DNA from: Lachnospiraceae bacterium
GTDB taxonomy: Bacteria; Bacillota; Clostridia; Lachnospirales; Lachnospiraceae
Reading direction: 5' to 3'
Assembly: GCA_017618075.1 (NCBI GenBank)
Contig: JAFZUY010000045.1
Coordinates: 62,001-126,000, forward strand
DNA length: 64,000 nt
The notes below the pieces were generated by a model. That model was given only the letters and a program-made list of their open reading frames with translations. It was not told the origin of the DNA and ran no database searches. Made by a program: the position numbers and the translations under genes. The stretch's first letter is position 1. Every line of letters starts with the position of its first letter. Shown in pieces: positions 1 through 64,000 of this stretch.

Positions 1-3000
1 TTGCCGCAGAGAACCTTTCCTACAGAGGAATGGTAAGTGTCTGCGTAGAACTTACGGAAATCAAATGGAAAAATGATACAGAGGATTATAAGACAGTTGA
101 TAATGCAATACCTGATTCGGTGATTTATATCAGCAATCCCAATGTAAAAGTTTCCAGAATTCAGGTTTATAACAACTTTTCACCTTATATGGTCAGAAAT
201 TCCGAGCATTTCTATCTCGGTCTTAATTACTATTGCAACGAGGGTGATTATTACTGGTCAATGGGTAATCGCGACTGGAAGAAGACTGTTGTTAACGATC
301 TTCTTAAACTTGGTATTATCGATTCCGAAGATAAAGTTGTCGGTTATAACAAGACGAAGTTTAGCAAAGCATTTCCTTCATACTATGACGGATATGAAAA
401 CTTTGACAAGATTAAGAAATACCTTAATAAATTTGAAAACCTTTACTGCGTAGGAAGAAACGGTCAGCACAGATTCAGTTCTATCGACGAATCCATGAAG
501 ACTTCTTTTGAAGCGGTTAAAAATATTCTCGGATATGTTAAGAGCAAGGATAATATCTGGGATGTAAATGAAAAGTCTGACGGTGATGACGGCAAAGCCT
601 ATAATTCCGCACTTCTTTCCGGAGAAGGCGAATACAGGGGCAATTATGTTCCACTTCAAAAGAAGATTGAGGATAATGATGAGAATAAAGAATATGTTCC
701 GCCCAGACGTATGCGTCGTCCTATGATGACTCCTATTAAGAAGGGGGATCCGAATAAACTCAGTGAGCCGATTATTCTCAATGATTCGGTTGTTATTGCA
801 GCTCGTCCCGAGAAATCCATTCCTATTGCGGAGAGTGACTCCGATGCAATGGATGTAGCTCTTACAATGGAAGAATTAAACAATATCGATGCTGCTTTCG
901 AAAAGCCTGTTGATGTTGTACCCGTAATGCCTGTTGCAGTTGAAGAAGTAAATACACAGGTATTTGAAGAACCTGTTGCAGAAGAGAGCTTCGAGAAGGT
1001 AAATGATTTTGAAAACGAAAGCGTTTTCGAAACTGTTTCTGTTGAAGAAAATACAGAAGTAGCAGAAGAAGTTCCGGTAAGTGTTATCGATGAATTTGCT
1101 GCATTCGCAGAGCAGATTGACGGCGAAAGACTTGAAGCAGATCCTGATGATGAAGAGGAAGAAAATGCTGAAATAGCTGAAGAATTTGAAACTGTAGCAG
1201 AACCGGTTGAAGAAATAACGGAAGTTGCAGAAGAAACAGTTGAACAGACGGTTGCAGAAGAAAATGCTGAAATAGCTGAAGAGACAGCCGAAATATTCGA
1301 TACTGCAGAAGATACAGCAGTTGAAGAGTTTGCTGAAGCTGTCGAAGAACCTGTTGAAGAAGTTGTTGAAACAGTAGAAGAAACTGCTGAAGAGTTTGCT
1401 GAAGCTGTCGAAGAACCTGTTGAAGAAGTTGTTGAAACAGTAGAAGAAACTGCTGAAGAGATTGCTGAAGCAGTTGAAGAACCGGTTGAAGAGATTGCTG
1501 AAGAAGCAATTGAAACTGTTGAAGAGACAGCAGAAACAGTCGATAACGCAGAAGTTAATACAGTTGAAGAAGTTGCTAAGATCGTTGAAGAGCTCGTTGA
1601 AGCTGCAGATACAATCAAAGAAACTGCTGTTTCCAAATCCGAAGAAAAGAAAAATAACGGTGGCAGATTTGTTTCTCCTATTGCACTTGCCAGTGAATTC
1701 GGAAGTGCAGAGGAAAAAGAAAGCGAAGAATCCGGCGATTCCTTCAGCCTTCCCGGCGGTGGAAAATTCGTATTCTCTCGCAGAACACGCAGTGCCAATA
1801 ATAACAGAAATACCGAGAGATGGCAGAAGGAAGAAAAGTCCGGTACCAAGTTCGGTAAGACTTATAATTTTGTAAACGATGTTAATGACGAAACCGAAAG
1901 ACTTGTTACCAGAGAACAGGCTAAGGCGGGTGATGTAGAATCTGCCGGAGTTTCCTTTAACAGAGTTGAAAAATTCAAAACAGATGAAGTAGTTGATTCT
2001 ACAAATCCTCACGAGAGAGTTATTATGAAGGATACCAGTTCAGATGCTCCTCGTACCGAATTAAAGGTTACAAGTCGTTTCAAGAACGAAGAGATACCTG
2101 AAGAAATCGAGAAAGAAAGACTTAACTGCCCTGTTATTATCGATAGAAACGAAGATGATGAATTATCTAAGATTTTGGCTATTCCTATCGAAAAAACCGA
2201 AAAGAAGATGCCTGAATTTGTTCCGGGTAAGAGCAAAAAGGGCGATATTGAAGAAGTCGTAATTGAAGATATAAAAGATAAAGAAGAAGTTCCGGAGGCA
2301 GTTGAAGAAGTAATTACAGAAACTGCTTTTGAAGAACCTGTAATCGAAACAGTTGAAGAACCTTCAATTGAAGCAGTTGAAGAACCTGCAGCCGAGGCTG
2401 AAGAAGTTGTCGAAGAGATTACAGAAGAAGTTATTAATGATAATGAGGAAGCGGATGTTGAAGAAGAAACTGAAGCCATTGAAGAATCTGCTGAGGAAGT
2501 TTCTTTTGAAGAACCAGTAGCTGAGACTGAAGAAACAAGTGAAGATGGTACTGTAGAACCTGCTGCTGAAACTATAGAAGAAGTTGAAGAAACTATAGAA
2601 GAAACGTCTGAAGAAGTTAACGAAGTTGCTGAAGAAGCAGAAGAAGTAACTTTTGAAGAGCCTACAGTTGAAACAGCAGAGGAAAGTGTTGAAGAAATCA
2701 CAGAAGCTGAAGAAGAATCTGTAGAAGAAGTTTCATTTGAGGAGCAAGCTCAGGAAGTTTCGGAAGATATATTTGAAGAACCTGCAACAGATGTGGCAGA
2801 AGAAGTTATTGAAGATGCTTTTGCAGAGCCTGAAGCTGAAGGTGTTGAAGTGACTGTAGAAGAAGCCGAAGTTGCTTTCGAAGAACCGGTTACGGAAGTG
2901 ATTAAAACTGAAGAGCCTTCATTTGAAGAGCCTAAATATGAAGATACAGCTTTTGAAGAAGCAGCTGCAGAAGTTCAGACGGCGGATGAAACTGAAACTG

Positions 3001-3884
3001 ATGAAGACGATCTTTTACATATTAACGAGCAGGCAGCCAGCAGAGCTATAGTTAAGAGCTGGCAGAATAAATACAACGGAGTAGGTGCTCCCGTAAAAGA
3101 AGACAATTCAAATGAAAGAGTTGTAAACAAGGGCGATATTTCTTCAGAGCTTTACGGTGAAAGCTTCGCAGCAAGTCTTAAAGGCAAAAAAGGTGTAATG
3201 GATTATATGCTTGACGACCTCGACGGCGGCAAGGAATATGTAATGCGTACCAAACCTGAAGCAAGCGCTCCTAAGGCAGAAGAAGTGGTTGAAGAAAAAG
3301 CAGAGACACCTTCAAAGGATTTAAGCTCTTACCAGATTATCAAAGAATCAGGCTTCAGATACGATTCAAACAAGACTGATTCTGCTAAAACTGAAACTGC
3401 TCCCACAAATAACGATTCTATTTCTCCTTCACCTGTTAAACCTGTTGCAGAGAGAAGAACTGATTACTACAAGAAAGAAATTGATACTTCCATAGTATTT
3501 AAGAATGCGAGAGTAATCAAATCAACCAAGATTACAAGAGAACCTGAAGAAGATACTCATGTAAAGGTTGAGCGCAAAGAAACCGTATTTAGTGACAAGC
3601 AGAAGGTAATTGCTGTTATAAGAAACGGTGAAGTTATTCCCGTAAAAGATAAAGTGGAAGAAGAGAAGCCTGTAGAAGAAGCTAAACCTGTAAAGGCTGA
3701 GACTCCTAAAACAAGCAAAAAAGGGAAAAAAGGCAAAAAGGGTAAAGGCAAAAAGGAGGTAGCCGAATCATCCGAAGAGATGGTTCAGCCTCCAATCAGT
3801 GTAATGCTTGATGCAAAAGAAGCTGCTGAAATGACGGAACCGCTTGAAAGTCCCATTGTCAGAAATCGTAACGTAAAATTATAA
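1..3884 (+). CDS. FAD-dependent oxidoreductase-like C-terminal part fused to a very long Glu-rich tail (5' end outside window)
   Basis: The frame is open from base 3, so the gene starts upstream; the ATG at 30 has no convincing start context and lies inside a conserved-looking stretch. The first ~180 codons resemble the C-terminal part of the NAD(P)/FAD amine-oxidase-like oxidoreductases of Firmicutes: a VIYISNP-like strand, the segment YLGLNYYCNEGD, and near its end ENLYCVGRNGQHR, which in that family contacts the flavin. From about base 840 to 3000 the protein turns into a low-complexity chain of VEEVVETVEETAEE-type repeats, strongly acidic and probably disordered. A Lys/Gly-rich patch follows near 3720-3760 and the protein ends in SPIVRNRNVKL. 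The fusion is unusual. The flavin domain call is family resemblance; the tail's role is unknown. A promoter follows directly. Confidence 0.75.
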   Translation, partial: AAENLSYRGMVSVCVELTEIKWKNDTEDYKTVDNAIPDSVIYISNPNVKVSRIQVYNNFSPYMVRNSEHFYLGLNYYCNEGDYYWSMGNRDWKKTVVNDLLKLGIIDSEDKVVGYNKTKFSKAFPSYYDGYENFDKIKKYLNKFENLYCVGRNGQHRFSSIDESMKTSFEAVKNILGYVKSKDNIWDVNEKSDGDDGKAYNSALLSGEGEYRGNYVPLQKKIEDNDENKEYVPPRRMRRPMMTPIKKGDPNKLSEPIILNDSVVIAARPEKSIPIAESDSDAMDVALTMEELNNIDAAFEKPVDVVPVMPVAVEEVNTQVFEEPVAEESFEKVNDFENESVFETVSVEENTEVAEEVPVSVIDEFAAFAEQIDGERLEADPDDEEEENAEIAEEFETVAEPVEEITEVAEETVEQTVAEENAEIAEETAEIFDTAEDTAVEEFAEAVEEPVEEVVETVEETAEEFAEAVEEPVEEVVETVEETAEEIAEAVEEPVEEIAEEAIETVEETAETVDNAEVNTVEEVAKIVEELVEAADTIKETAVSKSEEKKNNGGRFVSPIALASEFGSAEEKESEESGDSFSLPGGGKFVFSRRTRSANNNRNTERWQKEEKSGTKFGKTYNFVNDVNDETERLVTREQAKAGDVESAGVSFNRVEKFKTDEVVDSTNPHERVIMKDTSSDAPRTELKVTSRFKNEEIPEEIEKERLNCPVIIDRNEDDELSKILAIPIEKTEKKMPEFVPGKSKKGDIEEVVIEDIKDKEEVPEAVEEVITETAFEEPVIETVEEPSIEAVEEPAAEAEEVVEEITEEVINDNEEADVEEETEAIEESAEEVSFEEPVAETEETSEDGTVEPAAETIEEVEETIEETSEEVNEVAEEAEEVTFEEPTVETAEESVEEITEAEEESVEEVSFEEQAQEVSEDIFEEPATDVAEEVIEDAFAEPEAEGVEVTVEEAEVAFEEPVTEVIKTEEPSFEEPKYEDTAFEEAAAEVQTADETETDEDDLLHINEQAASRAIVKSWQNKYNGVGAPVKEDNSNERVVNKGDISSELYGESFAASLKGKKGVMDYMLDDLDGGKEYVMRTKPEASAPKAEEVVEEKAETPSKDLSSYQIIKESGFRYDSNKTDSAKTETAPTNNDSISPSPVKPVAERRTDYYKKEIDTSIVFKNARVIKSTKITREPEEDTHVKVERKETVFSDKQKVIAVIRNGEVIPVKDKVEEEKPVEEAKPVKAETPKTSKKGKKGKKGKGKKEVAESSEEMVQPPISVMLDAKEAAEMTEPLESPIVRNRNVKL
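1323..1454 (+). repeat. Two tandem 66-bp repeats in the Glu-rich tail
   Basis: The units 1323-1388 and 1389-1454 are identical at DNA level and encode a 22-residue unit beginning EEFAEAVEEPVEE. A third, diverged copy follows to about 1500. The in-frame length (66 = 3 x 22) suggests expansion by slippage or unequal recombination without frame loss. Confidence 0.9.
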
Positions 3885-3891
3885 TTTGTTG

Positions 3892-3920
3892 TTGACAAAA
3901 TATAAGAAAGTATTGATAAT
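3892..3920 (+). promoter_or_regulatory. Sigma-A promoter for rpsT
   Basis: TTGACA at 3892-3897, a 17-bp spacer and GATAAT at 3915-3920, 73 bases before the rpsT start. The -35 box matches consensus exactly and the -10 box differs at one position. Confidence 0.8.
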
Positions 3921-3992
3921 ATATCAATGTATGTACATTAAATCGTCCGTGTCCGGCTTTAATGTTGAGAATTTTTAATGGAGGTGTAGGTC

Positions 3993-4256
3993 TTGGCTAA
4001 TATCAAATCTGCAAAGAAGAGAATTGAAGTTTCCGCAAGAAACGCTGAGAGAAATAAAGCAATCCGTTCAAGCGTTAAGACTGCAGTTAAGAAAGTATAT
4101 GCAGCTATCGATGCTAATGATAAGGAAGCAGCAAAGGCAGCATTAGTTAATGCTACAAGCGTTATCGAGAAAGCAACATCCAAGGGCGTATATCATAAGA
4201 ATTACGCTTCAAGAAAGATTTCCCGTTTAAGCCTTGCAGTTAATAAACTTAATTAA
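3993..4256 (+). CDS. rpsT: 30S ribosomal protein S20
   Basis: Small basic protein of 87 residues with the S20 signature at the N terminus (ANIKSAKKRI) and the usual KGVYHKNYASRKISRL C-terminal part. S20 is a primary binder of 16S rRNA in the small subunit. The start is a TTG at 3993, preceded by GGAGGTG at 3980-3986; no ATG fits the family N terminus. It has its own promoter upstream and a terminator downstream, so it can be a single-gene transcript. The non-ATG start is compatible with the TTG/UUG starts known for S20 genes in other bacteria. Confidence 0.97.
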   Translation: MANIKSAKKRIEVSARNAERNKAIRSSVKTAVKKVYAAIDANDKEAAKAALVNATSVIEKATSKGVYHKNYASRKISRLSLAVNKLN

Positions 4257-4276
4257 TATTTTTATTTAGGAATGAG

Positions 4277-4310
4277 AAACTCTTCCATACCGTCATGTGG
4301 AAGAGTTTTT
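4277..4310 (+). terminator. Rho-independent terminator after rpsT
   Basis: Arms AAACTCTTCCA (4277-4287) and TGGAAGAGTTT (4298-4308) form an 11-bp perfect stem with a 10-base loop, followed by a T-run. It ends only about 12 bases before the lepA start codon. Confidence 0.85.
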
Positions 4311-4322
4311 TAAGTTAAGAAA

Positions 4323-6134
4323 ATGACAGATCAGAGCAAAATCAGAAATTTTTGTATAGTTGCCCATATCGATCACGGCAAATCCACGCTTGCTGACAGA
4401 ATTATCGAAAGTACGGGACTTCTTACAAGCCGTGAAATGCAGGCACAGGTTCTTGACAATATGGACCTTGAACGTGAAAGAGGTATCACAATCAAGTCAC
4501 AGGCTGTAAGAACCGTTTATAAAGCCAAAGACGGTAACGAATACATTTTAAATTTGATAGATACACCGGGACATGTTGACTTTAACTATGAGGTCAGCAG
4601 GTCTTTGGCTGCGTGTGACGGAGCTATTTTAGTCGTTGATGCCGCTCAGGGTATCGAAGCTCAGACACTTGCGAATGTTTATCTTGCACTTGACCACAAT
4701 CTGGATGTATTTCCGGTTATTAATAAAATTGATTTACCGAGTGCCGATCCTCAGAGAGTAATTGACGAGATAGAAGATGTTATCGGACTTGAAGCGCAGG
4801 ATGCTCCGTTAATCTCAGCTAAAAACGGAATCGGAATAGATGAAGTATTAGAAGCTATCGTTCATAAAATACCCGCTCCAAAGGGGGATCCGAATGCTCC
4901 CTTAAAAGCTCTTATTTTTGATTCGATTTACGATTCATATAAAGGCGTTATTGTATTCTGCCGTTTAATGGACGGAAAGATTTCAAAGGGTACCAATGTT
5001 TTGATGATGGCAACAAAGGCTTCGTTTGAAGTTGTCGAAGTAGGAACCTTTGGCGCAGGACAGTTTTTCCCCTGTGATGAACTTTCTGCAGGAATGGTTG
5101 GTTATTTTACGGCATCCATCAAGAATGTCAGAGATACAGCTGTTGGTGATACTGTTACAGAAGCTAAGAATCCCTGCAAGGAGCCTTTACCCGGATATAA
5201 AAAAGTTCTTTCGATGGTTTACTGTGGCGTTTATCCCGCAGACGGTGCGAAATATCCTGATTTAAGAGATGCACTCGAAAAACTCCAGTTAAACGATGCT
5301 TCTCTTAATTATGAGCCTGAAACATCCATCGCTTTAGGCTTCGGTTTCAGATGCGGATTCCTTGGACTTCTTCATCTTGAGATAGTTCAGGAGAGACTCG
5401 AGAGAGAATATAATCTTGATTTAGTTACGACCGCACCCGGAGTTGTATATCATGTTTATACGACCGACGGCGAAATGATAGAGCTTACCAATCCTTCGAA
5501 TCTTCCGGATCCCTCGACAATCGATTATATGGAAGAACCGATCGTATCCGCAGAGATAATGGTTACAACTGAATTTATCGGCTCCATTATGGAACTTTGC
5601 CAGGAGAGACGAGGGAGATATCTTGGTATGGAATATATGGAAGAGACACGTGCTTTGCTTAAGTACGAGCTTCCTTTAAATGAAATAATTTATGACTTCT
5701 TTGATGCGCTTAAGTCTCGTTCTAAAGGATATGCTTCTTTTGATTATGATCTTAAGGGCTATGAGAAGTCAGAACTCATAAAACTTGATATCCTTGTAAA
5801 TCATGAGGAAGTTGACGCGTTATCTTTTATCGTTCATAAAGATACCGCGTACGAGCGTGGCAGAAAGATGTGCGAGAAGTTAAAAGAAGAGATTCCCCGT
5901 CATCTTTTTGAGATACCCATTCAGGCTGCCGTCGGCGGCAAGATAATCGCTCGTGAAACTGTTAAAGCCTATCGTAAGGATGTTCTTGCGAAGTGCTACG
6001 GCGGTGATATCACGCGTAAGAAGAAACTTCTTGAAAAGCAAAAAGAAGGTAAAAAGAGAATGCGTCAAATCGGTAATGTCGAGATTCCTCAGGCAGCCTT
6101 TATGTCCGTTCTTAAACTCGATGATAAAAAGTAA
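4323..6134 (+). CDS. lepA: Elongation factor 4 (back-translocating GTPase)
   Basis: Translational GTPase of 603 residues, normal LepA length. The N terminus carries the P-loop [10 protein letters not shown], the switch II motif DTPGHVDF and NKIDLP. The C terminus has the LepA-specific domain ending in a basic [16 protein letters not shown] segment that contacts the ribosome. LepA acts on stalled or mistranslocated ribosomes and in 30S biogenesis. The ATG lies just after the rpsT terminator and there is no recognisable Shine-Dalgarno sequence, so expression may need readthrough or rely on weak initiation. hemW follows after 52 bases, as in many Firmicutes. Confidence 0.97.
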
Positions 6135-6136
6135 TT

Positions 6137-6165
6137 AAAGGGGGCGGTTTCTTAACCGTCCTTTT
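6137..6165 (+). terminator. Possible weak terminator or attenuator between lepA and hemW
   Basis: The inverted repeat AAAGGGGGCGGTT / AACCGTCCTTT with a 4-base loop includes several G-U pairs and is followed by TTTTA. No separate promoter is visible before hemW, so partial termination within an operon is likely. Confidence 0.5.
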
Positions 6166-6186
6166 ATGCACTATTGAAGGCAAGTA

Positions 6187-7335
6187 ATGAATCAAAAGAA
6201 ACTCGGAATTTACATTCACATACCTTTCTGTGTGAGAAAATGCAATTATTGTGATTTCAATTCCTTTGCCTCGGATGATGAAACAAAGGTAAATTACATT
6301 AATGCACTTTGCAATGAAATCCGCGGATACGGTCCGAAATTCAAGGATTATTCAGTTGATACCGTATTTATCGGCGGAGGCACTCCAAGCATTCTTCCCG
6401 CAGGCTTAACAAGGCAGTTCATGGATTGCCTTTATTCGAATTTTGCCATTGATTCTGATGCGGAAATAAGCATGGAAGCGAATCCCGGAACTCTTGATAT
6501 CGAAAAAATAAAAGCATATAAAGAGCTTGGCATAAACCGAATCAGTCTCGGCCTTCAAAGCACTGTTTCACAAGAACTTAAGATCTTAGGCAGAATACAT
6601 GATTACGAAACTTTTCTCGATTCTTTTATGATGTTAAGAGAAGAGGGGTTTAGAAATATAAACGTTGATTTGATGAACGGTATTCCGAATCAGACTTACG
6701 ATTCTTTTATGAATGGATTAAAAATCATAAAAGAATTAAACCCCGAACATATATCGATTTACAGCCTCATAGTCGAGGAAGGCACGCCCTTTTATGAGAG
6801 AGAATTAAATCTTCCCGATGAAGACGAAGAGCGTAAAATGGTGCATTCAATACCCTCGATTTTAGGAAAAGAATTTCATCAGTATGAGATATCGAATTAT
6901 TCCAAAAGAGGTTTTGAATGTAAGCACAATATCAAATACTGGAGAAGAGAAGAGTATCTGGGAATGGGCCTTTCGGCCGCATCTTTAGTAAATGAGATCC
7001 GGTTTAAAAATACGGAAAATCTAAAAGATTATCTGTTGATATTTAAGGAAAGAGAAAAAATATACGATAATAATATTAGGTTTTCAGAATTTGAGCATTT
7101 GTCCGATGAAGATAAAATGTCTGAGTATATGTTCCTCGGACTTAGAATGAATGTGGGCATAAATATATCTGATTTTGAAAAAACATTCGGTATTTCTTTA
7201 TATGAAAAGTATGGGAAGAAAATACAATTACATGTTGAGGAAGGATTGCTTGAGGTAAAAGAAGACCGCCTGTTCTTGACTAAAAAGGGCAGGGACCTTG
7301 CTAATTATGTCTGGTCTGATTTTGTGGGAGATTAA
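6187..7335 (+). CDS. hemW: Radical SAM heme chaperone HemW
   Basis: Radical SAM protein of 382 residues with the 4Fe-4S motif C15-x3-C19-x2-C22 (FCVRKCNYCDF) and the SAM-binding GGGTPS motif. It resembles oxygen-independent coproporphyrinogen III oxidase, but the length and the usual lepA-hemW order point to HemW, which binds heme and delivers it to client proteins. The C-terminal HemW domain (EYMFLGLRMNVGI) is present. The ribosome binding site is poor (AAGG). The next gene starts 5 bases after the stop, so these are probably co-transcribed. Confidence 0.9.
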   Translation: MNQKKLGIYIHIPFCVRKCNYCDFNSFASDDETKVNYINALCNEIRGYGPKFKDYSVDTVFIGGGTPSILPAGLTRQFMDCLYSNFAIDSDAEISMEANPGTLDIEKIKAYKELGINRISLGLQSTVSQELKILGRIHDYETFLDSFMMLREEGFRNINVDLMNGIPNQTYDSFMNGLKIIKELNPEHISIYSLIVEEGTPFYERELNLPDEDEERKMVHSIPSILGKEFHQYEISNYSKRGFECKHNIKYWRREEYLGMGLSAASLVNEIRFKNTENLKDYLLIFKEREKIYDNNIRFSEFEHLSDEDKMSEYMFLGLRMNVGINISDFEKTFGISLYEKYGKKIQLHVEEGLLEVKEDRLFLTKKGRDLANYVWSDFVGD

Positions 7336-7340
7336 TCTTA

Positions 7341-9044
7341 ATGTATATTTTTTATGAGTTAACTTTTGCCTTGTCCCTGGCATTATCAATTTTATATGTT
7401 TTAATCTGGAACAAACATTACGACATCAACATTTCTGCTATATTTATTCTGATTCCGATTGCCAACATAGGGTATCTTTTTTCCAGCATTGCAGTAAACG
7501 CAAATGAAGCTACGATTGCCAACAAGATTATTTATCTTGGGGGCTGTTTTCTGACGTTCTTTATTACGATGAGTGTTTGGAACCTATGCAATATAAAGGT
7601 TAACAGATATCTCAGATTTCTTTTATTTGCTCTTAGTACTTTTATGTACATTCTCGTACTTACCATAGGTTACAGGGATTATTATTACAAAGATTTTTAT
7701 CTGGACGAAAGCACGGGACAATTCGTAAAAGTCTATGGCATTGGTCATTCGTTTTTCATAGTACTAGTACTTGCCTATATGATTATCGGCGTAACTACAA
7801 TTGTTTATACGCTCTTTAAGAAAAAGCAGGCATCGAAGATTGTTACAATTCTTTTGTTTATCCCGGAATTGCTTGCTTTTGTAGGGTATTTTGGCAATAC
7901 ACTTTTTGGAAGAAAAATCGATGTAATGCCTTTAACTTACGTTCTTGCACAGATTGTTTATCTTTTAATCGTCAGAAGAATGGCACTTTACAATACGAGC
8001 GAAATGGTCGTGGAATCAATGGTTCGTACCGGTGATACAGGCTTTATAAACATCGATTTTAAAAATCATTATCTCGGAAGCAATGAAACGGCGCAGAATA
8101 TTGTTCCCGGTTTAAAAGAATTAAGAGTAGATGACAGCATCTATAAAGTCGAGGAACTAAAGAAAAATCTGAATCACTGGATTGATCATTTCAATAATAA
8201 TGAAAACAAGACTAATATATATATCCCTGAAGAGTTGAAAAACACTGAAAACGAAAGGATGTATGCTATTAATATCAATTACCTTCATGACGGATTCAGA
8301 AAAAGAGGTTATCAGATATTTTTAAAGGATGATACCGACAATCAGAAATACATTAAACTTCTTGATGCATATAATGATGAACTTGAAACAGAGGTTGAAA
8401 AACAGACCAATCATATAGTTGAAATGCACGACAACCTTATAATGTCTATGGCGATGATGGTTGAAAGCCGTGACAATTCAACAGGCGGTCATATCAGAAG
8501 AACTTCCGAAGGTGTCAGGATTTTGATTGATGAGATTAAAAAGGGAGACGACCTTGATTTAAGCGATGAGTTCTGCAAATGTATTATAAAAGCAGCGCCC
8601 ATGCATGATATCGGTAAAATTGCCGTAGATGATGTTATCTTAAGAAAGCCCGGCAGGTTTAATGACGAAGAATTTGAAAAGATGAAGATTCACTCGGCCG
8701 AGGGTGCTAGAATCGTCCATGAAATCCTAAAAGATACCGATGATGAGGCATTTAAGAAAATTGCCGAAAATGTGGCACATTTCCACCATGAAAGATGGGA
8801 CGGTTCGGGATACCCGGATAAATTAAAAGGCGAAGAGATACCTTTAGAAGCACGTATAATGGCCATAGCGGATGTTTATGATGCCTTAGTCAGTAAGAGA
8901 GTATACAAGGAAAGTATGTCTTTCGAAGAAGCCGACAGAATCATAATGGAAGGTATGGGAACGCAGTTTGATGCGAAATTAAAACCTTATTACATCAAAG
9001 CTAAACCCAGATTCGAGGCATATTATTCGGCTCAGGATATTTAA
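7341..9044 (+). CDS. Membrane HD-GYP domain protein (c-di-GMP phosphodiesterase candidate)
   Basis: 567 residues. The first ~215 form about seven hydrophobic helices like the 7TM sensor region of some histidine kinases, followed by a PAS-like linker (GDTGFINIDFKNHYLG) and a short coiled coil. The C-terminal half is an HD-GYP domain: GGHIRRT, HDIGK near residue 421, GRFNDEEFEKMKIH, HHERWDGSGYP near 482 and ARIMAIADVYDAL. HD-GYP proteins hydrolyse cyclic di-GMP. The complete metal ligands suggest activity. The stimulus is unknown. It starts 5 bases after hemW. Confidence 0.9.
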   Translation: MYIFYELTFALSLALSILYVLIWNKHYDINISAIFILIPIANIGYLFSSIAVNANEATIANKIIYLGGCFLTFFITMSVWNLCNIKVNRYLRFLLFALSTFMYILVLTIGYRDYYYKDFYLDESTGQFVKVYGIGHSFFIVLVLAYMIIGVTTIVYTLFKKKQASKIVTILLFIPELLAFVGYFGNTLFGRKIDVMPLTYVLAQIVYLLIVRRMALYNTSEMVVESMVRTGDTGFINIDFKNHYLGSNETAQNIVPGLKELRVDDSIYKVEELKKNLNHWIDHFNNNENKTNIYIPEELKNTENERMYAININYLHDGFRKRGYQIFLKDDTDNQKYIKLLDAYNDELETEVEKQTNHIVEMHDNLIMSMAMMVESRDNSTGGHIRRTSEGVRILIDEIKKGDDLDLSDEFCKCIIKAAPMHDIGKIAVDDVILRKPGRFNDEEFEKMKIHSAEGARIVHEILKDTDDEAFKKIAENVAHFHHERWDGSGYPDKLKGEEIPLEARIMAIADVYDALVSKRVYKESMSFEEADRIIMEGMGTQFDAKLKPYYIKAKPRFEAYYSAQDI

Positions 9045-9117
9045 ATTTGTCCATTTTTATTTCTTGAAAAATTAGTATATTTTAATGCATTGTTTATAAA
9101 CTTTGTCCAGATATTGC

Positions 9118-9146
9118 TTGAAAAATTCGCTTGAAAAAGGTATAAT
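9118..9146 (+). promoter_or_regulatory. Sigma-A promoter for pilT
   Basis: TTGAAA at 9118-9123, 17-bp spacer, consensus TATAAT at 9141-9146, 58 bases before the pilT start. Confidence 0.75.
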
Positions 9147-9203
9147 AATTTAGTCGCGGTATATGCGCAAATTAATAATGTTACGAAAAGGGGACATTAA
9201 GTT

Positions 9204-10283
9204 ATGGTTAGAATTGAAGAGGTTTTACAGGTTGCAATGGATTCCAGAGCGTCAGATATTCATTTGACAGCAGGACTTCCTCCCAAAATGCGTGTTAACG
9301 GTCATCTTTTAAACATGGATTTCCCTGTTCTTAAACCCGAAGATACTTTGGATATAGTAGGTCAGATTATGACGGAGCATCAGAAGCAGATGTTCGAAGA
9401 GAGAGGTGAACTCGATATGTCATTCGCGGTTACCAACCTCGGACGTTACCGTGTAAATGCATTCCGTCAGCGTGGTTCTGTAGCTATGGCTCTTCGTGCC
9501 GTTAATACAGTTATTCCTACACCTGCACAGTTGGGCGTACCCAATGCCGTTGTAGATCTTTACAATCGTAAAAGAGGTCTTGTACTTGTAACAGGTCCTA
9601 CAGGTTCAGGTAAATCAACAACTCTTGCATCAATTATTGATAAAGCTAATAACAACAGAGATGCTCATATTATTACACTGGAAGACCCTATCGAGTATTT
9701 GCACCTTCACAAAGTTGCAATGGTTAACCAGCGTGAGGTTGGTTTCGATACAATGAGTTATGCAAATGCCTTAAGAGCTGCTCTTCGTGAGGATCCTGAT
9801 ATTATCCTCGTAGGTGAGATGCGTGACTACGAAACAATTTCCGTAGCCGTAACCGCAGCCGAAACAGGCCACCTTGTATTATCAACACTGCATACAATCG
9901 GTGCTGCATCAACCATCGACCGTATCATCGACGTTTTCCCGCCTCATCAGCAGCAGCAGATCAGAGTACAGCTTGCTAACGTTCTTGAAGCGGTTATCTC
10001 TCAGCAGCTTATTCCTACAGCAGACGGACGTTCCCGTGTTGCTGCATTCGAAGTTATGCTTGGTAACCACGCTGTTAGAAACCTTATCCGTGAAGGTAAA
10101 TCACACCAGTTACAGTCTGTAATGCAGACCAACAGAAAGATGGGTATGATTACAATGGACGAAGCTCTTACACAGCTTTACCTTGAAGGTAAGATCGACC
10201 AGGAAATGGTTGTTCAGTTCGCTCAGGATCCTGTAGGTATGATTCAGAAGCTCGGCTTAAAGGGTGTTCAGGCTCCGCTTTAA
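9204..10283 (+). CDS. pilT: Type IV pilus retraction ATPase PilT
   Basis: 359 residues, typical of PilT. N-terminal SDIHLTAG segment, Walker A GPTGSGKST at about residue 131, Walker B DIILVGEMRD at about 198, and the His box TGHLVLSTLHT. PilT hexamers pull pili back into the cell and power twitching or DNA uptake. No pilin, pilB or pilC is next to it, so the machinery must be encoded elsewhere. It has its own promoter and terminator, which makes it a single-gene unit. The neighbouring comM-like and dprA genes also belong to DNA uptake, which may or may not be coincidence. Confidence 0.95.
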   Translation: MVRIEEVLQVAMDSRASDIHLTAGLPPKMRVNGHLLNMDFPVLKPEDTLDIVGQIMTEHQKQMFEERGELDMSFAVTNLGRYRVNAFRQRGSVAMALRAVNTVIPTPAQLGVPNAVVDLYNRKRGLVLVTGPTGSGKSTTLASIIDKANNNRDAHIITLEDPIEYLHLHKVAMVNQREVGFDTMSYANALRAALREDPDIILVGEMRDYETISVAVTAAETGHLVLSTLHTIGAASTIDRIIDVFPPHQQQQIRVQLANVLEAVISQQLIPTADGRSRVAAFEVMLGNHAVRNLIREGKSHQLQSVMQTNRKMGMITMDEALTQLYLEGKIDQEMVVQFAQDPVGMIQKLGLKGVQAPL

Positions 10284-10318
10284 TTTATTCAAGATTTTTA
10301 AAACATATTACAAACATA

Positions 10319-10347
10319 AGGTTCGGGCGTTTATTCGCCCGAACTTT
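10319..10347 (+). terminator. Terminator after pilT
   Basis: Arms GTTCGGGCG (10321-10329) and CGCCCGAAC (10336-10344) with a TTTATT loop, flanked by AAG and CTT which extend the stem. The T-run is short. Confidence 0.8.
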
Positions 10348-10500
10348 GTAATATAAATCACAATTGATAGATCATTCAAAACCGATTCACGTTGATTTAT
10401 CACAAATCTTTATTTTTTCCCAAACCAATTAAATAATTTTTATTGTTTCTTTTTTGCGTGCTTTTTTGCATGCTTGGTTTTATTTCTTTTAGGGGGTATT

Positions 10501-12045
10501 ATGGTTAGTTTTGTTTATTCGGGAACTGTTTACGGTATAAACAGTTACATTATCTGTGTCGAAACAGATGCATCAAACGGGCTTCCCGCTTTTGATATGG
10601 TCGGAATGCTTAATTCTGAAGTAAGGGAGGCGAAGGAGAGAGTAAAAGTATCTTTAAAGAATAACGGTTTTTCTATACCGCCCGAGCGAATCACCGTTAA
10701 TTTGTCGCCTGCAAATATTAGAAAAGGCGGAACGAAATTTGATCTGCCGATTGCAATATCATTGTTAATTGCACTTGGGGAGTTAAGGCAGAGCAGCACG
10801 GACGGGATACTCTTTTTGGGAGAGCTTGGACTAGACGGTGATTTAAGATTTGTGGACGGAGTTTTGCCTGTTGTAATCGAAGCAAAGAATCAGGGTTTTA
10901 AAAAGGTTATTCTACCAAAGGTCAACGCTCTTGAAGGTGCTGCTATTGAAGGCATAGAAGTCTACGGGATGGAAAACATCCTCGATGTAATCAGGTTCTT
11001 AACGCTTGATGAAGATGACAGAAAACTTGATTATGAACCCGAATCAATTGATATCGATGCACTTTTTAAATCAAGTCAGTACAATTATAATGTGGATTTT
11101 TCTGAAGTGTTGGGTCAGAGAGAATTAAAAAGAGCATGCCTAATCGCTGCTGCTGGTTTTCATCATATCTTAATGATCGGAACTCCGGGCTGCGGTAAAA
11201 CAATGGTTGCCAAACGCATACCGACAATTCTTCCTCCGCTTTCTTATGACGAGAGTATTGAAGTCAGTAAGATTTATTCTATAGCCGGATTTATCAAAGA
11301 ATTCGATTCTTTAATCGTAAAACGTCCTTACAATTCACCACATCATACAATTACAGACAATGCGCTTTCGGGAGGTGGCAGTATACCAAAGCCGGGAGTT
11401 ATTTCTCTGTCTCACAGAGGAGTGTTGTTTCTCGACGAAGCAGTCCATTTTGACAGAAGAGCACTTGAGATACTTCGCCAGCCCCTTGAAGACAGAAAGA
11501 TTGTTATAAGCAGGTCTTCCGGAACATTTGAATATCCATCGGATTTTATGCTGGTCGCTGCGATTAATCCATGCCCATGCGGTTATTATCCTGACAGAAA
11601 CAAATGCAGATGTACCGAAACGCAGATTAAGAATTACATCGGAAAACTCTCAGGTCCGATCTTGGACAGAATAGATATCTGCGTTCAGACCGAGCCACTC
11701 GAATATGACAATCTTAAAAATAAAAATGTTGCGGAAGAAGACTCTGCTTCTATGCGAAAGAAGATTATGGCTGCAAGGGATATTCAGGATAAAAGATTTA
11801 AAGGCACGGGAATTCGCTTTAATTCGGAGATGACTGTAAAAGAAATTGAAAAATATTGTGTAATTGATGCGAAAGACGAAGTATTTCTTGAGAGAGCATT
11901 TAAAGCAATGGAATTAAGCGCGAGAGCATATCATAAGATTTTGCGCGTTGCAAGAACTATAGCGGATTTGGACAATTCAGAGAATATTCAAACGAAGCAT
12001 TTATCCGAAGCGCTTAATTACAGAATGAACAGTCTTTATTTATAA
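10501..12045 (+). CDS. comM: YifB/ComM-family Mg-chelatase-like AAA+ ATPase
   Basis: 514 residues from the ATG at 10501, which has AGGGGG 6-10 bases upstream and the family N terminus (VYSGTVYGINSYIICVE); an upstream in-frame start at 10474 lacks such support. A Lon-protease-like N-terminal domain (LPAFDMVGM, NLSPANIRKGGTKFDLPIA) precedes the Mg-chelatase AAA+ core with Walker A GTPGCGKT near residue 227, FLDEAVHF, and the Cys-rich insert CPCGYYPDRNKCRC. ComM is a helicase that promotes branch migration during natural transformation. dprA follows after 15 bases, a common pairing. Confidence 0.93.
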   Translation: MVSFVYSGTVYGINSYIICVETDASNGLPAFDMVGMLNSEVREAKERVKVSLKNNGFSIPPERITVNLSPANIRKGGTKFDLPIAISLLIALGELRQSSTDGILFLGELGLDGDLRFVDGVLPVVIEAKNQGFKKVILPKVNALEGAAIEGIEVYGMENILDVIRFLTLDEDDRKLDYEPESIDIDALFKSSQYNYNVDFSEVLGQRELKRACLIAAAGFHHILMIGTPGCGKTMVAKRIPTILPPLSYDESIEVSKIYSIAGFIKEFDSLIVKRPYNSPHHTITDNALSGGGSIPKPGVISLSHRGVLFLDEAVHFDRRALEILRQPLEDRKIVISRSSGTFEYPSDFMLVAAINPCPCGYYPDRNKCRCTETQIKNYIGKLSGPILDRIDICVQTEPLEYDNLKNKNVAEEDSASMRKKIMAARDIQDKRFKGTGIRFNSEMTVKEIEKYCVIDAKDEVFLERAFKAMELSARAYHKILRVARTIADLDNSENIQTKHLSEALNYRMNSLYL

Positions 12046-12060
12046 GATGGAGGGAAGATA

Positions 12061-13317
12061 ATGGAAACGATGATAAATAACGAAGATTTATACGCATATA
12101 TGTTCAGGGCTAAAGGTTTGTCGGGAAGACTGGCAAATAAGTTATGTAAACTTAATTTAAGCTTTGAAAGTATATTAAAAACAGATTTAGATTTTCTGTA
12201 CCTTGATAATATATTAAGAGAAGCATCGGAATCGGTACATGAAGAAAAGGATTTAGTTAAACTAAAGACCATAAAAGAAACGGTATTAACAGAAGAAAAT
12301 GAATTAAGAGAAGAAGCGAAAATCTTTTATGCGAATCTTTTACGAGAAAATATTCACTGGACCCATCTGACTAAGAAAGACTATCCTTTCAGGCTTAAAA
12401 ATATAGGCGATCCGCCCTTGATGTTCTTTTATAAAGGCAGACTTCCCCAAGAAGACAGACCCTCGGTTGCGATAGTAGGTGCAAGAGAATGTTCTCCCTA
12501 TGGTGAGAAAACAGCGCGAATGTTTGCAAGAGAATTAAGTTCGGCCGGAGTGCAGATAATAAGCGGAATGGCAAGAGGAATTGATGGCATATCTCAAAGA
12601 GGCTCAATCTCTGTAGGTGGAAATACATTCGGAGTTTTGGGCTGCGGTGTGGACGTAATCTATCCCGAAGACAATAAAGACTTATTTATCGATATTCTTA
12701 AAGACGGCGGAATAATCAGCGAATTTAATCCGGGTACAGAACCCTTTAGAACTTATTTTCCATCAAGGAACAGAATTATATCAGGGCTTTCAGATGTAGT
12801 CCTTGTAGTTGAAGCCAGAAAAAGAAGCGGTACATATATTACGGTTACCCAGGCACTGGATCAGGGAAGAGAAGTATTTGCTGTTCCCGGCAGAATAACT
12901 GATGCCTTATCCGACGGGTGTAACAATTTAATTGCTGCAGGTGCTGAAATTGCGGTTGGCAGTAAGGTTATTATTGATGATTTAAAGAATAAGGGATTTA
13001 AGTATGTTAACGGTACTTTTGATATTTCTCATAAAAGAAATCCAAGCTTTGATTCAGAACATGATGATAAATGTATTAAACAATTTGACAATAAAGATAT
13101 TGTCGATGATTCAAACAATGATTCAGATAATACTTCAATTAACACTTTGGAAAATCAAATCTATAATCTGCTTTTGCAAAACGAATTGTCTCTTGATGCA
13201 ATCTACAGGGCATTGGGAGATGAATATTCTATTGAAGATTTAAGTATTTCGCTGGTTGAACTTGAGATGGACGGTAAAATTGTTAAAACAGGCTCAAGGT
13301 ATTTTGCATTGTCATAA
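12061..13317 (+). CDS. dprA: DNA-processing protein DprA
   Basis: 418 residues. The central Rossmann-like DprA domain starts near residue 135 (VAIVGARECSPYG) and contains SGMARGIDGISQRGS, GVLGCGVDVIYP and FPSRNRIISGLSD. The C-terminal ~70 residues form a winged-helix domain after an Asn/Asp-rich linker. DprA protects incoming single-stranded DNA and loads RecA. The ATG at 12061 has a clear GGAGGGA site. topA, which often follows dprA in Firmicutes, is absent; a split zinc-ribbon gene lies downstream instead. Confidence 0.96.
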   Translation: METMINNEDLYAYMFRAKGLSGRLANKLCKLNLSFESILKTDLDFLYLDNILREASESVHEEKDLVKLKTIKETVLTEENELREEAKIFYANLLRENIHWTHLTKKDYPFRLKNIGDPPLMFFYKGRLPQEDRPSVAIVGARECSPYGEKTARMFARELSSAGVQIISGMARGIDGISQRGSISVGGNTFGVLGCGVDVIYPEDNKDLFIDILKDGGIISEFNPGTEPFRTYFPSRNRIISGLSDVVLVVEARKRSGTYITVTQALDQGREVFAVPGRITDALSDGCNNLIAAGAEIAVGSKVIIDDLKNKGFKYVNGTFDISHKRNPSFDSEHDDKCIKQFDNKDIVDDSNNDSDNTSINTLENQIYNLLLQNELSLDAIYRALGDEYSIEDLSISLVELEMDGKIVKTGSRYFALS

Positions 13318-13431
13318 TTTGCTGATATAGAATAATTCTCTCAATGTATTTTGCATATTTTAAACTGTTTATTTTTTGATTAAATGATATTATCTTTTAT
13401 AACAAGGGTATTCAAAAAAGGAGTGATTTTT

Positions 13432-13603
13432 ATGAAGATTTGCCCTAAATGCAGAGAATCAATCGGTGAAACCTTACAGGTTTGTCCTTTATGTAATTAT
13501 TAGTTTAGTTAACGGCGCATTCAGATGTCCCTTCTGTGACAGAATTCTTTTCAGAAACTACGGAAAACATTGTACGCACTGCGGAAAACAACTATATTAC
13601 TAA
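13432..13603 (+). pseudogene. Double zinc-ribbon mini-protein split over two reading frames
   Basis: AAAGGAG precedes an ATG at 13432. Frame 1 gives 23 residues with two Cys pairs (CPKC, CPLC) and stops at TAG 13501-13503. The frame shifted by one base (from 13502) continues with SLVNGAFRCPFCDRILF and CTHCGK to the TAA at 13601-13603. Dropping a single T at the TAT-TAG junction would give one 56-residue protein with four CxxC knuckles, an attractive double zinc ribbon. Either a frameshift mutation (pseudogene), a sequencing or assembly indel, or +1 programmed frameshifting at the stop codon explains this. The function of the intact protein is unknown. Confidence 0.6.
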
Positions 13604-13620
13604 ATAAACTTATTCAGATT

Positions 13621-13657
13621 ACTGCCCGATATTGATTACATGTCGGGCAGTTTTTTT
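13621..13657 (+). terminator. Terminator after the zinc-ribbon gene
   Basis: Arms ACTGCCCGA (13621-13629) and TCGGGCAGT (13643-13651) with a run of seven T. Confidence 0.9.
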
Positions 13658-13686
13658 ATGCACACAGGTGTTTTATGTGATAATAT

Positions 13687-14472
13687 ATGATAGATATGTA
13701 CAACAAAGATTATTTGAATGAAAAATCAAAAGTTAATATAGAAATTCTTGATGAAATCGACTCGACGAACGAGGAAGCCAAGAGAAGAATCCTTGCGGGT
13801 GCGTGTAATGATTTTGTGATATTAGCAAGAAAGCAGACAGCAGGCAAGGGAAGAAAGGGACGTTCCTTTTATTCGCCGAAGGATACGGGCATTTATTTTA
13901 CGTTCGTTCATTTTACGGACGATTCGTCCGAAACTGTTTTAAAAGTAACGGTAGCGGCATCCGTAATTGCAGCCAATGCCATTAAAGATGCCTTAAATAT
14001 TGATTGCAAGATAAAATGGGTAAACGATCTCTATTTTAACAATAAAAAGGTTTCGGGAACACTTTGCGAACTGATCCTAAAAGATACGATGAACAATTCC
14101 CATAATGCGGTTATAGTCGGAACCGGAATTAATCTTTGTACCGAAGATTTTCCCGATGAATTATCAGGGATAGCAGGCTCTCTTAAAGAGAAGATTGCAA
14201 ATCCCGGGTCAATTGATGATATAGTCATAGGATATGCTAACGGATTATATGATTTTTTTGAGACAAATGATTTAAAGCCTCTTATGCCTTTATACAAAGA
14301 GTCTTCTCTTGTCATTGGCAAAGAAGTTGAACTTTCAGACGCCTCGGGTTTTCTTGATAAAGGAATTGTTACAGACTTTGATGAAGAAGGTGCGATGATA
14401 ATTCGAAATCTTTTAGGAGAGATTAAAAGATTCGATTCCGGTGAAATTAGCCTTATTATCGATGGAGAATAA
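13687..14472 (+). CDS. birA: Biotin--[acetyl-CoA-carboxylase] ligase
   Basis: 261 residues with the biotin ligase core: DEIDSTN, the biotinyl-AMP loop GKGRKGRSFYSP, KIKWVNDLYFNNKKVSGTL, and a C-terminal SH3-like cap (DKGIVTDFDEEGAMIIRN). It joins biotin to carboxyl carrier proteins. There is no N-terminal DNA-binding domain, so it should be a plain ligase, not a repressor. No ribosome binding site is visible before ATG 13687 or ATG 13696; an extended -10 like TGTGATAAT ends at 13684, so a short-leader or leaderless message is possible. thiN follows 1 base after the stop. Confidence 0.93.
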   Translation: MIDMYNKDYLNEKSKVNIEILDEIDSTNEEAKRRILAGACNDFVILARKQTAGKGRKGRSFYSPKDTGIYFTFVHFTDDSSETVLKVTVAASVIAANAIKDALNIDCKIKWVNDLYFNNKKVSGTLCELILKDTMNNSHNAVIVGTGINLCTEDFPDELSGIAGSLKEKIANPGSIDDIVIGYANGLYDFFETNDLKPLMPLYKESSLVIGKEVELSDASGFLDKGIVTDFDEEGAMIIRNLLGEIKRFDSGEISLIIDGE

Positions 14473-14473
14473 A

Positions 14474-15091
14474 ATGAAAAGAGCGGTTATAGTCGGCAGT
14501 GCCGAGATAAACAATTACACAAAAATAAAAGAGTATCTGCGCAAAGAAGATTATTTTGTTTTCTGCGATGCGGGTCTTAAACATATGGATGGACTTGGAG
14601 TAAAGCCTGATTTAATCGTCGGAGATTTTGACTCACATGAAAATCCAAACCTTAACGTTGAGACAATTGTTCTTCCTACCATAAAAGACGATACCGACAC
14701 CTGCCATGCACTTAAGGTTTGCATTGATAGAGGATTTACAGATTTTCTTTTTTTAGGCTGTATAGGAGAGAGGATGGACCATACTTTGGGCAATATGTCT
14801 CTTCTTATCATGATAAAAGAAAAAAGCCTAAGCGGATTTATGCTTGATGATTATTCCGAAATAAGCATAGTTAACGGCGAAGAAAAAATAGATGATTCCT
14901 TTTCATATTTCTCGCTTATTACATTAAGTGATTCTGCAGAAGGCATTACGATAAAAAATGCAAAGTATCCGCTTGAAAACGGATTCATTAAATCCGGATT
15001 TCAGCTTGGAATAAGTAATGAAGTCATAAAAGGGGAGACAGCCAAGGTATCTTCGAAGAGCGGCAACCTTATTTTGATTAAAGTCTTTTAA
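14474..15091 (+). CDS. thiN: Thiamine pyrophosphokinase
   Basis: 205 residues from ATG 14474, chosen because GGAG (14464-14467) inside the end of birA lies 6 bases upstream; ATG 14462 is less likely. Motifs of the family: PDLIVGDFDS, KDDTDTCHAL and GCIGERMDHTLGN, which bind ATP, Mg and thiamine. The enzyme turns thiamine into thiamine diphosphate. Forming an operon with birA joins two cofactor enzymes. Dxs further along the window depends on thiamine diphosphate. No TPP riboswitch was seen here. Confidence 0.93.
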   Translation: MKRAVIVGSAEINNYTKIKEYLRKEDYFVFCDAGLKHMDGLGVKPDLIVGDFDSHENPNLNVETIVLPTIKDDTDTCHALKVCIDRGFTDFLFLGCIGERMDHTLGNMSLLIMIKEKSLSGFMLDDYSEISIVNGEEKIDDSFSYFSLITLSDSAEGITIKNAKYPLENGFIKSGFQLGISNEVIKGETAKVSSKSGNLILIKVF

Positions 15092-15167
15092 TGATATACA
15101 TGATAAAAAGAATCGGCATTTATTATAAAAAAAACGTGTACTATCTGTGAATTTATACAAAATGGTC

Positions 15168-15196
15168 TTGAATTATCGGAATTCTTATATTAAAAT
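15168..15196 (+). promoter_or_regulatory. Sigma-A promoter for efp
   Basis: TTGAAT at 15168-15173, 17-bp spacer, TAAAAT at 15191-15196, 45 bases before the efp start. Confidence 0.7.
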
Positions 15197-15240
15197 ATTT
15201 GAGTATTTAATTGTGTTATAACTTTTTAGGAGGAGTATAT

Positions 15241-15798
15241 ATGATTTCAGCCGGAGATTTTAGAAACGGTATTACCATTGAATTAGAAGGAAACGTATTT
15301 CAGATTATAGAGTTCCAGCATGTAAAACCCGGTAAGGGCGCTGCATTTGTCAGAACCAAACTTAAAAACATCAAGAACGGCGGTGTAGTTGAAAAAACAT
15401 TCAGACCTACAGAAAAATGCCCTCAGGCACGTATCGACCGCAAGGATATGCAGTATCTTTATGCAGACGGTGATATGTTCAACTTCATGGATGTTGAAAC
15501 ATATGAGCAGATTGCATTAAGCAAAGATGAAATCGGTGATGCATTAAAGTTCGTTAAAGAAAACGAAATGGTTAAGATGCTTTCACATAACGGACAGGTA
15601 TTCTCAGTAGAACCTCCTCTTTTCGTTGAACTTGAAATTACTGAGACAGAGCCCGGCTTCAAAGGTGATACAGCTACAGGTGCTTCCAAGCCCGCTATCG
15701 TTGAGACAGGAGCTCAGGTATCCGTTCCTCTCTTCGTAGAAATCGGTGAGAAGATTAAGATTGATACAAGAACAGGAGAATATCTCTCAAGAGTATAA
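15241..15798 (+). CDS. efp: Translation elongation factor P
   Basis: 185 residues from ATG 15241, preceded by AGGAGGAG. The three EF-P domains are present: the N-terminal KOW-like domain with the loop KPGKGAAF, the central OB domain and the C-terminal OB domain ending [23 protein letters not shown]. Lys32 at the loop tip is the position that is modified in bacteria with Lys-type EF-P. EF-P rescues ribosomes stalled on polyproline. It stands as a single gene with promoter and terminator. No modification enzyme is next to it. Confidence 0.97.
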
Positions 15799-15827
15799 TC
15801 TTTCTTCACAAATATACAAAGCTAATG

Positions 15828-15865
15828 AAGACAATGAATATTTCAAAATGTTCATTGTCTTTTTT
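15828..15865 (+). terminator. Terminator after efp
   Basis: Arms AAGACAATGAA (15828-15838) and TTCATTGTCTT (15851-15861), an 11-bp perfect stem, then a T-run. Confidence 0.9.
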
Positions 15866-15900
15866 GTTTACATTTTTCGTATTTTCTTATGGAGGTATTT

Positions 15901-16806
15901 ATGGATTACAGCATATTTAAAGAATGTATTCTCGAGGCGCTGACCGAGAGATTTGGGGATGATTGCAAAATAGAATATAAAGAAGTACTTAAAAACAACG
16001 GAATAAGACTGGACGGACTGCTTGTAAGATTTAATAATAAAAGCATTTCACCTACAGTTTATGTAAATGATTATTACGACAGATATGTAGCGGGAGAAGA
16101 TATCGATGATATAGCGGATCATATTGCATGGCTTATAAAAAACAACTGTCTTGAAGATGATTTTAATCCCGAAATCCTGATTCTTTTTGAAAACATAAAA
16201 GACCGGATAGTCTACAAACTTGTTAATTACGAGAAAAACAAGGATTTGCTTAATACTATTCCTCATAAAAAATTTCTTGACCTGGCGGTGGTTTATTACA
16301 TTGCCATCAAGGAAGATATTTTTGAGAGCGCATCGATCCTTATAAACAATTCGCATCTTGAACTCTGGGATAAAACAATGGAAGATATTGACAAACTGGC
16401 CAAAGAAAACAGCCCCAATATATTAAAGCCGGAGCTTAAAAGTATGGCCCAGACTTTGATGGAGATTATTCATCATGAGAAAAAGAATTTGGATGAACTT
16501 GAAGAGGATATTTTAGCTGATTGCGGTATGTATGTTCTTTCAAATGAAAAGAAACAGTTCGGAGCATCTGCGATTCTTTATGATAATGTCATCAAGGATT
16601 TTAGCGAGAAACTAAACAGCGATTTATATATTTTGCCAAGTTCCGTGCACGAGGTAATTATGATTCCTTCAATACTCGTGGATTCGGTGGATAAATTAAA
16701 CGATATGATATGTGAGGTTAATGCAACGCAGGTTCCTTTGATTGATATTCTTTCAAATCATTCGTATTATTACAGCAGAGAAAAAGAATGTATTACATGC
16801 GCATAA
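15901..16806 (+). CDS. DUF5688-like protein, function unknown
   Basis: 301 residues from ATG 15901 with GGAGG upstream; a slightly longer frame from 15889 lies on the ribosome binding site and is unlikely. The sequence resembles the DUF5688 proteins that occur in many copies in Lachnospiraceae: an N-terminal ~100 residues with SPTVYVNDYYDRYVAGEDIDDIADHI and a C-terminal half with LPSSVHEVIMIPSI. No signal peptide, membrane segment or catalytic motif is evident, so it is probably cytosolic. Its single-gene layout before a strong terminator gives no functional hint. Confidence 0.75.
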   Translation: MDYSIFKECILEALTERFGDDCKIEYKEVLKNNGIRLDGLLVRFNNKSISPTVYVNDYYDRYVAGEDIDDIADHIAWLIKNNCLEDDFNPEILILFENIKDRIVYKLVNYEKNKDLLNTIPHKKFLDLAVVYYIAIKEDIFESASILINNSHLELWDKTMEDIDKLAKENSPNILKPELKSMAQTLMEIIHHEKKNLDELEEDILADCGMYVLSNEKKQFGASAILYDNVIKDFSEKLNSDLYILPSSVHEVIMIPSILVDSVDKLNDMICEVNATQVPLIDILSNHSYYYSREKECITCA

Positions 16807-16821
16807 TAGTATAAATTGATG

Positions 16822-16873
16822 TCCGGAATTTCCACTTATTATATTTCTTTTAGGGTGGGAATTCCGGATTTTT
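16822..16873 (+). terminator. Strong terminator before the tRNA gene
   Basis: Arms TCCGGAATTTCCAC (16822-16835) and GTGGGAATTCCGGA (16855-16868) pair over 14 positions with one G-U, 19-base loop, then five T. It separates the DUF5688-like gene from the tRNA unit. Confidence 0.9.
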
Positions 16874-16900
16874 AAGCTTGCTCGTAAAAGGGTATAAAGG

Positions 16901-16929
16901 TAGACAAACAGTGGCTTTAGTGATAAAAT
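16901..16929 (+). promoter_or_regulatory. Promoter for tRNA-Arg
   Basis: TAGACA at 16901-16906, 17-bp spacer, TAAAAT at 16924-16929, about 33 bases before the mature tRNA start. Confidence 0.65.
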
Positions 16930-16961
16930 AATCTAGTATGTTTTTGTCTAGGGATTAATTT

Positions 16962-17033
16962 GCACCCGTAGTCTAATGGATAGAATATTGGCCTCCGACG
17001 CCAAGGATGCAGGTTCGATTCCTGTCGGGTGCA
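16962..17033 (+). tRNA. tRNA-Arg (anticodon CCG)
   Basis: Acceptor arms GCACCCG (16962-16968) and CGGGTGC (17026-17032) with discriminator A17033. The anticodon stem is TTGGC/GCCAA with loop CTCCGAC, giving CCG, which reads CGG arginine codons. The T arm has GCAGG-TTCGATT-CCTGT. The 3' CCA is not encoded, so it must be added enzymatically. It is a lone tRNA; the next gene starts 34 bases later, probably on the same transcript. Confidence 0.95.
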
Positions 17034-17066
17034 TACTATGTAGTTTATTGGGAGTGTATTTATTTA

Positions 17067-18326
17067 ATGAAAGACAATTCAAAATCTTTACTGGAGAGGG
17101 TATGGATTATTGTTAAAAAGAATATACTTGTTTCTGCGACTCTTGTTTTTGTAGTTATTTTGCTTATTGTTTCCATCGCGCTTGTTGGCATTACACGCAT
17201 TCGTGAAAAGAAGGCCGCACAGCGTGCTTATGAGGCTTTGTCTGAAGAAGAGAAGGCTTTGCTTAATCAGGATTTTACCGTGGTTAAGGATGGCTATGAC
17301 TTTGTAAACAGAGCGATGACTGATTATCTTAATGCTCTTGCAGACAACAATCAGGCTTATTTAAAAGAAAATATGTTCTCAATTAACAACAATGAACTTG
17401 ATAATGTTGAAGTTAAGAGCAAATATATCGATCGCTACGATAATATAGTTTGTTATACTCAGCAGGGATATGAAGATGAATCCTTTTATGTATATGTTAC
17501 ATACGACATTTATTTTAAGGACATTGATACTCCGGTTCCCGGCATAATCGGTCTCTACTATGCGAAGGATTCGCTTGAAAAATACAGAATATTCAAGCAG
17601 AACAATATGTCTTCGTTAGTTCTTCAGAATTTCTATATTGCTTACATGCAGCAGGATGTTCAGGATATTTACAATCAGGTTTCTCTTAAATACAATGAAA
17701 CTCTTGAATCCGATGAAGAACTCAATGATTTTATGCTTTCATATCAGGATATCATGAATAATGATATGGTTGCATTAAATGAGGAAAGAGAGCGAATTGC
17801 GGCAGAGCAGGCTCAGCTTGACGATGATAATGCAAATCAGGGCCCTGTCAGAGAAAGAGTTAAAGCGACTACCAGTGTAAATGTCAGATCTTCTGATTCA
17901 GAAACAGCCGAAAGACTCGGAACAGTTTCGGAAGGAGCTATACTGACCAGAATCGAATCAAAACTTAACGGCTGGTCAAAGGTTGAATACGAAGGAAAAG
18001 AAGCGTATATAAAGTCCGAATATCTCCAGGTGGTTGATTCCGACGGAAATGCTGTTGAAGAGAATAACACCAACACTCAGGTCGACAACAATACCAACAC
18101 TAATACGAATAATAACACCGCAAATAATAATGATGACGGTGAGAAAAAATATGTTTCGGCAATTGATAACGTAAATATCAGATCCGAAGCGGATATTGAT
18201 GCCGAAAGAGTCGGATTTGCTTATAACGGTGACAAACTTGAATTTGTCGAAAAGCTCTCGAACGGCTGGACAAAGATAAAATATAACGGCAAGGACGCCT
18301 ACGTTAAAAGCGACTATGTACAGTAA
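17067..18326 (+). CDS. Membrane-anchored protein with two SH3b domains
   Basis: 419 residues from ATG 17067 (an in-frame ATG at 17007 is inside the tRNA and is rejected). One N-terminal membrane helix at about residues 14-35 suggests a signal-anchor with the rest outside the cell. A middle domain of ~150 residues (VYVTYDIYFKDIDTPVPGI) is unrecognised. Two bacterial SH3 domains follow, VNVRSSDSETAERLGTVSEG and VNIRSEADIDAERVGFAYNG, separated by an Asn/Thr-rich linker. SH3b domains usually bind peptidoglycan, so a cell-wall role is likely. The ribosome binding site GGGAG is rather far from the ATG. Confidence 0.85.
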   Translation: MKDNSKSLLERVWIIVKKNILVSATLVFVVILLIVSIALVGITRIREKKAAQRAYEALSEEEKALLNQDFTVVKDGYDFVNRAMTDYLNALADNNQAYLKENMFSINNNELDNVEVKSKYIDRYDNIVCYTQQGYEDESFYVYVTYDIYFKDIDTPVPGIIGLYYAKDSLEKYRIFKQNNMSSLVLQNFYIAYMQQDVQDIYNQVSLKYNETLESDEELNDFMLSYQDIMNNDMVALNEERERIAAEQAQLDDDNANQGPVRERVKATTSVNVRSSDSETAERLGTVSEGAILTRIESKLNGWSKVEYEGKEAYIKSEYLQVVDSDGNAVEENNTNTQVDNNTNTNTNNNTANNNDDGEKKYVSAIDNVNIRSEADIDAERVGFAYNGDKLEFVEKLSNGWTKIKYNGKDAYVKSDYVQ

Positions 18327-18331
18327 CAACC

Positions 18332-18360
18332 AGTGCATAATCAATTGATTATGCACTATT
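18332..18360 (+). terminator. Perfect palindrome, probable terminator
   Basis: A 26-bp perfect palindrome at 18332-18357 (half-site AGTGCATAATCAA) just after the stop codon, followed by ATTTTATT. As RNA it forms a hairpin. The loop-less symmetry would also permit a protein-binding site. Confidence 0.65.
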
Positions 18361-18378
18361 TTATTATGTAGGAAATAT

Positions 18379-19101
18379 ATGAACGAATACAGAATTAACA
18401 AATATATAGCTTTATGCGGAATATGCTCAAGAAGAGAAGCTGACGGACTTATTGAAGCCGGCAGAGTACTTATAAACGGCAATAAAGCGGAACTCGGAAG
18501 CAAGGTAACAGATAATGACGAAGTCACTCTGGACGGTAAGGCTGTTAAGCCCGAAGAAAAGAAAGTGGTAGCGTATTACAAACCTGTAGGTGTTACATGC
18601 ACCGAGGCCGATGTACACGCGAACGTTACTCTTACAGAGGCATTTAAATATCCTACAAGACTTACATATGCAGGCCGCCTTGACGAAGACTCCGAAGGTT
18701 TGTTACTCATGACCAATGACGGCGATCTGATTCACGTAATGATGTGCGGTTCTAACAATCACGAAAAAGAATACATTGTTACAGTTGATAAAGATATCGA
18801 GCCCATAATATTCGAGAGAATGGAAAAGGGCATTTTCTTATTTGATCTTAATGTCGAAACCAAGCCGTGTAAAGTCGTTCCCGTTGATTTGCGAACTTTT
18901 AAGATTATACTTACACAGGGCTTAAACAGACAGATTAGAAGAATGTGTTTTGAATGCGGACTTGATGTTGTATCTCTTAAAAGAATCAGAGTCTGCAATA
19001 TTCTTTTAGGAGATTTAAAGCCCAATGAATACAGGGAAATAAAAGGCGAAGAACTGGATAAACTGTATGATATGGTTTTTAAAAATCCCGCACAGGAATA
19101 G
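18379..19101 (+). CDS. rluF: 23S rRNA pseudouridine synthase, RluF type
   Basis: 240 residues: an N-terminal S4 RNA-binding domain (RINKYIALCGICSRREADGLIEAGRV) and an RsuA-type pseudouridine synthase domain with the catalytic motif GRLDEDSEGLLLMTNDGD. The segments NNHEKEY and TQGLNRQIRRMC are typical of the RluF branch, which modifies U2604 in 23S rRNA, instead of RluB or RsuA. The exact target is inferred. ligA starts 33 bases downstream. Confidence 0.88.
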   Translation: MNEYRINKYIALCGICSRREADGLIEAGRVLINGNKAELGSKVTDNDEVTLDGKAVKPEEKKVVAYYKPVGVTCTEADVHANVTLTEAFKYPTRLTYAGRLDEDSEGLLLMTNDGDLIHVMMCGSNNHEKEYIVTVDKDIEPIIFERMEKGIFLFDLNVETKPCKVVPVDLRTFKIILTQGLNRQIRRMCFECGLDVVSLKRIRVCNILLGDLKPNEYREIKGEELDKLYDMVFKNPAQE

Positions 19102-19134
19102 ACAGAGGATATATAATCAGGGGTTAACTCTTTT

Positions 19135-21093
19135 ATGAATAATCTTGAAAGAATAAAAGAATTATGCAAAATTTTGAATAAAGCTAGTGAAGCGTATTAC
19201 GCGAAAGATGAGGAGATTATTTCCAACTTTGAGTATGATTCGCTTTATGATGAACTCGTAAAACTCGAGGAAGAGACGGGAATTATTTTATCCGATTCTC
19301 CGACGAGAAAAGTCGGCTACGAACCGGTGTCTTTTCTGCCGAAGTTTACGCATCCTTCTCCCATGCTTTCGTTATCAAAAACCAAGGACAGAGAAGAGTT
19401 AAGAGAATGGCTTAAGGACAAGGAAGGCCTTTTGTCGTGGAAGCTTGACGGCCTTACAATCGTGCTTACTTACGATGACGGGAAGCTTACGAATGCGGTT
19501 ACCAGAGGAAACGGTGAAGTTGGCGAAGTTATCACCCAGAATGCGAAATGTTTTAAGAATTTACCTGTAGGTATTTCATATAAAGGCCATCTTGTTTTAA
19601 GAGGCGAGGCGGTTATTTCCTATTCGGATTTTAAAATGATTAACGAAAAAATAGAAAATCCGGATGAACAGTATAAGAATCCCAGAAACCTCTGTTCAGG
19701 CTCTGTAAGACAGCTTGACCCGAAGGTTACGGCTTCAAGAAATGTTTGTTTCTATGCGTTTAATCTGGTAGAAGCCGAAGAAGTGGATTTTAAGAATTCC
19801 AGATTTGAGCAGATGAAGTTTTTATCTGAGCTTGGATTTGAATGCGTTCACGAAGAAAAGGTCACTAAAGACAATCTTCTTGAAAAAATAGAGTGGTATT
19901 CGAACGAAATAAAGACATACGACATTCCGTCCGACGGTCTTGTTTTGATGTATGATGATATTGCATACGGTAAATCGCTCGGTTCTACTGCAAAAGCACC
20001 GAGAAATGCAATTGCGTTTAAATGGCAGGACGAACAGGCTGAGACCACATTAAGAGAGATTGAATGGAGTCCTTCGAGAACAGGTCTTATAAATCCCGTT
20101 GCCATATTTGATACGGTTGACCTTGAAGGCACCAATGTTTCGAGAGCAAGCGTTCATAATATTTCAGTCATGCGTTCTCTTAAACTTGGCTTAGGAGACA
20201 GAATCCTTGTTTACAAAGCAAATATGATTATACCTCAGATATCCGAGAATCTTACGAAGAGCGATAATGTCGAAATACCTGAATGCTGTCCTTCGTGTGG
20301 CGGTAAAATCGTCATTGAATCTACGGACGGTACGGATGTTTTGATGTGTAAGAATCCTTTATGCCCCGTAAAACAGGAGAAGAGTTTGACACTTTTTGCG
20401 TCAAGGAATGCTCTATCAATAGACGGTGTATCCGAAGAAACAATTGTCAAATTTATAGAAAAAGGCTTTATAAAAGAGTATGCTGATTTCTTCAGACTCG
20501 AAAGATATAAAAACGATATCGTAACTATGGAAGGTTTTGGAATCAAATCGTACGAGAATATGATTGCTTCCTGCGAGAAGGCGAAGAAGACCACGCTTCC
20601 AAAACTTTTATATGGTCTTGGAATCGAAAACGTAGGTGTTGCAAATGCAAAGCTTATCGCCTCTTTTTATGATTATGATTTTGATAAGATAAGAAATGCG
20701 TCAGTAGACGAACTGTCTACCATAGACCAGGTCGGAGAAGTAATTGCGACAAGCATTTACAATTTCTTCCACGATGATGCAAGAATAAAAGAGGTCGACA
20801 ATATTTTAGAGTATGTCGAACTGGAAAAGATCGAAACTTCCGACGAAAAAGATCTGGCAGGCAAAACATTTGTTATAACCGGCGCTCTTAATCATTTTGA
20901 AAACAGAGATCTTTTAAAAGAAATAATAGAAAACCGTGGCGGAAAGGTTTCTGGCAGCGTTTCAAATAAGACCGAAGCACTCATTAACAACGATGTCAAT
21001 TCCTCTTCGGGCAAGAATAAAAAAGCCAAAGAACTCGGCATAAGAATCATCTCTGAAGATGATTTCTTGAAAGAATTCAATATTTCCGTATAA
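19135..21093 (+). CDS. ligA: NAD-dependent DNA ligase
   Basis: 652 residues, slightly short for LigA. N-terminal Ia domain (YYAKDEEIISNFEYDSLYDEL), adenylation domain with nucleophile Lys103 in SWKLDGLTI and the TRGNGEVGE motif, OB fold, a Cys4 zinc finger (CPSC...CKNPLC), helix-hairpin-helix region (LYGLGIENVGVANAKLI) and a C-terminal BRCT domain (GKTFVITGALNHF). It seals nicks in replication and repair. The ATG sits in TCTTTTATGAAT with only a weak AGGGG site upstream. It appears to be the replicative ligase. Confidence 0.95.
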   Translation: MNNLERIKELCKILNKASEAYYAKDEEIISNFEYDSLYDELVKLEEETGIILSDSPTRKVGYEPVSFLPKFTHPSPMLSLSKTKDREELREWLKDKEGLLSWKLDGLTIVLTYDDGKLTNAVTRGNGEVGEVITQNAKCFKNLPVGISYKGHLVLRGEAVISYSDFKMINEKIENPDEQYKNPRNLCSGSVRQLDPKVTASRNVCFYAFNLVEAEEVDFKNSRFEQMKFLSELGFECVHEEKVTKDNLLEKIEWYSNEIKTYDIPSDGLVLMYDDIAYGKSLGSTAKAPRNAIAFKWQDEQAETTLREIEWSPSRTGLINPVAIFDTVDLEGTNVSRASVHNISVMRSLKLGLGDRILVYKANMIIPQISENLTKSDNVEIPECCPSCGGKIVIESTDGTDVLMCKNPLCPVKQEKSLTLFASRNALSIDGVSEETIVKFIEKGFIKEYADFFRLERYKNDIVTMEGFGIKSYENMIASCEKAKKTTLPKLLYGLGIENVGVANAKLIASFYDYDFDKIRNASVDELSTIDQVGEVIATSIYNFFHDDARIKEVDNILEYVELEKIETSDEKDLAGKTFVITGALNHFENRDLLKEIIENRGGKVSGSVSNKTEALINNDVNSSSGKNKKAKELGIRIISEDDFLKEFNISV

Positions 21094-21132
21094 TAGTTTC
21101 GGGAATAAATAAATATATTAACGGAGTAAATC

Positions 21133-22059
21133 ATGCCAATCAGAATCCAGAGTGAACTCCCGGCAAAGGAGATTCTTGAAAACGAAAATATATTTGTAAT
21201 GGATGAAAGCAGGGCAATGCATCAGGATATTAGACCCCTGAAGGTTGCTATTCTTAATGTAATGCCCCTAAAAGAAGAAACAGAACTTCAGCTTCTTCGT
21301 GTTTTGTCCAATACTCCTCTTCAGATTGATGTTACGTTTTTGAATGTTAAAACACATATTTCGAAGAATACTTCGGCGAGTCATCTTAATAAGTTTTATA
21401 CCTTTTATGATGAGATAAAGAATGAGAAATTCGATGGTCTTATAATTACGGGCGCGCCCGTTGAACAGCTTCCTTTCGAAGAAGTTGATTACTGGGACGA
21501 ACTTTGCAAGATCTTTGAGTGGTCGAAGAAAAATGTTACCAGTACGCTTCATATCTGCTGGGGTGCTCAGGCCGGACTTTATTATCATTTCGGTATTCAG
21601 AAAAGAGATCTTCCCGAGAAGCTTTCGGGTATTTATAAACATTCGGTTAAAAACAGAAAAGAGCCGCTTGTCAGAGGTTTTGACGACGAGTTTTATGCTC
21701 CTCATTCAAGATATACCGAAGTGTCCAAGGAAGATGTCGAAAACTGCAGTGCGCTTAAAATACTTGCCGAGTCTGAAGAGGCAGGCGTTTATATTTGTTT
21801 AAGCGAAGGCGGCAAACAGGTATTTGTGACAGGGCATTCCGAATACGACAGATATACGCTTGATTATGAATATAAAAGAGATCTGGGCAAAGGGATCAAT
21901 CCGAAACTTCCTGTGAATTATTATCCTGATGACAATCCTACAAACAGACCTCTGCTTCAGTGGAGAAGTCACAGCATCAATCTTTTTTCTAACTGGCTTA
22001 ATTACTATGTATATCAGATTACGCCTTACGATGTTGATAATATTGGTGAGGGTATTTAA
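21133..22059 (+). CDS. metAA: Homoserine O-acetyltransferase (MetA type)
   Basis: 308 residues of the MetA fold with catalytic Cys142 ([11 protein letters not shown]) and the [10 protein letters not shown] motif carrying the His of the triad. Residue 111 is Glu ([15 protein letters not shown]). In characterised MetA enzymes, Glu at 111 goes with acetyl-CoA and Gly (as in E. coli) with succinyl-CoA, so this enzyme should be an acetyltransferase. It makes O-acetylhomoserine for methionine synthesis. No S-box riboswitch was seen in the 39 bases upstream. The next gene starts directly at the stop. Confidence 0.93.
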
Positions 22060-23001
22060 ATGAACTGGTTTAACAAATTAGAGAGGAAATTCGGCAAATA
22101 TGCAATACCGAATTTACCTCTGATAATCGTAATTATATATGCGTTCGGATTTTTAATGAATCTGGTAAAACCGGACTGGATAAATTTTGTAACACTTAAT
22201 CCCGAAGCGATTGTCCACGGACAGGTATGGAGACTTGTTTCCTGGATATTTGTTCCCGACAGCTATTCGAATGTATTTTTTGTACTGATTTTCCTGTTCT
22301 TTTATTTTTCAATCGGACGAAATCTTGAGGTTGCCTGGGGAAAATTCGCATTTAACGTATTTTTCTTTATGGGAGTATTTCTTACAATAATCGGCGCATT
22401 CCTTTTATTCGGATATTTTAAAGTTGTTGCTCCTAATTATGTTACGAATATGGACGCTGTTTATAAATCGGTTTTGGGTAAGGCGTGTCCTTCGTCGCTT
22501 GGCGGTTCGTGGTTCTTCCACTATATGTCGTTTTCTTTCAGCACATATTATCTGAATCTTTCGATATTCCTTGCTTATGCGATTACCTATCCGAATATGA
22601 GAGTTCTGATGTTCTTCCTTATTCCGATAAAGGTAAAGATTCTCGGTATTATCTATGTTGTCGTTCTTGCGGTAAATGTATTATTATCATTCGTTCAGGG
22701 CGGATTTAACAGCGGAATTATTACACTTGTTACTGTTTGCACGTCGTTACTTAATGTTTTGGTTTTCTATCTTTTGCTCAGAAAGGGTAAAAAGAGATTT
22801 AAGGAAATCAAACGTCAGAAGGAATTCAAAAAGAAGATTAAAGCGGTTTCGGAGCCTGTTTCCATGATAAGACACAAATGTGCAATATGCGGACAGACCG
22901 ATGTTTCCAACCCTTCGCTTACATTCAGATACTGTTCCAAATGTAACGGCAATTACGAATACTGCAATGAGCATTTGTTCACACACAAACATATTGAATA
23001 A
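22060..23001 (+). CDS. Rhomboid-like membrane protein with C-terminal zinc ribbon
   Basis: 313 residues with about six hydrophobic segments and the rhomboid/derlin-like feature WRLVSWIFVPDSYSNVFFVLIFLFFYF. The catalytic GxSG motif and matching His of active rhomboids are not visible, so it may be a non-proteolytic relative. After the membrane part comes a basic helix (KKRFKEIKRQKEFKKK) and a Cys/His-rich ribbon, CAICG...CSKCNGNYEYCNEHLFTH, facing the cytosol by inference. The ATG abuts the metA stop codon, which suggests translational coupling. The substrate or partner is unknown. Confidence 0.65.
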   Translation: MNWFNKLERKFGKYAIPNLPLIIVIIYAFGFLMNLVKPDWINFVTLNPEAIVHGQVWRLVSWIFVPDSYSNVFFVLIFLFFYFSIGRNLEVAWGKFAFNVFFFMGVFLTIIGAFLLFGYFKVVAPNYVTNMDAVYKSVLGKACPSSLGGSWFFHYMSFSFSTYYLNLSIFLAYAITYPNMRVLMFFLIPIKVKILGIIYVVVLAVNVLLSFVQGGFNSGIITLVTVCTSLLNVLVFYLLLRKGKKRFKEIKRQKEFKKKIKAVSEPVSMIRHKCAICGQTDVSNPSLTFRYCSKCNGNYEYCNEHLFTHKHIE

Positions 23002-23016
23002 TTTCGGTAAATAAAA

Positions 23017-23757
23017 ATGGACGAAAAAAAACTATTTATTTCTCAGATGGATAAGCTTTTAAAATACGGAAGAGAGAATGGCAATTTTGTTACCAAGGCC
23101 GATGTGGATTCCTATTTTAAGGACATTCATCTTGATGAAGAGAAAAAACAATTTATATACAATTTTCTCTATGATGCAAAAATCGGAGTGGACGAACCCT
23201 TTGATTTCGATGAGATTTTAGACGAAGAAGATGTGGATTTCCTTCAGATGTACATCGATGAGCTCGAAGGCGTTAAGAAATACACTCAAAAGGAAAAGCA
23301 TGATCTTTTAAGAAGATTTGCTGACGGAGAAGGTCTTTTACGAGATAAGGTTATAGAAAGCTATTTGCATGATATCGTTGAAATGTCAAAGCTTTACACC
23401 GGTTCGGGCGTTCCTATAGAGGATTTAATAGGAGAAGGAAATGTTGCACTTGCGGTTATTTTAGAGTCTCTTGATTCAAAGAGCTCCGCAAAGGAACTCG
23501 ACGGCTTTATTACCGACGGTATAATGAGTGCAATGGAAGAGCTTTTGTATGATGATAACAACGAGGCCGCCAAATTAAATACCTGGGCTGAAAATGCCAA
23601 CGAAGTCCTTGAGAAAGCAAAAGAATTATACGAAACTCTTCAGAGAAACGTAACAATTGAGGAACTCTGTAAATTCGGTGATTTTGAAGAAGATTTTATC
23701 AAAGAAGTATTACAGATTACGGGCGGTATTGAAATAATAGACAATCCCAAATCATAA
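23017..23757 (+). CDS. Sigma-70-like protein lacking DNA-recognition regions
   Basis: 246 residues. Residues 5-60 resemble sigma region 1.1 (LLKYGRENGNFVTKADVDSYF), 73-105 region 1.2 (DFLQMYIDELEGVKKYTQKEK), and 106-152 regions 2.1-2.2 (DKVIESYLHDIVEMSKLYTG, VPIEDLIGEGNVAL), the part that binds the RNA polymerase clamp. Regions 2.3-2.4 are degenerate, a region-3-like helix pair follows (residues ~190-236, NVTIEELCKFG), and region 4 is absent. It should bind RNA polymerase core but not a promoter. It could be a regulator, a decoy or a degenerate paralog. The unknown 132-aa gene follows by 4 bases. Confidence 0.65.
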   Translation: MDEKKLFISQMDKLLKYGRENGNFVTKADVDSYFKDIHLDEEKKQFIYNFLYDAKIGVDEPFDFDEILDEEDVDFLQMYIDELEGVKKYTQKEKHDLLRRFADGEGLLRDKVIESYLHDIVEMSKLYTGSGVPIEDLIGEGNVALAVILESLDSKSSAKELDGFITDGIMSAMEELLYDDNNEAAKLNTWAENANEVLEKAKELYETLQRNVTIEELCKFGDFEEDFIKEVLQITGGIEIIDNPKS

Positions 23758-23761
23758 AAAT

Positions 23762-24160
23762 ATGGAACAGATCAACAGAGAATTTAAAGCCGTCATACAG
23801 GATATGACACACATATATGTCGGAGCACAGATGAGTGTGGCTGAATTAATGTCATATGAAGATGTTCCGTTTAAAGTAAAGGCTGTTTTTAACAAGTTCT
23901 TCGGTGAAGAGGGTCAGAGAGACGAAAAAATCTGTGTTTGTTTAGGAAAAATAAACCGTGATGATTTCGTTTATCAGGCGGTAAAACAATTAAAATTAAA
24001 GTTCAAAGTAGGCTTTTACTCAGAAAAGAACGGGAAAACCGTATACAAATCCAAAACTCTTACGCCGGATGAATATTTAGCCCTTCATTCGTCAGATGAA
24101 AAATATTTTGATGAGGAAGTAGTTTTCAATAAACTTGCACTCCTTGCTTTTTCCACGTAA
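23762..24160 (+). CDS. Unknown 132-aa protein
   Basis: I do not recognise the family. The protein is soluble, with no signal peptide, membrane helix or Cys motif, and alternates charged and hydrophobic segments (KAVIQDMTHIYVGAQMSV, CVCLGKINRDDFVYQAVKQLKLKFKVGFYSEKNGK). It starts 4 bases after the sigma-like gene, whose last codons give no clear ribosome binding site, so the two are probably translated together. A functional link to the sigma-like protein is plausible from position only. A promoter for the next gene follows. Confidence 0.7.
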   Translation: MEQINREFKAVIQDMTHIYVGAQMSVAELMSYEDVPFKVKAVFNKFFGEEGQRDEKICVCLGKINRDDFVYQAVKQLKLKFKVGFYSEKNGKTVYKSKTLTPDEYLALHSSDEKYFDEEVVFNKLALLAFST

Positions 24161-24161
24161 C

Positions 24162-24190
24162 TTGTGTTTTTCTCGTAGTTTTGGTATAAT
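24162..24190 (+). promoter_or_regulatory. Promoter for the EAL gene
   Basis: TTGTGT at 24162-24167, 17-bp spacer, consensus TATAAT at 24185-24190. It fixes the gene start downstream, at ATG 24222, not at the longer open frame from 24135. Confidence 0.7.
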
Positions 24191-24221
24191 AAAATATCAA
24201 AATGTGGGGAATGAAAAATAT

Positions 24222-27020
24222 ATGGATTTAGAGCAGGACAAGAAGGTTAGCGGATATAAAAAAATACGATATTTTCTCATTATCGAGAATATCTTTATTG
24301 TGCTTGCCTTTCTTTTATTTGCGGTAGGTGCGTATTATATATACACTTTTAGCAGTTTAACATGGTTTGCGCTGGCATATTTCTTACTCGGCGCAGGTTT
24401 CTTTTTATTCGGTCTTTTCATTGCGTTTAAGATGGTAAAGGCCTTTCAGAGAGAAGATTTACCCATTTTCTTAAATATTACGGATTCGGCTGATGTAGAT
24501 CCCGAGACGGGTCTGCTTTATCTTGATACTTTTTCGGATAAAGCAATACAGCAGCTTGCCATTTCCATGTCCGATGTTTATCTGGCAGTTTTTGAAATTG
24601 AAGGTCTTGAACATCTTCGTCATTTCGTAGGCTCTCAGAAAGCGGCCGATATCAAGGCTGAAATCGGAGATGTTTTTAAAATGTATCAGAAACGAATGGG
24701 TGAAAGATTTGTGACTTTAGGCTGTAAATCCGGACATGAATTTCTGGTTATGACCAATGAGGTTGAGTTAAAGGATATTCAGACTTATCATAAGAATCTT
24801 ATGGATGAGATTAATGCAATACTCCTTCATTTGCCGTCATCAGAAAACTTCTGCGTTTACTGCGGCTATGCTTCATCAAGCCAGGGTAAAATCTACGATG
24901 ATCTTTTGACATATGCAGGATTCGCTGCAATGGAAGCATCAATGTTCTCAAAGAGCGAGCCGCATTATTTCTCACAGGATGCATTAAAGCGTCAGGAAAC
25001 AGAGTATCTAAGAAACGATAAAATCAAAAAGATTCTTGACGGCAATGAACTTCAGTATAATTTCCAGCCCATCGTATCTGCCAAAACAGGTAAGATTTAT
25101 GCATACGAAGCTTTGATGAGAACCAATAAGGAAATCGGTTTCTCACCTGTCGACGTTCTTGAAATGGCTGAAAGAAACGACAGACTTTACGAAGTTGAAC
25201 ATTATACATTCTTTAACGTTTTAAAGATTATGAACGAGAATGCGGCGATATTCGAAAACCGCAAACTATTCATCAATTCCATACCTACAGTTATCATAAA
25301 AGAAGACGAATTCAACGATTTGTACGTTCAGTACAAGGACGTTATGAAAAACCTCGTTATAGAGATTACCGAAAACGGTATGCAGTCCGAGGATTCGTGT
25401 GAGACAGTACACAAGTACATGAAGAAATCCGGCTGTGAGCTTGCTCTCGACGATTACGGTACAGGTTATTCGAATGCGTCAACTCTTCTTAACAACTCAC
25501 CGCATTATATTAAAATCGATCATTCCATCATCATGGGTATCGATACCGACTCAAGAAAACAGCAGATTGTATCCAATACGATTTCGTTTGGTAACAATCA
25601 CGGTATGAAGATTCTTGCCGAAGGTGTTGAAACACCCGATGAACTTCAGATGGTTATCCAGCTCGGATGTCATTTGATTCAGGGCTTCTATACCGGACGT
25701 CCCAACAGTGTAATCGCCGATTCGATTTCCGCAGAAATAGAAGACGAGATTATGGCTATTAACCTTAAGCTTGCCAAGCTTGCTCTTGAAAACAAGTCCT
25801 ATACACCCGGTAATTTCGAGACGGTTTCTCTTATTAATCTTGCTCTTGATTTCTATTCGCAGATTATCATTGAACAGCCTTCGGTTAATCTTGTCGGACT
25901 TAAGAGCAAAAAAGAAGTTAACATGTGCATTAAGGTTCCCGATAATATTGAAACAATTATCAATCTTAAGGACGTTAATATTCGAGGCAGAAACAATCCT
26001 ACGATTGAAATCGGCGAGAATTCGTTTGTTACGCTAACTCTTGAAGGAAACAACATTTTCTCTTACGAAGGTATTAAAGTTCCCGCAACATCCAGACTCA
26101 ATATTCAGGGCAAAGGCAATCTTACAATCAGGGTCGATCACAACAACGGTATCGGTATCGGTACGGGCTCCGATGAAAAGACACCTTACGGCGATATCAG
26201 TTTCGAAGGAACCGGAACGCTTCGTATCGAAGCGAACTCCGACCAGGCGTTTGCCATCGGTGGTGCATTAGCCGATGAGAATTCAAAGATTAAACTTGAT
26301 TCCGGTAATGTAGAAATTATCGTAAACGGTTCTAAGGTAGTCGGAATCGGTTCCATTAACGGTTTCACTCAGATTATTGTCAATCAGTCCCATGTTGCCA
26401 TTTCCGCATCAGGTGCCGATGCTGTCGGTATCGGTTCGATGGAAGGCAGGGTTGAAATCAATACAAGCGCAGACATCGAACTTGAGGCTTCGGGCAGCCG
26501 TGCAACAGGTATAGGCGTATTACAGTACGGTAAGGGACGTATATATATCAATTCGGGATTTGTTTCCTGTAACGTTCATTCTATGAGCGGTATGGGTATC
26601 GGTTCGTTAGACGGTGATATGGATATCAGAAGCTCCGCTGAGCAGGTATTTGTTTATGTCGAAGGTTCTGAGGTCGGCGGAATCGGAACATATCACGGCT
26701 ATGGTATGACGAGGATCCAAAACGGCGTTCATAAGGTTGTGCTTCTTGCTGCGAATCCTGTCAGCCTTGGCGGTATGAAGGGCAGACTTGAGATTACGGG
26801 CGGCAATATTTATGCAGATCTTGCAAATTCACCCGATCCCGTTAACCAGTTTGATGTACCTGTATTCCAGAAGATTGTTACGGATACAGAATTCTACAAC
26901 AAAAAGATCGAGACTGAAGAGGGATCATATCAGTATATGGCTACTTCTTCCAAACTGTTTGAAAACATATACGTATATATTCCCAAATACTGCAAAGAAC
27001 TTGACTCAAATGTCATATAA
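24222..27020 (+). CDS. Membrane GGDEF-like/EAL protein with C-terminal beta-helix-like domain
   Basis: 932 residues from ATG 24222. Two membrane helices (~20-75), a degenerate GGDEF domain (~92-240, starting DPETGLLYLDTF but without a clear GGDEF signature), and an EAL domain (~275-500) with YEALMRT, ALDDYGTGYSN, LAEGVETPDE and IQGFYTGRP, which suggests active c-di-GMP phosphodiesterase. Residues ~575-860 hold repeats ending in GIG (GIGIGTGSDE, VVGIGSINGF, AVGIGSMEGR, ATGIGVLQYG, GMGIGSLDGD, VGGIGTYHGY) alternating with short strands, like a right-handed beta-helix. Such repeats are better known from surface proteins; here they should be cytosolic, given the topology. The architecture is unusual. 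Confidence 0.85.
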   Translation: MDLEQDKKVSGYKKIRYFLIIENIFIVLAFLLFAVGAYYIYTFSSLTWFALAYFLLGAGFFLFGLFIAFKMVKAFQREDLPIFLNITDSADVDPETGLLYLDTFSDKAIQQLAISMSDVYLAVFEIEGLEHLRHFVGSQKAADIKAEIGDVFKMYQKRMGERFVTLGCKSGHEFLVMTNEVELKDIQTYHKNLMDEINAILLHLPSSENFCVYCGYASSSQGKIYDDLLTYAGFAAMEASMFSKSEPHYFSQDALKRQETEYLRNDKIKKILDGNELQYNFQPIVSAKTGKIYAYEALMRTNKEIGFSPVDVLEMAERNDRLYEVEHYTFFNVLKIMNENAAIFENRKLFINSIPTVIIKEDEFNDLYVQYKDVMKNLVIEITENGMQSEDSCETVHKYMKKSGCELALDDYGTGYSNASTLLNNSPHYIKIDHSIIMGIDTDSRKQQIVSNTISFGNNHGMKILAEGVETPDELQMVIQLGCHLIQGFYTGRPNSVIADSISAEIEDEIMAINLKLAKLALENKSYTPGNFETVSLINLALDFYSQIIIEQPSVNLVGLKSKKEVNMCIKVPDNIETIINLKDVNIRGRNNPTIEIGENSFVTLTLEGNNIFSYEGIKVPATSRLNIQGKGNLTIRVDHNNGIGIGTGSDEKTPYGDISFEGTGTLRIEANSDQAFAIGGALADENSKIKLDSGNVEIIVNGSKVVGIGSINGFTQIIVNQSHVAISASGADAVGIGSMEGRVEINTSADIELEASGSRATGIGVLQYGKGRIYINSGFVSCNVHSMSGMGIGSLDGDMDIRSSAEQVFVYVEGSEVGGIGTYHGYGMTRIQNGVHKVVLLAANPVSLGGMKGRLEITGGNIYADLANSPDPVNQFDVPVFQKIVTDTEFYNKKIETEEGSYQYMATSSKLFENIYVYIPKYCKELDSNVI

Positions 27021-27054
27021 ATTGATTTGAATTTTTAAATACCCAAATAAAATA

Positions 27055-27080
27055 CGGAGAGAGCAATCTCTCCGCTTTTT
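27055..27080 (+). terminator. Terminator after the EAL gene
   Basis: CGGAGAGA, loop GCAA, TCTCTCCG, then C and five T. Confidence 0.9.
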
Positions 27081-27095
27081 AAAGGAGAAAGATTA

Positions 27096-30011
27096 ATGAA
27101 TCTTGAAGAACTTCAAAGTTACGAGATAAAAGAGTATAAATTCCTAAAAGACATAAACAGTGATGCTTATGTATTAACTCATAAAAAGACCGGTGCAAGA
27201 GTTGTATTAATGCCCAACGATGAAGAGAATAAAGTTTTTTATATCGGTTTCAGAACACCTCCCAAGGATTCGACAGGTGTTGCTCATATTGTTGAACACA
27301 CCGTGCTTTGCGGAAGTGACAAATATCCCATTAAAGACCCTTTTGTCGAGCTTTGCAAGGGCAGCCTTAATACATTCTTAAATGCCATGACTTATCCTGA
27401 TAAAACGGTTTATCCTGTGGCAAGCTGTAATGATTTTGATTTTAAAAATCTGATGGATGTTTATCTTGATGCGGTCTTTCATCCGAATATCTATAAAGAA
27501 GAAAAGATATTCAGACAGGAAGGCTGGCATTACGAGCTTGAAAACGCAGATGACGATCTTACAATAAACGGTGTCGTTTATTCTGAGATGAAGGGTGCTT
27601 TTTCCGATCCCGACGATATAGTTGAACGTCAGATAATGAATTCGATTTTCCCGGATACACCTTACGGTGTTGAATCCGGCGGTGATCCTGATGTAATTCC
27701 CGATTTGACATACGAGGATTTTATTAATTTTCATTCAAAATATTATCATCCTTCCAACAGCTATATTTTCCTGTACGGAAACTGCGATATGGCTGAAAGA
27801 CTGGATTATATTGATAAAGAATACTTGTCAAAATATGAAAAAATTGAAGTCACCTCGGAAATTGCTACTCAGAAGCCTTTTGAAGAAAGAAGAGAAGCGG
27901 TTATCGAATATCCTCTGACTGAAAACGAAGACGACAGGGATAAAACTTATCTTAATCTGACATACTGTTTTTCCGATTATTCGGACAGAGAACTGCCCAT
28001 AGTTTTAAGAGCGTTTGAATATGCTTTCAGTGGCAATCCCGCAGCGCCTTTAAGAAAATCTTTGCTTGATGCAGGCATCGGTGATGAGGTATATGCTTCA
28101 AGTGACTGCTCGATTAAGCAGAATCTTTTCGGTTTTTATGCCAAGGGAGCCAATAGAGAAGACAAGGAACAATTCTTAAGCATTATTAATGATGAACTTG
28201 AAAGAACAGTTCGCGAAGGCTTTGATAAGAAAACACTTCTCGCATTTTTGGTAAGAGAAGAATTTAAATACAGAGAAGCTGATTTCGGAAGAATTCCCAA
28301 AGGACTCGCTTTCGGACTTGATTTGCTTGAATCATGGCTATACGATGATGATCTTGCACTTCACCATATGGATAGTCTTGAGGTTTATAAGAAATTAAAA
28401 GAAGCCGTTAATACCGACTATTTTGAAAAGCTTCTGAATAAATACTTTATTGAAAACAATCACTGTATCTTTTGCATGGGCGTACCTGTTAAAGGACTTA
28501 CTCTTAAAAAAGAGAGTGAACTTGCAAATACCTTAAAAGAAAAGAAAGACAGTCTTTCCAAAGAAGAGATAGCCAAGATTGTAGAAGACACAAAGGCTTT
28601 AAAGGAATATCAAAAGACTCCGGATAAAAAGGAAGATCTAGAAAAGATAAAGCTTTTAAAGGTATCAGACATTAAAAAAGAAACAAGACCCGACAGAAAC
28701 AAGCTTTATGAGTTAAACGGCGTGAAATATCTTAAACAGGATATATTTACTTCCGGCATTGCTTATCTGACCCTTCTTTTTGATGTTAATTCGATTTCAA
28801 TCGAGCATATAAGATATATGCCGCTTCTTGCCAATATGCTTGCAAGACTCGATACGAAGAATTTAAATTACGGTGACTTGTCAAATGAGATAAAGCTTAA
28901 TACAGGCGGAATGAACATGTCATTTAACACCTGCAGGAATATTAAAACAGGTGAAATGAAATCATTCTTTGAGATAAATATCAAATTCCTATATGAGAAC
29001 AAAAAGAAGGTTTTTGAACTTTTGTCCGATGTTTTGTTTAACAGTATTCTCGATGATAAGGAAAAAATCGGAGAGTATTTATCGGAGCTTCGTTCACAGG
29101 GCGAAAGCATGCTTGTTTCTTCGCCTCATACAGTGGCACTGACCAGAGCTACATCCTATTTTGACAAGATGTTCAAAATAAACGATATTTCAATCGGTAT
29201 GGATGCAGTTAAGTTTATATCGGAACTTGAGAAAGACAAAGAAAATTCTACAGATAAGATCATAAAAGAATTTAAACTTCTTTTACCGATGATTTTAAGA
29301 AAAGAGAATCTGTTTATAAATCTTACATCTCCTTCGGATAAGCAGAATGAACTTGATGAAGAACTGTCTTTATTCACAGACAGTCTTTATACTTCGGATG
29401 TTGAAAAAAGTAAGATAGAAGTTGAATGTAATGAAGGAAACGAGGCATTTATATTCCCCGGACAGGTACAGTTTGTTGCAATGGCCGGTGAGTATATATC
29501 AAAAGGATATAAATTTTCGGGAGCTTTCAATGTATTAAGAACAATTATGGCATATGATTATCTCTGGAATAACGTCAGAGTTGAAGGCGGAGCGTACGGA
29601 TGTTTTGCTAACTTCACTATGTCCGGCCTTTGCTCGCTTGTTTCTTTTAGGGACCCTCATATAAATAATACTTTAAGAATATACAGAGAGCTTGCCGATT
29701 ATGTTGAAAACTTTGAGTGCAGCGACAGGCAGATGAACCAGTTTATAATAGGAGCTATTTCAGATATAGATGTTCCTCAGACCGCATCAGGTGAAGGCAA
29801 AGCAAATCTTGTATATTTCATGACCGGTGTAGATGAAAAAGACCGACAGAAAACAAGGGATGAGATTTTATCCTGCAGCATAGAAGATATCAGAAGTCTT
29901 GCCGAAAGAATTAAAGCAGCATTCGAAAAAGAATATATCTGCGTTGTTGGGGCAGAGGGTAAAATAAAAGAAAACAAAGCCTTGTTTGATAAAGTTTTAA
30001 ATCTCGTGTAA
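27096..30011 (+). CDS. M16C metallopeptidase (presequence-protease/insulinase family)
   Basis: 971 residues, the normal size for single-chain M16C enzymes. The inverted zinc motif HIVEH is at residues 64-68 with a downstream Glu in NGVVYSEMKGAFSDP. The second, non-catalytic half ends with the substrate-binding motif region VEGGAYGCFANF. No signal peptide, so it should act in the cytosol on short peptides. The ATG has AAAGGAG 10 bases upstream, directly after the preceding terminator, so a promoter may overlap that terminator or readthrough supplies transcription. Confidence 0.93.
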   Translation: MNLEELQSYEIKEYKFLKDINSDAYVLTHKKTGARVVLMPNDEENKVFYIGFRTPPKDSTGVAHIVEHTVLCGSDKYPIKDPFVELCKGSLNTFLNAMTYPDKTVYPVASCNDFDFKNLMDVYLDAVFHPNIYKEEKIFRQEGWHYELENADDDLTINGVVYSEMKGAFSDPDDIVERQIMNSIFPDTPYGVESGGDPDVIPDLTYEDFINFHSKYYHPSNSYIFLYGNCDMAERLDYIDKEYLSKYEKIEVTSEIATQKPFEERREAVIEYPLTENEDDRDKTYLNLTYCFSDYSDRELPIVLRAFEYAFSGNPAAPLRKSLLDAGIGDEVYASSDCSIKQNLFGFYAKGANREDKEQFLSIINDELERTVREGFDKKTLLAFLVREEFKYREADFGRIPKGLAFGLDLLESWLYDDDLALHHMDSLEVYKKLKEAVNTDYFEKLLNKYFIENNHCIFCMGVPVKGLTLKKESELANTLKEKKDSLSKEEIAKIVEDTKALKEYQKTPDKKEDLEKIKLLKVSDIKKETRPDRNKLYELNGVKYLKQDIFTSGIAYLTLLFDVNSISIEHIRYMPLLANMLARLDTKNLNYGDLSNEIKLNTGGMNMSFNTCRNIKTGEMKSFFEINIKFLYENKKKVFELLSDVLFNSILDDKEKIGEYLSELRSQGESMLVSSPHTVALTRATSYFDKMFKINDISIGMDAVKFISELEKDKENSTDKIIKEFKLLLPMILRKENLFINLTSPSDKQNELDEELSLFTDSLYTSDVEKSKIEVECNEGNEAFIFPGQVQFVAMAGEYISKGYKFSGAFNVLRTIMAYDYLWNNVRVEGGAYGCFANFTMSGLCSLVSFRDPHINNTLRIYRELADYVENFECSDRQMNQFIIGAISDIDVPQTASGEGKANLVYFMTGVDEKDRQKTRDEILSCSIEDIRSLAERIKAAFEKEYICVVGAEGKIKENKALFDKVLNLV

Positions 30012-30019
30012 AATTTTTT

Positions 30020-30046
30020 AATATTTTTCCATAAATATTATTTTTT
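30020..30046 (+). terminator. Weak AT-rich terminator candidate
   Basis: AATATTT (30020-30026) and AAATATT (30033-30039) form a 7-bp A/T stem followed by six T. Its low stability makes it uncertain. Confidence 0.35.
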
Positions 30047-30113
30047 GTTTCGTATATGTATCAAACGAATAAAAAAAGCAGGAGATTTTGCTTAATTAAC
30101 GGAGGAAAAGATT

Positions 30114-31274
30114 ATGAAGAAAAACGAATTGATCAGTAAATTATCTGTAATCGGAGCAATGATTTTACTTGCATCAACTCTGGTTGCATGTAACAGCGGT
30201 ACAAATTATGCTACTACAACTGCCACTGCCGATGATTATTCTTATGCACAAGGCAAGAATGCATTTTATGAGACAGCCACAACTGGGGGTTATGATTTAT
30301 ATGATGAAGTTGAATATTATGCAGACGAAGCTGAGTATTACGATGACGGCGGATATTCTGTCGGTTCGATGTCAACACCCATTACCGAGACTCAGGCCAA
30401 TGCTTCTGTAGCTGCAAACAGAAAACTTATCAAGACTGTTGATATGACAATTGAAACAGTCAGCTTTGATGAAACTATTGCAAATCTTCGCAATCAGATT
30501 AATGCAGTCGGTGGTTATATTGAAAGCGAATATTCATATAACGGAAGTCTATACAACAATTCCAATCAGAGCAAATACGCTACAATTACCGTTCGTGTTC
30601 CCGATACCGCTTTGGAAGGTTTTGTAAATAACGTTTCGGGTATCGGTAATGTAACTCAGAAAACCACATCCACAAGAGACGTTACTTTAAGTTATGTTGA
30701 TACTGAAAGCAAAAAAGAAATGTACAAGGCTGAGCAGGAAAGCTTACTCGCTCTTCTTGAAAAAGCTGAAACAATCGAAGATATCACATACCTTACACAG
30801 AGACTTACAGAGGTAAGATACAATATCGAATCAATGGAATCTTCTTTAAGAGTTTATGATGATCTTGTTGATTACGCTACAGTAAACTTTACAATTAACG
30901 AAGTTAAGGTTCTTACACCTACCGTAATCGTAGAAAAGACACCCGGAGAGGAACTTAAAGAAGGTTTTGCCACCAGCGTTAAAGATGTACTGGTTGATAC
31001 AAGAGATTTCTTTATCAGATTAATCATCAACCTTCCTTACATCATTCGCGGACTCCTTTGCCTCGCTATACCTGTAGTAATTATCTTTATCATCGTACTT
31101 ATTATCGTAAAAGTATCAAAGAAGAAAGCAAAAAAGAATCAGGCTTATCTTGATAAGGTTAAAAAAGACAACGAAAAACTTGCTACAGTAGCTGCTAAGG
31201 TTGAAGAAGAAAAGAAAGAAACTCCTAAAGCGGAAGAAAAGAAAGATGAAGTTAAAACCGAAGAAAAGAAATAA
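30114..31274 (+). CDS. DUF4349-like lipoprotein with C-terminal membrane anchor
   Basis: 386 residues. Signal peptide with lipobox LVAC (Cys26 lipidated), a low-complexity Tyr/Asp-rich spacer, the DUF4349-like domain (KLIKTVDMTIETVSFDETIANLRNQINAVGGYIESE to the STRDVTLSYVDTESKKEMYKAEQESL coiled coil), then one membrane helix (~305-330) and a Lys/Glu-rich cytosolic tail. It is tethered by both ends. The family is common in Firmicutes and its function is poorly known. The start has a GGAGG site. era follows 12 bases after the stop. Confidence 0.88.
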   Translation: MKKNELISKLSVIGAMILLASTLVACNSGTNYATTTATADDYSYAQGKNAFYETATTGGYDLYDEVEYYADEAEYYDDGGYSVGSMSTPITETQANASVAANRKLIKTVDMTIETVSFDETIANLRNQINAVGGYIESEYSYNGSLYNNSNQSKYATITVRVPDTALEGFVNNVSGIGNVTQKTTSTRDVTLSYVDTESKKEMYKAEQESLLALLEKAETIEDITYLTQRLTEVRYNIESMESSLRVYDDLVDYATVNFTINEVKVLTPTVIVEKTPGEELKEGFATSVKDVLVDTRDFFIRLIINLPYIIRGLLCLAIPVVIIFIIVLIIVKVSKKKAKKNQAYLDKVKKDNEKLATVAAKVEEEKKETPKAEEKKDEVKTEEKK

Positions 31275-31286
31275 AATCGGAGTAAC

Positions 31287-32192
31287 ATGGAAAATAAAAC
31301 AAAATCAGGATTTGTATCGATTATCGGCAGACCCAATGTAGGGAAAAGTACACTGATGAATAAAATCATCGGTCAGAAAATAGCCATCACATCGAGCAAA
31401 CCCCAGACAACCAGAACCAGAATTTCGACAGTGTATACAAAGGGCAATGTTCAGATGGTCTTTGTAGATACACCGGGACTTCACAAAGCGAAGAACAAAC
31501 TCGGCGAAAGCATGGTATCTGCAGCAAAAAGAACATTTAATGAATCGGATGTCTGCCTCTATTTAACAGAGGCAGACCCTCATTTGGGAGAGCAGGATGA
31601 AAACATCCTCTCTCTTTTGCGTACTGTAAGTATTCCCGTAATACTTGTTTTAACCAAGACCGATAAGTACGAAAAAGAAAAGGTTTTCAAAGCAATCGAA
31701 CTCTTTTCAAAACAGATGGATTTTGCGGATGTAATACCTTTATCTGCCAAGAATGGCAAGAATATGGATACTCTTCTTGAAGTACTTGAGAAATTTATCC
31801 CCGAAGGACCTTTTTATTACGATCCCGAAACTCTGACGGATCAGCCTGAAAGACAGATTGTATCTGAAATTATAAGGGAAAAATGTTTAAGATGCTTAGG
31901 TGATGAAATCCCTCACGGAATAGCTGTTGTAATAGAAACAATGAGTTTTTCCAAGAATGTGGTTGATATCGAAGCAAGTATTATATGCGAAAGAGATACG
32001 CACAAGGGGATGATAATCGGAAAAGGCGCATCGAAGATAAAAGAAATAGGCTCTATGGCAAGAATTGATATTGAAAAGATGCTTGATAAAAAAGTAAATT
32101 TAAAACTTTTTGTCAAAACCAAAGAGAACTGGAGAGACTCGGAGTTTCTGTTAAAGAATTTCGGATTTATATCTGAGGACAAGGATGAATAA
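31287..32192 (+). CDS. era: GTPase Era
   Basis: 301 residues: G1 GRPNVGKST, switch region TTRTRI, G3 DTPGLHK, G4 TKTD, and a C-terminal KH domain (GMIIGKGASKIKEIGSMARIDIEKML). Era binds the 3' end of 16S rRNA and assists 30S maturation. The last codons overlap recO (ATGAATAA), so translation is coupled. The usual ybeY and cdd neighbours are absent here. Confidence 0.97.
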   Translation: MENKTKSGFVSIIGRPNVGKSTLMNKIIGQKIAITSSKPQTTRTRISTVYTKGNVQMVFVDTPGLHKAKNKLGESMVSAAKRTFNESDVCLYLTEADPHLGEQDENILSLLRTVSIPVILVLTKTDKYEKEKVFKAIELFSKQMDFADVIPLSAKNGKNMDTLLEVLEKFIPEGPFYYDPETLTDQPERQIVSEIIREKCLRCLGDEIPHGIAVVIETMSFSKNVVDIEASIICERDTHKGMIIGKGASKIKEIGSMARIDIEKMLDKKVNLKLFVKTKENWRDSEFLLKNFGFISEDKDE

Positions 32193-32835
32193 TTTATCTG
32201 ATAATCTTTTGTCTGTGACCGGTATGGTTATAAAACAGGAACCGAGTGGTGAATTCGACAGAAGAGTAGTTATACTGACAAAAGAAAAAGGTAAAATTTC
32301 TGTCTTTGCCAAAGGTGCGAGAAGACAGAATTCAATTCTTTCGGCAGCAACCAATCCGTTTGCTTTCGGAAGATTTACTTTGTTTGCGGGCAGGAGTGCT
32401 TATTCGTTAAGAGAAGCATTTATAGATGATTATTTTGAAGGCATGCGTTCTGATATAACAATGGCTTATTACGGAATGTATTTTCTTGAAATAGCAGATT
32501 ATTATTCAAGAGAAAACAGTGATGATGCGGATCTTTTAAGACTTTTATATCAGGGAGTCAGGGTGCTGGAAAACCCCATTCATTCACGAAAGTTTACAAG
32601 GGCGGTATTTGAGATAAAAGCCATTCAGTTAAACGGAGAACTTCCTTATCCCGATGCAAAGAAATATGCTCCGGGTGTTGTAAAAGCGGTTAATTTTATA
32701 ATCGAATCACCCGTTAACAAGGTTTTTTCTTTTAAACTGTCGGAAGAAAGCGAAAACGAACTGATTTCTTTTGCAAAAGAAGTGTCTGAATTTACTTTTG
32801 ACAAAAAATTTACTTCTTTATTGTTGATTGATTAA
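32185..32835 (+). CDS. recO: DNA repair protein RecO, short form
   Basis: 216 residues, about 30 shorter than typical RecO. The N-terminal OB fold is clear (TGMVIKQEPSGEFDRRVVILTKEKGKISVFAKGARRQNS), followed by the helical bundle. The Cys4 zinc motif of many RecO proteins is missing: there is no Cys pair in the C-terminal part. RecO loads RecA with RecR in gap repair. The start overlaps the end of era by 8 bases. A 35-codon ORF follows. Confidence 0.9.
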   Translation: MNNLSDNLLSVTGMVIKQEPSGEFDRRVVILTKEKGKISVFAKGARRQNSILSAATNPFAFGRFTLFAGRSAYSLREAFIDDYFEGMRSDITMAYYGMYFLEIADYYSRENSDDADLLRLLYQGVRVLENPIHSRKFTRAVFEIKAIQLNGELPYPDAKKYAPGVVKAVNFIIESPVNKVFSFKLSEESENELISFAKEVSEFTFDKKFTSLLLID

Positions 32836-32848
32836 AAGAGGTATATCG

Positions 32849-32956
32849 ATGAAGAAACCAAGTATTAAAAATATTTTATTAATTCTTCTTATAATACTCG
32901 CTCTGTTCGGGTTGTTTTGTTTTGTGCATTTTGCTGTTGTTGCCACATTAACATAA
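32849..32956 (+). CDS. 35-aa single-helix membrane peptide
   Basis: ATG 32849 with AGAGG about 8 bases upstream. The product has a basic N terminus (MKKPSIKN) and then a long hydrophobic helix (ILLILLIILALFGLFCFV), ending at TAA 32954-32956. It lies 13 bases after recO and before a strong promoter, so it would be the last gene of the era-recO transcript. The length and context are plausible for a small membrane protein, but no family is recognised. Confidence 0.55.
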   Translation: MKKPSIKNILLILLIILALFGLFCFVHFAVVATLT

Positions 32957-32972
32957 ACATACAATATTTTTT

Positions 32973-33001
32973 TTGACATTAAAATGACATATATGTATAA
33001 T
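32973..33001 (+). promoter_or_regulatory. Perfect consensus promoter for glyQS
   Basis: TTGACA at 32973-32978, exactly 17 bp, TATAAT at 32996-33001: a full match to the sigma-A consensus, 71 bases before the glyQS start. Confidence 0.88.
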
Positions 33002-33071
33002 TGTAAAAGTTTTAAATCAGTTACTTATTATAATTTGTAAATATATAAAAGATAATTACCGGAGGAGACAA

Positions 33072-34469
33072 ATGGAAAAATCAATGGACAAAATTGTAGC
33101 TCTTGCGAAAGGCAGAGGATTTATTTATCCCGGCTCCGAAATTTACGGCGGTCTTGCAAATACTTGGGATTACGGTAACCTCGGCGTAGAGCTTAAGAAT
33201 AATGTTAAAAAAGCCTGGTGGCAGAAGTTCGTACAGGAAAACCCTTACAATGTAGGCGTTGACTGTGCCATTCTTATGAATCCTCAGACATGGGTTGCAT
33301 CCGGCCATCTAGGCGGTTTTTCCGATCCTTTGATGGATTGTAAGCAGTGCCACGAAAGATTCAGAGCCGACAAGCTTATTGAAGATTTCGCAGAAGAAAA
33401 GGGCATTACTTTGCCCAAGCCCATTGATGCTTTTTCACAGGATGAAATGATGGCATTCATAAAAGACAATGCTGTTCCCTGTCCTACCTGCGGTAAGCAT
33501 GATTTTACGGATATCAGACAGTTCAACCTTATGTTCAAGACATTCCAGGGTGTAACCGAGGATGCTAAGAACACTGTATATTTAAGACCTGAAACAGCTC
33601 AGGGTATTTTCGTTAACTTTAAGAATGTTCAGAGAACATCCAGAAAGAAAGTTCCTTTCGGTATCGGTCAGATCGGTAAGTCTTTCAGAAACGAAATTAC
33701 ACCCGGTAACTTCACATTCAGAACAAGAGAGTTCGAACAGATGGAACTTGAATTCTTCTGTAAACCCGGTACAGACCTTGACTGGTTCCAGTACTGGAGA
33801 GGTTTCTGCCGTGATTGGTTATTAAGCCTCGGTATCAAAGAAGACGAAATGAGACTTCGTGACCATGATCCCGAAGAACTTTGCTTTTATTCAAAAGGTA
33901 CCACAGATATCGAGTTCTTATTCCCGTTCGGCTGGGGCGAACTCTGGGGTATTGCTGACAGAACTGATTACGACCTTACACAGCATCAGGAAGTATCAAA
34001 GCAGGATATGTCTTACTTTGATGATGAAACAAACGAAAAGTACATTCCCTATGTTGTTGAGCCTTCACTTGGATGTGACAGAGTTGTACTTGCATTTCTT
34101 TGCGCAGCTTACGATGAAGAAAACCTTGGTACTGAGGAAGCACCGGATATGCGTACCGTAATGCGTTTCCATCCTGCACTTGCACCTGTTAAAATCGGTG
34201 TGCTTCCTTTATCTAAGAAACTTAATGAGGGCGCTGAGAAAATCTTCACAGAGCTTTCAAAGAAATATAACTGCGAATTCGATGACAGAGGAAATATCGG
34301 CAAGAGATACAGAAGACAGGACGAGATCGGTACTCCTTTCTGTATCACATACGATTTTGATTCCGAAAACGACAACTGCGTAACCGTCAGATTCCGTGAT
34401 TCCATGGAACAGGAGAGAGTTGCAATCGCTGACCTTGATGCATATTTCGCAGATAAATTTACATTTTAA
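33072..34469 (+). CDS. glyQS: Glycyl-tRNA synthetase, single-chain (alpha2) type
   Basis: 465 residues. Class II aminoacyl-tRNA synthetase with the glycine signature [20 protein letters not shown], motif 2 [21 protein letters not shown], motif 3 [14 protein letters not shown], and a C-terminal anticodon domain ([13 protein letters not shown]). Two CxxC pairs (CKQC, CPTC) may bind zinc. This is the eukaryote/archaea-like homodimer form found in many Firmicutes, in contrast to the glyQ+glyS tetramer. The 60-70-base leader is too short for a T-box, so it seems not to be regulated by uncharged tRNA. Confidence 0.95.
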
Positions 34470-34513
34470 CTCAAAAATGAGAGTGGATGAATAAACTTGA
34501 AAGGAATACTTTT

Positions 34514-35443
34514 ATGACCAAACAAAAACTTATTGTTTTTTTAGGAGCGTTAGCACTTGTTACTTCTTTTATGGGATGTTCTTTATTGCCCTCAAAGGAT
34601 AATACTCCTGCAACGACAGTTTCAAAAATAGAAGCTGACCCAATAAAAGACGATGACAAAACTACTGTTGATACGACAGTTGACACTACGGTAGACCCTA
34701 CAATTGAAACTACTGTTGATACTGAAGACGGCAACGAAAGCAACAGTGCTGCTGAATATAAGGATCTTGAAGAATATTTCAGCAATCCTTTGAACAAATG
34801 GGCACTCGAAGCTATGGCCAACAGCTCCGATTATGAAAACATCTTTTCAAACGTTGAAGTTGAAGTCAAAGGAAACAGAATGATTTATGAGTTTACTTCG
34901 GTGACTGAACTTGGTTCAAACATTGAAGAAACCATGCAGGCTAATGCAAACGCTGCAAAAGGACAGCTTTTTGCAAGCATCCGTTCCCTGGTTGATACCG
35001 AAGATAAAATGGAAATCGAATACATTTATTACAATCCCGACGGAACACAGGTTGCAGATATCATTTTATACGAAGAAGACGATGACCAGACCGGCGGTTA
35101 TGAATCAACAGCAGATAAGGGTACTGTTCAGTATTATTATGAATCTACTTTCGGTCCCGATTATTGGGATAATTCCGTAGATACGCTTCTTGAACAGTAT
35201 GGTGATACATGTACGGATATTAAGATTGAATGTGTAGGAAATACAGTATCATCATATTACTATCTGGCTGCCGATATCGGAGATGCTCAGGAATCAATTG
35301 AAAGCGGTTTTGATGATGAATCAAAGAAGCAACTGATTGACCAGATTAAGGTACCTTCAGGAGTTAAGGATCCTGTTACCATCGAATATTATTACATTAA
35401 TCCCGACGGATCCACAGCTGCAGTAATAAGTTTCGAAGGTTAA
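34514..35443 (+). CDS. Lipoprotein with two DUF4854-like domains
   Basis: 309 residues from ATG 34514 (GAAAGGA upstream); the frame is open further up but has no better start. Lipobox SFMGC, then a Thr/Asp-rich linker (KTTVDTTVDTTVDPT). Two similar ~110-residue halves follow, each ending in the same kind of strand: MEIEYIYYNPDGTQVADI and VTIEYYYINPDGSTAAVI. Each half resembles DUF4854, a small domain of clostridial lipoproteins with unknown function. A duplication is evident. Confidence 0.75.
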   Translation: MTKQKLIVFLGALALVTSFMGCSLLPSKDNTPATTVSKIEADPIKDDDKTTVDTTVDTTVDPTIETTVDTEDGNESNSAAEYKDLEEYFSNPLNKWALEAMANSSDYENIFSNVEVEVKGNRMIYEFTSVTELGSNIEETMQANANAAKGQLFASIRSLVDTEDKMEIEYIYYNPDGTQVADIILYEEDDDQTGGYESTADKGTVQYYYESTFGPDYWDNSVDTLLEQYGDTCTDIKIECVGNTVSSYYYLAADIGDAQESIESGFDDESKKQLIDQIKVPSGVKDPVTIEYYYINPDGSTAAVISFEG

Positions 35444-35465
35444 TCAAAACAAAAAAATATTTTTA

Positions 35466-35494
35466 TGGCGAAATATGTAAACCTGTGATATAAT
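35466..35494 (+). promoter_or_regulatory. Probable promoter for ppdK
   Basis: TATAAT at 35489-35494 with a TGTGA extension upstream and a weak -35 TGGCGA at 35466-35471, 17-bp spacing. The leader to ppdK would be about 170 bases. Confidence 0.55.
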
Positions 35495-35518
35495 ATTTTC
35501 GCGTAAAATCTAATATAT

Positions 35519-35565
35519 GGAAATTATATTCTCTTTTATGAGGAAAGAAAGAGAATATAATTTCT
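35519..35565 (+). promoter_or_regulatory. Long perfect hairpin in the ppdK leader
   Basis: Arms 35521-35536 (AAATTATATTCTCTTT) and 35548-35563 (AAAGAGAATATAATTT) are exact reverse complements; 35520/35564 adds a G-C pair and 35519/35565 a G-U pair. The loop is 11 bases. It is not followed by a T-run, so it is a leader structure and not a simple terminator. Further down, CCTTT (35619-35623) could pair with AAAGG of the ppdK ribosome binding site. Confidence 0.75.
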
Positions 35566-35670
35566 TTTATTGAGAGCGACGAAGGACTTGAAAAAAGGAG
35601 TTCTTGGTCTTTTATTTGCCTTTATTGTAAGCTTTACAAAATCTATGTTTCAAAGGAGGAACAAATCGGT

Positions 35671-38298
35671 ATGGCAAAGAAATGGGTATATTTATTTACA
35701 GAAGGAAGCGCTGATATGCGTAATCTCCTGGGTGGAAAAGGTGCAAACCTTGCGGAGATGACCAATATCGGTTTACCTGTGCCTCAGGGATTTACCATCA
35801 CTACAGAGGCTTGTACTCAGTATTATGAGGACGGAAGAGAAATTAACTCTGAGATTAAAGCTCAGATTGATGAGTATATCGTAAAAATGGAAGAAATTAC
35901 CGGTAAGAAGTTCGGAGACCTTGAGAATCCTTTACTCGTTTCCGTTCGTTCAGGTGCGAGAGCATCAATGCCCGGTATGATGGATACAATTCTTAACCTT
36001 GGTCTTAATGAGGATGTTGTAGGCGTTATTGCTGAGAAGTCAAACAATCCCCGTTGGGCCTGGGACTGCTACAGAAGATTCATCCAGATGTATTCTGACG
36101 TAGTTATGGAAGTAGGTAAGAAATACTTCGAAGAGCTTATCGACCAGATGAAGGAAAAGAAAGGTGTTAAGCAGGACGTAGAGCTTACTGCAGATGACCT
36201 TAAAGAACTTGCAAATCAGTTTAAGGCTGAATATAAATCTAAAATCGGTACAGATTTCCCCGCAGATCCCAAGGAGCAGTTATACGGTGCAATCAAAGCC
36301 GTTTTCCGTTCATGGGATAACCCCAGAGCAAACGTTTACAGACGTGACAATGATATCCCTTATTCATGGGGTACAGCAGTAAACGTACAGTCAATGGCTT
36401 TCGGTAACATGGGTGATGACTGTGGCACCGGTGTTGCATTTACAAGAGATCCCGCTACAGGAAACAAAGGCCTCTTTGGTGAGTTCCTTACAAATGCACA
36501 GGGTGAAGACGTTGTTGCAGGTGTAAGAACACCTATGAAGATAGCTGAAATGGAAGAGAAGTTCCCTGAAGCTTTCGCACAGTTTAAAGATGTATGCAAA
36601 ACTCTTGAAAATCATTACAGAGATATGCAGGATATGGAATTTACCGTTGAGCACGGAAAGCTTTACATGCTTCAGACAAGAAACGGTAAGAGAACAGCTC
36701 AGGCTGCTTTAAAGATTGCTTGTGACCTCGTAGACGAAGGTATGAGAACAGAGAAGGAAGCAGTTGCGATGATCGATCCCCGTAACCTTGATACACTTCT
36801 TCATCCTCAGTTCGACCAGGCTGCACTTAAGGCTGCTACACCCGCAGGTAAGGGCTTGGGTGCTTCACCCGGTGCTGCTTGCGGACGTATTGTATTCTCT
36901 GCAGAAGATGCTGAAATCTGGGCAGGCAGAGGCGAGAAGGTTGTTCTTGTAAGACTTGAGACATCACCTGAAGACATTACAGGTATGAAAGTTGCTCAGG
37001 GTATACTTACAGTTCGTGGCGGTATGACATCTCACGCAGCAGTTGTTGCACGTGGCATGGGTACATGTTGTGTATCAGGTTGTGGCGAAATCGCTATGGA
37101 CGAAGCTAACAAGAAGTTTACTCTTGCAGGCAAGGAATACCATGAAGGCGACTGGTTATCAATCGACGGTACAACCGGTAATATTTATGATGGCAAGATT
37201 GCAACTGTTGATGCTAAAATTGCTGGCGAATTCGGCCGTGTAATGGCATGGGCAGATAAATACAGAACACTTAAGGTTAGAACAAATGCAGATACTCCTG
37301 CAGATGCTAAGAAGGCAAGAGAACTTGGTGCAGAAGGTATCGGCCTTTGCCGTACAGAGCATATGTTCTTCGAAGAATCAAGAATTGCTGCATTCCGTGA
37401 AATGATTTGTTCTGACAAAGAAGAAGAGAGAGAAGCTGCTCTTGAGAAGATTCTTCCTTATCAGCAGGGTGACTTCGAACAGTTATATGAAGCACTTGAA
37501 GGATGTCCTGTTACCATCAGATTCCTTGATCCTCCTCTTCATGAGTTTGTTCCCACAGAAGAAGCAGATATCAAGAAACTCGCGGATTCTCAGGGCAAGA
37601 GCGTAGAAAAGATTAAAGAATATATCGATTCCTTACATGAATTCAACCCTATGATGGGTCACAGAGGATGCCGTCTTGCAGTTACATATCCTGAAATTGC
37701 AAAGATGCAGACCAAAGCAGTTATCCGTGCTGCAATCAATGTTTCAAAGGCTCATCCCGACTGGAACATGAAACCTGAAATCATGATTCCTCTTGTATGT
37801 GATGTAAAGGAATTAAAGGTTGTTAAGAAAATTGTAGTTGAAACTGCCGATGCTGAGATTAAGGCTGCAGGTGTTGATCTTAAGTACGAAGTTGGTACAA
37901 TGATTGAAATCCCGAGAGCTGCTTTAACAGCCGACGAGATTGCTACAGAGGCTGATTTCTTCTGCTTCGGTACAAACGACCTTACACAGATGACATTCGG
38001 TTTCTCAAGAGACGATGCAGGTAAGTTCCTTGAAGCTTACTATGATACCAAGATCTTTGAGAACGATCCTTTCGCTAAACTCGACCAGACAGGCGTAGGC
38101 AAACTTATGGAAATGGCTATTAAGTTAGGCAAGCCCGTAAATCCCAACCTTCACATCGGTATCTGCGGTGAGCACGGCGGAGATCCTCAGTCAGTAGAAT
38201 TCTGCGACAAGATCGGACTTGATTATGTATCATGTTCACCTTTCAGAGTTCCTATCGCAAGACTTGCTGCTGCACAGGCTGCAATCGCCAGAGGATAA
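35671..38298 (+). CDS. ppdK: Pyruvate, phosphate dikinase
   Basis: 875 residues, the standard length. N-terminal ATP-grasp domain (GGKGANLAEM, SVRSGARASMPGMMDTILNLG), central phosphohistidine domain with GGMTSHAAVVARGMGTCCVSG (catalytic His), and a C-terminal PEP/pyruvate TIM barrel with DLTQMTFGFSRDD and ICGEHGG (catalytic Cys). It interconverts pyruvate + ATP + Pi and PEP + AMP + PPi, which in anaerobes can serve PPi-linked glycolysis. ATG 35671 has AAAGGAGGAAC upstream. The leader carries a long hairpin. No PPDK regulatory protein is adjacent. Confidence 0.98.
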   Translation: MAKKWVYLFTEGSADMRNLLGGKGANLAEMTNIGLPVPQGFTITTEACTQYYEDGREINSEIKAQIDEYIVKMEEITGKKFGDLENPLLVSVRSGARASMPGMMDTILNLGLNEDVVGVIAEKSNNPRWAWDCYRRFIQMYSDVVMEVGKKYFEELIDQMKEKKGVKQDVELTADDLKELANQFKAEYKSKIGTDFPADPKEQLYGAIKAVFRSWDNPRANVYRRDNDIPYSWGTAVNVQSMAFGNMGDDCGTGVAFTRDPATGNKGLFGEFLTNAQGEDVVAGVRTPMKIAEMEEKFPEAFAQFKDVCKTLENHYRDMQDMEFTVEHGKLYMLQTRNGKRTAQAALKIACDLVDEGMRTEKEAVAMIDPRNLDTLLHPQFDQAALKAATPAGKGLGASPGAACGRIVFSAEDAEIWAGRGEKVVLVRLETSPEDITGMKVAQGILTVRGGMTSHAAVVARGMGTCCVSGCGEIAMDEANKKFTLAGKEYHEGDWLSIDGTTGNIYDGKIATVDAKIAGEFGRVMAWADKYRTLKVRTNADTPADAKKARELGAEGIGLCRTEHMFFEESRIAAFREMICSDKEEEREAALEKILPYQQGDFEQLYEALEGCPVTIRFLDPPLHEFVPTEEADIKKLADSQGKSVEKIKEYIDSLHEFNPMMGHRGCRLAVTYPEIAKMQTKAVIRAAINVSKAHPDWNMKPEIMIPLVCDVKELKVVKKIVVETADAEIKAAGVDLKYEVGTMIEIPRAALTADEIATEADFFCFGTNDLTQMTFGFSRDDAGKFLEAYYDTKIFENDPFAKLDQTGVGKLMEMAIKLGKPVNPNLHIGICGEHGGDPQSVEFCDKIGLDYVSCSPFRVPIARLAAAQAAIARG

Positions 38299-38326
38299 CA
38301 GATCATAAAAGAATTAATACTAATAC

Positions 38327-38354
38327 TAAGGGGAAGCGGAAACGCTTTCCCTTA
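38327..38354 (+). terminator. GAAA-tetraloop hairpin after ppdK
   Basis: TAAGGGGAAGCG, loop GAAA, CGCTTTCCCTTA: a 12-bp stem with one G-U. No proper T-run follows, so it may terminate partially or protect the ppdK message; the next gene starts 20 bases later. Confidence 0.6.
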
Positions 38355-38374
38355 ATCATAATTTGGAGGCATAA

Positions 38375-38977
38375 ATGATTGCTATTTTATCAACTTTATT
38401 ATCTTACAGTTTCGTAATTGCCATTGCTTCAATAGGCGGTGTACTTGCATTTGTTATCAGTTATCTTATTCCTGCAATTGCTTTGTTTAATATGGCAACC
38501 AAGGCGGGACACCCTTATCCCTGGCTTGCTTTTATACCTTTTGCACAGACTTATCTTGAGTTCACACTTCCCAAGAAGCAGTTCAAGGTATTCTTTATAG
38601 ATACCGATCAAAGAGGTTTAATGGCTGTTATTACTCTTTTGGCAGCTAATTTTGGTACAGGAATTATAGCTGGTTTAAATGTTATCCCTGTATTTGGTCA
38701 GCTGCTTGATGTTGCTCTTGCGTTTTTCCTTGCGGCATTCAACTGGCGTAAGATGTATGATATTCATAAAACCTATGGTGCAGATGAAGAGAAAGCTACA
38801 ATTATTGCCGTTATCGGAATATTTATTCCTGCAGTTTATTCAATTTTCCTTCTGCTGGAAATGAACAATGAACCTGATTACGGTTTCAGTAATTACCAGA
38901 CAAAAGAAACCGAAGGTGAATATGAAGAAGTTACAGAAGAAGTAACGGAAGAAACTGTAGAAGAAGTTACAGAATAA
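38375..38977 (+). CDS. Small multi-pass membrane protein with acidic tail
   Basis: 200 residues from ATG 38375 with TTGGAGG upstream. Four or so hydrophobic segments, with the loop KAGHPYPWLAFIPFAQTYLEF between the first two and a second segment FNWRKMYDIHKTYGADEEKA. A similar organisation (NMATKAGHPYPWLAFIP) is seen in many unnamed clostridial membrane proteins; I do not know a function. The last 25 residues are EEVTEEVTEETVEEVTE-like, recalling the Glu-rich tail of the first gene in the window. Confidence 0.7.
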   Translation: MIAILSTLLSYSFVIAIASIGGVLAFVISYLIPAIALFNMATKAGHPYPWLAFIPFAQTYLEFTLPKKQFKVFFIDTDQRGLMAVITLLAANFGTGIIAGLNVIPVFGQLLDVALAFFLAAFNWRKMYDIHKTYGADEEKATIIAVIGIFIPAVYSIFLLLEMNNEPDYGFSNYQTKETEGEYEEVTEEVTEETVEEVTE

Positions 38978-39013
38978 ATGTAACAGTCTATAATTGCTTT
39001 TGATTCGAAACTT

Positions 39014-39045
39014 AACCCGGCTCTAAAAGAGTCGGGTTATTTAAT
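39014..39045 (+). terminator. Terminator before the MocR gene
   Basis: AACCCGGCTC (39014-39023), loop TAAAA, GAGTCGGGTT (39029-39038), one G-U pair, followed by ATTTAAT. Confidence 0.75.
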
Positions 39046-39148
39046 AAATTTAAAACCTTTGATATAATATTTATGGCTTAAAAAACGGTATGACAGAAGA
39101 AACTTAATTCTTTTATGATAGAAGCTGAAAGATAATCGGAGATTTGAT

Positions 39149-40216
39149 TTGAAGAAATATATTTCTATTTATGAAAAATTAAAAAATGATATAACTGACG
39201 GCGTTTACAAAACTGGCTCAAAACTTCCTTCCAAGAGAATTCTCGCGGATGAGTGGGGAGTCAGCATAATAACTGTCGAGCATGCATATGAACTTTTATC
39301 AGAAGAAGGTTATATTGAAAGTATTGAAAAGAGTGGTTATTATGTAATTTTTGAAACAGGTGATTTGTATTTCGGTAAATCTGTAAACAATGCTGCAAGT
39401 TATAATGATTCAGAAATTTCGTACCCTGAACAGTCGGAAGAAAAATGCAACTGTATTTCTTATGACATTTATGCCAAAACTGTCAGGAGAGTTCTTTCAA
39501 TTTATCCTTATGATGTCTTGGAAAAGTCGCCTTCTTTCGGAATTGAAAAAATAAGATTATCTATAAGTGATTATCTTAAGCGAAGCAGGAATATTTCAGT
39601 CAGAAAAGAACAGATACTGATCGGTGCGGGTGCCGAATACCTTTATTCCATCATTGTAAGAACACTCGGAAGAGACAAAATATACGGTGTTGAAACTCCC
39701 GGTTATACAAGAATTAAAGAAGTATACGAAAACGAGGGTGCTTTGGTTGAGACACTTAAACTTGGCAAGGATGGTATAAAGAGTTCAGAACTTATTAAAA
39801 GCAAAGCCAATATACTTCATATAACGCCTTACAGAAGTTTTCCTACAGGTGTAAGCGCTTCTGCAGGAAAGAAAGCGGAATATCTTAAATGGGCGAATGA
39901 AAGAAGCGCAATACTTATAGAAGATGATTTCGAGTCCGAATTTACACCGTCCAGAAAAGCGGTAGATACCATCTTTTCAATGGATAAAAATGATTGTGTC
40001 ATATACGTGAATACGTTTACAAAAACCATCGCGCCTTCGATAAGAATGGCTTATATGGTGCTGCCTTTAAACTTACTGAAACAATTTGAAGAAAAGGCTT
40101 CTTTTTATTCATGCCCGGTACCGACGCTTGAACAGCTGACGGTCTCCGAATTGCTGGAAAGTGGTGAATTTGAAAGACATATAAACCGCGTAAGAAGGAA
40201 CTTAAGGAAGAAATAA
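39149..40216 (+). CDS. MocR/GntR-family regulator with aminotransferase-like domain, C-terminally short
   Basis: 355 residues from a TTG start (GGAG 7 bases upstream). N-terminal GntR winged helix (YEKLKNDITDGVYKTGSKLPSKRILADEWGVS), then a fold-type I aminotransferase domain with the PLP lysine in VNTFTKTIAPSIRMAYM. MocR proteins normally have 430-480 residues; this one stops at ERHINRVRRNLRKK, so the last ~80-100 residues of the small domain are missing. No continuation is visible in the other frames. Thus it is a natural short form or a truncated gene. The target genes are unknown. Confidence 0.8.
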   Translation: MKKYISIYEKLKNDITDGVYKTGSKLPSKRILADEWGVSIITVEHAYELLSEEGYIESIEKSGYYVIFETGDLYFGKSVNNAASYNDSEISYPEQSEEKCNCISYDIYAKTVRRVLSIYPYDVLEKSPSFGIEKIRLSISDYLKRSRNISVRKEQILIGAGAEYLYSIIVRTLGRDKIYGVETPGYTRIKEVYENEGALVETLKLGKDGIKSSELIKSKANILHITPYRSFPTGVSASAGKKAEYLKWANERSAILIEDDFESEFTPSRKAVDTIFSMDKNDCVIYVNTFTKTIAPSIRMAYMVLPLNLLKQFEEKASFYSCPVPTLEQLTVSELLESGEFERHINRVRRNLRKK

Positions 40217-40426
40217 ACATATATCAGGATTGATCATAAAAGATACATACAGAACAAAAAACTGACTAAAATTAGACAACAGTATGACTAAAATATATAA
40301 AACATAATAAATGCTAAAAAAACTCTGTAAAATCCGTTTATTTTAAAAATATTTCGGATATAATAAATCTGGTTGGGAGTTTTACAATAAGTTTATTTTT
40401 CTATGTGATTAATGAAAGGGGCTCCT
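40217..40426. other. AT-rich intergenic region with a 10-bp direct repeat
   Basis: Between the MocR gene and the second HD-GYP gene. It holds a GATCATAAAAGA motif (40232-40243), TGACTAAAAT twice (40263-40272 and 40285-40294, 22 bp apart) and a TATAAT (40359-40364) that may be the -10 box of the following gene; its -35 is poor. Confidence 0.5.
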
Positions 40427-42595
40427 ATGGAAAAAGAGGGAAATTCCGGCGGATTTAAGTCGTTTATAAAGCGTGTTATTTTCTATGGCCTTTTTATTCT
40501 GATTAATATCGGATTAAACAGACTGGTAGGCCATTTCCATCTTCCTTTGTTCCTCGACAGTGTAGGAACGTTTTTGGCATCGATTCTCGGCGGCTATCTT
40601 CCCGGCATTATCGTCGGTTACTGTTCAAATATTATCAATTTCACAGCAGACACTGCGAATGCTTATTATGCAGTAATAAGCGTTATTCTTTCTGTTACCG
40701 CGAGATACTTTTATGATAAGGGATTCTTTGATAAATTCTATAAAGCTATTTTAACCATTCCTGTATTTGCATTTATAGGTGGTGTTATCGGTTCACTCCT
40801 TACATATTTTATGTATGGTTTCGGAATGGGAGAAGGAATTTCCGCTCCTTTCGCACAGTCACTTCTGGCAAGCGGAAAAGTTAATGTTTTCTTTGCTCAG
40901 TTAATTTCCGATTCCGCAATAGATTTGCTTGATAAATCCATTACTGTCGTAATTGTATTTATTATAATCAAGATTGTTCCCGATAAATTTGCTTCCATGC
41001 TTGCGCTTACTCACTGGAAGCAGAAACCTCTTAACAAAGACGAGATTAAAGAGGTTCACAATAACGCAAGCAGAAAAGCACCTTTAAGAACTAAGATTAT
41101 TTTTATCATCGGTGCTGTAATGGTATTTGTTGCGACTGTTACAACAGCAATCAGTTATATTCTGTATCAGAGTTTTGCTTATGAGCAGTATACTTTTACG
41201 GCTAAAAACGTTGCTTCACTTGTTGCAAGTACAGTAGACGGTGACAGAGTAGACGAATATTTCGAAGAGGGAACAGGCTCGGTTGATTATGCAGATACGA
41301 TGAACAAACTTCGTAAAATAAAAGCCAGTTCGCCTGATATAAAATACATTTACGTATATAAAATCATGCCTGACGGCTGTCATGTTGTATTTGATCTTGA
41401 TACAGAAGAAACAGAAGGCGGAAAACTCGGAGACATAGTTGAATTTGACGAATCATTTGCCGATTATATTCCGTCCTTACTTTCCGGTCAGGAAATTAAG
41501 CCCGTGGTTTCAGATGACACGTACGGATGGCTTCTTACCTGCTATGAACCGGTTTATGATTCCAATCATAAATGTGTCTGCTATGCATGTGCGGATATCA
41601 GTATGGAGCAGGTTACCACGAACGGTATCAGCTTCCTCGTAAAAGTATTATCACTGTTCTTAGGCTTCTTTATAATGATTCTTGTTTACTGTATGTGGCA
41701 TATGCAGTTTAACCTTACATATCCTATCGATGCCATGACATTTGCGGCAAGAAAATTTGCTTACAATAATGACGAAGCACTTGAAAAGGGCGTTGACAGA
41801 ATCAATGAACTTAAGATTTCAACAGGTGATGAAATAGAAACTCTTTATGATTCACTTTCAAAGACATTCGGTGAAACTGTCGAGTATCTTGAAGATGTAA
41901 AGAGAAAGAGTGAAGAAATCTCGAAGATGCAGAACGGTCTTATCTATATTATGGCTGACCTTGTTGAAAGCCGTGATAAGAGTACCGGAGACCATATCAA
42001 AAAGACAACAGCTTACGTTGAGCTTCTTTTACGAAAGTTAAAAGAAAAAGGATATTTTACGGATATTCTTACTGATGAATATATTTATGAAGTTGCAAAT
42101 TCCGCACCTTTACATGATGTAGGTAAAATCAAGGTTTCCGATCTTGTACTTAATAAGAACGGAAGACTGGACGACGAAGAATTCAAGAAGATGCAGAAGC
42201 ATACAACCGAAGGCGAGATTATAATCGATAATGCGATGAAGATTTCATCCACTTCGGATTATCTTAAAGAAGCGAAGAATATTGCTGCTTACCATCATGA
42301 GAAATACGACGGTTCCGGATATCCTTATGGTTTAAAGGGAGAAGATATTCCTCTGTCGGCTCGTATAATGGCTGTATCCGATGTATTTGACGCACTTGTG
42401 TCGGCAAGAGTTTATAAACCTGCAATGAAGTTTGAAGATGCTATGGATATCATTAAGAAGGGCGCAGGTACGCATTTCGATCCAATCGTCGCTCAGGTTT
42501 TCATTGAAGCCGAAGATGAAGTAAGACAGATTGCCGAAGAACATAAAAGGCAGTTTTCTAACCAAGGAGAAAATACAGAAGAAGACAAAAAATAA
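40427..42595 (+). CDS. Membrane HD-GYP protein with ECF-S-like N terminus and extracytoplasmic sensor
   Basis: 722 residues from ATG 40427 (GAAAGGGG upstream; the ATG at 40412 overlaps that site). About six N-terminal membrane helices like the S component of ECF transporters or similar sensor modules (SILGGYLPGIIVGYCSNIINF). Then a ~170-residue Cache-like extracytoplasmic domain (YIYVYKIMPDGCHVVFDLD, DISMEQV), another helix and a HAMP-like linker. The C-terminal HD-GYP domain has HDVGK near residue 563 and HHEKYDGSGYP near 623, with STGDHIKKT before it, so it should hydrolyse c-di-GMP. The ligand it senses is unknown. Confidence 0.88.
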   Translation: MEKEGNSGGFKSFIKRVIFYGLFILINIGLNRLVGHFHLPLFLDSVGTFLASILGGYLPGIIVGYCSNIINFTADTANAYYAVISVILSVTARYFYDKGFFDKFYKAILTIPVFAFIGGVIGSLLTYFMYGFGMGEGISAPFAQSLLASGKVNVFFAQLISDSAIDLLDKSITVVIVFIIIKIVPDKFASMLALTHWKQKPLNKDEIKEVHNNASRKAPLRTKIIFIIGAVMVFVATVTTAISYILYQSFAYEQYTFTAKNVASLVASTVDGDRVDEYFEEGTGSVDYADTMNKLRKIKASSPDIKYIYVYKIMPDGCHVVFDLDTEETEGGKLGDIVEFDESFADYIPSLLSGQEIKPVVSDDTYGWLLTCYEPVYDSNHKCVCYACADISMEQVTTNGISFLVKVLSLFLGFFIMILVYCMWHMQFNLTYPIDAMTFAARKFAYNNDEALEKGVDRINELKISTGDEIETLYDSLSKTFGETVEYLEDVKRKSEEISKMQNGLIYIMADLVESRDKSTGDHIKKTTAYVELLLRKLKEKGYFTDILTDEYIYEVANSAPLHDVGKIKVSDLVLNKNGRLDDEEFKKMQKHTTEGEIIIDNAMKISSTSDYLKEAKNIAAYHHEKYDGSGYPYGLKGEDIPLSARIMAVSDVFDALVSARVYKPAMKFEDAMDIIKKGAGTHFDPIVAQVFIEAEDEVRQIAEEHKRQFSNQGENTEEDKK

Positions 42596-42602
42596 ATATT
42601 TG

Positions 42603-42631
42603 TTTACATATTAAATACTTTATGTTAATAT
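42603..42631 (+). promoter_or_regulatory. Promoter for rpsO-pnp
   Basis: TTTACA at 42603-42608, 17-bp spacer, TAATAT at 42626-42631. The leader to rpsO is about 85 bases. Confidence 0.7.
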
Positions 42632-42647
42632 GTCTTTTGTATGCGAA

Positions 42648-42692
42648 CTAAATCTAAGTTGTTTGACACTCCGACTTACGACCTGGATTTAG
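42648..42692 (+). promoter_or_regulatory. Structured rpsO leader, candidate S15 autoregulatory site
   Basis: CTAAATC (42648-42654) pairs with GATTTAG (42686-42692). Inside it TAAGT (42655-42659) pairs with ACTTA (42674-42678), leaving a CGACCTG bulge. It sits 17 bases before the AGGAGG site of rpsO. S15 represses its own synthesis through leader structures in several bacteria; the assignment here is inference. Confidence 0.5.
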
Positions 42693-42721
42693 CAGTAAAT
42701 AATAATCAGGAGGAAAAAAGA

Positions 42722-42988
42722 ATGATTTCCAAAGAGAAAAAGCAGGCAGTTATTGCTGAATATGCTCGCAGCGAAGGCGATACAGGTTCACCTGAAGTTC
42801 AGATCGCTGTTCTTACAGCTCGTATTCAGGAGCTCACAGAGCATATGAAAAAGAATCCCAAGGATTTCCACTCAAACAGAGGTCTTCTTAAGTTAGTCGG
42901 TCAGCGTCGTGGCTTACTTGCTTACCTTAAGAATACTGATATCGAAAGATATCGTGCTCTTATTGAGAAACTTGGTCTCAGAAAGTAA
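42722..42988 (+). CDS. rpsO: 30S ribosomal protein S15
   Basis: 88 residues from ATG 42722 with AGGAGG 10 bases upstream; a longer frame from 42641 lies in the structured leader. Typical S15 sequence: [62 protein letters not shown]15 binds a three-way junction of 16S rRNA early in 30S assembly. It is followed by pnp, the classic rpsO-pnp arrangement. Confidence 0.98.
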
Positions 42989-42998
42989 TTAAACCTAC

Positions 42999-43023
42999 AG
43001 GCGGGCATTTATTGTCCGCCTTA
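42999..43023 (+). terminator. Hairpin after rpsO
   Basis: AGGCGGGCA (42999-43007), loop TTTAT, TGTCCGCCT (43013-43021), one G-U. Only TTAATG follows, so partial termination between rpsO and pnp is likely. Confidence 0.55.
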
Positions 43024-43056
43024 ATGTGTTTAATTAGAAGTAACAAAGTGTAACCT

Positions 43057-43141
43057 GGCAGAAGTTCATTCCGAAGCCACTGAAAGTGTTATGAAATAGC
43101 AATTATTTGGTGATATTTTCAGTAGTTTCGGCACTTCTGCC
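43057..43141 (+). promoter_or_regulatory. Long pnp leader hairpin, candidate RNase III/PNPase control site
   Basis: GGCAGAAGT (43057-43065) pairs with ACTTCTGCC (43133-43141); CCGAAGC (43071-43077) with GTTTCGG (43125-43131); ACTGAAA (43079-43085) with TTTCAGT (43117-43123); weaker G-U-rich pairing continues inward. The result is a long imperfect hairpin ending 31 bases before pnp. E. coli pnp has such a leader, cut by RNase III and then used by PNPase for self-repression. Confidence 0.7.
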
Positions 43142-43172
43142 TTAAATAAAAAATATTTAAAGGAGAAGAAAA

Positions 43173-45257
43173 ATGGCATTTAAAACATTTAGTCTTGAAC
43201 TTGCCGGACGTACATTATCCGTAGATGTCGGAAGAGTATCAGCTCAGGCAAACGGCGCCGCTTTTATGCATTACGGCGACACAACGGTTCTTTCTACTGC
43301 TACAGCTTCAGAGAAGCCCAGAGACGGAATCGACTTTTTCCCTCTTTCCGTTGAGTATGAAGAAAAATTATACTCTGTAGGAAAGATCCCCGGAGGTTTC
43401 AACAAAAGAGAAGGTAAGGCTTCAGAGAACGCTATTCTTACAAGCCGTGTAATTGACCGTCCTATGAGACCTTTATTCCCTAAGGATTACAGAAACGATG
43501 TAACTTTAAACAACCTCGTAATGAGCGTTGATCCCGAGTGCCGTCCCGAGCTTGTTGCTATGCTTGGTTCAGCAATTGCTACATCAATTTCAGATATTCC
43601 TTTCTGCGGTCCCTGCGCTACAACTCAGGTTGGTTTGATTAACGGAGAATTCATTATCAACCCTAACCAGGAACAGTGGAAGAACGGTGACATGCAGTTA
43701 ACGGTTGCTTCAACAAGCGAAAAGGTTATCATGATTGAAGCAGGTGCTAACGAAGTTCCCGAAGCAAAGATGATTGAGGCTATTTACAAGGCTCATGAAA
43801 TCAACCAGACAATCATCGCATGGATCAATGAGATTGTTGCAGAGGTTGGAAAGCCCAAACATGAATATGAATCATGTGCTATTCCCGAAGAACTCTTTGC
43901 AAAGATGAAAGAAATCGTAACTCCCGAAGAAATGGAAGTTGCTGTATTTACAGATGAAAAGCAGAAGAGAGAAGAGAATATCCGTGTTATCACAGAGAAG
44001 CTCGAAGAAGCTTTTGCCGAGAACGAAGAATGGCTTGCTATTTTAGGAGAAGCTATTTATCAGTACGAAAAGAAGACAGTAAGAAAGATGATTCTTAAAG
44101 ATCACAAGCGTCCCGACGGTCGTGAGATCACACAGATTCGTCCTCTTGCTGCTGAAGTTGATATTATCCCCAGAGTTCATGGTTCATCCATGTTCACCAG
44201 AGGACAGACACAGATCTGTGATGTATGTACACTTGCTCCTTTATCTGAAGTTCAGAAGATTGACGGTCTTGATGACAACGAAACTTCTAAGAGATATATG
44301 CATCATTACAACTTCCCTGCATACTCTGTAGGTGAAACAAAGGTTTCAAGAGGTCCCGGACGTCGTGAAATCGGTCACGGTGCATTGGCTGAGAGAGCTC
44401 TTATTCCCGTACTTCCTTCAGAGGAAGAATTCCCTTACGCAATTCGTTGCGTATCCGAAACATTTGAATCTAACGGTTCAACATCTATGGCTTCTACATG
44501 TGCATCATGTATGTCACTTATGGCTGCAGGTGTTCCCATTAAGAAGATGGTCGCAGGTATCTCCTGTGGTTTGGTTACAGGTGAGACAGATGATGATTTC
44601 ATCCTTCTTACAGATATCCAGGGTCTAGAAGACTTCTTCGGAGATATGGACTTTAAGGTAACAGGTACTACAGACGGTATCACAGCTATTCAGATGGATA
44701 TCAAGATTCACGGTCTTACAAGACCTATCGTTGAAGGTGCTATCGCAAGATGCCGTGAAGCAAGACTTTTCATTATGGATAACTGCATGAAGAAAGCTAT
44801 TGCAGAGCCCAGAAAAGAAATCAGCAAATACGCTCCTAAGATTGTTCAGATTTCTATCGATCCCGATAAGATCGGTGATGTTGTCGGACAGAAGGGCAAG
44901 ACAATCAACGAAATCATCGCTCGTACAGGCGTTAAGATTGATATTACCGATGACGGCAAGGTTGGCGTATGCGGTACAGATATCGACAAGATTAATGAAG
45001 CAATCAATATGATTAACACCATCGTAACCGATTACGAGGAAGGTCAGATTCTTAAGGGTGTTGTTGTTTCCATCAAGGAATTCGGCGCATTCGTAGAATT
45101 TGCTCCCGGAAAAGAAGGCATGGTTCACATCTCCAAGATTGCTAAGCAGAGAATTGAGCATGTCGAAGATGTTCTTACACTCGGCGACAAAGTAACCGTT
45201 AAGTGCATGGGCAAAGACAAGATGGGCAGAATGAGCTTCTCCATCAAGGATGTATAA
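43173..45257 (+). CDS. pnp: Polyribonucleotide nucleotidyltransferase (PNPase)
   Basis: 694 residues, normal length. Two RNase PH domains (RPMRPLFPKDYRNDV in the first; RGPGRREIGHGALAERAL and the catalytic-domain segment DIQGLEDFFGDMDFKVTGT in the second), a KH domain (GDVVGQKGKTINEIIARTG) and a C-terminal S1 domain (GQILKGVVVSIKEFGAFVEF). It degrades RNA 3' to 5' with phosphate. The start has AAAGGAG. It shares a transcript with rpsO and has a structured leader. The terminator downstream is strong. Confidence 0.98.
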   Translation: MAFKTFSLELAGRTLSVDVGRVSAQANGAAFMHYGDTTVLSTATASEKPRDGIDFFPLSVEYEEKLYSVGKIPGGFNKREGKASENAILTSRVIDRPMRPLFPKDYRNDVTLNNLVMSVDPECRPELVAMLGSAIATSISDIPFCGPCATTQVGLINGEFIINPNQEQWKNGDMQLTVASTSEKVIMIEAGANEVPEAKMIEAIYKAHEINQTIIAWINEIVAEVGKPKHEYESCAIPEELFAKMKEIVTPEEMEVAVFTDEKQKREENIRVITEKLEEAFAENEEWLAILGEAIYQYEKKTVRKMILKDHKRPDGREITQIRPLAAEVDIIPRVHGSSMFTRGQTQICDVCTLAPLSEVQKIDGLDDNETSKRYMHHYNFPAYSVGETKVSRGPGRREIGHGALAERALIPVLPSEEEFPYAIRCVSETFESNGSTSMASTCASCMSLMAAGVPIKKMVAGISCGLVTGETDDDFILLTDIQGLEDFFGDMDFKVTGTTDGITAIQMDIKIHGLTRPIVEGAIARCREARLFIMDNCMKKAIAEPRKEISKYAPKIVQISIDPDKIGDVVGQKGKTINEIIARTGVKIDITDDGKVGVCGTDIDKINEAINMINTIVTDYEEGQILKGVVVSIKEFGAFVEFAPGKEGMVHISKIAKQRIEHVEDVLTLGDKVTVKCMGKDKMGRMSFSIKDV

Positions 45258-45276
45258 AATTAAAGATCATAAAAGA

Positions 45277-45306
45277 AAGCCGGATTCATATGAGTCCGGC
45301 TTTTTT
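45277..45306 (+). terminator. Terminator after pnp
   Basis: AAGCCGGAT, loop TCATATGA, GTCCGGCTT, then a T-run. Confidence 0.9.
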
Positions 45307-45384
45307 ATGTGTATTTATCATATGTTTTAGAGAAATAATAATTATGATATAATATACGCAGTATGATTCTTTTAGGAGCCTGAC

Positions 45385-45882
45385 ATGTTTGGATTAATCG
45401 GGAAAAAATTAATTTCAGTTATATTTGGCATAATTATTTTTATTGCGATAATCGGACTTATTATTGCTGCAATTGTGACATTTAAGCCGGTACATTACCA
45501 AATTGATTACAGAACCGATATAGACTGGATAAGCAAAAACTTAAACGGTGTTGAAGGCGGAGAATATGAATCGGGTTATGAATGCTGGAATATATTCGGG
45601 ACGACACAGGTTGCACCCGGTTCCGGCCCAGATACAAATTATCATGGTTATATAAAAATCTCCGAGGAAGAAGCCAAGAAGCTTAACAACGATTATCACT
45701 GGGTAATTGATATAAAACCCCTTCCGGATATGGGGAATATAAATCTTACTTCTTATGATCCTTATGACTGGTATGTATGCGAGGATTTTAATAAAGATAA
45801 ATTTTACGGAATGGGAATGAGAGACATTCGCTATGATAAAAACGGTACTATAATATTCAGCAATGAATTTCAGAATTACTGA
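45385..45882 (+). CDS. Membrane-anchored unknown protein, 165 aa
   Basis: One N-terminal membrane helix (~residues 8-31, LISVIFGIIIFIAIIGLIIAA) and an extracytoplasmic domain of ~130 residues with Trp and Tyr patches (WISKNLNGVEGGEYESGYECWNIF, TNYHGYIKISEEEAKKL, YDPYDWYVCEDF) and two Cys that could form a disulfide. I do not recognise the family. A TATAAT at 45348-45353 may drive it; the ribosome binding site is TTTTAGGAG. deoB follows after 17 bases. Confidence 0.65.
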   Translation: MFGLIGKKLISVIFGIIIFIAIIGLIIAAIVTFKPVHYQIDYRTDIDWISKNLNGVEGGEYESGYECWNIFGTTQVAPGSGPDTNYHGYIKISEEEAKKLNNDYHWVIDIKPLPDMGNINLTSYDPYDWYVCEDFNKDKFYGMGMRDIRYDKNGTIIFSNEFQNY

Positions 45883-45899
45883 ATTATTGGAGGATTACG

Positions 45900-47054
45900 A
45901 TGAAAAGAGTATTTCTTATAGTTTTAGACAGTTTTGGAATAGGTGAAGAGCCTGATGCCGATTTATTCGGCGATGTGGGTTCGAACACAATTAATTCCTG
46001 CGCAACAAGCGAATACTTTAATATGCCTAATATGGCCAAGCTTGGACTTTTCAATATTGACGGAGTTGATATTGAAGGATTAAAAGTTAGTAATCATGAT
46101 GCTTTGATTGCCCGCATGAGAGAAAAGTCCATGGGTAAGGATACAACAATAGGTCACTGGGAAATCGCAGGGCTTGTATCTCCAAAACCCATGCCTACAT
46201 ATCCTAACGGCTTTCCTAAAGAAGTTATTGAGGAATTCGAGAAGAGAACGGGCCGTAAGGCTATTGTAAATGCAACATATTCAGGCACCAAAGTAATCGC
46301 TGATTATGGTGATGAGCATGTTAAAACAGGTGCTCTTATAGTTTATACATCAGCCGATTCTGTATTCCAGATTGCAGCACATGAGGAAGTTGTTCCGCTT
46401 GAACAGCTTTATGAATACTGCAGAATCGCGAGAGAAATCTTACAGGGTGAACATGGTGTCGGAAGAGTTATTGCAAGACCTTTCTTAGGTGAGAGCGGTA
46501 ACTATTACAGAACACCGCATCGTCATGATTTCTCGCTCATTCCGCCTAAGGATACCATGCTTAACATATTAAAAAATGCAGGAAAAGATGTACTGTCTGT
46601 CGGTAAGATTTATGATATCTTTGCGGGAAGCGGTATAACGGATTATGTTTATACCGAGTCGAACGAAGACGGTATTAACAAAACACTTGCATGGATGGAC
46701 AGGGATTTTAACGGCATATGTTTTACCAATCTTGTTGATTTTGACATGGTTTACGGTCACAGAAGGGATGTTGACGGATATGCGAAAGCTCTTGCATATT
46801 TTGATTCAAGACTGCCTGAACTTTTATCAAAACTCGGTGATGAGGACTGCCTTATGATAACCGCGGACCACGGCTGCGATCCTGCATTTACAAAGACTAC
46901 TGACCATACAAGAGAATATATACCTTTGATTTGTTACGGAAAGAACATAAAACCTGAAAATTGCGGCACCAGAGAGACATTTGCCGATATCGGCGCTACG
47001 GTGCTTAATCTGCTTGGTGTTGAAGGAGAACTTGACGGAACTTCTTTAATATAA
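45900..47054 (+). CDS. deoB: Phosphopentomutase
   Basis: 384 residues of the alkaline phosphatase superfamily. Metal and catalytic motifs: LIVLDSFGIGEEPDAD at the N terminus, KDTTIGHWE, and ITADHGCDP with TTDHTREYIPL at the C terminus. It converts (deoxy)ribose-1-phosphate to the 5-phosphate in nucleoside catabolism. ATG 45900 follows GGAGG. No nucleoside phosphorylase is adjacent, so it does not sit in a classic deo operon. Confidence 0.97.
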   Translation: MKRVFLIVLDSFGIGEEPDADLFGDVGSNTINSCATSEYFNMPNMAKLGLFNIDGVDIEGLKVSNHDALIARMREKSMGKDTTIGHWEIAGLVSPKPMPTYPNGFPKEVIEEFEKRTGRKAIVNATYSGTKVIADYGDEHVKTGALIVYTSADSVFQIAAHEEVVPLEQLYEYCRIAREILQGEHGVGRVIARPFLGESGNYYRTPHRHDFSLIPPKDTMLNILKNAGKDVLSVGKIYDIFAGSGITDYVYTESNEDGINKTLAWMDRDFNGICFTNLVDFDMVYGHRRDVDGYAKALAYFDSRLPELLSKLGDEDCLMITADHGCDPAFTKTTDHTREYIPLICYGKNIKPENCGTRETFADIGATVLNLLGVEGELDGTSLI

Positions 47055-47135
47055 AATTTGATCCGATTTTTCCCGCAAGGGACTTCATCAGATACAATAT
47101 GTCCAATTGAATATTACTTTTAGGAGGTAAAAACA

Positions 47136-48332
47136 TTGACTGGAAAGAATTGCTTGAATTTATTGGTTACTTTTGGAGTTGTATTTTGTTGTACTGTTGT
47201 TTCCACGGGCTGCTATAATCCTAAAACAATTACGGATTATCCCGGAAATGAAAATGTTTTGGAAACTGTTTCTGAGACTGAAAAGGTTACTGTTAACGAA
47301 GAGAAAGAAACGGACTATTATTTGGATGAAGAAGAGGAATTGGAAGAATTTATGCCCAACGATTACCCTTTTGACGGGCAGGGCAATTTTATTTATAATC
47401 CTGAGGCTTTAAGACCCGGCATTTCGAATTTTTATCGTAACAAACCCGAATATCTTAAAATGGCCAAGCAGATTATGACTGCTGTGGATGAAGGAGAACA
47501 TGTTTTAGTACTTGACGCAGGTTATCCCATTGATCAGTTTAAGTTCGAAGAAGTGCTTAAAATAGCCTGTTTATCGAATCCTGTTGTTTATCTGGCTGAT
47601 TTCGAAACAGAAGATTATCACAATTTTACGATTACCTATCCGGATTATTTCGGCTCACTGGATGATTACGGAAATCCTGACCCCGATAAAATTGTAAAAG
47701 ACGATGCTGACTTTACCGCCGAAATGGATGAATTCAGGGATTTTGTAAATGAAGTTATCGAAAAATGCGTTAATTATCAGGATAACGACATGGAAAATGC
47801 CAGAAGGGTATACAAATATCTTATAGAAAGTGTCTATATCAGAAAAGATGACGGATATTATGCTGTGCCTGATCCGAATTCCACCACAGGCAGGAGTATA
47901 TCTCATATTGATGTTGTCAGAAATTTAAAGAATGACAATATGTATTTACATGAAGTTATAAAGCTTTATCAGTTTATTCTGACTCAGTTAAATATTCATA
48001 CAAGCTATGCCATACTTGACGGAGAAGCTGTGGATAAATATATGTCGCTGGATCCCGACAATTACTATATGACCAGTTGTGACTGCGTAATTATAAGGTA
48101 TGACGGCGTAGATTACATCTGCAACCTTTATTTTGATTATCTGGATTTTAAAAACTTCCCTGAGGTTGAAAATGATACGGAATGTCATTGCAATTATTTC
48201 GCTGTCGGCAAAGCGACCTGCGGTCGTGTTTTTAAAGTAAACAATGTAGGATATTCCGGAAACTTTGAAAATACGGACTGGTTTATGTTTGACGACTTAA
48301 ATGTGGATTATCCATTTGATGTTGAATTATAA
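47136..48332 (+). CDS. Lipoprotein, possible degenerate transglutaminase-like fold
   Basis: 398 residues from a TTG with AGGAGG upstream. Signal peptide and lipobox VVSTGC. After an acidic spacer comes an alpha/beta domain in which LHEVIKLYQFILTQLNIHTSYAILDG, CDCVIIRYDGVDYICNLYFD and the surrounding layout recall the transglutaminase-like fold, but the catalytic Cys, His and Asp are not evident at the expected places. The call is weak. The transglutaminase-like gene at 50.0 kb, on the other side of prfC, may be a distant relative. Confidence 0.5.
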   Translation: MTGKNCLNLLVTFGVVFCCTVVSTGCYNPKTITDYPGNENVLETVSETEKVTVNEEKETDYYLDEEEELEEFMPNDYPFDGQGNFIYNPEALRPGISNFYRNKPEYLKMAKQIMTAVDEGEHVLVLDAGYPIDQFKFEEVLKIACLSNPVVYLADFETEDYHNFTITYPDYFGSLDDYGNPDPDKIVKDDADFTAEMDEFRDFVNEVIEKCVNYQDNDMENARRVYKYLIESVYIRKDDGYYAVPDPNSTTGRSISHIDVVRNLKNDNMYLHEVIKLYQFILTQLNIHTSYAILDGEAVDKYMSLDPDNYYMTSCDCVIIRYDGVDYICNLYFDYLDFKNFPEVENDTECHCNYFAVGKATCGRVFKVNNVGYSGNFENTDWFMFDDLNVDYPFDVEL

Positions 48333-48370
48333 ATCATAAAAGAGACTTTTAAATATATTTGAATTTTTCC

Positions 48371-48400
48371 CCGATAAATAGTATTATTTATCGGTATGAT
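48371..48400 (+). terminator. Hairpin before prfC
   Basis: CCGATAAATA (48371-48380), loop GTAT, TATTTATCGG (48385-48394), then TATGATTTTT. Confidence 0.6.
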
Positions 48401-48432
48401 TTTTATGGAAAAAGACGAAAGAGAGAAACAAA

Positions 48433-50028
48433 GTGGGCAATTACGATAAAGAGATTCAAAGAAGAAGAACCTTTGCAATTATTTCACATCCCGATGCAGG
48501 TAAAACAACGCTTACCGAAAAATTTCTTTTATACGGCGGAGCGATAAATTTGGCAGGAAGCGTAAAAGGTAAAGCTACTGCAAGACATGCGGTTTCGGAC
48601 TGGATGGAAATTGAAAAGGAGAGAGGTATTTCCGTTACTTCTTCGGTACTTCAGTTTGAATATGACGGATACTGTGTAAATATCCTTGATACACCGGGCC
48701 ACCAGGATTTCTCGGAAGATACATACAGAACGCTTATGGCTGCAGACTCTGCGGTAATGGTTATAGATGCATCCAAAGGTGTTGAGGCGCAGACAAGAAA
48801 GCTCTTTAAGGTCTGCGGTATGAGAGGCATTCCTATTTTCACCTTTATAAACAAGCTCGACAGAGATGCACTCGATACATTTGAATTACTCGACCAGATT
48901 GAGAACGAACTCGGAATCGCAACTTGTCCCGTTAACTGGCCGATCGGTTCCGGTAAAGGTTTTAAAGGAGTTTATGACAGACATAACGAAAAAGTTGTAA
49001 TGTTCTCCGATACAGAAAAAGGTACCAAGGAAGGCAAATCATGGGAGATTGATATGTCTACCAAAGATGCGCTTGTAGAAGCAATCGGAGAAGAGGCATA
49101 TAACAAACTTTCAGATGAGATTGAACTTTTGGACGGTGCTGCGGCTGAGTTTGATTTAAAGGAAGTACAGAACGGAAAACTTACACCTGTATTTTTTGGT
49201 TCTGCATTAACCAACTTCGGCGTAGAAATCTTTTTAAATAATTTCTTATCGATGTCCACAAATCCTCTTCCGAGACAAAGCGATATCGGTATGATTGACC
49301 CTCTTGAAAACGAGTTTTCTGCTTTTGTATTTAAAATACAGGCTAATATGAATAAAGCTCACCGTGACAGAATTGCTTTTATGAGAATCTGTTCAGGTAA
49401 GTTTGATGCATCCAAGGAAGTTTATCATATGCAGGGCGGCAAATCCATGCGACTTTCCCAGCCTCAGCAGATTATGGCGGATGACAGAAAGATTCTTGAT
49501 ACCGCGTATGCGGGAGATATTATCGGTGTATTTGATCCCGGTATTTTCTCTATCGGCGATACTTTAACGGTTGCTTCAAACAAGTTTAATTATGAAGGCA
49601 TTCCTACATTTGCTCCCGAGCATTTTGCGAGAGTACGTCAGATGGATACCATGAAGAGAAAGCAGTTTATGAAGGGTATTACCCAGATAGCTCAGGAAGG
49701 TGCTATTCAGGTGTTCCAGGAATTTAATACCGGTATGGAAGAAATAATTGTCGGTGTAGTTGGCGTGCTTCAGTTTGAGGTTTTAAAATACAGACTTGAA
49801 AACGAATACAATGTTGAAATAAGAATGGACAATCTGCCTTACGAACATATCAGGTGGATTGACAATAAAGACGAGATAGACGTGGCAAAACTGACCGGTA
49901 CTTCGGATATGAAAAAGGTAAAGGACATGAAAGGAAATCCTCTGCTTTTATTCGTAAACGAATGGAGCATAGGCATGACAAAGGACAGAAACAAAGATCT
50001 GGTATTGTCGGAATTCGGAAAGAATTAA
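48433..50028 (+). CDS. prfC: Peptide chain release factor 3
   Basis: 531 residues, standard RF3 length. GTPase motifs SHPDAGKTTLTEK, DTPGHQDFSEDTYRTL and NKLDRD; RF3-specific ARVRQMDTMKRKQFMKGI and a C-terminal GVLQFEVLKYRLENEYNVE region. RF3 releases RF1/RF2 from the ribosome after termination. The start is GTG 48433 with a weak purine-rich site. A transglutaminase-like gene follows 8 bases later without its own clear promoter. Confidence 0.97.
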   Translation: MGNYDKEIQRRRTFAIISHPDAGKTTLTEKFLLYGGAINLAGSVKGKATARHAVSDWMEIEKERGISVTSSVLQFEYDGYCVNILDTPGHQDFSEDTYRTLMAADSAVMVIDASKGVEAQTRKLFKVCGMRGIPIFTFINKLDRDALDTFELLDQIENELGIATCPVNWPIGSGKGFKGVYDRHNEKVVMFSDTEKGTKEGKSWEIDMSTKDALVEAIGEEAYNKLSDEIELLDGAAAEFDLKEVQNGKLTPVFFGSALTNFGVEIFLNNFLSMSTNPLPRQSDIGMIDPLENEFSAFVFKIQANMNKAHRDRIAFMRICSGKFDASKEVYHMQGGKSMRLSQPQQIMADDRKILDTAYAGDIIGVFDPGIFSIGDTLTVASNKFNYEGIPTFAPEHFARVRQMDTMKRKQFMKGITQIAQEGAIQVFQEFNTGMEEIIVGVVGVLQFEVLKYRLENEYNVEIRMDNLPYEHIRWIDNKDEIDVAKLTGTSDMKKVKDMKGNPLLLFVNEWSIGMTKDRNKDLVLSEFGKN

Positions 50029-50036
50029 ATAATTTT

Positions 50037-51407
50037 ATGAAGAAAATTTATTTGATCATCGGTGCACTTATATTGGCCCTTATGCTTTTAATAGGTGCTT
50101 CCGTACTAATCGACAAACAGCTTGAAAAAGATACTTCTTTTATAAGCGATCATATCGATTTTGACAAAACGGCTCAGAATGTTGCTTATACGAGTTCTGC
50201 CTCTAACGGATCTTCGTCTTCTTTGGACATGGAAGTTACCGAAAAAGTTGCGCATATTGACGATGTGTCGAAGATAAAAGATGACTATGAAGTCATCAAT
50301 ACCAATATCGGTGAAATCAAAATCGATGCGGGACTTTCCGAAGAGGAATGGGGAGATCGTATTGCTATCGGTATTAATGCCCAGAATATAAATGCTGCCA
50401 ATGACGAATGTCAGGGACTCTTTTATTATGACAATATGGAGCCTGAATTAAAGCAGCTTTATCTGGAGATTTATATAGCTATTAAGAATTATACAGAAGC
50501 GTTTTATATTTGTTCCATAGATCCAGAAGATATTGATTATGCATTTAACTGTGTGATGGGAGATCATCCGGAGATTTTCTACACAAACGGCTATATGTAT
50601 ACGAAATATACGACAACGGAAAGAATCATAAAGATTGAATTTACGCCGGCTTACACCATATCTTATGAGGATGTTCAAAAATATCAGAAGGATATTGATG
50701 CATATAAAAATGCTTTTCTGGCCGGTATTAATAAAAATACAGACGATTATACCAAGATTAAATATACATACGAATTCATTATAATGAACACCGAATATGA
50801 TGTTGATTCTGTTGAGAACCAGAATATTTTATCCGTATTTTTGTTCGGAAGATCGGTATGCCAGGGCTATGCAAAAGCATTCCAGTATTTATCCGCACAA
50901 CTCGGTATTCAGAGCACACTTGTTGTAGGATATGTCGGAGCAAATGAAGGCCATGCATGGAATATGGTTAAGTGTAACGGTCAGTATTATTACATTGACT
51001 GTACATGGGGCGATTCTTCTTATCTTGAAAACTCGATGAGCCTTAACTCCGGCGGTATTAATTATGACTATTTAAATATCACTACAAGCGAACTTCAGCT
51101 TACACATGTAATTGATAATTTCATGCCGCTTCCTCCTTGCACCAGTACTTCTGACAATTATTACGTAAAAGAAGGTCTTTACTTTAGGGGAATTGATTTG
51201 GTTCAACTTGATAATGCATTCAGAAATGCTAAAATGGAGGGCAGGGATTCCGTTGAACTTAAATGTTCCGACAGTGAGGTTTATGACAGACTTGGTGAAT
51301 ATCTTTTAGAAGAAAATCATATTTTTGATTATATGTCTAATGATAAAGAGAGTATCAAGTACATGCAGAACAAGGATTTGAATATTTATTCGTTCCCTTT
51401 AAGGTAA
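50037..51407 (+). CDS. Membrane-anchored transglutaminase-like protein
   Basis: 456 residues from ATG 50037. N-terminal membrane helix (~4-26) places the rest outside. The transglutaminase-like core has the full triad: Cys275 in SVCQGYAKAFQYL, His306 in EGHAWNMVKC and Asp321 in YYIDCTWGD. Such proteins act as peptidases or cross-linking enzymes at the cell surface; the substrate is unknown. The start codon has only a weak site within TTAAATAATTTT, and translation may be coupled to prfC. Confidence 0.85.
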   Translation: MKKIYLIIGALILALMLLIGASVLIDKQLEKDTSFISDHIDFDKTAQNVAYTSSASNGSSSSLDMEVTEKVAHIDDVSKIKDDYEVINTNIGEIKIDAGLSEEEWGDRIAIGINAQNINAANDECQGLFYYDNMEPELKQLYLEIYIAIKNYTEAFYICSIDPEDIDYAFNCVMGDHPEIFYTNGYMYTKYTTTERIIKIEFTPAYTISYEDVQKYQKDIDAYKNAFLAGINKNTDDYTKIKYTYEFIIMNTEYDVDSVENQNILSVFLFGRSVCQGYAKAFQYLSAQLGIQSTLVVGYVGANEGHAWNMVKCNGQYYYIDCTWGDSSYLENSMSLNSGGINYDYLNITTSELQLTHVIDNFMPLPPCTSTSDNYYVKEGLYFRGIDLVQLDNAFRNAKMEGRDSVELKCSDSEVYDRLGEYLLEENHIFDYMSNDKESIKYMQNKDLNIYSFPLR

Positions 51408-51428
51408 TTTCGGGGACAGTAATGTGAC

Positions 51429-51457
51429 TTGTGACATAAACTGTTTTGTGGTAAAAT
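51429..51457 (+). promoter_or_regulatory. Promoter for the asp23-nusB-xse operon
   Basis: TTGTGA at 51429-51434, 17-bp spacer, TAAAAT at 51452-51457. Confidence 0.65.
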
Positions 51458-51462
51458 AAAAG

Positions 51463-51488
51463 GGCATATGAGGTTTTTGTCATATGCC
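51463..51488 (+). promoter_or_regulatory. Leader hairpin before the asp23-like gene
   Basis: GGCATATGA and TCATATGCC form a 9-bp perfect stem with an 8-base loop at the very 5' end of the transcript; it may stabilise the operon mRNA. Confidence 0.5.
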
Positions 51489-51518
51489 GGTTTGAAGGTC
51501 CTTTTACGGAGGTTAAAA

Positions 51519-51866
51519 ATGAGTACAGCTAACAATAATGAAAAAATCGGTTCTGTTCGTATCGCAACAGATGTAGTACCTCTTATTGCAGCGCTTGCAT
51601 CTCAGGATGTTGAGGGCGTTACACCTTTACAGGATAAAAAGAATCTTTCTTTGAAAATTAATTTAAGAAGACTTACCAGAGGCATAAAAGTTGATATTAA
51701 AGGCAAAACCTGCAGTGTTGATATGGCTATAGGTATTCTTTACGGATATCAGGTTCCGGAAATCTGTCCCAAGGTTCAGAATTCGGTTAAGACCGCTATC
51801 GAAACCATGACAGGTCTTGAAGTCAGTGACGTAAATGTCAGAATTGCTTCTGTAAGCATGTCATAA
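51519..51866 (+). CDS. Asp23/Gls24 family envelope stress protein
   Basis: 115 residues from ATG 51519 (ACGGAGG upstream; a longer frame from 51468 covers the leader). Family features: GSVRIATDVVPLIAALASQDVEGV, IKVDIKGKTCSVDMAIGILYGYQVPEICPKVQNSVKTAIETMTGLEVSDVNVRI. In Firmicutes this gene type regularly precedes nusB, as here. Members are linked to envelope stress or membrane-associated assemblies. It heads the operon. Confidence 0.92.
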   Translation: MSTANNNEKIGSVRIATDVVPLIAALASQDVEGVTPLQDKKNLSLKINLRRLTRGIKVDIKGKTCSVDMAIGILYGYQVPEICPKVQNSVKTAIETMTGLEVSDVNVRIASVSMS

Positions 51867-51875
51867 GGAATAAAT

Positions 51876-52331
51876 ATGAACAGAAAAGCAGAACGCGAAT
51901 TTACTTTTAAACTGTTATTTATGTCTGATTTTTATGAGAAGAAAGAGTTAGGTGACGAACTTCTTCTCTATTTTGATGCACCGTCTCCTTTTGAAGATAA
52001 AGAGGATAATGATGCCCCTGCAGAAAGACTTTACTCGTTAAAAGAATCCGTTAACGAAGAAGACAGAAGAAGAATAGTAGCAAGATATGTTGAAATAATT
52101 GACAAACTTGATGATATTGATAAAAGAATTTCTGAAGTTTCAAAAGGCTGGACTATTGATCGTATCGGAAAAGTCGAACTTGCGATTTTAAGACTTGCCG
52201 TTTATGAAATAGTTTACGATGACAATATTCCGACCTCTGTAGCTATTAACGAGGCTGTAGAATTATCAAAAAAATTCGGACCTCAGGATTCATATGCATT
52301 TGTTAACGGTATTCTTGCCAGGTTTGCTTGA
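51876..52331 (+). CDS. nusB: Transcription antitermination factor NusB
   Basis: 151 residues, all-helical NusB fold. C-terminal signature WTIDRIGKVELAILRLAVYEIVYDDNIPTSVAINEAVELSKKFGPQDSYAFVNGIL. NusB with NusE binds boxA and supports rRNA transcription. It starts 9 bases after the asp23-like gene and its TGA overlaps the xseA ATG by one base. Confidence 0.95.
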   Translation: MNRKAEREFTFKLLFMSDFYEKKELGDELLLYFDAPSPFEDKEDNDAPAERLYSLKESVNEEDRRRIVARYVEIIDKLDDIDKRISEVSKGWTIDRIGKVELAILRLAVYEIVYDDNIPTSVAINEAVELSKKFGPQDSYAFVNGILARFA

Positions 52332-53533
52332 TGAAAACTATATATTCGGTTTTTCAGGTTAATACATATATTCACAATATGTTCCGCGAAGATTATCTTT
52401 TATCCGATGTTTCTGTTTCGGGAGAGATAAGTAATTTGAAATTCCATACATCGGGACATATTTATTTTACGTTGAAAGACGATAAATCTGCCATTTCGTG
52501 CGCCATCTTCCGTCCATCCGCTCAAAAACTTAATATTGCTTTAAAAGACGGAGACAAGATAGTGGCTTCGGGCAGCATATCCAATTATGTGCCAAACGGC
52601 AGCGTGACTTTTAACGTTACAAAAGTTGAATATGAAGGCGTCGGAGATTTAACCGTTAAGTTTGAAGAACTTAAGAAACGACTCGCTGAACAGGGTTTGT
52701 TTGATAAAGAGTTTAAAAAGCCTATTCCTAAGTTCCCTAAGACCATAGGAATTGTTACAGCTCCCACGGGTGCTGCGATTAGAGATATTATTTCGGTATC
52801 AAAAAGAAGAAACCCTTACATTTCTCTTATATTATTCCCTGCGCTGGTTCAGGGCGAAGGAGCGAAAGAGAGTATCGTAAAAGGTATCGAAACCCTTGAG
52901 AAAGCCAATGTGGATGTAATTATCGTAGGACGTGGCGGCGGAAGTCTCGAAGATTTGTGGGCTTTTAACGAAGAAGAAGTTGCTTACGCCATATTCCAGT
53001 GTCCGATACCGGTTATTTCGGCCGTAGGTCATGAAATAGATTTTACGATTTCGGATTTTACCGCGGATTTAAGAGCAGCCACCCCTTCTGCGGCTGCAGA
53101 ACTGGCGGTTCCCGATATCAGACAGACGATTGAAGATATAGAAGATTTAAAAAAGTCTCTCGATAAAGGCTTTGAGAGAGTGCTTAAAAACAAACTTCAT
53201 AAACTGGCTGTTTTTGAAGCAAAACTTAATGCACTTTCACCCGTAAACAAATTAAACAAGCAGAATTTAATCGCAGATTCTTATAACAATAGACTCGATT
53301 TATTAATTAAAAAGATCATAAAAGAAAAGAAAGCCGAACTGGAGACATTATCCGAGAGATTAAAAGGAGTTTCGCCTTTGGAACGTTTAAAAGCAGGTAT
53401 GGCTTATGTAACGGATTCTTCAGGTAAAAGAGTGGTCGGCGTCGAAGGCCTTTTAACTAACGATAAGATTAAACTTACCATGAAAGACGGATATGCGTAC
53501 GCAATTGTTGAGAAAGTGGTTAAAGAGGGGTAA
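52331..53533 (+). CDS. xseA: Exodeoxyribonuclease VII large subunit
   Basis: 400 residues from ATG 52331, overlapping the nusB stop. OB-fold N terminus (VSVSGEISNLKFHTSGHIYFTLKD), the catalytic core (IGIVTAPTGAAIRDI, IVGRGGGSLEDLWAFNEE, SAVGHEIDFTISDF, RAATPSAAAEL) and a C-terminal coiled coil. With XseB it degrades single-stranded DNA in both directions. xseB follows after 3 bases. Confidence 0.96.
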   Translation: MKTIYSVFQVNTYIHNMFREDYLLSDVSVSGEISNLKFHTSGHIYFTLKDDKSAISCAIFRPSAQKLNIALKDGDKIVASGSISNYVPNGSVTFNVTKVEYEGVGDLTVKFEELKKRLAEQGLFDKEFKKPIPKFPKTIGIVTAPTGAAIRDIISVSKRRNPYISLILFPALVQGEGAKESIVKGIETLEKANVDVIIVGRGGGSLEDLWAFNEEEVAYAIFQCPIPVISAVGHEIDFTISDFTADLRAATPSAAAELAVPDIRQTIEDIEDLKKSLDKGFERVLKNKLHKLAVFEAKLNALSPVNKLNKQNLIADSYNNRLDLLIKKIIKEKKAELETLSERLKGVSPLERLKAGMAYVTDSSGKRVVGVEGLLTNDKIKLTMKDGYAYAIVEKVVKEG

Positions 53534-53536
53534 ATT

Positions 53537-53755
53537 ATGGATGCAGTAACTATTGATGAAAAAATCAAATCCGTGGAAGAGATTTTAAAAGAACTTGAAA
53601 AAGACGACATTGCAATCGAAGATGCACTTGATTTATATACAAAAGGCAAGGTTGCGATAGAAGAATGCAAGAATAAAATCGATATGATTGAAAAAGAGGT
53701 TTTAAAAATCAATCCTGACGGAAGTACTTCGTCGTTTGATGATGCGGATTTTTAA
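53537..53755 (+). CDS. xseB: Exodeoxyribonuclease VII small subunit
   Basis: 72 residues with the XseB pattern, IDEKIKSVEEILKELEKDDIAIEDALDLYTKGKVAIEECKNKID, a helical hairpin that wraps the XseA coiled coil. GGGG/AGAGGGG upstream of the ATG serves as ribosome site. Its position after xseA is the standard one. Confidence 0.93.
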   Translation: MDAVTIDEKIKSVEEILKELEKDDIAIEDALDLYTKGKVAIEECKNKIDMIEKEVLKINPDGSTSSFDDADF

Positions 53756-53803
53756 TTAGTTACCACAAGTTTTGAATGAATAATTAATGGGGGGCTGAAG
53801 ATT

Positions 53804-54712
53804 ATGAGAGAAGATTTTATTAATTTATTAATTCAAAAAGTAAACGAAACGTTTGGAATCATGAAACCCTACATGCCTGCTGAGGAGGGATTGCAGAGAC
53901 GTGTAACGGAATCGATGAATTATTCTTTTATTTCAGGTGGTAAAAGAATAAGACCTTTATTCATGCTTGAAAGCTACAGACTTTTCGGAGGAGACGATTT
54001 AAGTAAGATTTCTCCTTTTATGGCTGCTATTGAGATGATTCACACATACTCGCTGATTCATGACGATCTTCCTGCAATGGATAATGATGATTACAGAAGA
54101 GGAAGACCGACAAACCATAAAATGTTTGATGAAGCAACTGCAATTCTTGCAGGTGACGGTCTATTAAATCTCGCTTTTGAAACAATCTCAAAAGCAATGG
54201 TTGAAGAGGATGACATTATTGTTTTAAGAAGAATGGCATATGCAAATTACGTTCTTGCAAACAAGGCCGGAATATACGGAATGATCGGAGGTCAGATGGT
54301 TGACCTTTTGATGGAAAACAAGACCGATACCGAGCTTGATACACTTCTTTTTATACACAAACATAAAACAGCCGCACTTATCGAAGCCGCATTAATGATT
54401 GGTGCGATTATGGCCGGCGCCGACGATGATGAGATTGCCATGATTGAAAAGGTCGGAGACAACACAGGACTTGCATTTCAGATTAGAGATGATATTCTTG
54501 ATGTAATCGGTGACTCGATTAAACTTGGAAAAAGTGTCGGAAGCGATGAGAAGAATGATAAGACAACCTATGTTAAGATAAAAGGTCTCGAAGAAAGTCA
54601 GAAGGATCTCGAGAATCTTTCAAAAGAAGCAAGAGACATAGTTATTGGGATAGCAGGAAAAGAAACTTTCCTATCAGATTTGATTGAATATCTCGTAAAC
54701 AGAGAAAAATAA
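53804..54712 (+). CDS. ispA: Polyprenyl (farnesyl/geranyl) diphosphate synthase
   Basis: 302 residues with both aspartate-rich motifs, DDLPAMDND (first, after HDDLP) and DDILD in QIRDDILDV (second), plus GGKRIRP. It condenses isopentenyl diphosphate with allylic diphosphates to C10-C20 products. dxs follows after 18 bases; the xseB-ispA-dxs order is widespread. Chain length cannot be read with certainty. Confidence 0.93.
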   Translation: MREDFINLLIQKVNETFGIMKPYMPAEEGLQRRVTESMNYSFISGGKRIRPLFMLESYRLFGGDDLSKISPFMAAIEMIHTYSLIHDDLPAMDNDDYRRGRPTNHKMFDEATAILAGDGLLNLAFETISKAMVEEDDIIVLRRMAYANYVLANKAGIYGMIGGQMVDLLMENKTDTELDTLLFIHKHKTAALIEAALMIGAIMAGADDDEIAMIEKVGDNTGLAFQIRDDILDVIGDSIKLGKSVGSDEKNDKTTYVKIKGLEESQKDLENLSKEARDIVIGIAGKETFLSDLIEYLVNREK

Positions 54713-54730
54713 TATTTACCCGGTAAAAAC

Positions 54731-56596
54731 ATGTACATTGAAAAGATTAACAAACCTAACGACATAAAGAAAATCAGCAAAAACCATCTTTATGATCTGG
54801 CTGATGAAATAAGAGATTTTCTGATAGAATCCATATCCGAAACAGGCGGTCATTTGGGAGCAAATTTGGGTACTGTTGAGCTTACCATGGCTCTTCATCT
54901 TGTACTTGACCTTCCCGAGGACAAGATTATATGGGATGTCGGACATCAGAGTTATACTCACAAGATTTTAACAGGCAGACGAGACGGTTTTGCCACGCTT
55001 CGTAAATACGGAGGAATGGCAGGCTTCCCCAAGACTTGCGAGAGTGAATGCGATGCTTTTAATACAGGACATTCATCCACGTCTATTTCAGCAGGCTTAG
55101 GTATGGCTATGGCCCGTACCATGAGGGGCGAGAACAATACCATTGTTTCCGTAATAGGTGACGGAGCCTTAACAGGCGGTATGGCTTACGAAGCACTTAA
55201 CAATGCGGGTAAAGCCAATACAAAGCTTATAATCGTATTAAACGATAATAACATGTCGATCTCCGAAAATGTCGGCGGAGTCAGCATGTATTTAAATAAT
55301 TTAAGAACCAAAGAAGGATATCTGGATTTAAAAGAAGGCGTAAAAGATACGCTCTCCAAGGTTCCCAAGGGAGCCGATATGATCAATAAAATTCAGAAGG
55401 CCAAAAGTTCCATTAAATCCTTTGTTATTCCTGGTATGTTCTTCGAAGAGATGGGTCTTACTTATTTGGGACCCGTTGACGGTCACGATATCGGCGCAAT
55501 GGTTCGTGCTTTTAACGAAGCCAAAAGATGCAAGACACCTGTTCTTGTTCATGTTATTACCAAAAAAGGCAAAGGATTTTTGCCTGCCGAAAAACATCCT
55601 GCAAGATTTCACGGTGCTGAACCTTTTGATATCGAAACAGGTTTACCAAAGAATAAAAAACTTGCTCCCGATTACACAGATGTATTTTCTACCGTTATGT
55701 GTAAAATGGGTGAGCGTGATCCCAAATGCGTGGCTATTACAGCCGCTATGCCCGACGGTACGGGTCTTAAAAGATTTAAGAGCATGTATCCCGACAGATT
55801 CTTTGATGTCGGCATAGCAGAAGAGCATGCGGTAACATTTGCCGCAGGCATGGCAATGGGCGGATATAAGCCCGTTGTATGTGTTTATTCATCGTTCTTA
55901 CAAAGAGCCTACGATCAGTTAATACATGATGTCTGCATTCAGAACCTTCATGTTGTATTCTGCATCGACAGAGCCGGGCTGGTTGGCAGCGATGGCGAGA
56001 CGCATCAGGGTATATTTGATTTGTCTTACCTTTCATCAATTCCCAATATGTGTGTAATGGCACCCAAGAATAAATGGGAACTCTCCGATATGATAAAATT
56101 TGCTCTTAATTACGACGGCCCCATCGCCATCAGATATCCCAGAGGAAGAGCATATGACGGCCTTCAGGAGTTCAGGGCTCCTGTGGAATTTGCCCAGGGC
56201 GAATGGATTTTCAGAGAATCGGGAATTTGTCTTATAGCTGTCGGCAGTATGGTTAAAACAGCGGTTGAAGTAAGAGAAAAACTTAAAGAATACGGCAAAA
56301 ATGTTTCCATCATGAATGCGAGATTTGTCAATCCGATTGATGAGGAAATGATAAAAGAAATATCTGTGACTCATCCTCATATTGTTACGATGGAAGAGAA
56401 TGTTTTATCGGGTGGTTTTTCGGAAAGAGTCGGAGCGTTTCTTTTAAGAGAAGGACAATTCTGTAAACATACAGCTATCGCAATTCCTGATATGTATGTT
56501 GAGCACGGAAATGTTGATTTGTTAAAGAAAGAAATCGGTATCGATGCGGATTCGATAGTTGAAAAGATTCTAAAAGAAGGCGAGGGAATATCTTAA
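54731..56596 (+). CDS. dxs: 1-deoxy-D-xylulose-5-phosphate synthase
   Basis: 621 residues. TPP-binding motif GDGALTGGMAYEALNNAG...NDNNMSIS, the N-terminal HxS-like GHQSYTHKILTGR, transketolase-like central part (FDVGIAEEHAVTFAAGMAMGG, RAGLVGSDGETHQG) and C-terminal domain. It makes DXP from pyruvate and glyceraldehyde-3-phosphate, the entry to the MEP pathway. The cofactor links it with thiN in this window. tlyA starts 4 bases after the stop. Confidence 0.97.
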   Translation: MYIEKINKPNDIKKISKNHLYDLADEIRDFLIESISETGGHLGANLGTVELTMALHLVLDLPEDKIIWDVGHQSYTHKILTGRRDGFATLRKYGGMAGFPKTCESECDAFNTGHSSTSISAGLGMAMARTMRGENNTIVSVIGDGALTGGMAYEALNNAGKANTKLIIVLNDNNMSISENVGGVSMYLNNLRTKEGYLDLKEGVKDTLSKVPKGADMINKIQKAKSSIKSFVIPGMFFEEMGLTYLGPVDGHDIGAMVRAFNEAKRCKTPVLVHVITKKGKGFLPAEKHPARFHGAEPFDIETGLPKNKKLAPDYTDVFSTVMCKMGERDPKCVAITAAMPDGTGLKRFKSMYPDRFFDVGIAEEHAVTFAAGMAMGGYKPVVCVYSSFLQRAYDQLIHDVCIQNLHVVFCIDRAGLVGSDGETHQGIFDLSYLSSIPNMCVMAPKNKWELSDMIKFALNYDGPIAIRYPRGRAYDGLQEFRAPVEFAQGEWIFRESGICLIAVGSMVKTAVEVREKLKEYGKNVSIMNARFVNPIDEEMIKEISVTHPHIVTMEENVLSGGFSERVGAFLLREGQFCKHTAIAIPDMYVEHGNVDLLKKEIGIDADSIVEKILKEGEGIS

Positions 56597-56600
56597 TATA

Positions 56601-57458
56601 GTGAAAGAGAGACTTGATATATTACTCGTAAATAAAGGATTGGCTTCCTCGAGAGAAAAAGCCAAAGCTTTAATAATGAGCGGCATTGTATATGTCGATA
56701 ATCAGAAAGAAGATAAAGCAGGCTCTCTTTTTGACGAAAATGCTGTTTTAGAAATACGTGGCGAAACATTAAAATACGTTTCTCGCGGAGGTCTTAAACT
56801 TGATAAGGCTGTAAGAGTATTTAATCTAAATTTCGACGGTTTCACCTGCCTTGATATCGGAGCATCAACAGGCGGTTTTACCGACGTAATGCTTCAAAAC
56901 GGTGCTTCTAAAGTCTACAGCGTAGACGTAGGCCACGGACAGCTTGACTGGAAACTAAGAAATGATGAACGTGTTGTTTGCATGGAAAAATGCAATTTCA
57001 GATACGTTACCGACAAAGAAATCCCTGAAAAGATTGATTTTGCCTCAACTGACGTATCGTTCATCTCACTCACCAAAATACTCATTCCCGCATACAACCT
57101 CTTAAAGAAAGACGCATTGATGGTCTGCCTTATCAAACCTCAGTTTGAAACCACCAAAGAAAAGGTCGGCAAAAAAGGCGTTGTCCGCGATCCTGAGGTC
57201 CACAAAGAAGTAATAGAAAAAGTCATTGACTTTTGTTTAAAGATTGGCTTCACTATCGAAGGCCTTGACTATTCGCCTATCAAAGGCCCTGAAGGAAATA
57301 TAGAATATCTTTTGTTGATTAAGAAAATAGACGATAATATTATTGATGAAGATAAAGCCTTGTTATATAAAGACTTTGATTATTCTGGTGGATTAACAGT
57401 ATACAAAGAAATTATTGATGATATAGTTAAGAAATCTCATTCAGAACTTAGTGTTTGA
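56601..57458 (+). CDS. tlyA: TlyA-family rRNA 2'-O-methyltransferase
   Basis: 285 residues from GTG 56601. S4 domain (RLDILLVNKGLASSREKAKALIMSG) followed by an FtsJ-like methyltransferase (SRGGLKLDKAV, CLDIGASTGGFTDVMLQNGA, DVGHGQLDWKLR, KPQFE). TlyA methylates ribose in 16S and/or 23S rRNA. In Firmicutes it stands between dxs and nadK/argR/recN, as here, although argR is missing. The palindromic element begins in its last codons. Confidence 0.93.
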   Translation: MKERLDILLVNKGLASSREKAKALIMSGIVYVDNQKEDKAGSLFDENAVLEIRGETLKYVSRGGLKLDKAVRVFNLNFDGFTCLDIGASTGGFTDVMLQNGASKVYSVDVGHGQLDWKLRNDERVVCMEKCNFRYVTDKEIPEKIDFASTDVSFISLTKILIPAYNLLKKDALMVCLIKPQFETTKEKVGKKGVVRDPEVHKEVIEKVIDFCLKIGFTIEGLDYSPIKGPEGNIEYLLLIKKIDDNIIDEDKALLYKDFDYSGGLTVYKEIIDDIVKKSHSELSV

Positions 57459-57622
57459 ATTGAAGGAGTGGTGTTGCGTGATACTCGAGCGGGTAATATG
57501 GAGCCGTCGGTACTTAACGAGCGGAGTGCGAAGCGCGAACGCGAGTTTAGTTCCGCTACGGGGACATCTTAGCGAGAGCGTGCCCGCGGAGTATTACGCA
57601 ATCACCACTCCTGGAATACACT
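57450..57622 (+). repeat. GC-rich imperfect palindromic element, MITE/REP-like
   Basis: Arms 57465-57493 (starting GGAGTGGTGTTGCGTG) and 57583-57611 (ending CAATCACCACTCC) are near-perfect reverse complements over about 29 bases. Outer AGTGT/ACACT (57450-57454, 57618-57622) extends the symmetry. The ~90-base core is rich in GCG steps and holds the nested segment GAGCGGAGTGCGAAGCGCG. Composition is much richer in G+C than the flanks. It looks like an inserted mobile palindrome or a structured RNA; the 71-codon ORF inside is not credible. Confidence 0.7.
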
Positions 57623-57634
57623 CTGGAGGTGCGA

Positions 57635-58480
57635 ATGAAAGTTTTAATTTGTGTAAATCCGTATAAGGACAAGGAACTGAAGGTTTGCAAGAAAATCTGT
57701 GAATTTTTTGATGAGAAAAATGTGGAGTATGCAAAACCCGTTCAGGTAAGCAGAGAAACGAATGTCTCGGTTAATGATGCCGAGGGTTGTGATGTTGTGC
57801 TCGTGCTCGGCGGCGATGGTACACTTATGCGTGTTGCAAAGAAGTGCTCTAAATTCAATCTTCCTATACTTGGAATAAATTTGGGCCATCTTGGTTTCCT
57901 TGCTCAGACGGGGGTTGATGGTCTTGAAGAAACATTGGGACGTTTGATTAGAAAAGAGTATCTTTTAGAAGAAAGAATGCTTTTACAAGGACGTGTTTAC
58001 AGAAATAGTGAGCTTATTTTTGAATCCGAAGCATTAAATGATGTGTGTATAAACCGAGGGGGAATGCTTCAGATTTTGAATTTCGATATTTCAGTAAACG
58101 GTATGTTTCTTAAATCCTATGGAGCTGATGGTGTGATTATTTCCACGCCCACAGGTTCTACCGGATATAATCTTTCCGCAGGCGGACCTATTGTGGAGCC
58201 TTCAGCGGATATGATTCTTGTTACACCGATTTCCGCCCACTCTTTTATGAACAGAAGTATTCTGTTTAAAGCAGAAGATACTGTAAAGATTTCAATCGGC
58301 GAACCTCATGACGAAGAAACCGGCCAGACAGTTCTTGCGCATTTTGACGGCTTTGAACATATTGATCTTCAGTATAAGGACGAGATTGTTATTTCCAAGA
58401 ACGCAGGCCATGTAAGCTTCATTCAGATGAATAATGTTAATTTCCTTGAAACCCTTAACAGGAAACTTAAAGAAAACTAG
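57635..58480 (+). CDS. nadK: NAD kinase
   Basis: 281 residues from ATG 57635, with GGAGG at 57625-57629, three bases after the palindromic element ends; GTG 57629 overlaps that site and is rejected. Motifs: VLGGDGTLMRVA, GINLGHLGFLAQ, TPTGSTGYNLSAGGPIVEP. It phosphorylates NAD to NADP. recN follows after 17 bases, as in many Firmicutes. Confidence 0.95.
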   Translation: MKVLICVNPYKDKELKVCKKICEFFDEKNVEYAKPVQVSRETNVSVNDAEGCDVVLVLGGDGTLMRVAKKCSKFNLPILGINLGHLGFLAQTGVDGLEETLGRLIRKEYLLEERMLLQGRVYRNSELIFESEALNDVCINRGGMLQILNFDISVNGMFLKSYGADGVIISTPTGSTGYNLSAGGPIVEPSADMILVTPISAHSFMNRSILFKAEDTVKISIGEPHDEETGQTVLAHFDGFEHIDLQYKDEIVISKNAGHVSFIQMNNVNFLETLNRKLKEN

Positions 58481-58497
58481 TTTTATAAGGGGGTCGA

Positions 58498-60186
58498 ATG
58501 CTTTTAAATTTACATGTTAAAAATTTTGCTCTTATCGATGAAATCGATATAGATTTTTCTAAAGGGCTCAATATTCTTACAGGTGAAACCGGCGCCGGCA
58601 AATCGATTGTTTTAGGGTCTTTAGCTATAGCACTCGGTGCAAAGGCCGATAAAGACTTTATCAGAACGGGCGAAGAATTCGCTTTGGTTGAAATCACGTT
58701 TACGGCCGATACCGATGAGGTTAAGAATAAACTTGTTGAAAATGATATATCTTTGGAAAATGATGAGATTTTAATTCAGAGAAAAATTACGCCTCAAAGA
58801 AGCGTATTTAAGCTCAATTCTCAGACTGTTACCGTTTCTGTCATAAAAGATATTGCATCCGCACTAATCGATATCTACGGACAGCACGACTATCAGAATC
58901 TTTTAAATTCCAGAAAACACATTGAAATACTTGATTCGTTTGCAAAAGACATTTCTGACGCAGTTTCCGGCTATAAGAAAACTTATGCCGAGTATCTGCG
59001 TTTAAAAGCGTTGGCTGAAAGTCCCGAAGTTGATGAAGTCAGAAGAGAAAGAGAGATTTCTTTACTCGAGTATCAGATAAACGAAATCAAATCCGCGTCC
59101 TTAAAGGCAAACGAGGAAGAGGAAGTCGAAGAAAGATTAAAAGTTCTTGAAAACGCATATAAAATCCAGAGTACTCTATCCCTCGTAAAAGACATGATGT
59201 ATGATTACGAGAGCAGTGCGGGAGAAATGATCAATAAATCCATTCGCGAAATGACTGCGATTTCATCTTATGATTCCGCACTAGGAGATTTGTTTGACGA
59301 GCTTAACAATATTTATTCGCTTGTTTCCGATTTTGAACGTGAAACATATGGGCTTTTAGAAGACTATGCGCCTAACGAAGAAGAACTCGAAAGACTCAGG
59401 GAAAGATACAATCTTATCAACGAGCTTGAAAGAAAATACGGCAGAACTATTGAAAATGTTCTTGAGTATTTGGACGATAAAGAAAAAGAACTCGAAGCAT
59501 TGGAAGATTATGCGATTAAAAGAGAAAGCATCCTAAAAGATTATGAAAAAGTTAAAGATGCTTTGAAGAAATCCGCAGATGCCTTAACCGAAGTCAGAAA
59601 GAAAAACGCAAAGTCTTTTGAAGATGCCATTACGGAAGGACTTTCGGATCTTAATTTCAATCAGAGTTCATTTTATGTTGCAATTACTGAAGCACCTGAC
59701 TATACCGCAAACGGTAAAGACAAGGTTAATTTTGAAATATCAACCAATCCCGGCGAGCCATTAAAGCCTCTTGAAAACGTTTCTTCGGGCGGTGAACTTT
59801 CAAGAATTATGCTTGCGATTAAAACAGTCGGAGCGAAGAGCGATAATACGGAAACTCTTATATTTGATGAAATTGATGCCGGTATTTCGGGCGTTACCGC
59901 ATGGAAAGTAGCCAAGAAGCTTGCACTTTTATCAAAAGATCATCAAATTATTTTAATAACACATCTTCAGCAAATAGCCGCAATGGCCGATGTACATTTT
60001 GAGATAAAGAAAACCGTATCTGACAATTCAAGAACCAATACTTATATTGATGTGCTTGATGAAGAAGGCGAAATAAAAGAAATTGCAAGAATGCTCGGAG
60101 ATGAATCGGGTGCTGAAAGTTTCCTTGAAAATGCATCCGAGATTAAAAAGCAGGCTTTGGACTACAAAAAATCAATTGATATTTAA
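58498..60186 (+). CDS. recN: DNA repair protein RecN
   Basis: 562 residues, SMC-like. Walker A GETGAGKSIVLGSLAIALGA near residue 30, long coiled-coil middle, and the C-terminal ABC signature SSGGELSRIMLAIKTV with Walker B TLIFDEIDAGISG. RecN holds DNA ends during double-strand break repair. ATG 58498 follows GGGGG. It is the last gene of the asp23-recN cluster. Confidence 0.95.
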   Translation: MLLNLHVKNFALIDEIDIDFSKGLNILTGETGAGKSIVLGSLAIALGAKADKDFIRTGEEFALVEITFTADTDEVKNKLVENDISLENDEILIQRKITPQRSVFKLNSQTVTVSVIKDIASALIDIYGQHDYQNLLNSRKHIEILDSFAKDISDAVSGYKKTYAEYLRLKALAESPEVDEVRREREISLLEYQINEIKSASLKANEEEEVEERLKVLENAYKIQSTLSLVKDMMYDYESSAGEMINKSIREMTAISSYDSALGDLFDELNNIYSLVSDFERETYGLLEDYAPNEEELERLRERYNLINELERKYGRTIENVLEYLDDKEKELEALEDYAIKRESILKDYEKVKDALKKSADALTEVRKKNAKSFEDAITEGLSDLNFNQSSFYVAITEAPDYTANGKDKVNFEISTNPGEPLKPLENVSSGGELSRIMLAIKTVGAKSDNTETLIFDEIDAGISGVTAWKVAKKLALLSKDHQIILITHLQQIAAMADVHFEIKKTVSDNSRTNTYIDVLDEEGEIKEIARMLGDESGAESFLENASEIKKQALDYKKSIDI

Positions 60187-60216
60187 TTGTCTCTTTATTT
60201 AAGGATAAAAATATAG

Positions 60217-60222
60217 TATAAT
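60217..60222 (+). promoter_or_regulatory. Probable -10 box for glgA
   Basis: TATAAT preceded by TAG, about 100 bases before glgA. The -35 position (TTTATT, 60194-60199) is weak. The leader contains a TCTTTTATGA motif at 60247-60256. Confidence 0.4.
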
Positions 60223-60324
60223 ATACAAGATATCGGGTATGATTTATCTTTTATGAGCATAAATTGTGCTTTTAGTGTATATTAAACTATATTTTTTCTT
60301 TTTTATTTTGTTTCGGAGGGTTAA

Positions 60325-61770
60325 ATGAAAAACATTCTCTTTGTTGCATCAGAAGGTGTTCCGTTTATTAAGACGGGCGGACTTGCGGATGTAGTGGGTT
60401 CTCTTCCCAAATGCGTGGATAAGCGTTATTTCGATATTCGCGTAATGATTCCCAAATACACCTGTATATCTCAGGAATTAAAAGACAAAATGGTTTATAA
60501 GACAAGTTTTTACATGGATTTCCATTGGAAAAACGAATATGTCGGAATTCTTGAAGCCGAAGTTGACGGAGTAAAATATTATTTCATAGATAACGAATCC
60601 AAATTCGGAGGATTCCATCCTTACAGCTCTAATGTCTACGATGACATTGAGAAATTTGCATTCTTCTCAAAAGCTGCTTTGGCTGCAATGCCACTCCTTG
60701 ATTTCAGACCTGACGTAATTCACTGTCATGACTGGCAGACCGGCCTTATTCCTGTTTATCTTAAAGAAAGATTTCAGGGCAATGAATTTTTCCATGGCAT
60801 TAAGTCCGTTATGACCATTCATAACCTTAAATTCCAGGGCAAGTGGGATGTACCGGCCGTAAAAGATATTACAGGCCTTCCCGATTATTTCTTCACACCT
60901 GATAAGCTTGAGTCATACAAGAACGCAAACCTTTTAAAGGGCGGTCTTGTTTACGCAGATGCGATTACAACCGTTTCTGAGACCTATGCCAAGGAAATTA
61001 TGACTCCTTTCTACGGAGAGAGTCTTGACGGTCTTTTAAGAGCAAGAGAGAACGACTTAAGAGGTATTGTAAACGGTATTGATTATTCCGAATATGACCC
61101 TTCGGTTGATAAATTCATCGATTACAAATACAATGCGGCAAACTTCAGAAAAGAAAAAATTAAAAATAAGAGAAAACTTCAGCATGATCTAGGCCTTGAA
61201 GAAAACGATAAAATGATGATGATCGGTATCGTTTCAAGACTTACAGATCAGAAGGGCTTTGACTTAATCGCATATATAATGGATGAGCTTTGCCAGGATG
61301 CTGTTCAGATTGTTGTACTCGGTACAGGCGAAGAGCAGTATGAGAATATGTTCAGACATTTTGACTGGAAGTATAACAACAAGGTTTCAGCTAATATCTA
61401 TTATTCAGAGTCCATGAGCCATAAGATTTATGCTTCCTGTGATGCATTCCTTATGCCTTCGTTATTTGAGCCCTGTGGCTTAAGTCAGCTTATGGCATTA
61501 AGATACGGTACAATTCCTATAGTTAGAGAAACAGGCGGTCTTAAGGACACTGTAGAGCCTTACAACGAATACGAGTCAAAGGGTACGGGCTTCAGTTTTG
61601 TAAATTACAATGCTCACGAAATGCTCAATACAATTCGTTATGCAGAAAAGATTTACTACGACAGAAAACGTGAATGGAACAAGATGATTGACAGAGCAAT
61701 GGCTGTTGACTTCTCCTGGCAGGTTTCCGCTAATAAGTATCAGGAAATGTATGACTGGTTAATCGGATAA
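60325..61770 (+). CDS. glgA: Glycogen synthase (ADP-glucose)
   Basis: 481 residues, GT5 family. N-terminal substrate loop KTGGLADVVGSLPK, HCHDWQTGLIPVYL, and the C-terminal GT-B half with GIVSRLTDQKGFDLI and PSLFEPCGLSQLMALRYGTIPIVRETGGLKDTV. It extends alpha-1,4-glucan from ADP-glucose. glgB, glgC and glgP are not adjacent, so it is a lone gene with its own promoter and terminator. CGGAGGG precedes the ATG. Confidence 0.96.
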   Translation: MKNILFVASEGVPFIKTGGLADVVGSLPKCVDKRYFDIRVMIPKYTCISQELKDKMVYKTSFYMDFHWKNEYVGILEAEVDGVKYYFIDNESKFGGFHPYSSNVYDDIEKFAFFSKAALAAMPLLDFRPDVIHCHDWQTGLIPVYLKERFQGNEFFHGIKSVMTIHNLKFQGKWDVPAVKDITGLPDYFFTPDKLESYKNANLLKGGLVYADAITTVSETYAKEIMTPFYGESLDGLLRARENDLRGIVNGIDYSEYDPSVDKFIDYKYNAANFRKEKIKNKRKLQHDLGLEENDKMMMIGIVSRLTDQKGFDLIAYIMDELCQDAVQIVVLGTGEEQYENMFRHFDWKYNNKVSANIYYSESMSHKIYASCDAFLMPSLFEPCGLSQLMALRYGTIPIVRETGGLKDTVEPYNEYESKGTGFSFVNYNAHEMLNTIRYAEKIYYDRKREWNKMIDRAMAVDFSWQVSANKYQEMYDWLIG

Positions 61771-61793
61771 AATTTAAGACAAATAAAATCATG

Positions 61794-61829
61794 AAATGTG
61801 CCGAAGGTTGTGCCTTTGGCACATTTTTA
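61794..61829 (+). terminator. Terminator after glgA
   Basis: AAATGTGCCGAAGG and CCTTTGGCACATTT pair over 14 positions with one G-U, then T-run. Confidence 0.88.
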
Positions 61830-61878
61830 TGATATTATAGTAAAAGTGAGTTTTTAAGAGGCTTTAAAGGTATTAAAA

Positions 61879-63666
61879 ATGGCATTTGACGGATTTTGTA
61901 TACAAAGAATCACAAAAGAATACAGCGATCTTTTTAGCGACGGGCGAATTTCAAAGATTATTCAGCCGAATGCTTTTGATATTATTCTCGTGATTAAGAA
62001 GGAGAGGGATACGTACAATCTTTTTGTTTCGGCCAATCCTTCGATGTCTTATACATATCTTGTAAAGGATAAAGGCGAAGCACCTCAGAATGCGCTTAAT
62101 TTTTGCATGGTTTTGCGTAAATACATCGCTAACGGAAAAATATTAAGCGTTAAACAAAAAGGGAATGAACGTATCATAACGTTTGATATCGAGCACTTAG
62201 ACGAAATGGGCGACCGTTCCGTCAAAAAGCTTATTTTCGAGCTTATGGGAAAGCACAGCAATATCATTTTAACCGATGATCAAGATATCATTATCGACAG
62301 CATCAAGAGAATATCCGCCCTTACAAGCTCAGTAAGAGAAGTGCTTCCTAAAAAAGAGTATTTCTTCCCTTCGGATTTATGCAAAATAAATCCTTACGAG
62401 TGTGATATAAAAACTGAGATTAATCATCTCATTCAAATCATAAAAGAGGAAAACGAAGATCTTAAGACTTCTTCGCTTCTTTTCACGAATTTCGAAGGCG
62501 TATCCAAAGCCTTTGCAAAAGAAGTGATTAAAAGAGCCGGATTTGACAATGATTATCCCGTAAAAGATATTGATGATAATAAGATAAATTTCCTTTTCGA
62601 AGCTTTTGAAAAAACCATAAAAGAAGCCAAAGACAATGCTTCGTTTTATTCGTATTCAAAGAATGGTTCGCTATATGATTATACTACTTTCTTTTATGAT
62701 TTTTTTATGAGCGAAGGTATTGAAGCAAAAGAACATAAGGACTCGTATTTATGCGAATTCTTAAATGATTTTTATTCTGCAAAGCATGATGAGGGAATTA
62801 TTTTACAAAAGAGTAACGATATCATTAACGTGCTGAATTCGCATATTCAGAAGAATAAGAACAAAATGTCCGAATGGGATAAGGAACTTTTAGAGTGCGA
62901 GAACAAGGAAACGCTTAAGAAATACGGTGAACTTCTTAAAGCCTACTGTCACAGCTTATCACAGGGCAAGGAAGCGGTAGTTCTTGATTATTATACAAAC
63001 GAAAATATCGTTATTCCGCTTGATGAAAACAAGAGCATAATCGCAAATTCGAATAAGTATTTTAATGATTATTCGAAGGCTAAAAGAAGAGAAGAGAAAT
63101 TAAACGAGCTTCTTTTAGAAACCAAAGATGAAACGAAATATCTCGAAGAGATGCTTTTATATATTTCGATATCAGAAAACTCATCGGATTTAAATCAGAT
63201 CAGAAGCGAACTTTTCGATAAAGGATATCTTCGAAAAAACGTCAATCCGAAAGATAAGAAAAAGAAATCTGTTATTAAGCATTTTATTTACGATAACAAT
63301 TATCATATCTATGTCGGAAAGAACAATATCCAGAATGAAGAAGTCACATTTAAGATAGCAACAGGAAATGACTGGTGGTTTCACGCAAAAGGCATTGCAG
63401 GCTCACATGTAATCGTTAAATCTGACAAGGATAATGATGCAACGGAATGGGAGATGCCTGATAAAGTTTTCGAACTTTGCGCAGGCTTAGCGGCTCTTAA
63501 TTCTTCGCATAATGGACTTTCGAAAGTCGAAGTAGATTACACACGTAAAAAACATATAAAAAAACCTGCCGAAGGTGACAAAGGCAAGGTTATTTATCAT
63601 AAGTACTATTCAATGGTTGCAACGCCCGATATATCTATGTATGAATTGACTAGCGTAAACTCTTGA
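61879..63666 (+). CDS. rqcH: NFACT-family ribosome quality control factor (RqcH/Rqc2 homologue)
   Basis: 595 residues with the full NFACT layout: NFACT-N (MAFDGFCIQRITKEYSDLFSDGRISKI), helix-hairpin-helix region, a long coiled coil (~300-430) and NFACT-R near the C terminus (YHIYVGKNNIQNEEVTFKIATGNDWWFHAKGIAGSHVIV). Older annotations call it fibronectin-binding protein. RqcH recruits Ala-tRNA to stalled 50S subunits and adds alanine tails. A promoter for the next gene lies in its last codons. Confidence 0.93.
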   Translation: MAFDGFCIQRITKEYSDLFSDGRISKIIQPNAFDIILVIKKERDTYNLFVSANPSMSYTYLVKDKGEAPQNALNFCMVLRKYIANGKILSVKQKGNERIITFDIEHLDEMGDRSVKKLIFELMGKHSNIILTDDQDIIIDSIKRISALTSSVREVLPKKEYFFPSDLCKINPYECDIKTEINHLIQIIKEENEDLKTSSLLFTNFEGVSKAFAKEVIKRAGFDNDYPVKDIDDNKINFLFEAFEKTIKEAKDNASFYSYSKNGSLYDYTTFFYDFFMSEGIEAKEHKDSYLCEFLNDFYSAKHDEGIILQKSNDIINVLNSHIQKNKNKMSEWDKELLECENKETLKKYGELLKAYCHSLSQGKEAVVLDYYTNENIVIPLDENKSIIANSNKYFNDYSKAKRREEKLNELLLETKDETKYLEEMLLYISISENSSDLNQIRSELFDKGYLRKNVNPKDKKKKSVIKHFIYDNNYHIYVGKNNIQNEEVTFKIATGNDWWFHAKGIAGSHVIVKSDKDNDATEWEMPDKVFELCAGLAALNSSHNGLSKVEVDYTRKKHIKKPAEGDKGKVIYHKYYSMVATPDISMYELTSVNS

Positions 63667-63674
63667 AGTATAAT
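63646..63674 (+). promoter_or_regulatory. Promoter for yicC
   Basis: TTGACT at 63646-63651, 17-bp spacer, consensus TATAAT at 63669-63674. It overlaps the end of rqcH. Confidence 0.78.
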
Positions 63675-63710
63675 AATTAGGTATGCAAAAAAACAAAAGG
63701 CGGGTTAATT

Positions 63711-64000
63711 ATGGTTAAAAGTATGACCGGTTACGGTCGAAGCGAGAAGGTAACACCTACAGCAAAATGTTCGGTGGAAATAAAGTCTGTAAATCACAGA
63801 TATTTAGACATGTCGATTAAGCTTCCCAGAAAGCTCAACATGTTCGAAGCAGATATCAGAGAAGTTTTAAAAGATTACATACAGCGCGGTAAAGTTGATG
63901 TATTCGTAAGTTACGAAGATTATTCAAAAGAAAGCGTTAACATTAAATACAATCAGGAAATCGCAGCAGAATACATGAAGTATTTTGCGAAGATGGCCAC
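63711..64000 (+). CDS. yicC: YicC/YloC family endoribonuclease, 5' part (runs off window)
   Basis: 96 codons visible from ATG 63711. The N terminus has the family signature VKSMTGYGRSE and EIKSVNHRYLDMSIKLPRKL, then EADIREVLKDYIQRGKVDVFV. Proteins of this family are endoribonucleases or stress proteins that often precede gmk and rpoZ. The gene continues beyond base 64000. It has its own promoter; the ribosome binding site is a weak AAGGCGGG. Confidence 0.9.
   Translation, partial: MVKSMTGYGRSEKVTPTAKCSVEIKSVNHRYLDMSIKLPRKLNMFEADIREVLKDYIQRGKVDVFVSYEDYSKESVNIKYNQEIAAEYMKYFAKMA

Follow-up and report, generated by a model that had tools for sequence, protein, structure and literature searches.

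A Short Sigma-70 Paralogue of the Lachnospiraceae with a Conserved Region 2.2 and Degenerate Promoter-Reading Regions: A Candidate Regulator of RNA Polymerase

The SIGL Locus and Its Sigma-70 Regions

An open reading frame of 246 amino acids, starting with ATG, occupies exactly positions 23017–23757 on the forward strand of the window, by which we mean the whole stretch of 64,000 nucleotides of Lachnospiraceae DNA that was analyzed. We designate its product, a sigma-70-like protein, as SIGL. The gene upstream on the same strand, RHOM (22060–23001), encodes a membrane protein whose C-terminus bears a Cys/His ribbon; it looks rhomboid-like by eye, although no Pfam match for rhomboid was obtained. 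The gene downstream, PART (23762–24160, forward strand, 132 amino acids), begins 4 bp past the SIGL stop codon, belongs to no family that we could identify, and was found only with SIGL in the searched samples; this agrees with the original prediction, which had SIGL tightly linked to a gene of no known family.

The similarity of SIGL to sigma-70 proteins is far above chance, so that by sequence it is a homologue of the sigma-70 family. Residues 70–244 match the NCBIfam model for RpoS (E = 1.8e-14), and comparison with SigA in the PDB gives E = 2.6e-13 with the single sequence and 2e-27 with a profile of 75 rows; the significant sigma-70 match that had been suggested as a check is thus present. 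Pfam matches were obtained for a region 1.1-like segment (residues 9–60, positions 23041–23196, forward strand; PF03979, E = 0.0016), for region 2 (residues 113–156, E = 0.0054), where the match stops before 2.3–2.4, and for a region 3-like segment (residues 192–235, positions 23590–23721, forward strand; PF04539, E = 3.6e-4). All three single-sequence matches lie under the Pfam gathering scores; when 75 relatives were scanned singly at E ≤ 0.1, region 2 was found in 72, region 3 in 67, and region 1.1 in 51. The Pfam model for region 1.2 gave no match in SIGL, and the assignment of this region rests on the longer alignments with SigA. The order of sigma regions originally proposed therefore stands by homology for 1.1 (weakly), 1.2–2.2, and 3, with the Pfam 1.2 model remaining silent. 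Four short relatives (L023, L024, L128, and L145) have no region 1.1-like part, which is therefore not essential everywhere.

Region 2.2 carries the motif DLIGEGNVAL (residues 136–145, positions 23422–23451, forward strand), which we take to be equivalent to residues 403–412 in the Escherichia coli sigma-70 numbering used below. Downstream of it, at about residues 152–185 (positions 23470–23571, forward strand), regions 2.3–2.4 are degenerate: the promoter-reading aromatic and basic residues are gone and the segment is acidic, with M170, M173, and E174 nearly fixed across the SIGL subtype found in the window. In the alignment with SigA, SIGL ends where domain 3 ends, and the region 3.2 finger is accordingly missing. 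Taken together, 37 SIGL members match 15 Pfam families (E ≤ 0.01), and region 4, predicted to be absent, is indeed none of them; in the positive control, SigA from the same genome, regions 1.1 to 4 were all detected, region 4 at 2.7e-19. SigA/RpoD, the primary sigma-70, is the best match of SIGL, sharing with it the motif of region 2.2 and the order 1.1, 1.2, 2.1–2.2, and 3; SIGL differs in having no promoter-reading 2.3–2.4, no 3.2, and no region 4, and in being acidic where SigA is basic.

The genome from which the window derives is 89% complete and contains ten region 2 matches, nine of them above the Pfam cut-off and that of SIGL below it; eight of the other nine proteins have open frames of 166–208 codons. 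A link to sporulation was looked for in the same genome through Spo0A_C, which gave no match.

Distribution, Phylogeny, and Selection

Within the genus, 25 genomes were searched (that of the window and 24 others), and every one of them encodes a short SIGL, with identities of 35–100% and alongside longer sigma factors. Across the family, 298 Lachnospiraceae genomes were sampled, and among the matches listed a short SIGL was found in at least 117 of them, each read at the fetched locus; this is a lower bound, with only four genomes (G502, G633, G566, and G565) examined among those whose SIGL scores below SigA. A search of genome_contigs confirmed at least 498 stretches, 80 loci of which were analyzed, and most of the matches listed bear Lachnospiraceae titles, including Butyrivibrio, Eisenbergiella, and Acetatifactor. 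A class-level search of 196 genomes, with thresholds that detect only the window's SIGL subtype and PART, recovered five genomes for each of the two; these are identical sets, consisting of Lachnospiraceae alone. In a tree of 86 rows, the 70 SIGL sequences form one clade apart from 16 SigA sequences (support 100/100, bootstrap not settled). A phage origin was considered and rejected, as the SIGL profile gave 75 pattern matches in viral_contigs, none of which was confirmed as a relative.

The regions lost relative to SigA could be taken as the mark of a functionless, decayed SigA paralogue, as the original prediction had allowed. The breadth of the distribution, with retention in every congeneric genome, speaks against this, as do the intact frames and the conserved length, mostly 240–300 amino acids in the 231 SIGL loci, which yield 214 distinct sequences. 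Furthermore, dN/dS between SIGL of the window and five relatives with measurable dS is 0.011–0.029 (five further pairs were saturated), showing strong purifying selection on SIGL across the Lachnospiraceae. No relatives with an intact 2.4 and region 4 were found that would make this copy a lone decayed allele. We consider decay refuted as far as sequence can tell, and give it next to no credence.

Residues Kept and Lost in Region 2

To compare SIGL with SigA position by position, we used lists of seven positions, which we take to be contacts with the β′ clamp, and fifteen, which we take to be DNA contacts. Averaged over the 214 distinct SIGL sequences, the SigA residue is kept at 74% for the clamp positions and 7% for the DNA-contact positions, with 28% over all 78 aligned columns. 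When sets were drawn at random 20,000 times from 63 SigA-invariant columns, a value as high as that of the clamp set arose in 0.005% and one as low as that of the DNA set in 0.1% of draws. Individually, the SigA residue persists at D403 (99% of the sequences), E407 (98%), N409 (100%), L384 (96%), and V387 (86%); at Q406, presumably a core-contact residue, the figure is 35%, and at position 413 it is 4%. R441 is found in 2%, and W433, W434, T429, Y425, and T440 in none; the pair of tryptophans is present in 17/17 SigA against 0/214 SIGL sequences, with a lone Trp within 425–442 in six of the latter. T440 is replaced by Glu in 132 of the 136 sequences of the window's kind, and the net charge of the segment equivalent to 417–459 is +4 in SigA, −6 in the window's subtype, and −4 in other SIGL, the alignment of columns 417–432 being uncertain. 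The degenerate 2.3–2.4 of the original prediction is borne out by these frequencies, and the check proposed there for a real factor, conservation of region 2.2 together with loss of 2.4 in many genomes, gives a positive result.

With regard to the features of a sigma factor, SIGL has the core-binding motif of region 2.2 (D403, E407, and N409, with Gln406 changed to Gly in the subtype) and has neither the aromatic and basic promoter-reading residues of 2.3–2.4 nor region 4. The alignments show a protein of SigA-like origin, with its sigma-2 surface around 2.2 kept and its DNA-reading surface lost and reversed in charge.

Two kinds of SIGL can be distinguished. The first, to which the copy in the window belongs, adjoins RHOM, usually followed by a gene for an M16 peptidase, and has Gly406 (in 134 of the 136 sequences with RHOM or PART nearby); its 36 rows in the tree form one clade (100/93), the sister of which is a long Gln406 row (bootstrap not settled). 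The second occurs at other loci and has Gln406 in 73 of 78 sequences, with E407 kept in 78/78 and N409 in 77/78. Two sequences depart from this pattern: L224 (genome G560) is not a neighbor of RHOM but has Gly406, its row in the tree being placed within the Gln406 group, and L230 (G595) has Gln406 beside RHOM.

PART, the Downstream Partner Gene

PART, of about 140 amino acids, usually lies 3′ of SIGL in the window's subtype. No usable match was obtained in Pfam or NCBIfam; the single PHROGs family matched has no known function (E = 0.0067, not usable), and the best PDB match (E = 0.19) is to an unrelated protein. Measured against the same relatives as SIGL, dN/dS of PART is 0.049–0.139. A PART-like open reading frame is present in 79 of the 80 analyzed genome_contigs loci (the exception being L042), at a distance of −20 to 206 bp from SIGL in 78 of these 79; at L102, two genes lie between them and the gap is 1474 bp.

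Across the order, 392 genomes were searched for PART and for the window's subtype of SIGL (E ≤ 1.2e-58), and the two sets of genomes recovered are identical, with 39 members; the genes are linked in 35 and unlinked in four (G270, G352, G301, and G319). The 298 genomes of the family include 38 with PART, and SIGL adjoins it in 38/38, counting G565, where SIGL is diverged and fell below the first search, and G433, where it is split by contig ends. At least six genomes (G414, G594, G464, G476, G544, and G512) encode SIGL of the window's kind with no match to PART; in four of these the M16 peptidase gene follows SIGL directly, leaving no space for PART, and in G594 a different open reading frame lies between. 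In these samples, then, PART always came with SIGL, and SIGL can dispense with PART. Of the 117 SIGL genomes, 73 fall outside both this group of six and the PART-bearing genomes. Four PART copies (L147, L148, L151, and L153) are unlinked from SIGL, and a gene that looks recA-like by eye lies near L147, L148, and L153.

The usual adjacency of the two genes would fit a split sigma factor, in which domain 2 would come from SIGL and the lost promoter recognition from PART, so that together they would start transcription. Precedents are T4 gp55 with gp33 (PMC2988020) and SigO–RsoA of Bacillus subtilis (PMC10141391), as outlined in sections of these two papers. Like SIGL with PART, gp55 is a small diverged sigma-2 protein with a separate small partner; it binds the β′ coiled-coil, and gp33 sits on the flap and represses basal transcription without reading DNA, according to parts of the same account (PMC2988020). 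However, gp55 recognizes the promoter, SIGL additionally has domains 1.1 and 3, and nothing similar to PART was detected among the PDB chains. SigO–RsoA likewise distributes sigma domains over two small proteins, but that pair directs transcription (PMC10141391, in part), whereas PART is not recognizable as sigma-4. As SIGL has lost the melting and −10 residues and has an acidic surface, as PART matches no DNA-binding family, and as most SIGL genomes have no PART, we regard a split sigma factor as very improbable.

A Putative Dummy Sigma on RNA Polymerase

With the grip on the polymerase seemingly kept and the DNA-reading parts lost, SIGL probably regulates RNA polymerase instead of starting genes. 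This supports the original prediction that such a protein could bind the clamp and not a promoter, and might serve as a sigma competitor, an anti-sigma-like regulator, or a polymerase accessory. We propose that it may be a DNA-blind sigma-70 paralogue turned polymerase regulator, which would dock on the clamp while PART modulates sigma access, a reading that we hold to be about evenly balanced between right and wrong. The 2.2 helix of SIGL would dock on the β′ clamp helices as that of SigA does, and SIGL would take or share the sigma-2 site without recognizing a promoter; access of sigma factors to the core would thereby be lowered or timed, SIGL acting as a competitor or a recycling factor. 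PART, in the subtype found in the window, would be a dedicated partner joining SIGL in one complex, perhaps by binding the polymerase at a second site. The RNA polymerase delta subunit, like SIGL a very acidic small protein, and one that acts as a polymerase-recycling factor, offers an analogy only to the proposed action of SIGL: the two have no sequence relation, the delta domain being HARE-HTH (PF05066), for which no match was found in the 89% complete genome, SIGL included.

Region 2.2 is the main interface with the β′ coiled-coil, as stated in part of PMC4598750. Some features nevertheless weigh against docking on the clamp. Replacement of Gln406 by Gly in the subtype and loss of M413 could weaken core binding, and some of the conservation in 2.2 concerns buried residues, which any use of the fold would keep. 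In addition, the SIGL proteins of three PART-bearing loci (L145, L181, and L203) have altered 2.2 motifs, with Glu407 replaced in two of them. The change at Gln406 and these altered motifs, together with the tight dependence of PART on SIGL, would suit a repurposed scaffold, in which the sigma-2/3 fold is retained solely as a binding platform for PART or some other protein of the cell and has no role left with the polymerase or with sigma factors. The 73 SIGL genomes outside the PART-bearing and PART-less subtype sets argue against such a scaffold, as does the near-complete retention of E407 and N409 at the other loci, and we consider it doubtful, though worth keeping in mind.

An extension of the proposed regulation of RNA polymerase, speculative and in our estimate rather unlikely, is a pseudo-holoenzyme module in which SIGL would occupy the sigma-2 site and PART a second one, with no reading of DNA, holding core polymerase in store or in sigma exchange as a family-wide layer of control in the Lachnospiraceae. 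Sigma competition is normally explained by anti-sigma factors and alternative sigma factors; a dummy sigma devoted to this task, together with a partner of its own, would, if real, add a mechanism to these, and the Lachnospiraceae, which are among the commonest gut bacteria of humans and animals, would carry a dummy occupying the sigma site of their polymerase. No description of the SIGL family in Lachnospiraceae was found in the open-licence literature, which is weak evidence of novelty. SIGL differs from the split sigma factors gp55/gp33 and SigO–RsoA and from PhyR, presented in portions of PMC4598750 as sigma-like without being a sigma factor. PhyR combines ECF-type sigma-2 and sigma-4 parts with a receiver, whereas SIGL is derived from SigA and has no sigma-4 and, among the Pfam families it matches, no receiver domain.

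The Neighborhood of SIGL

The conserved neighbors of SIGL are RHOM, PART, and the M16 peptidase. RHOM is present in 147 of 150 genomes of the family whatever their SIGL state; it is thus general in the Lachnospiraceae, and was rejected as a specific partner of SIGL.

This neighborhood bears on another reading, in which SIGL would act as a decoy for an anti-sigma factor. No anti-sigma gene is linked to SIGL, the conserved neighbors being a general membrane protein, PART, and the peptidase; there is no receiver domain, and the residues kept are those presumed to contact the polymerase. In favor of a decoy, the nine other region 2 proteins above the Pfam cut-off in the same genome could have anti-sigma factors, and anti-sigma factors can also block region 2.2 (passages in PMC4598750 and PMC4383634). 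We judge a decoy unlikely, and retain regulation of RNA polymerase by SIGL itself as the preferred reading.

Two further features of the window were recorded. Downstream of PART, positions 24213–27020 (forward strand) encode an EAL-domain protein of 935 amino acids (EAL, E = 5.6e-51) with a long glycine-rich repeat C-terminus; 18 of the loci compared contain a homologous gene. Farther upstream, a tRNA-Arg (CCG) at 16961–17034 overlaps the listed start of the open reading frame at 17007–18326, which therefore probably starts later.
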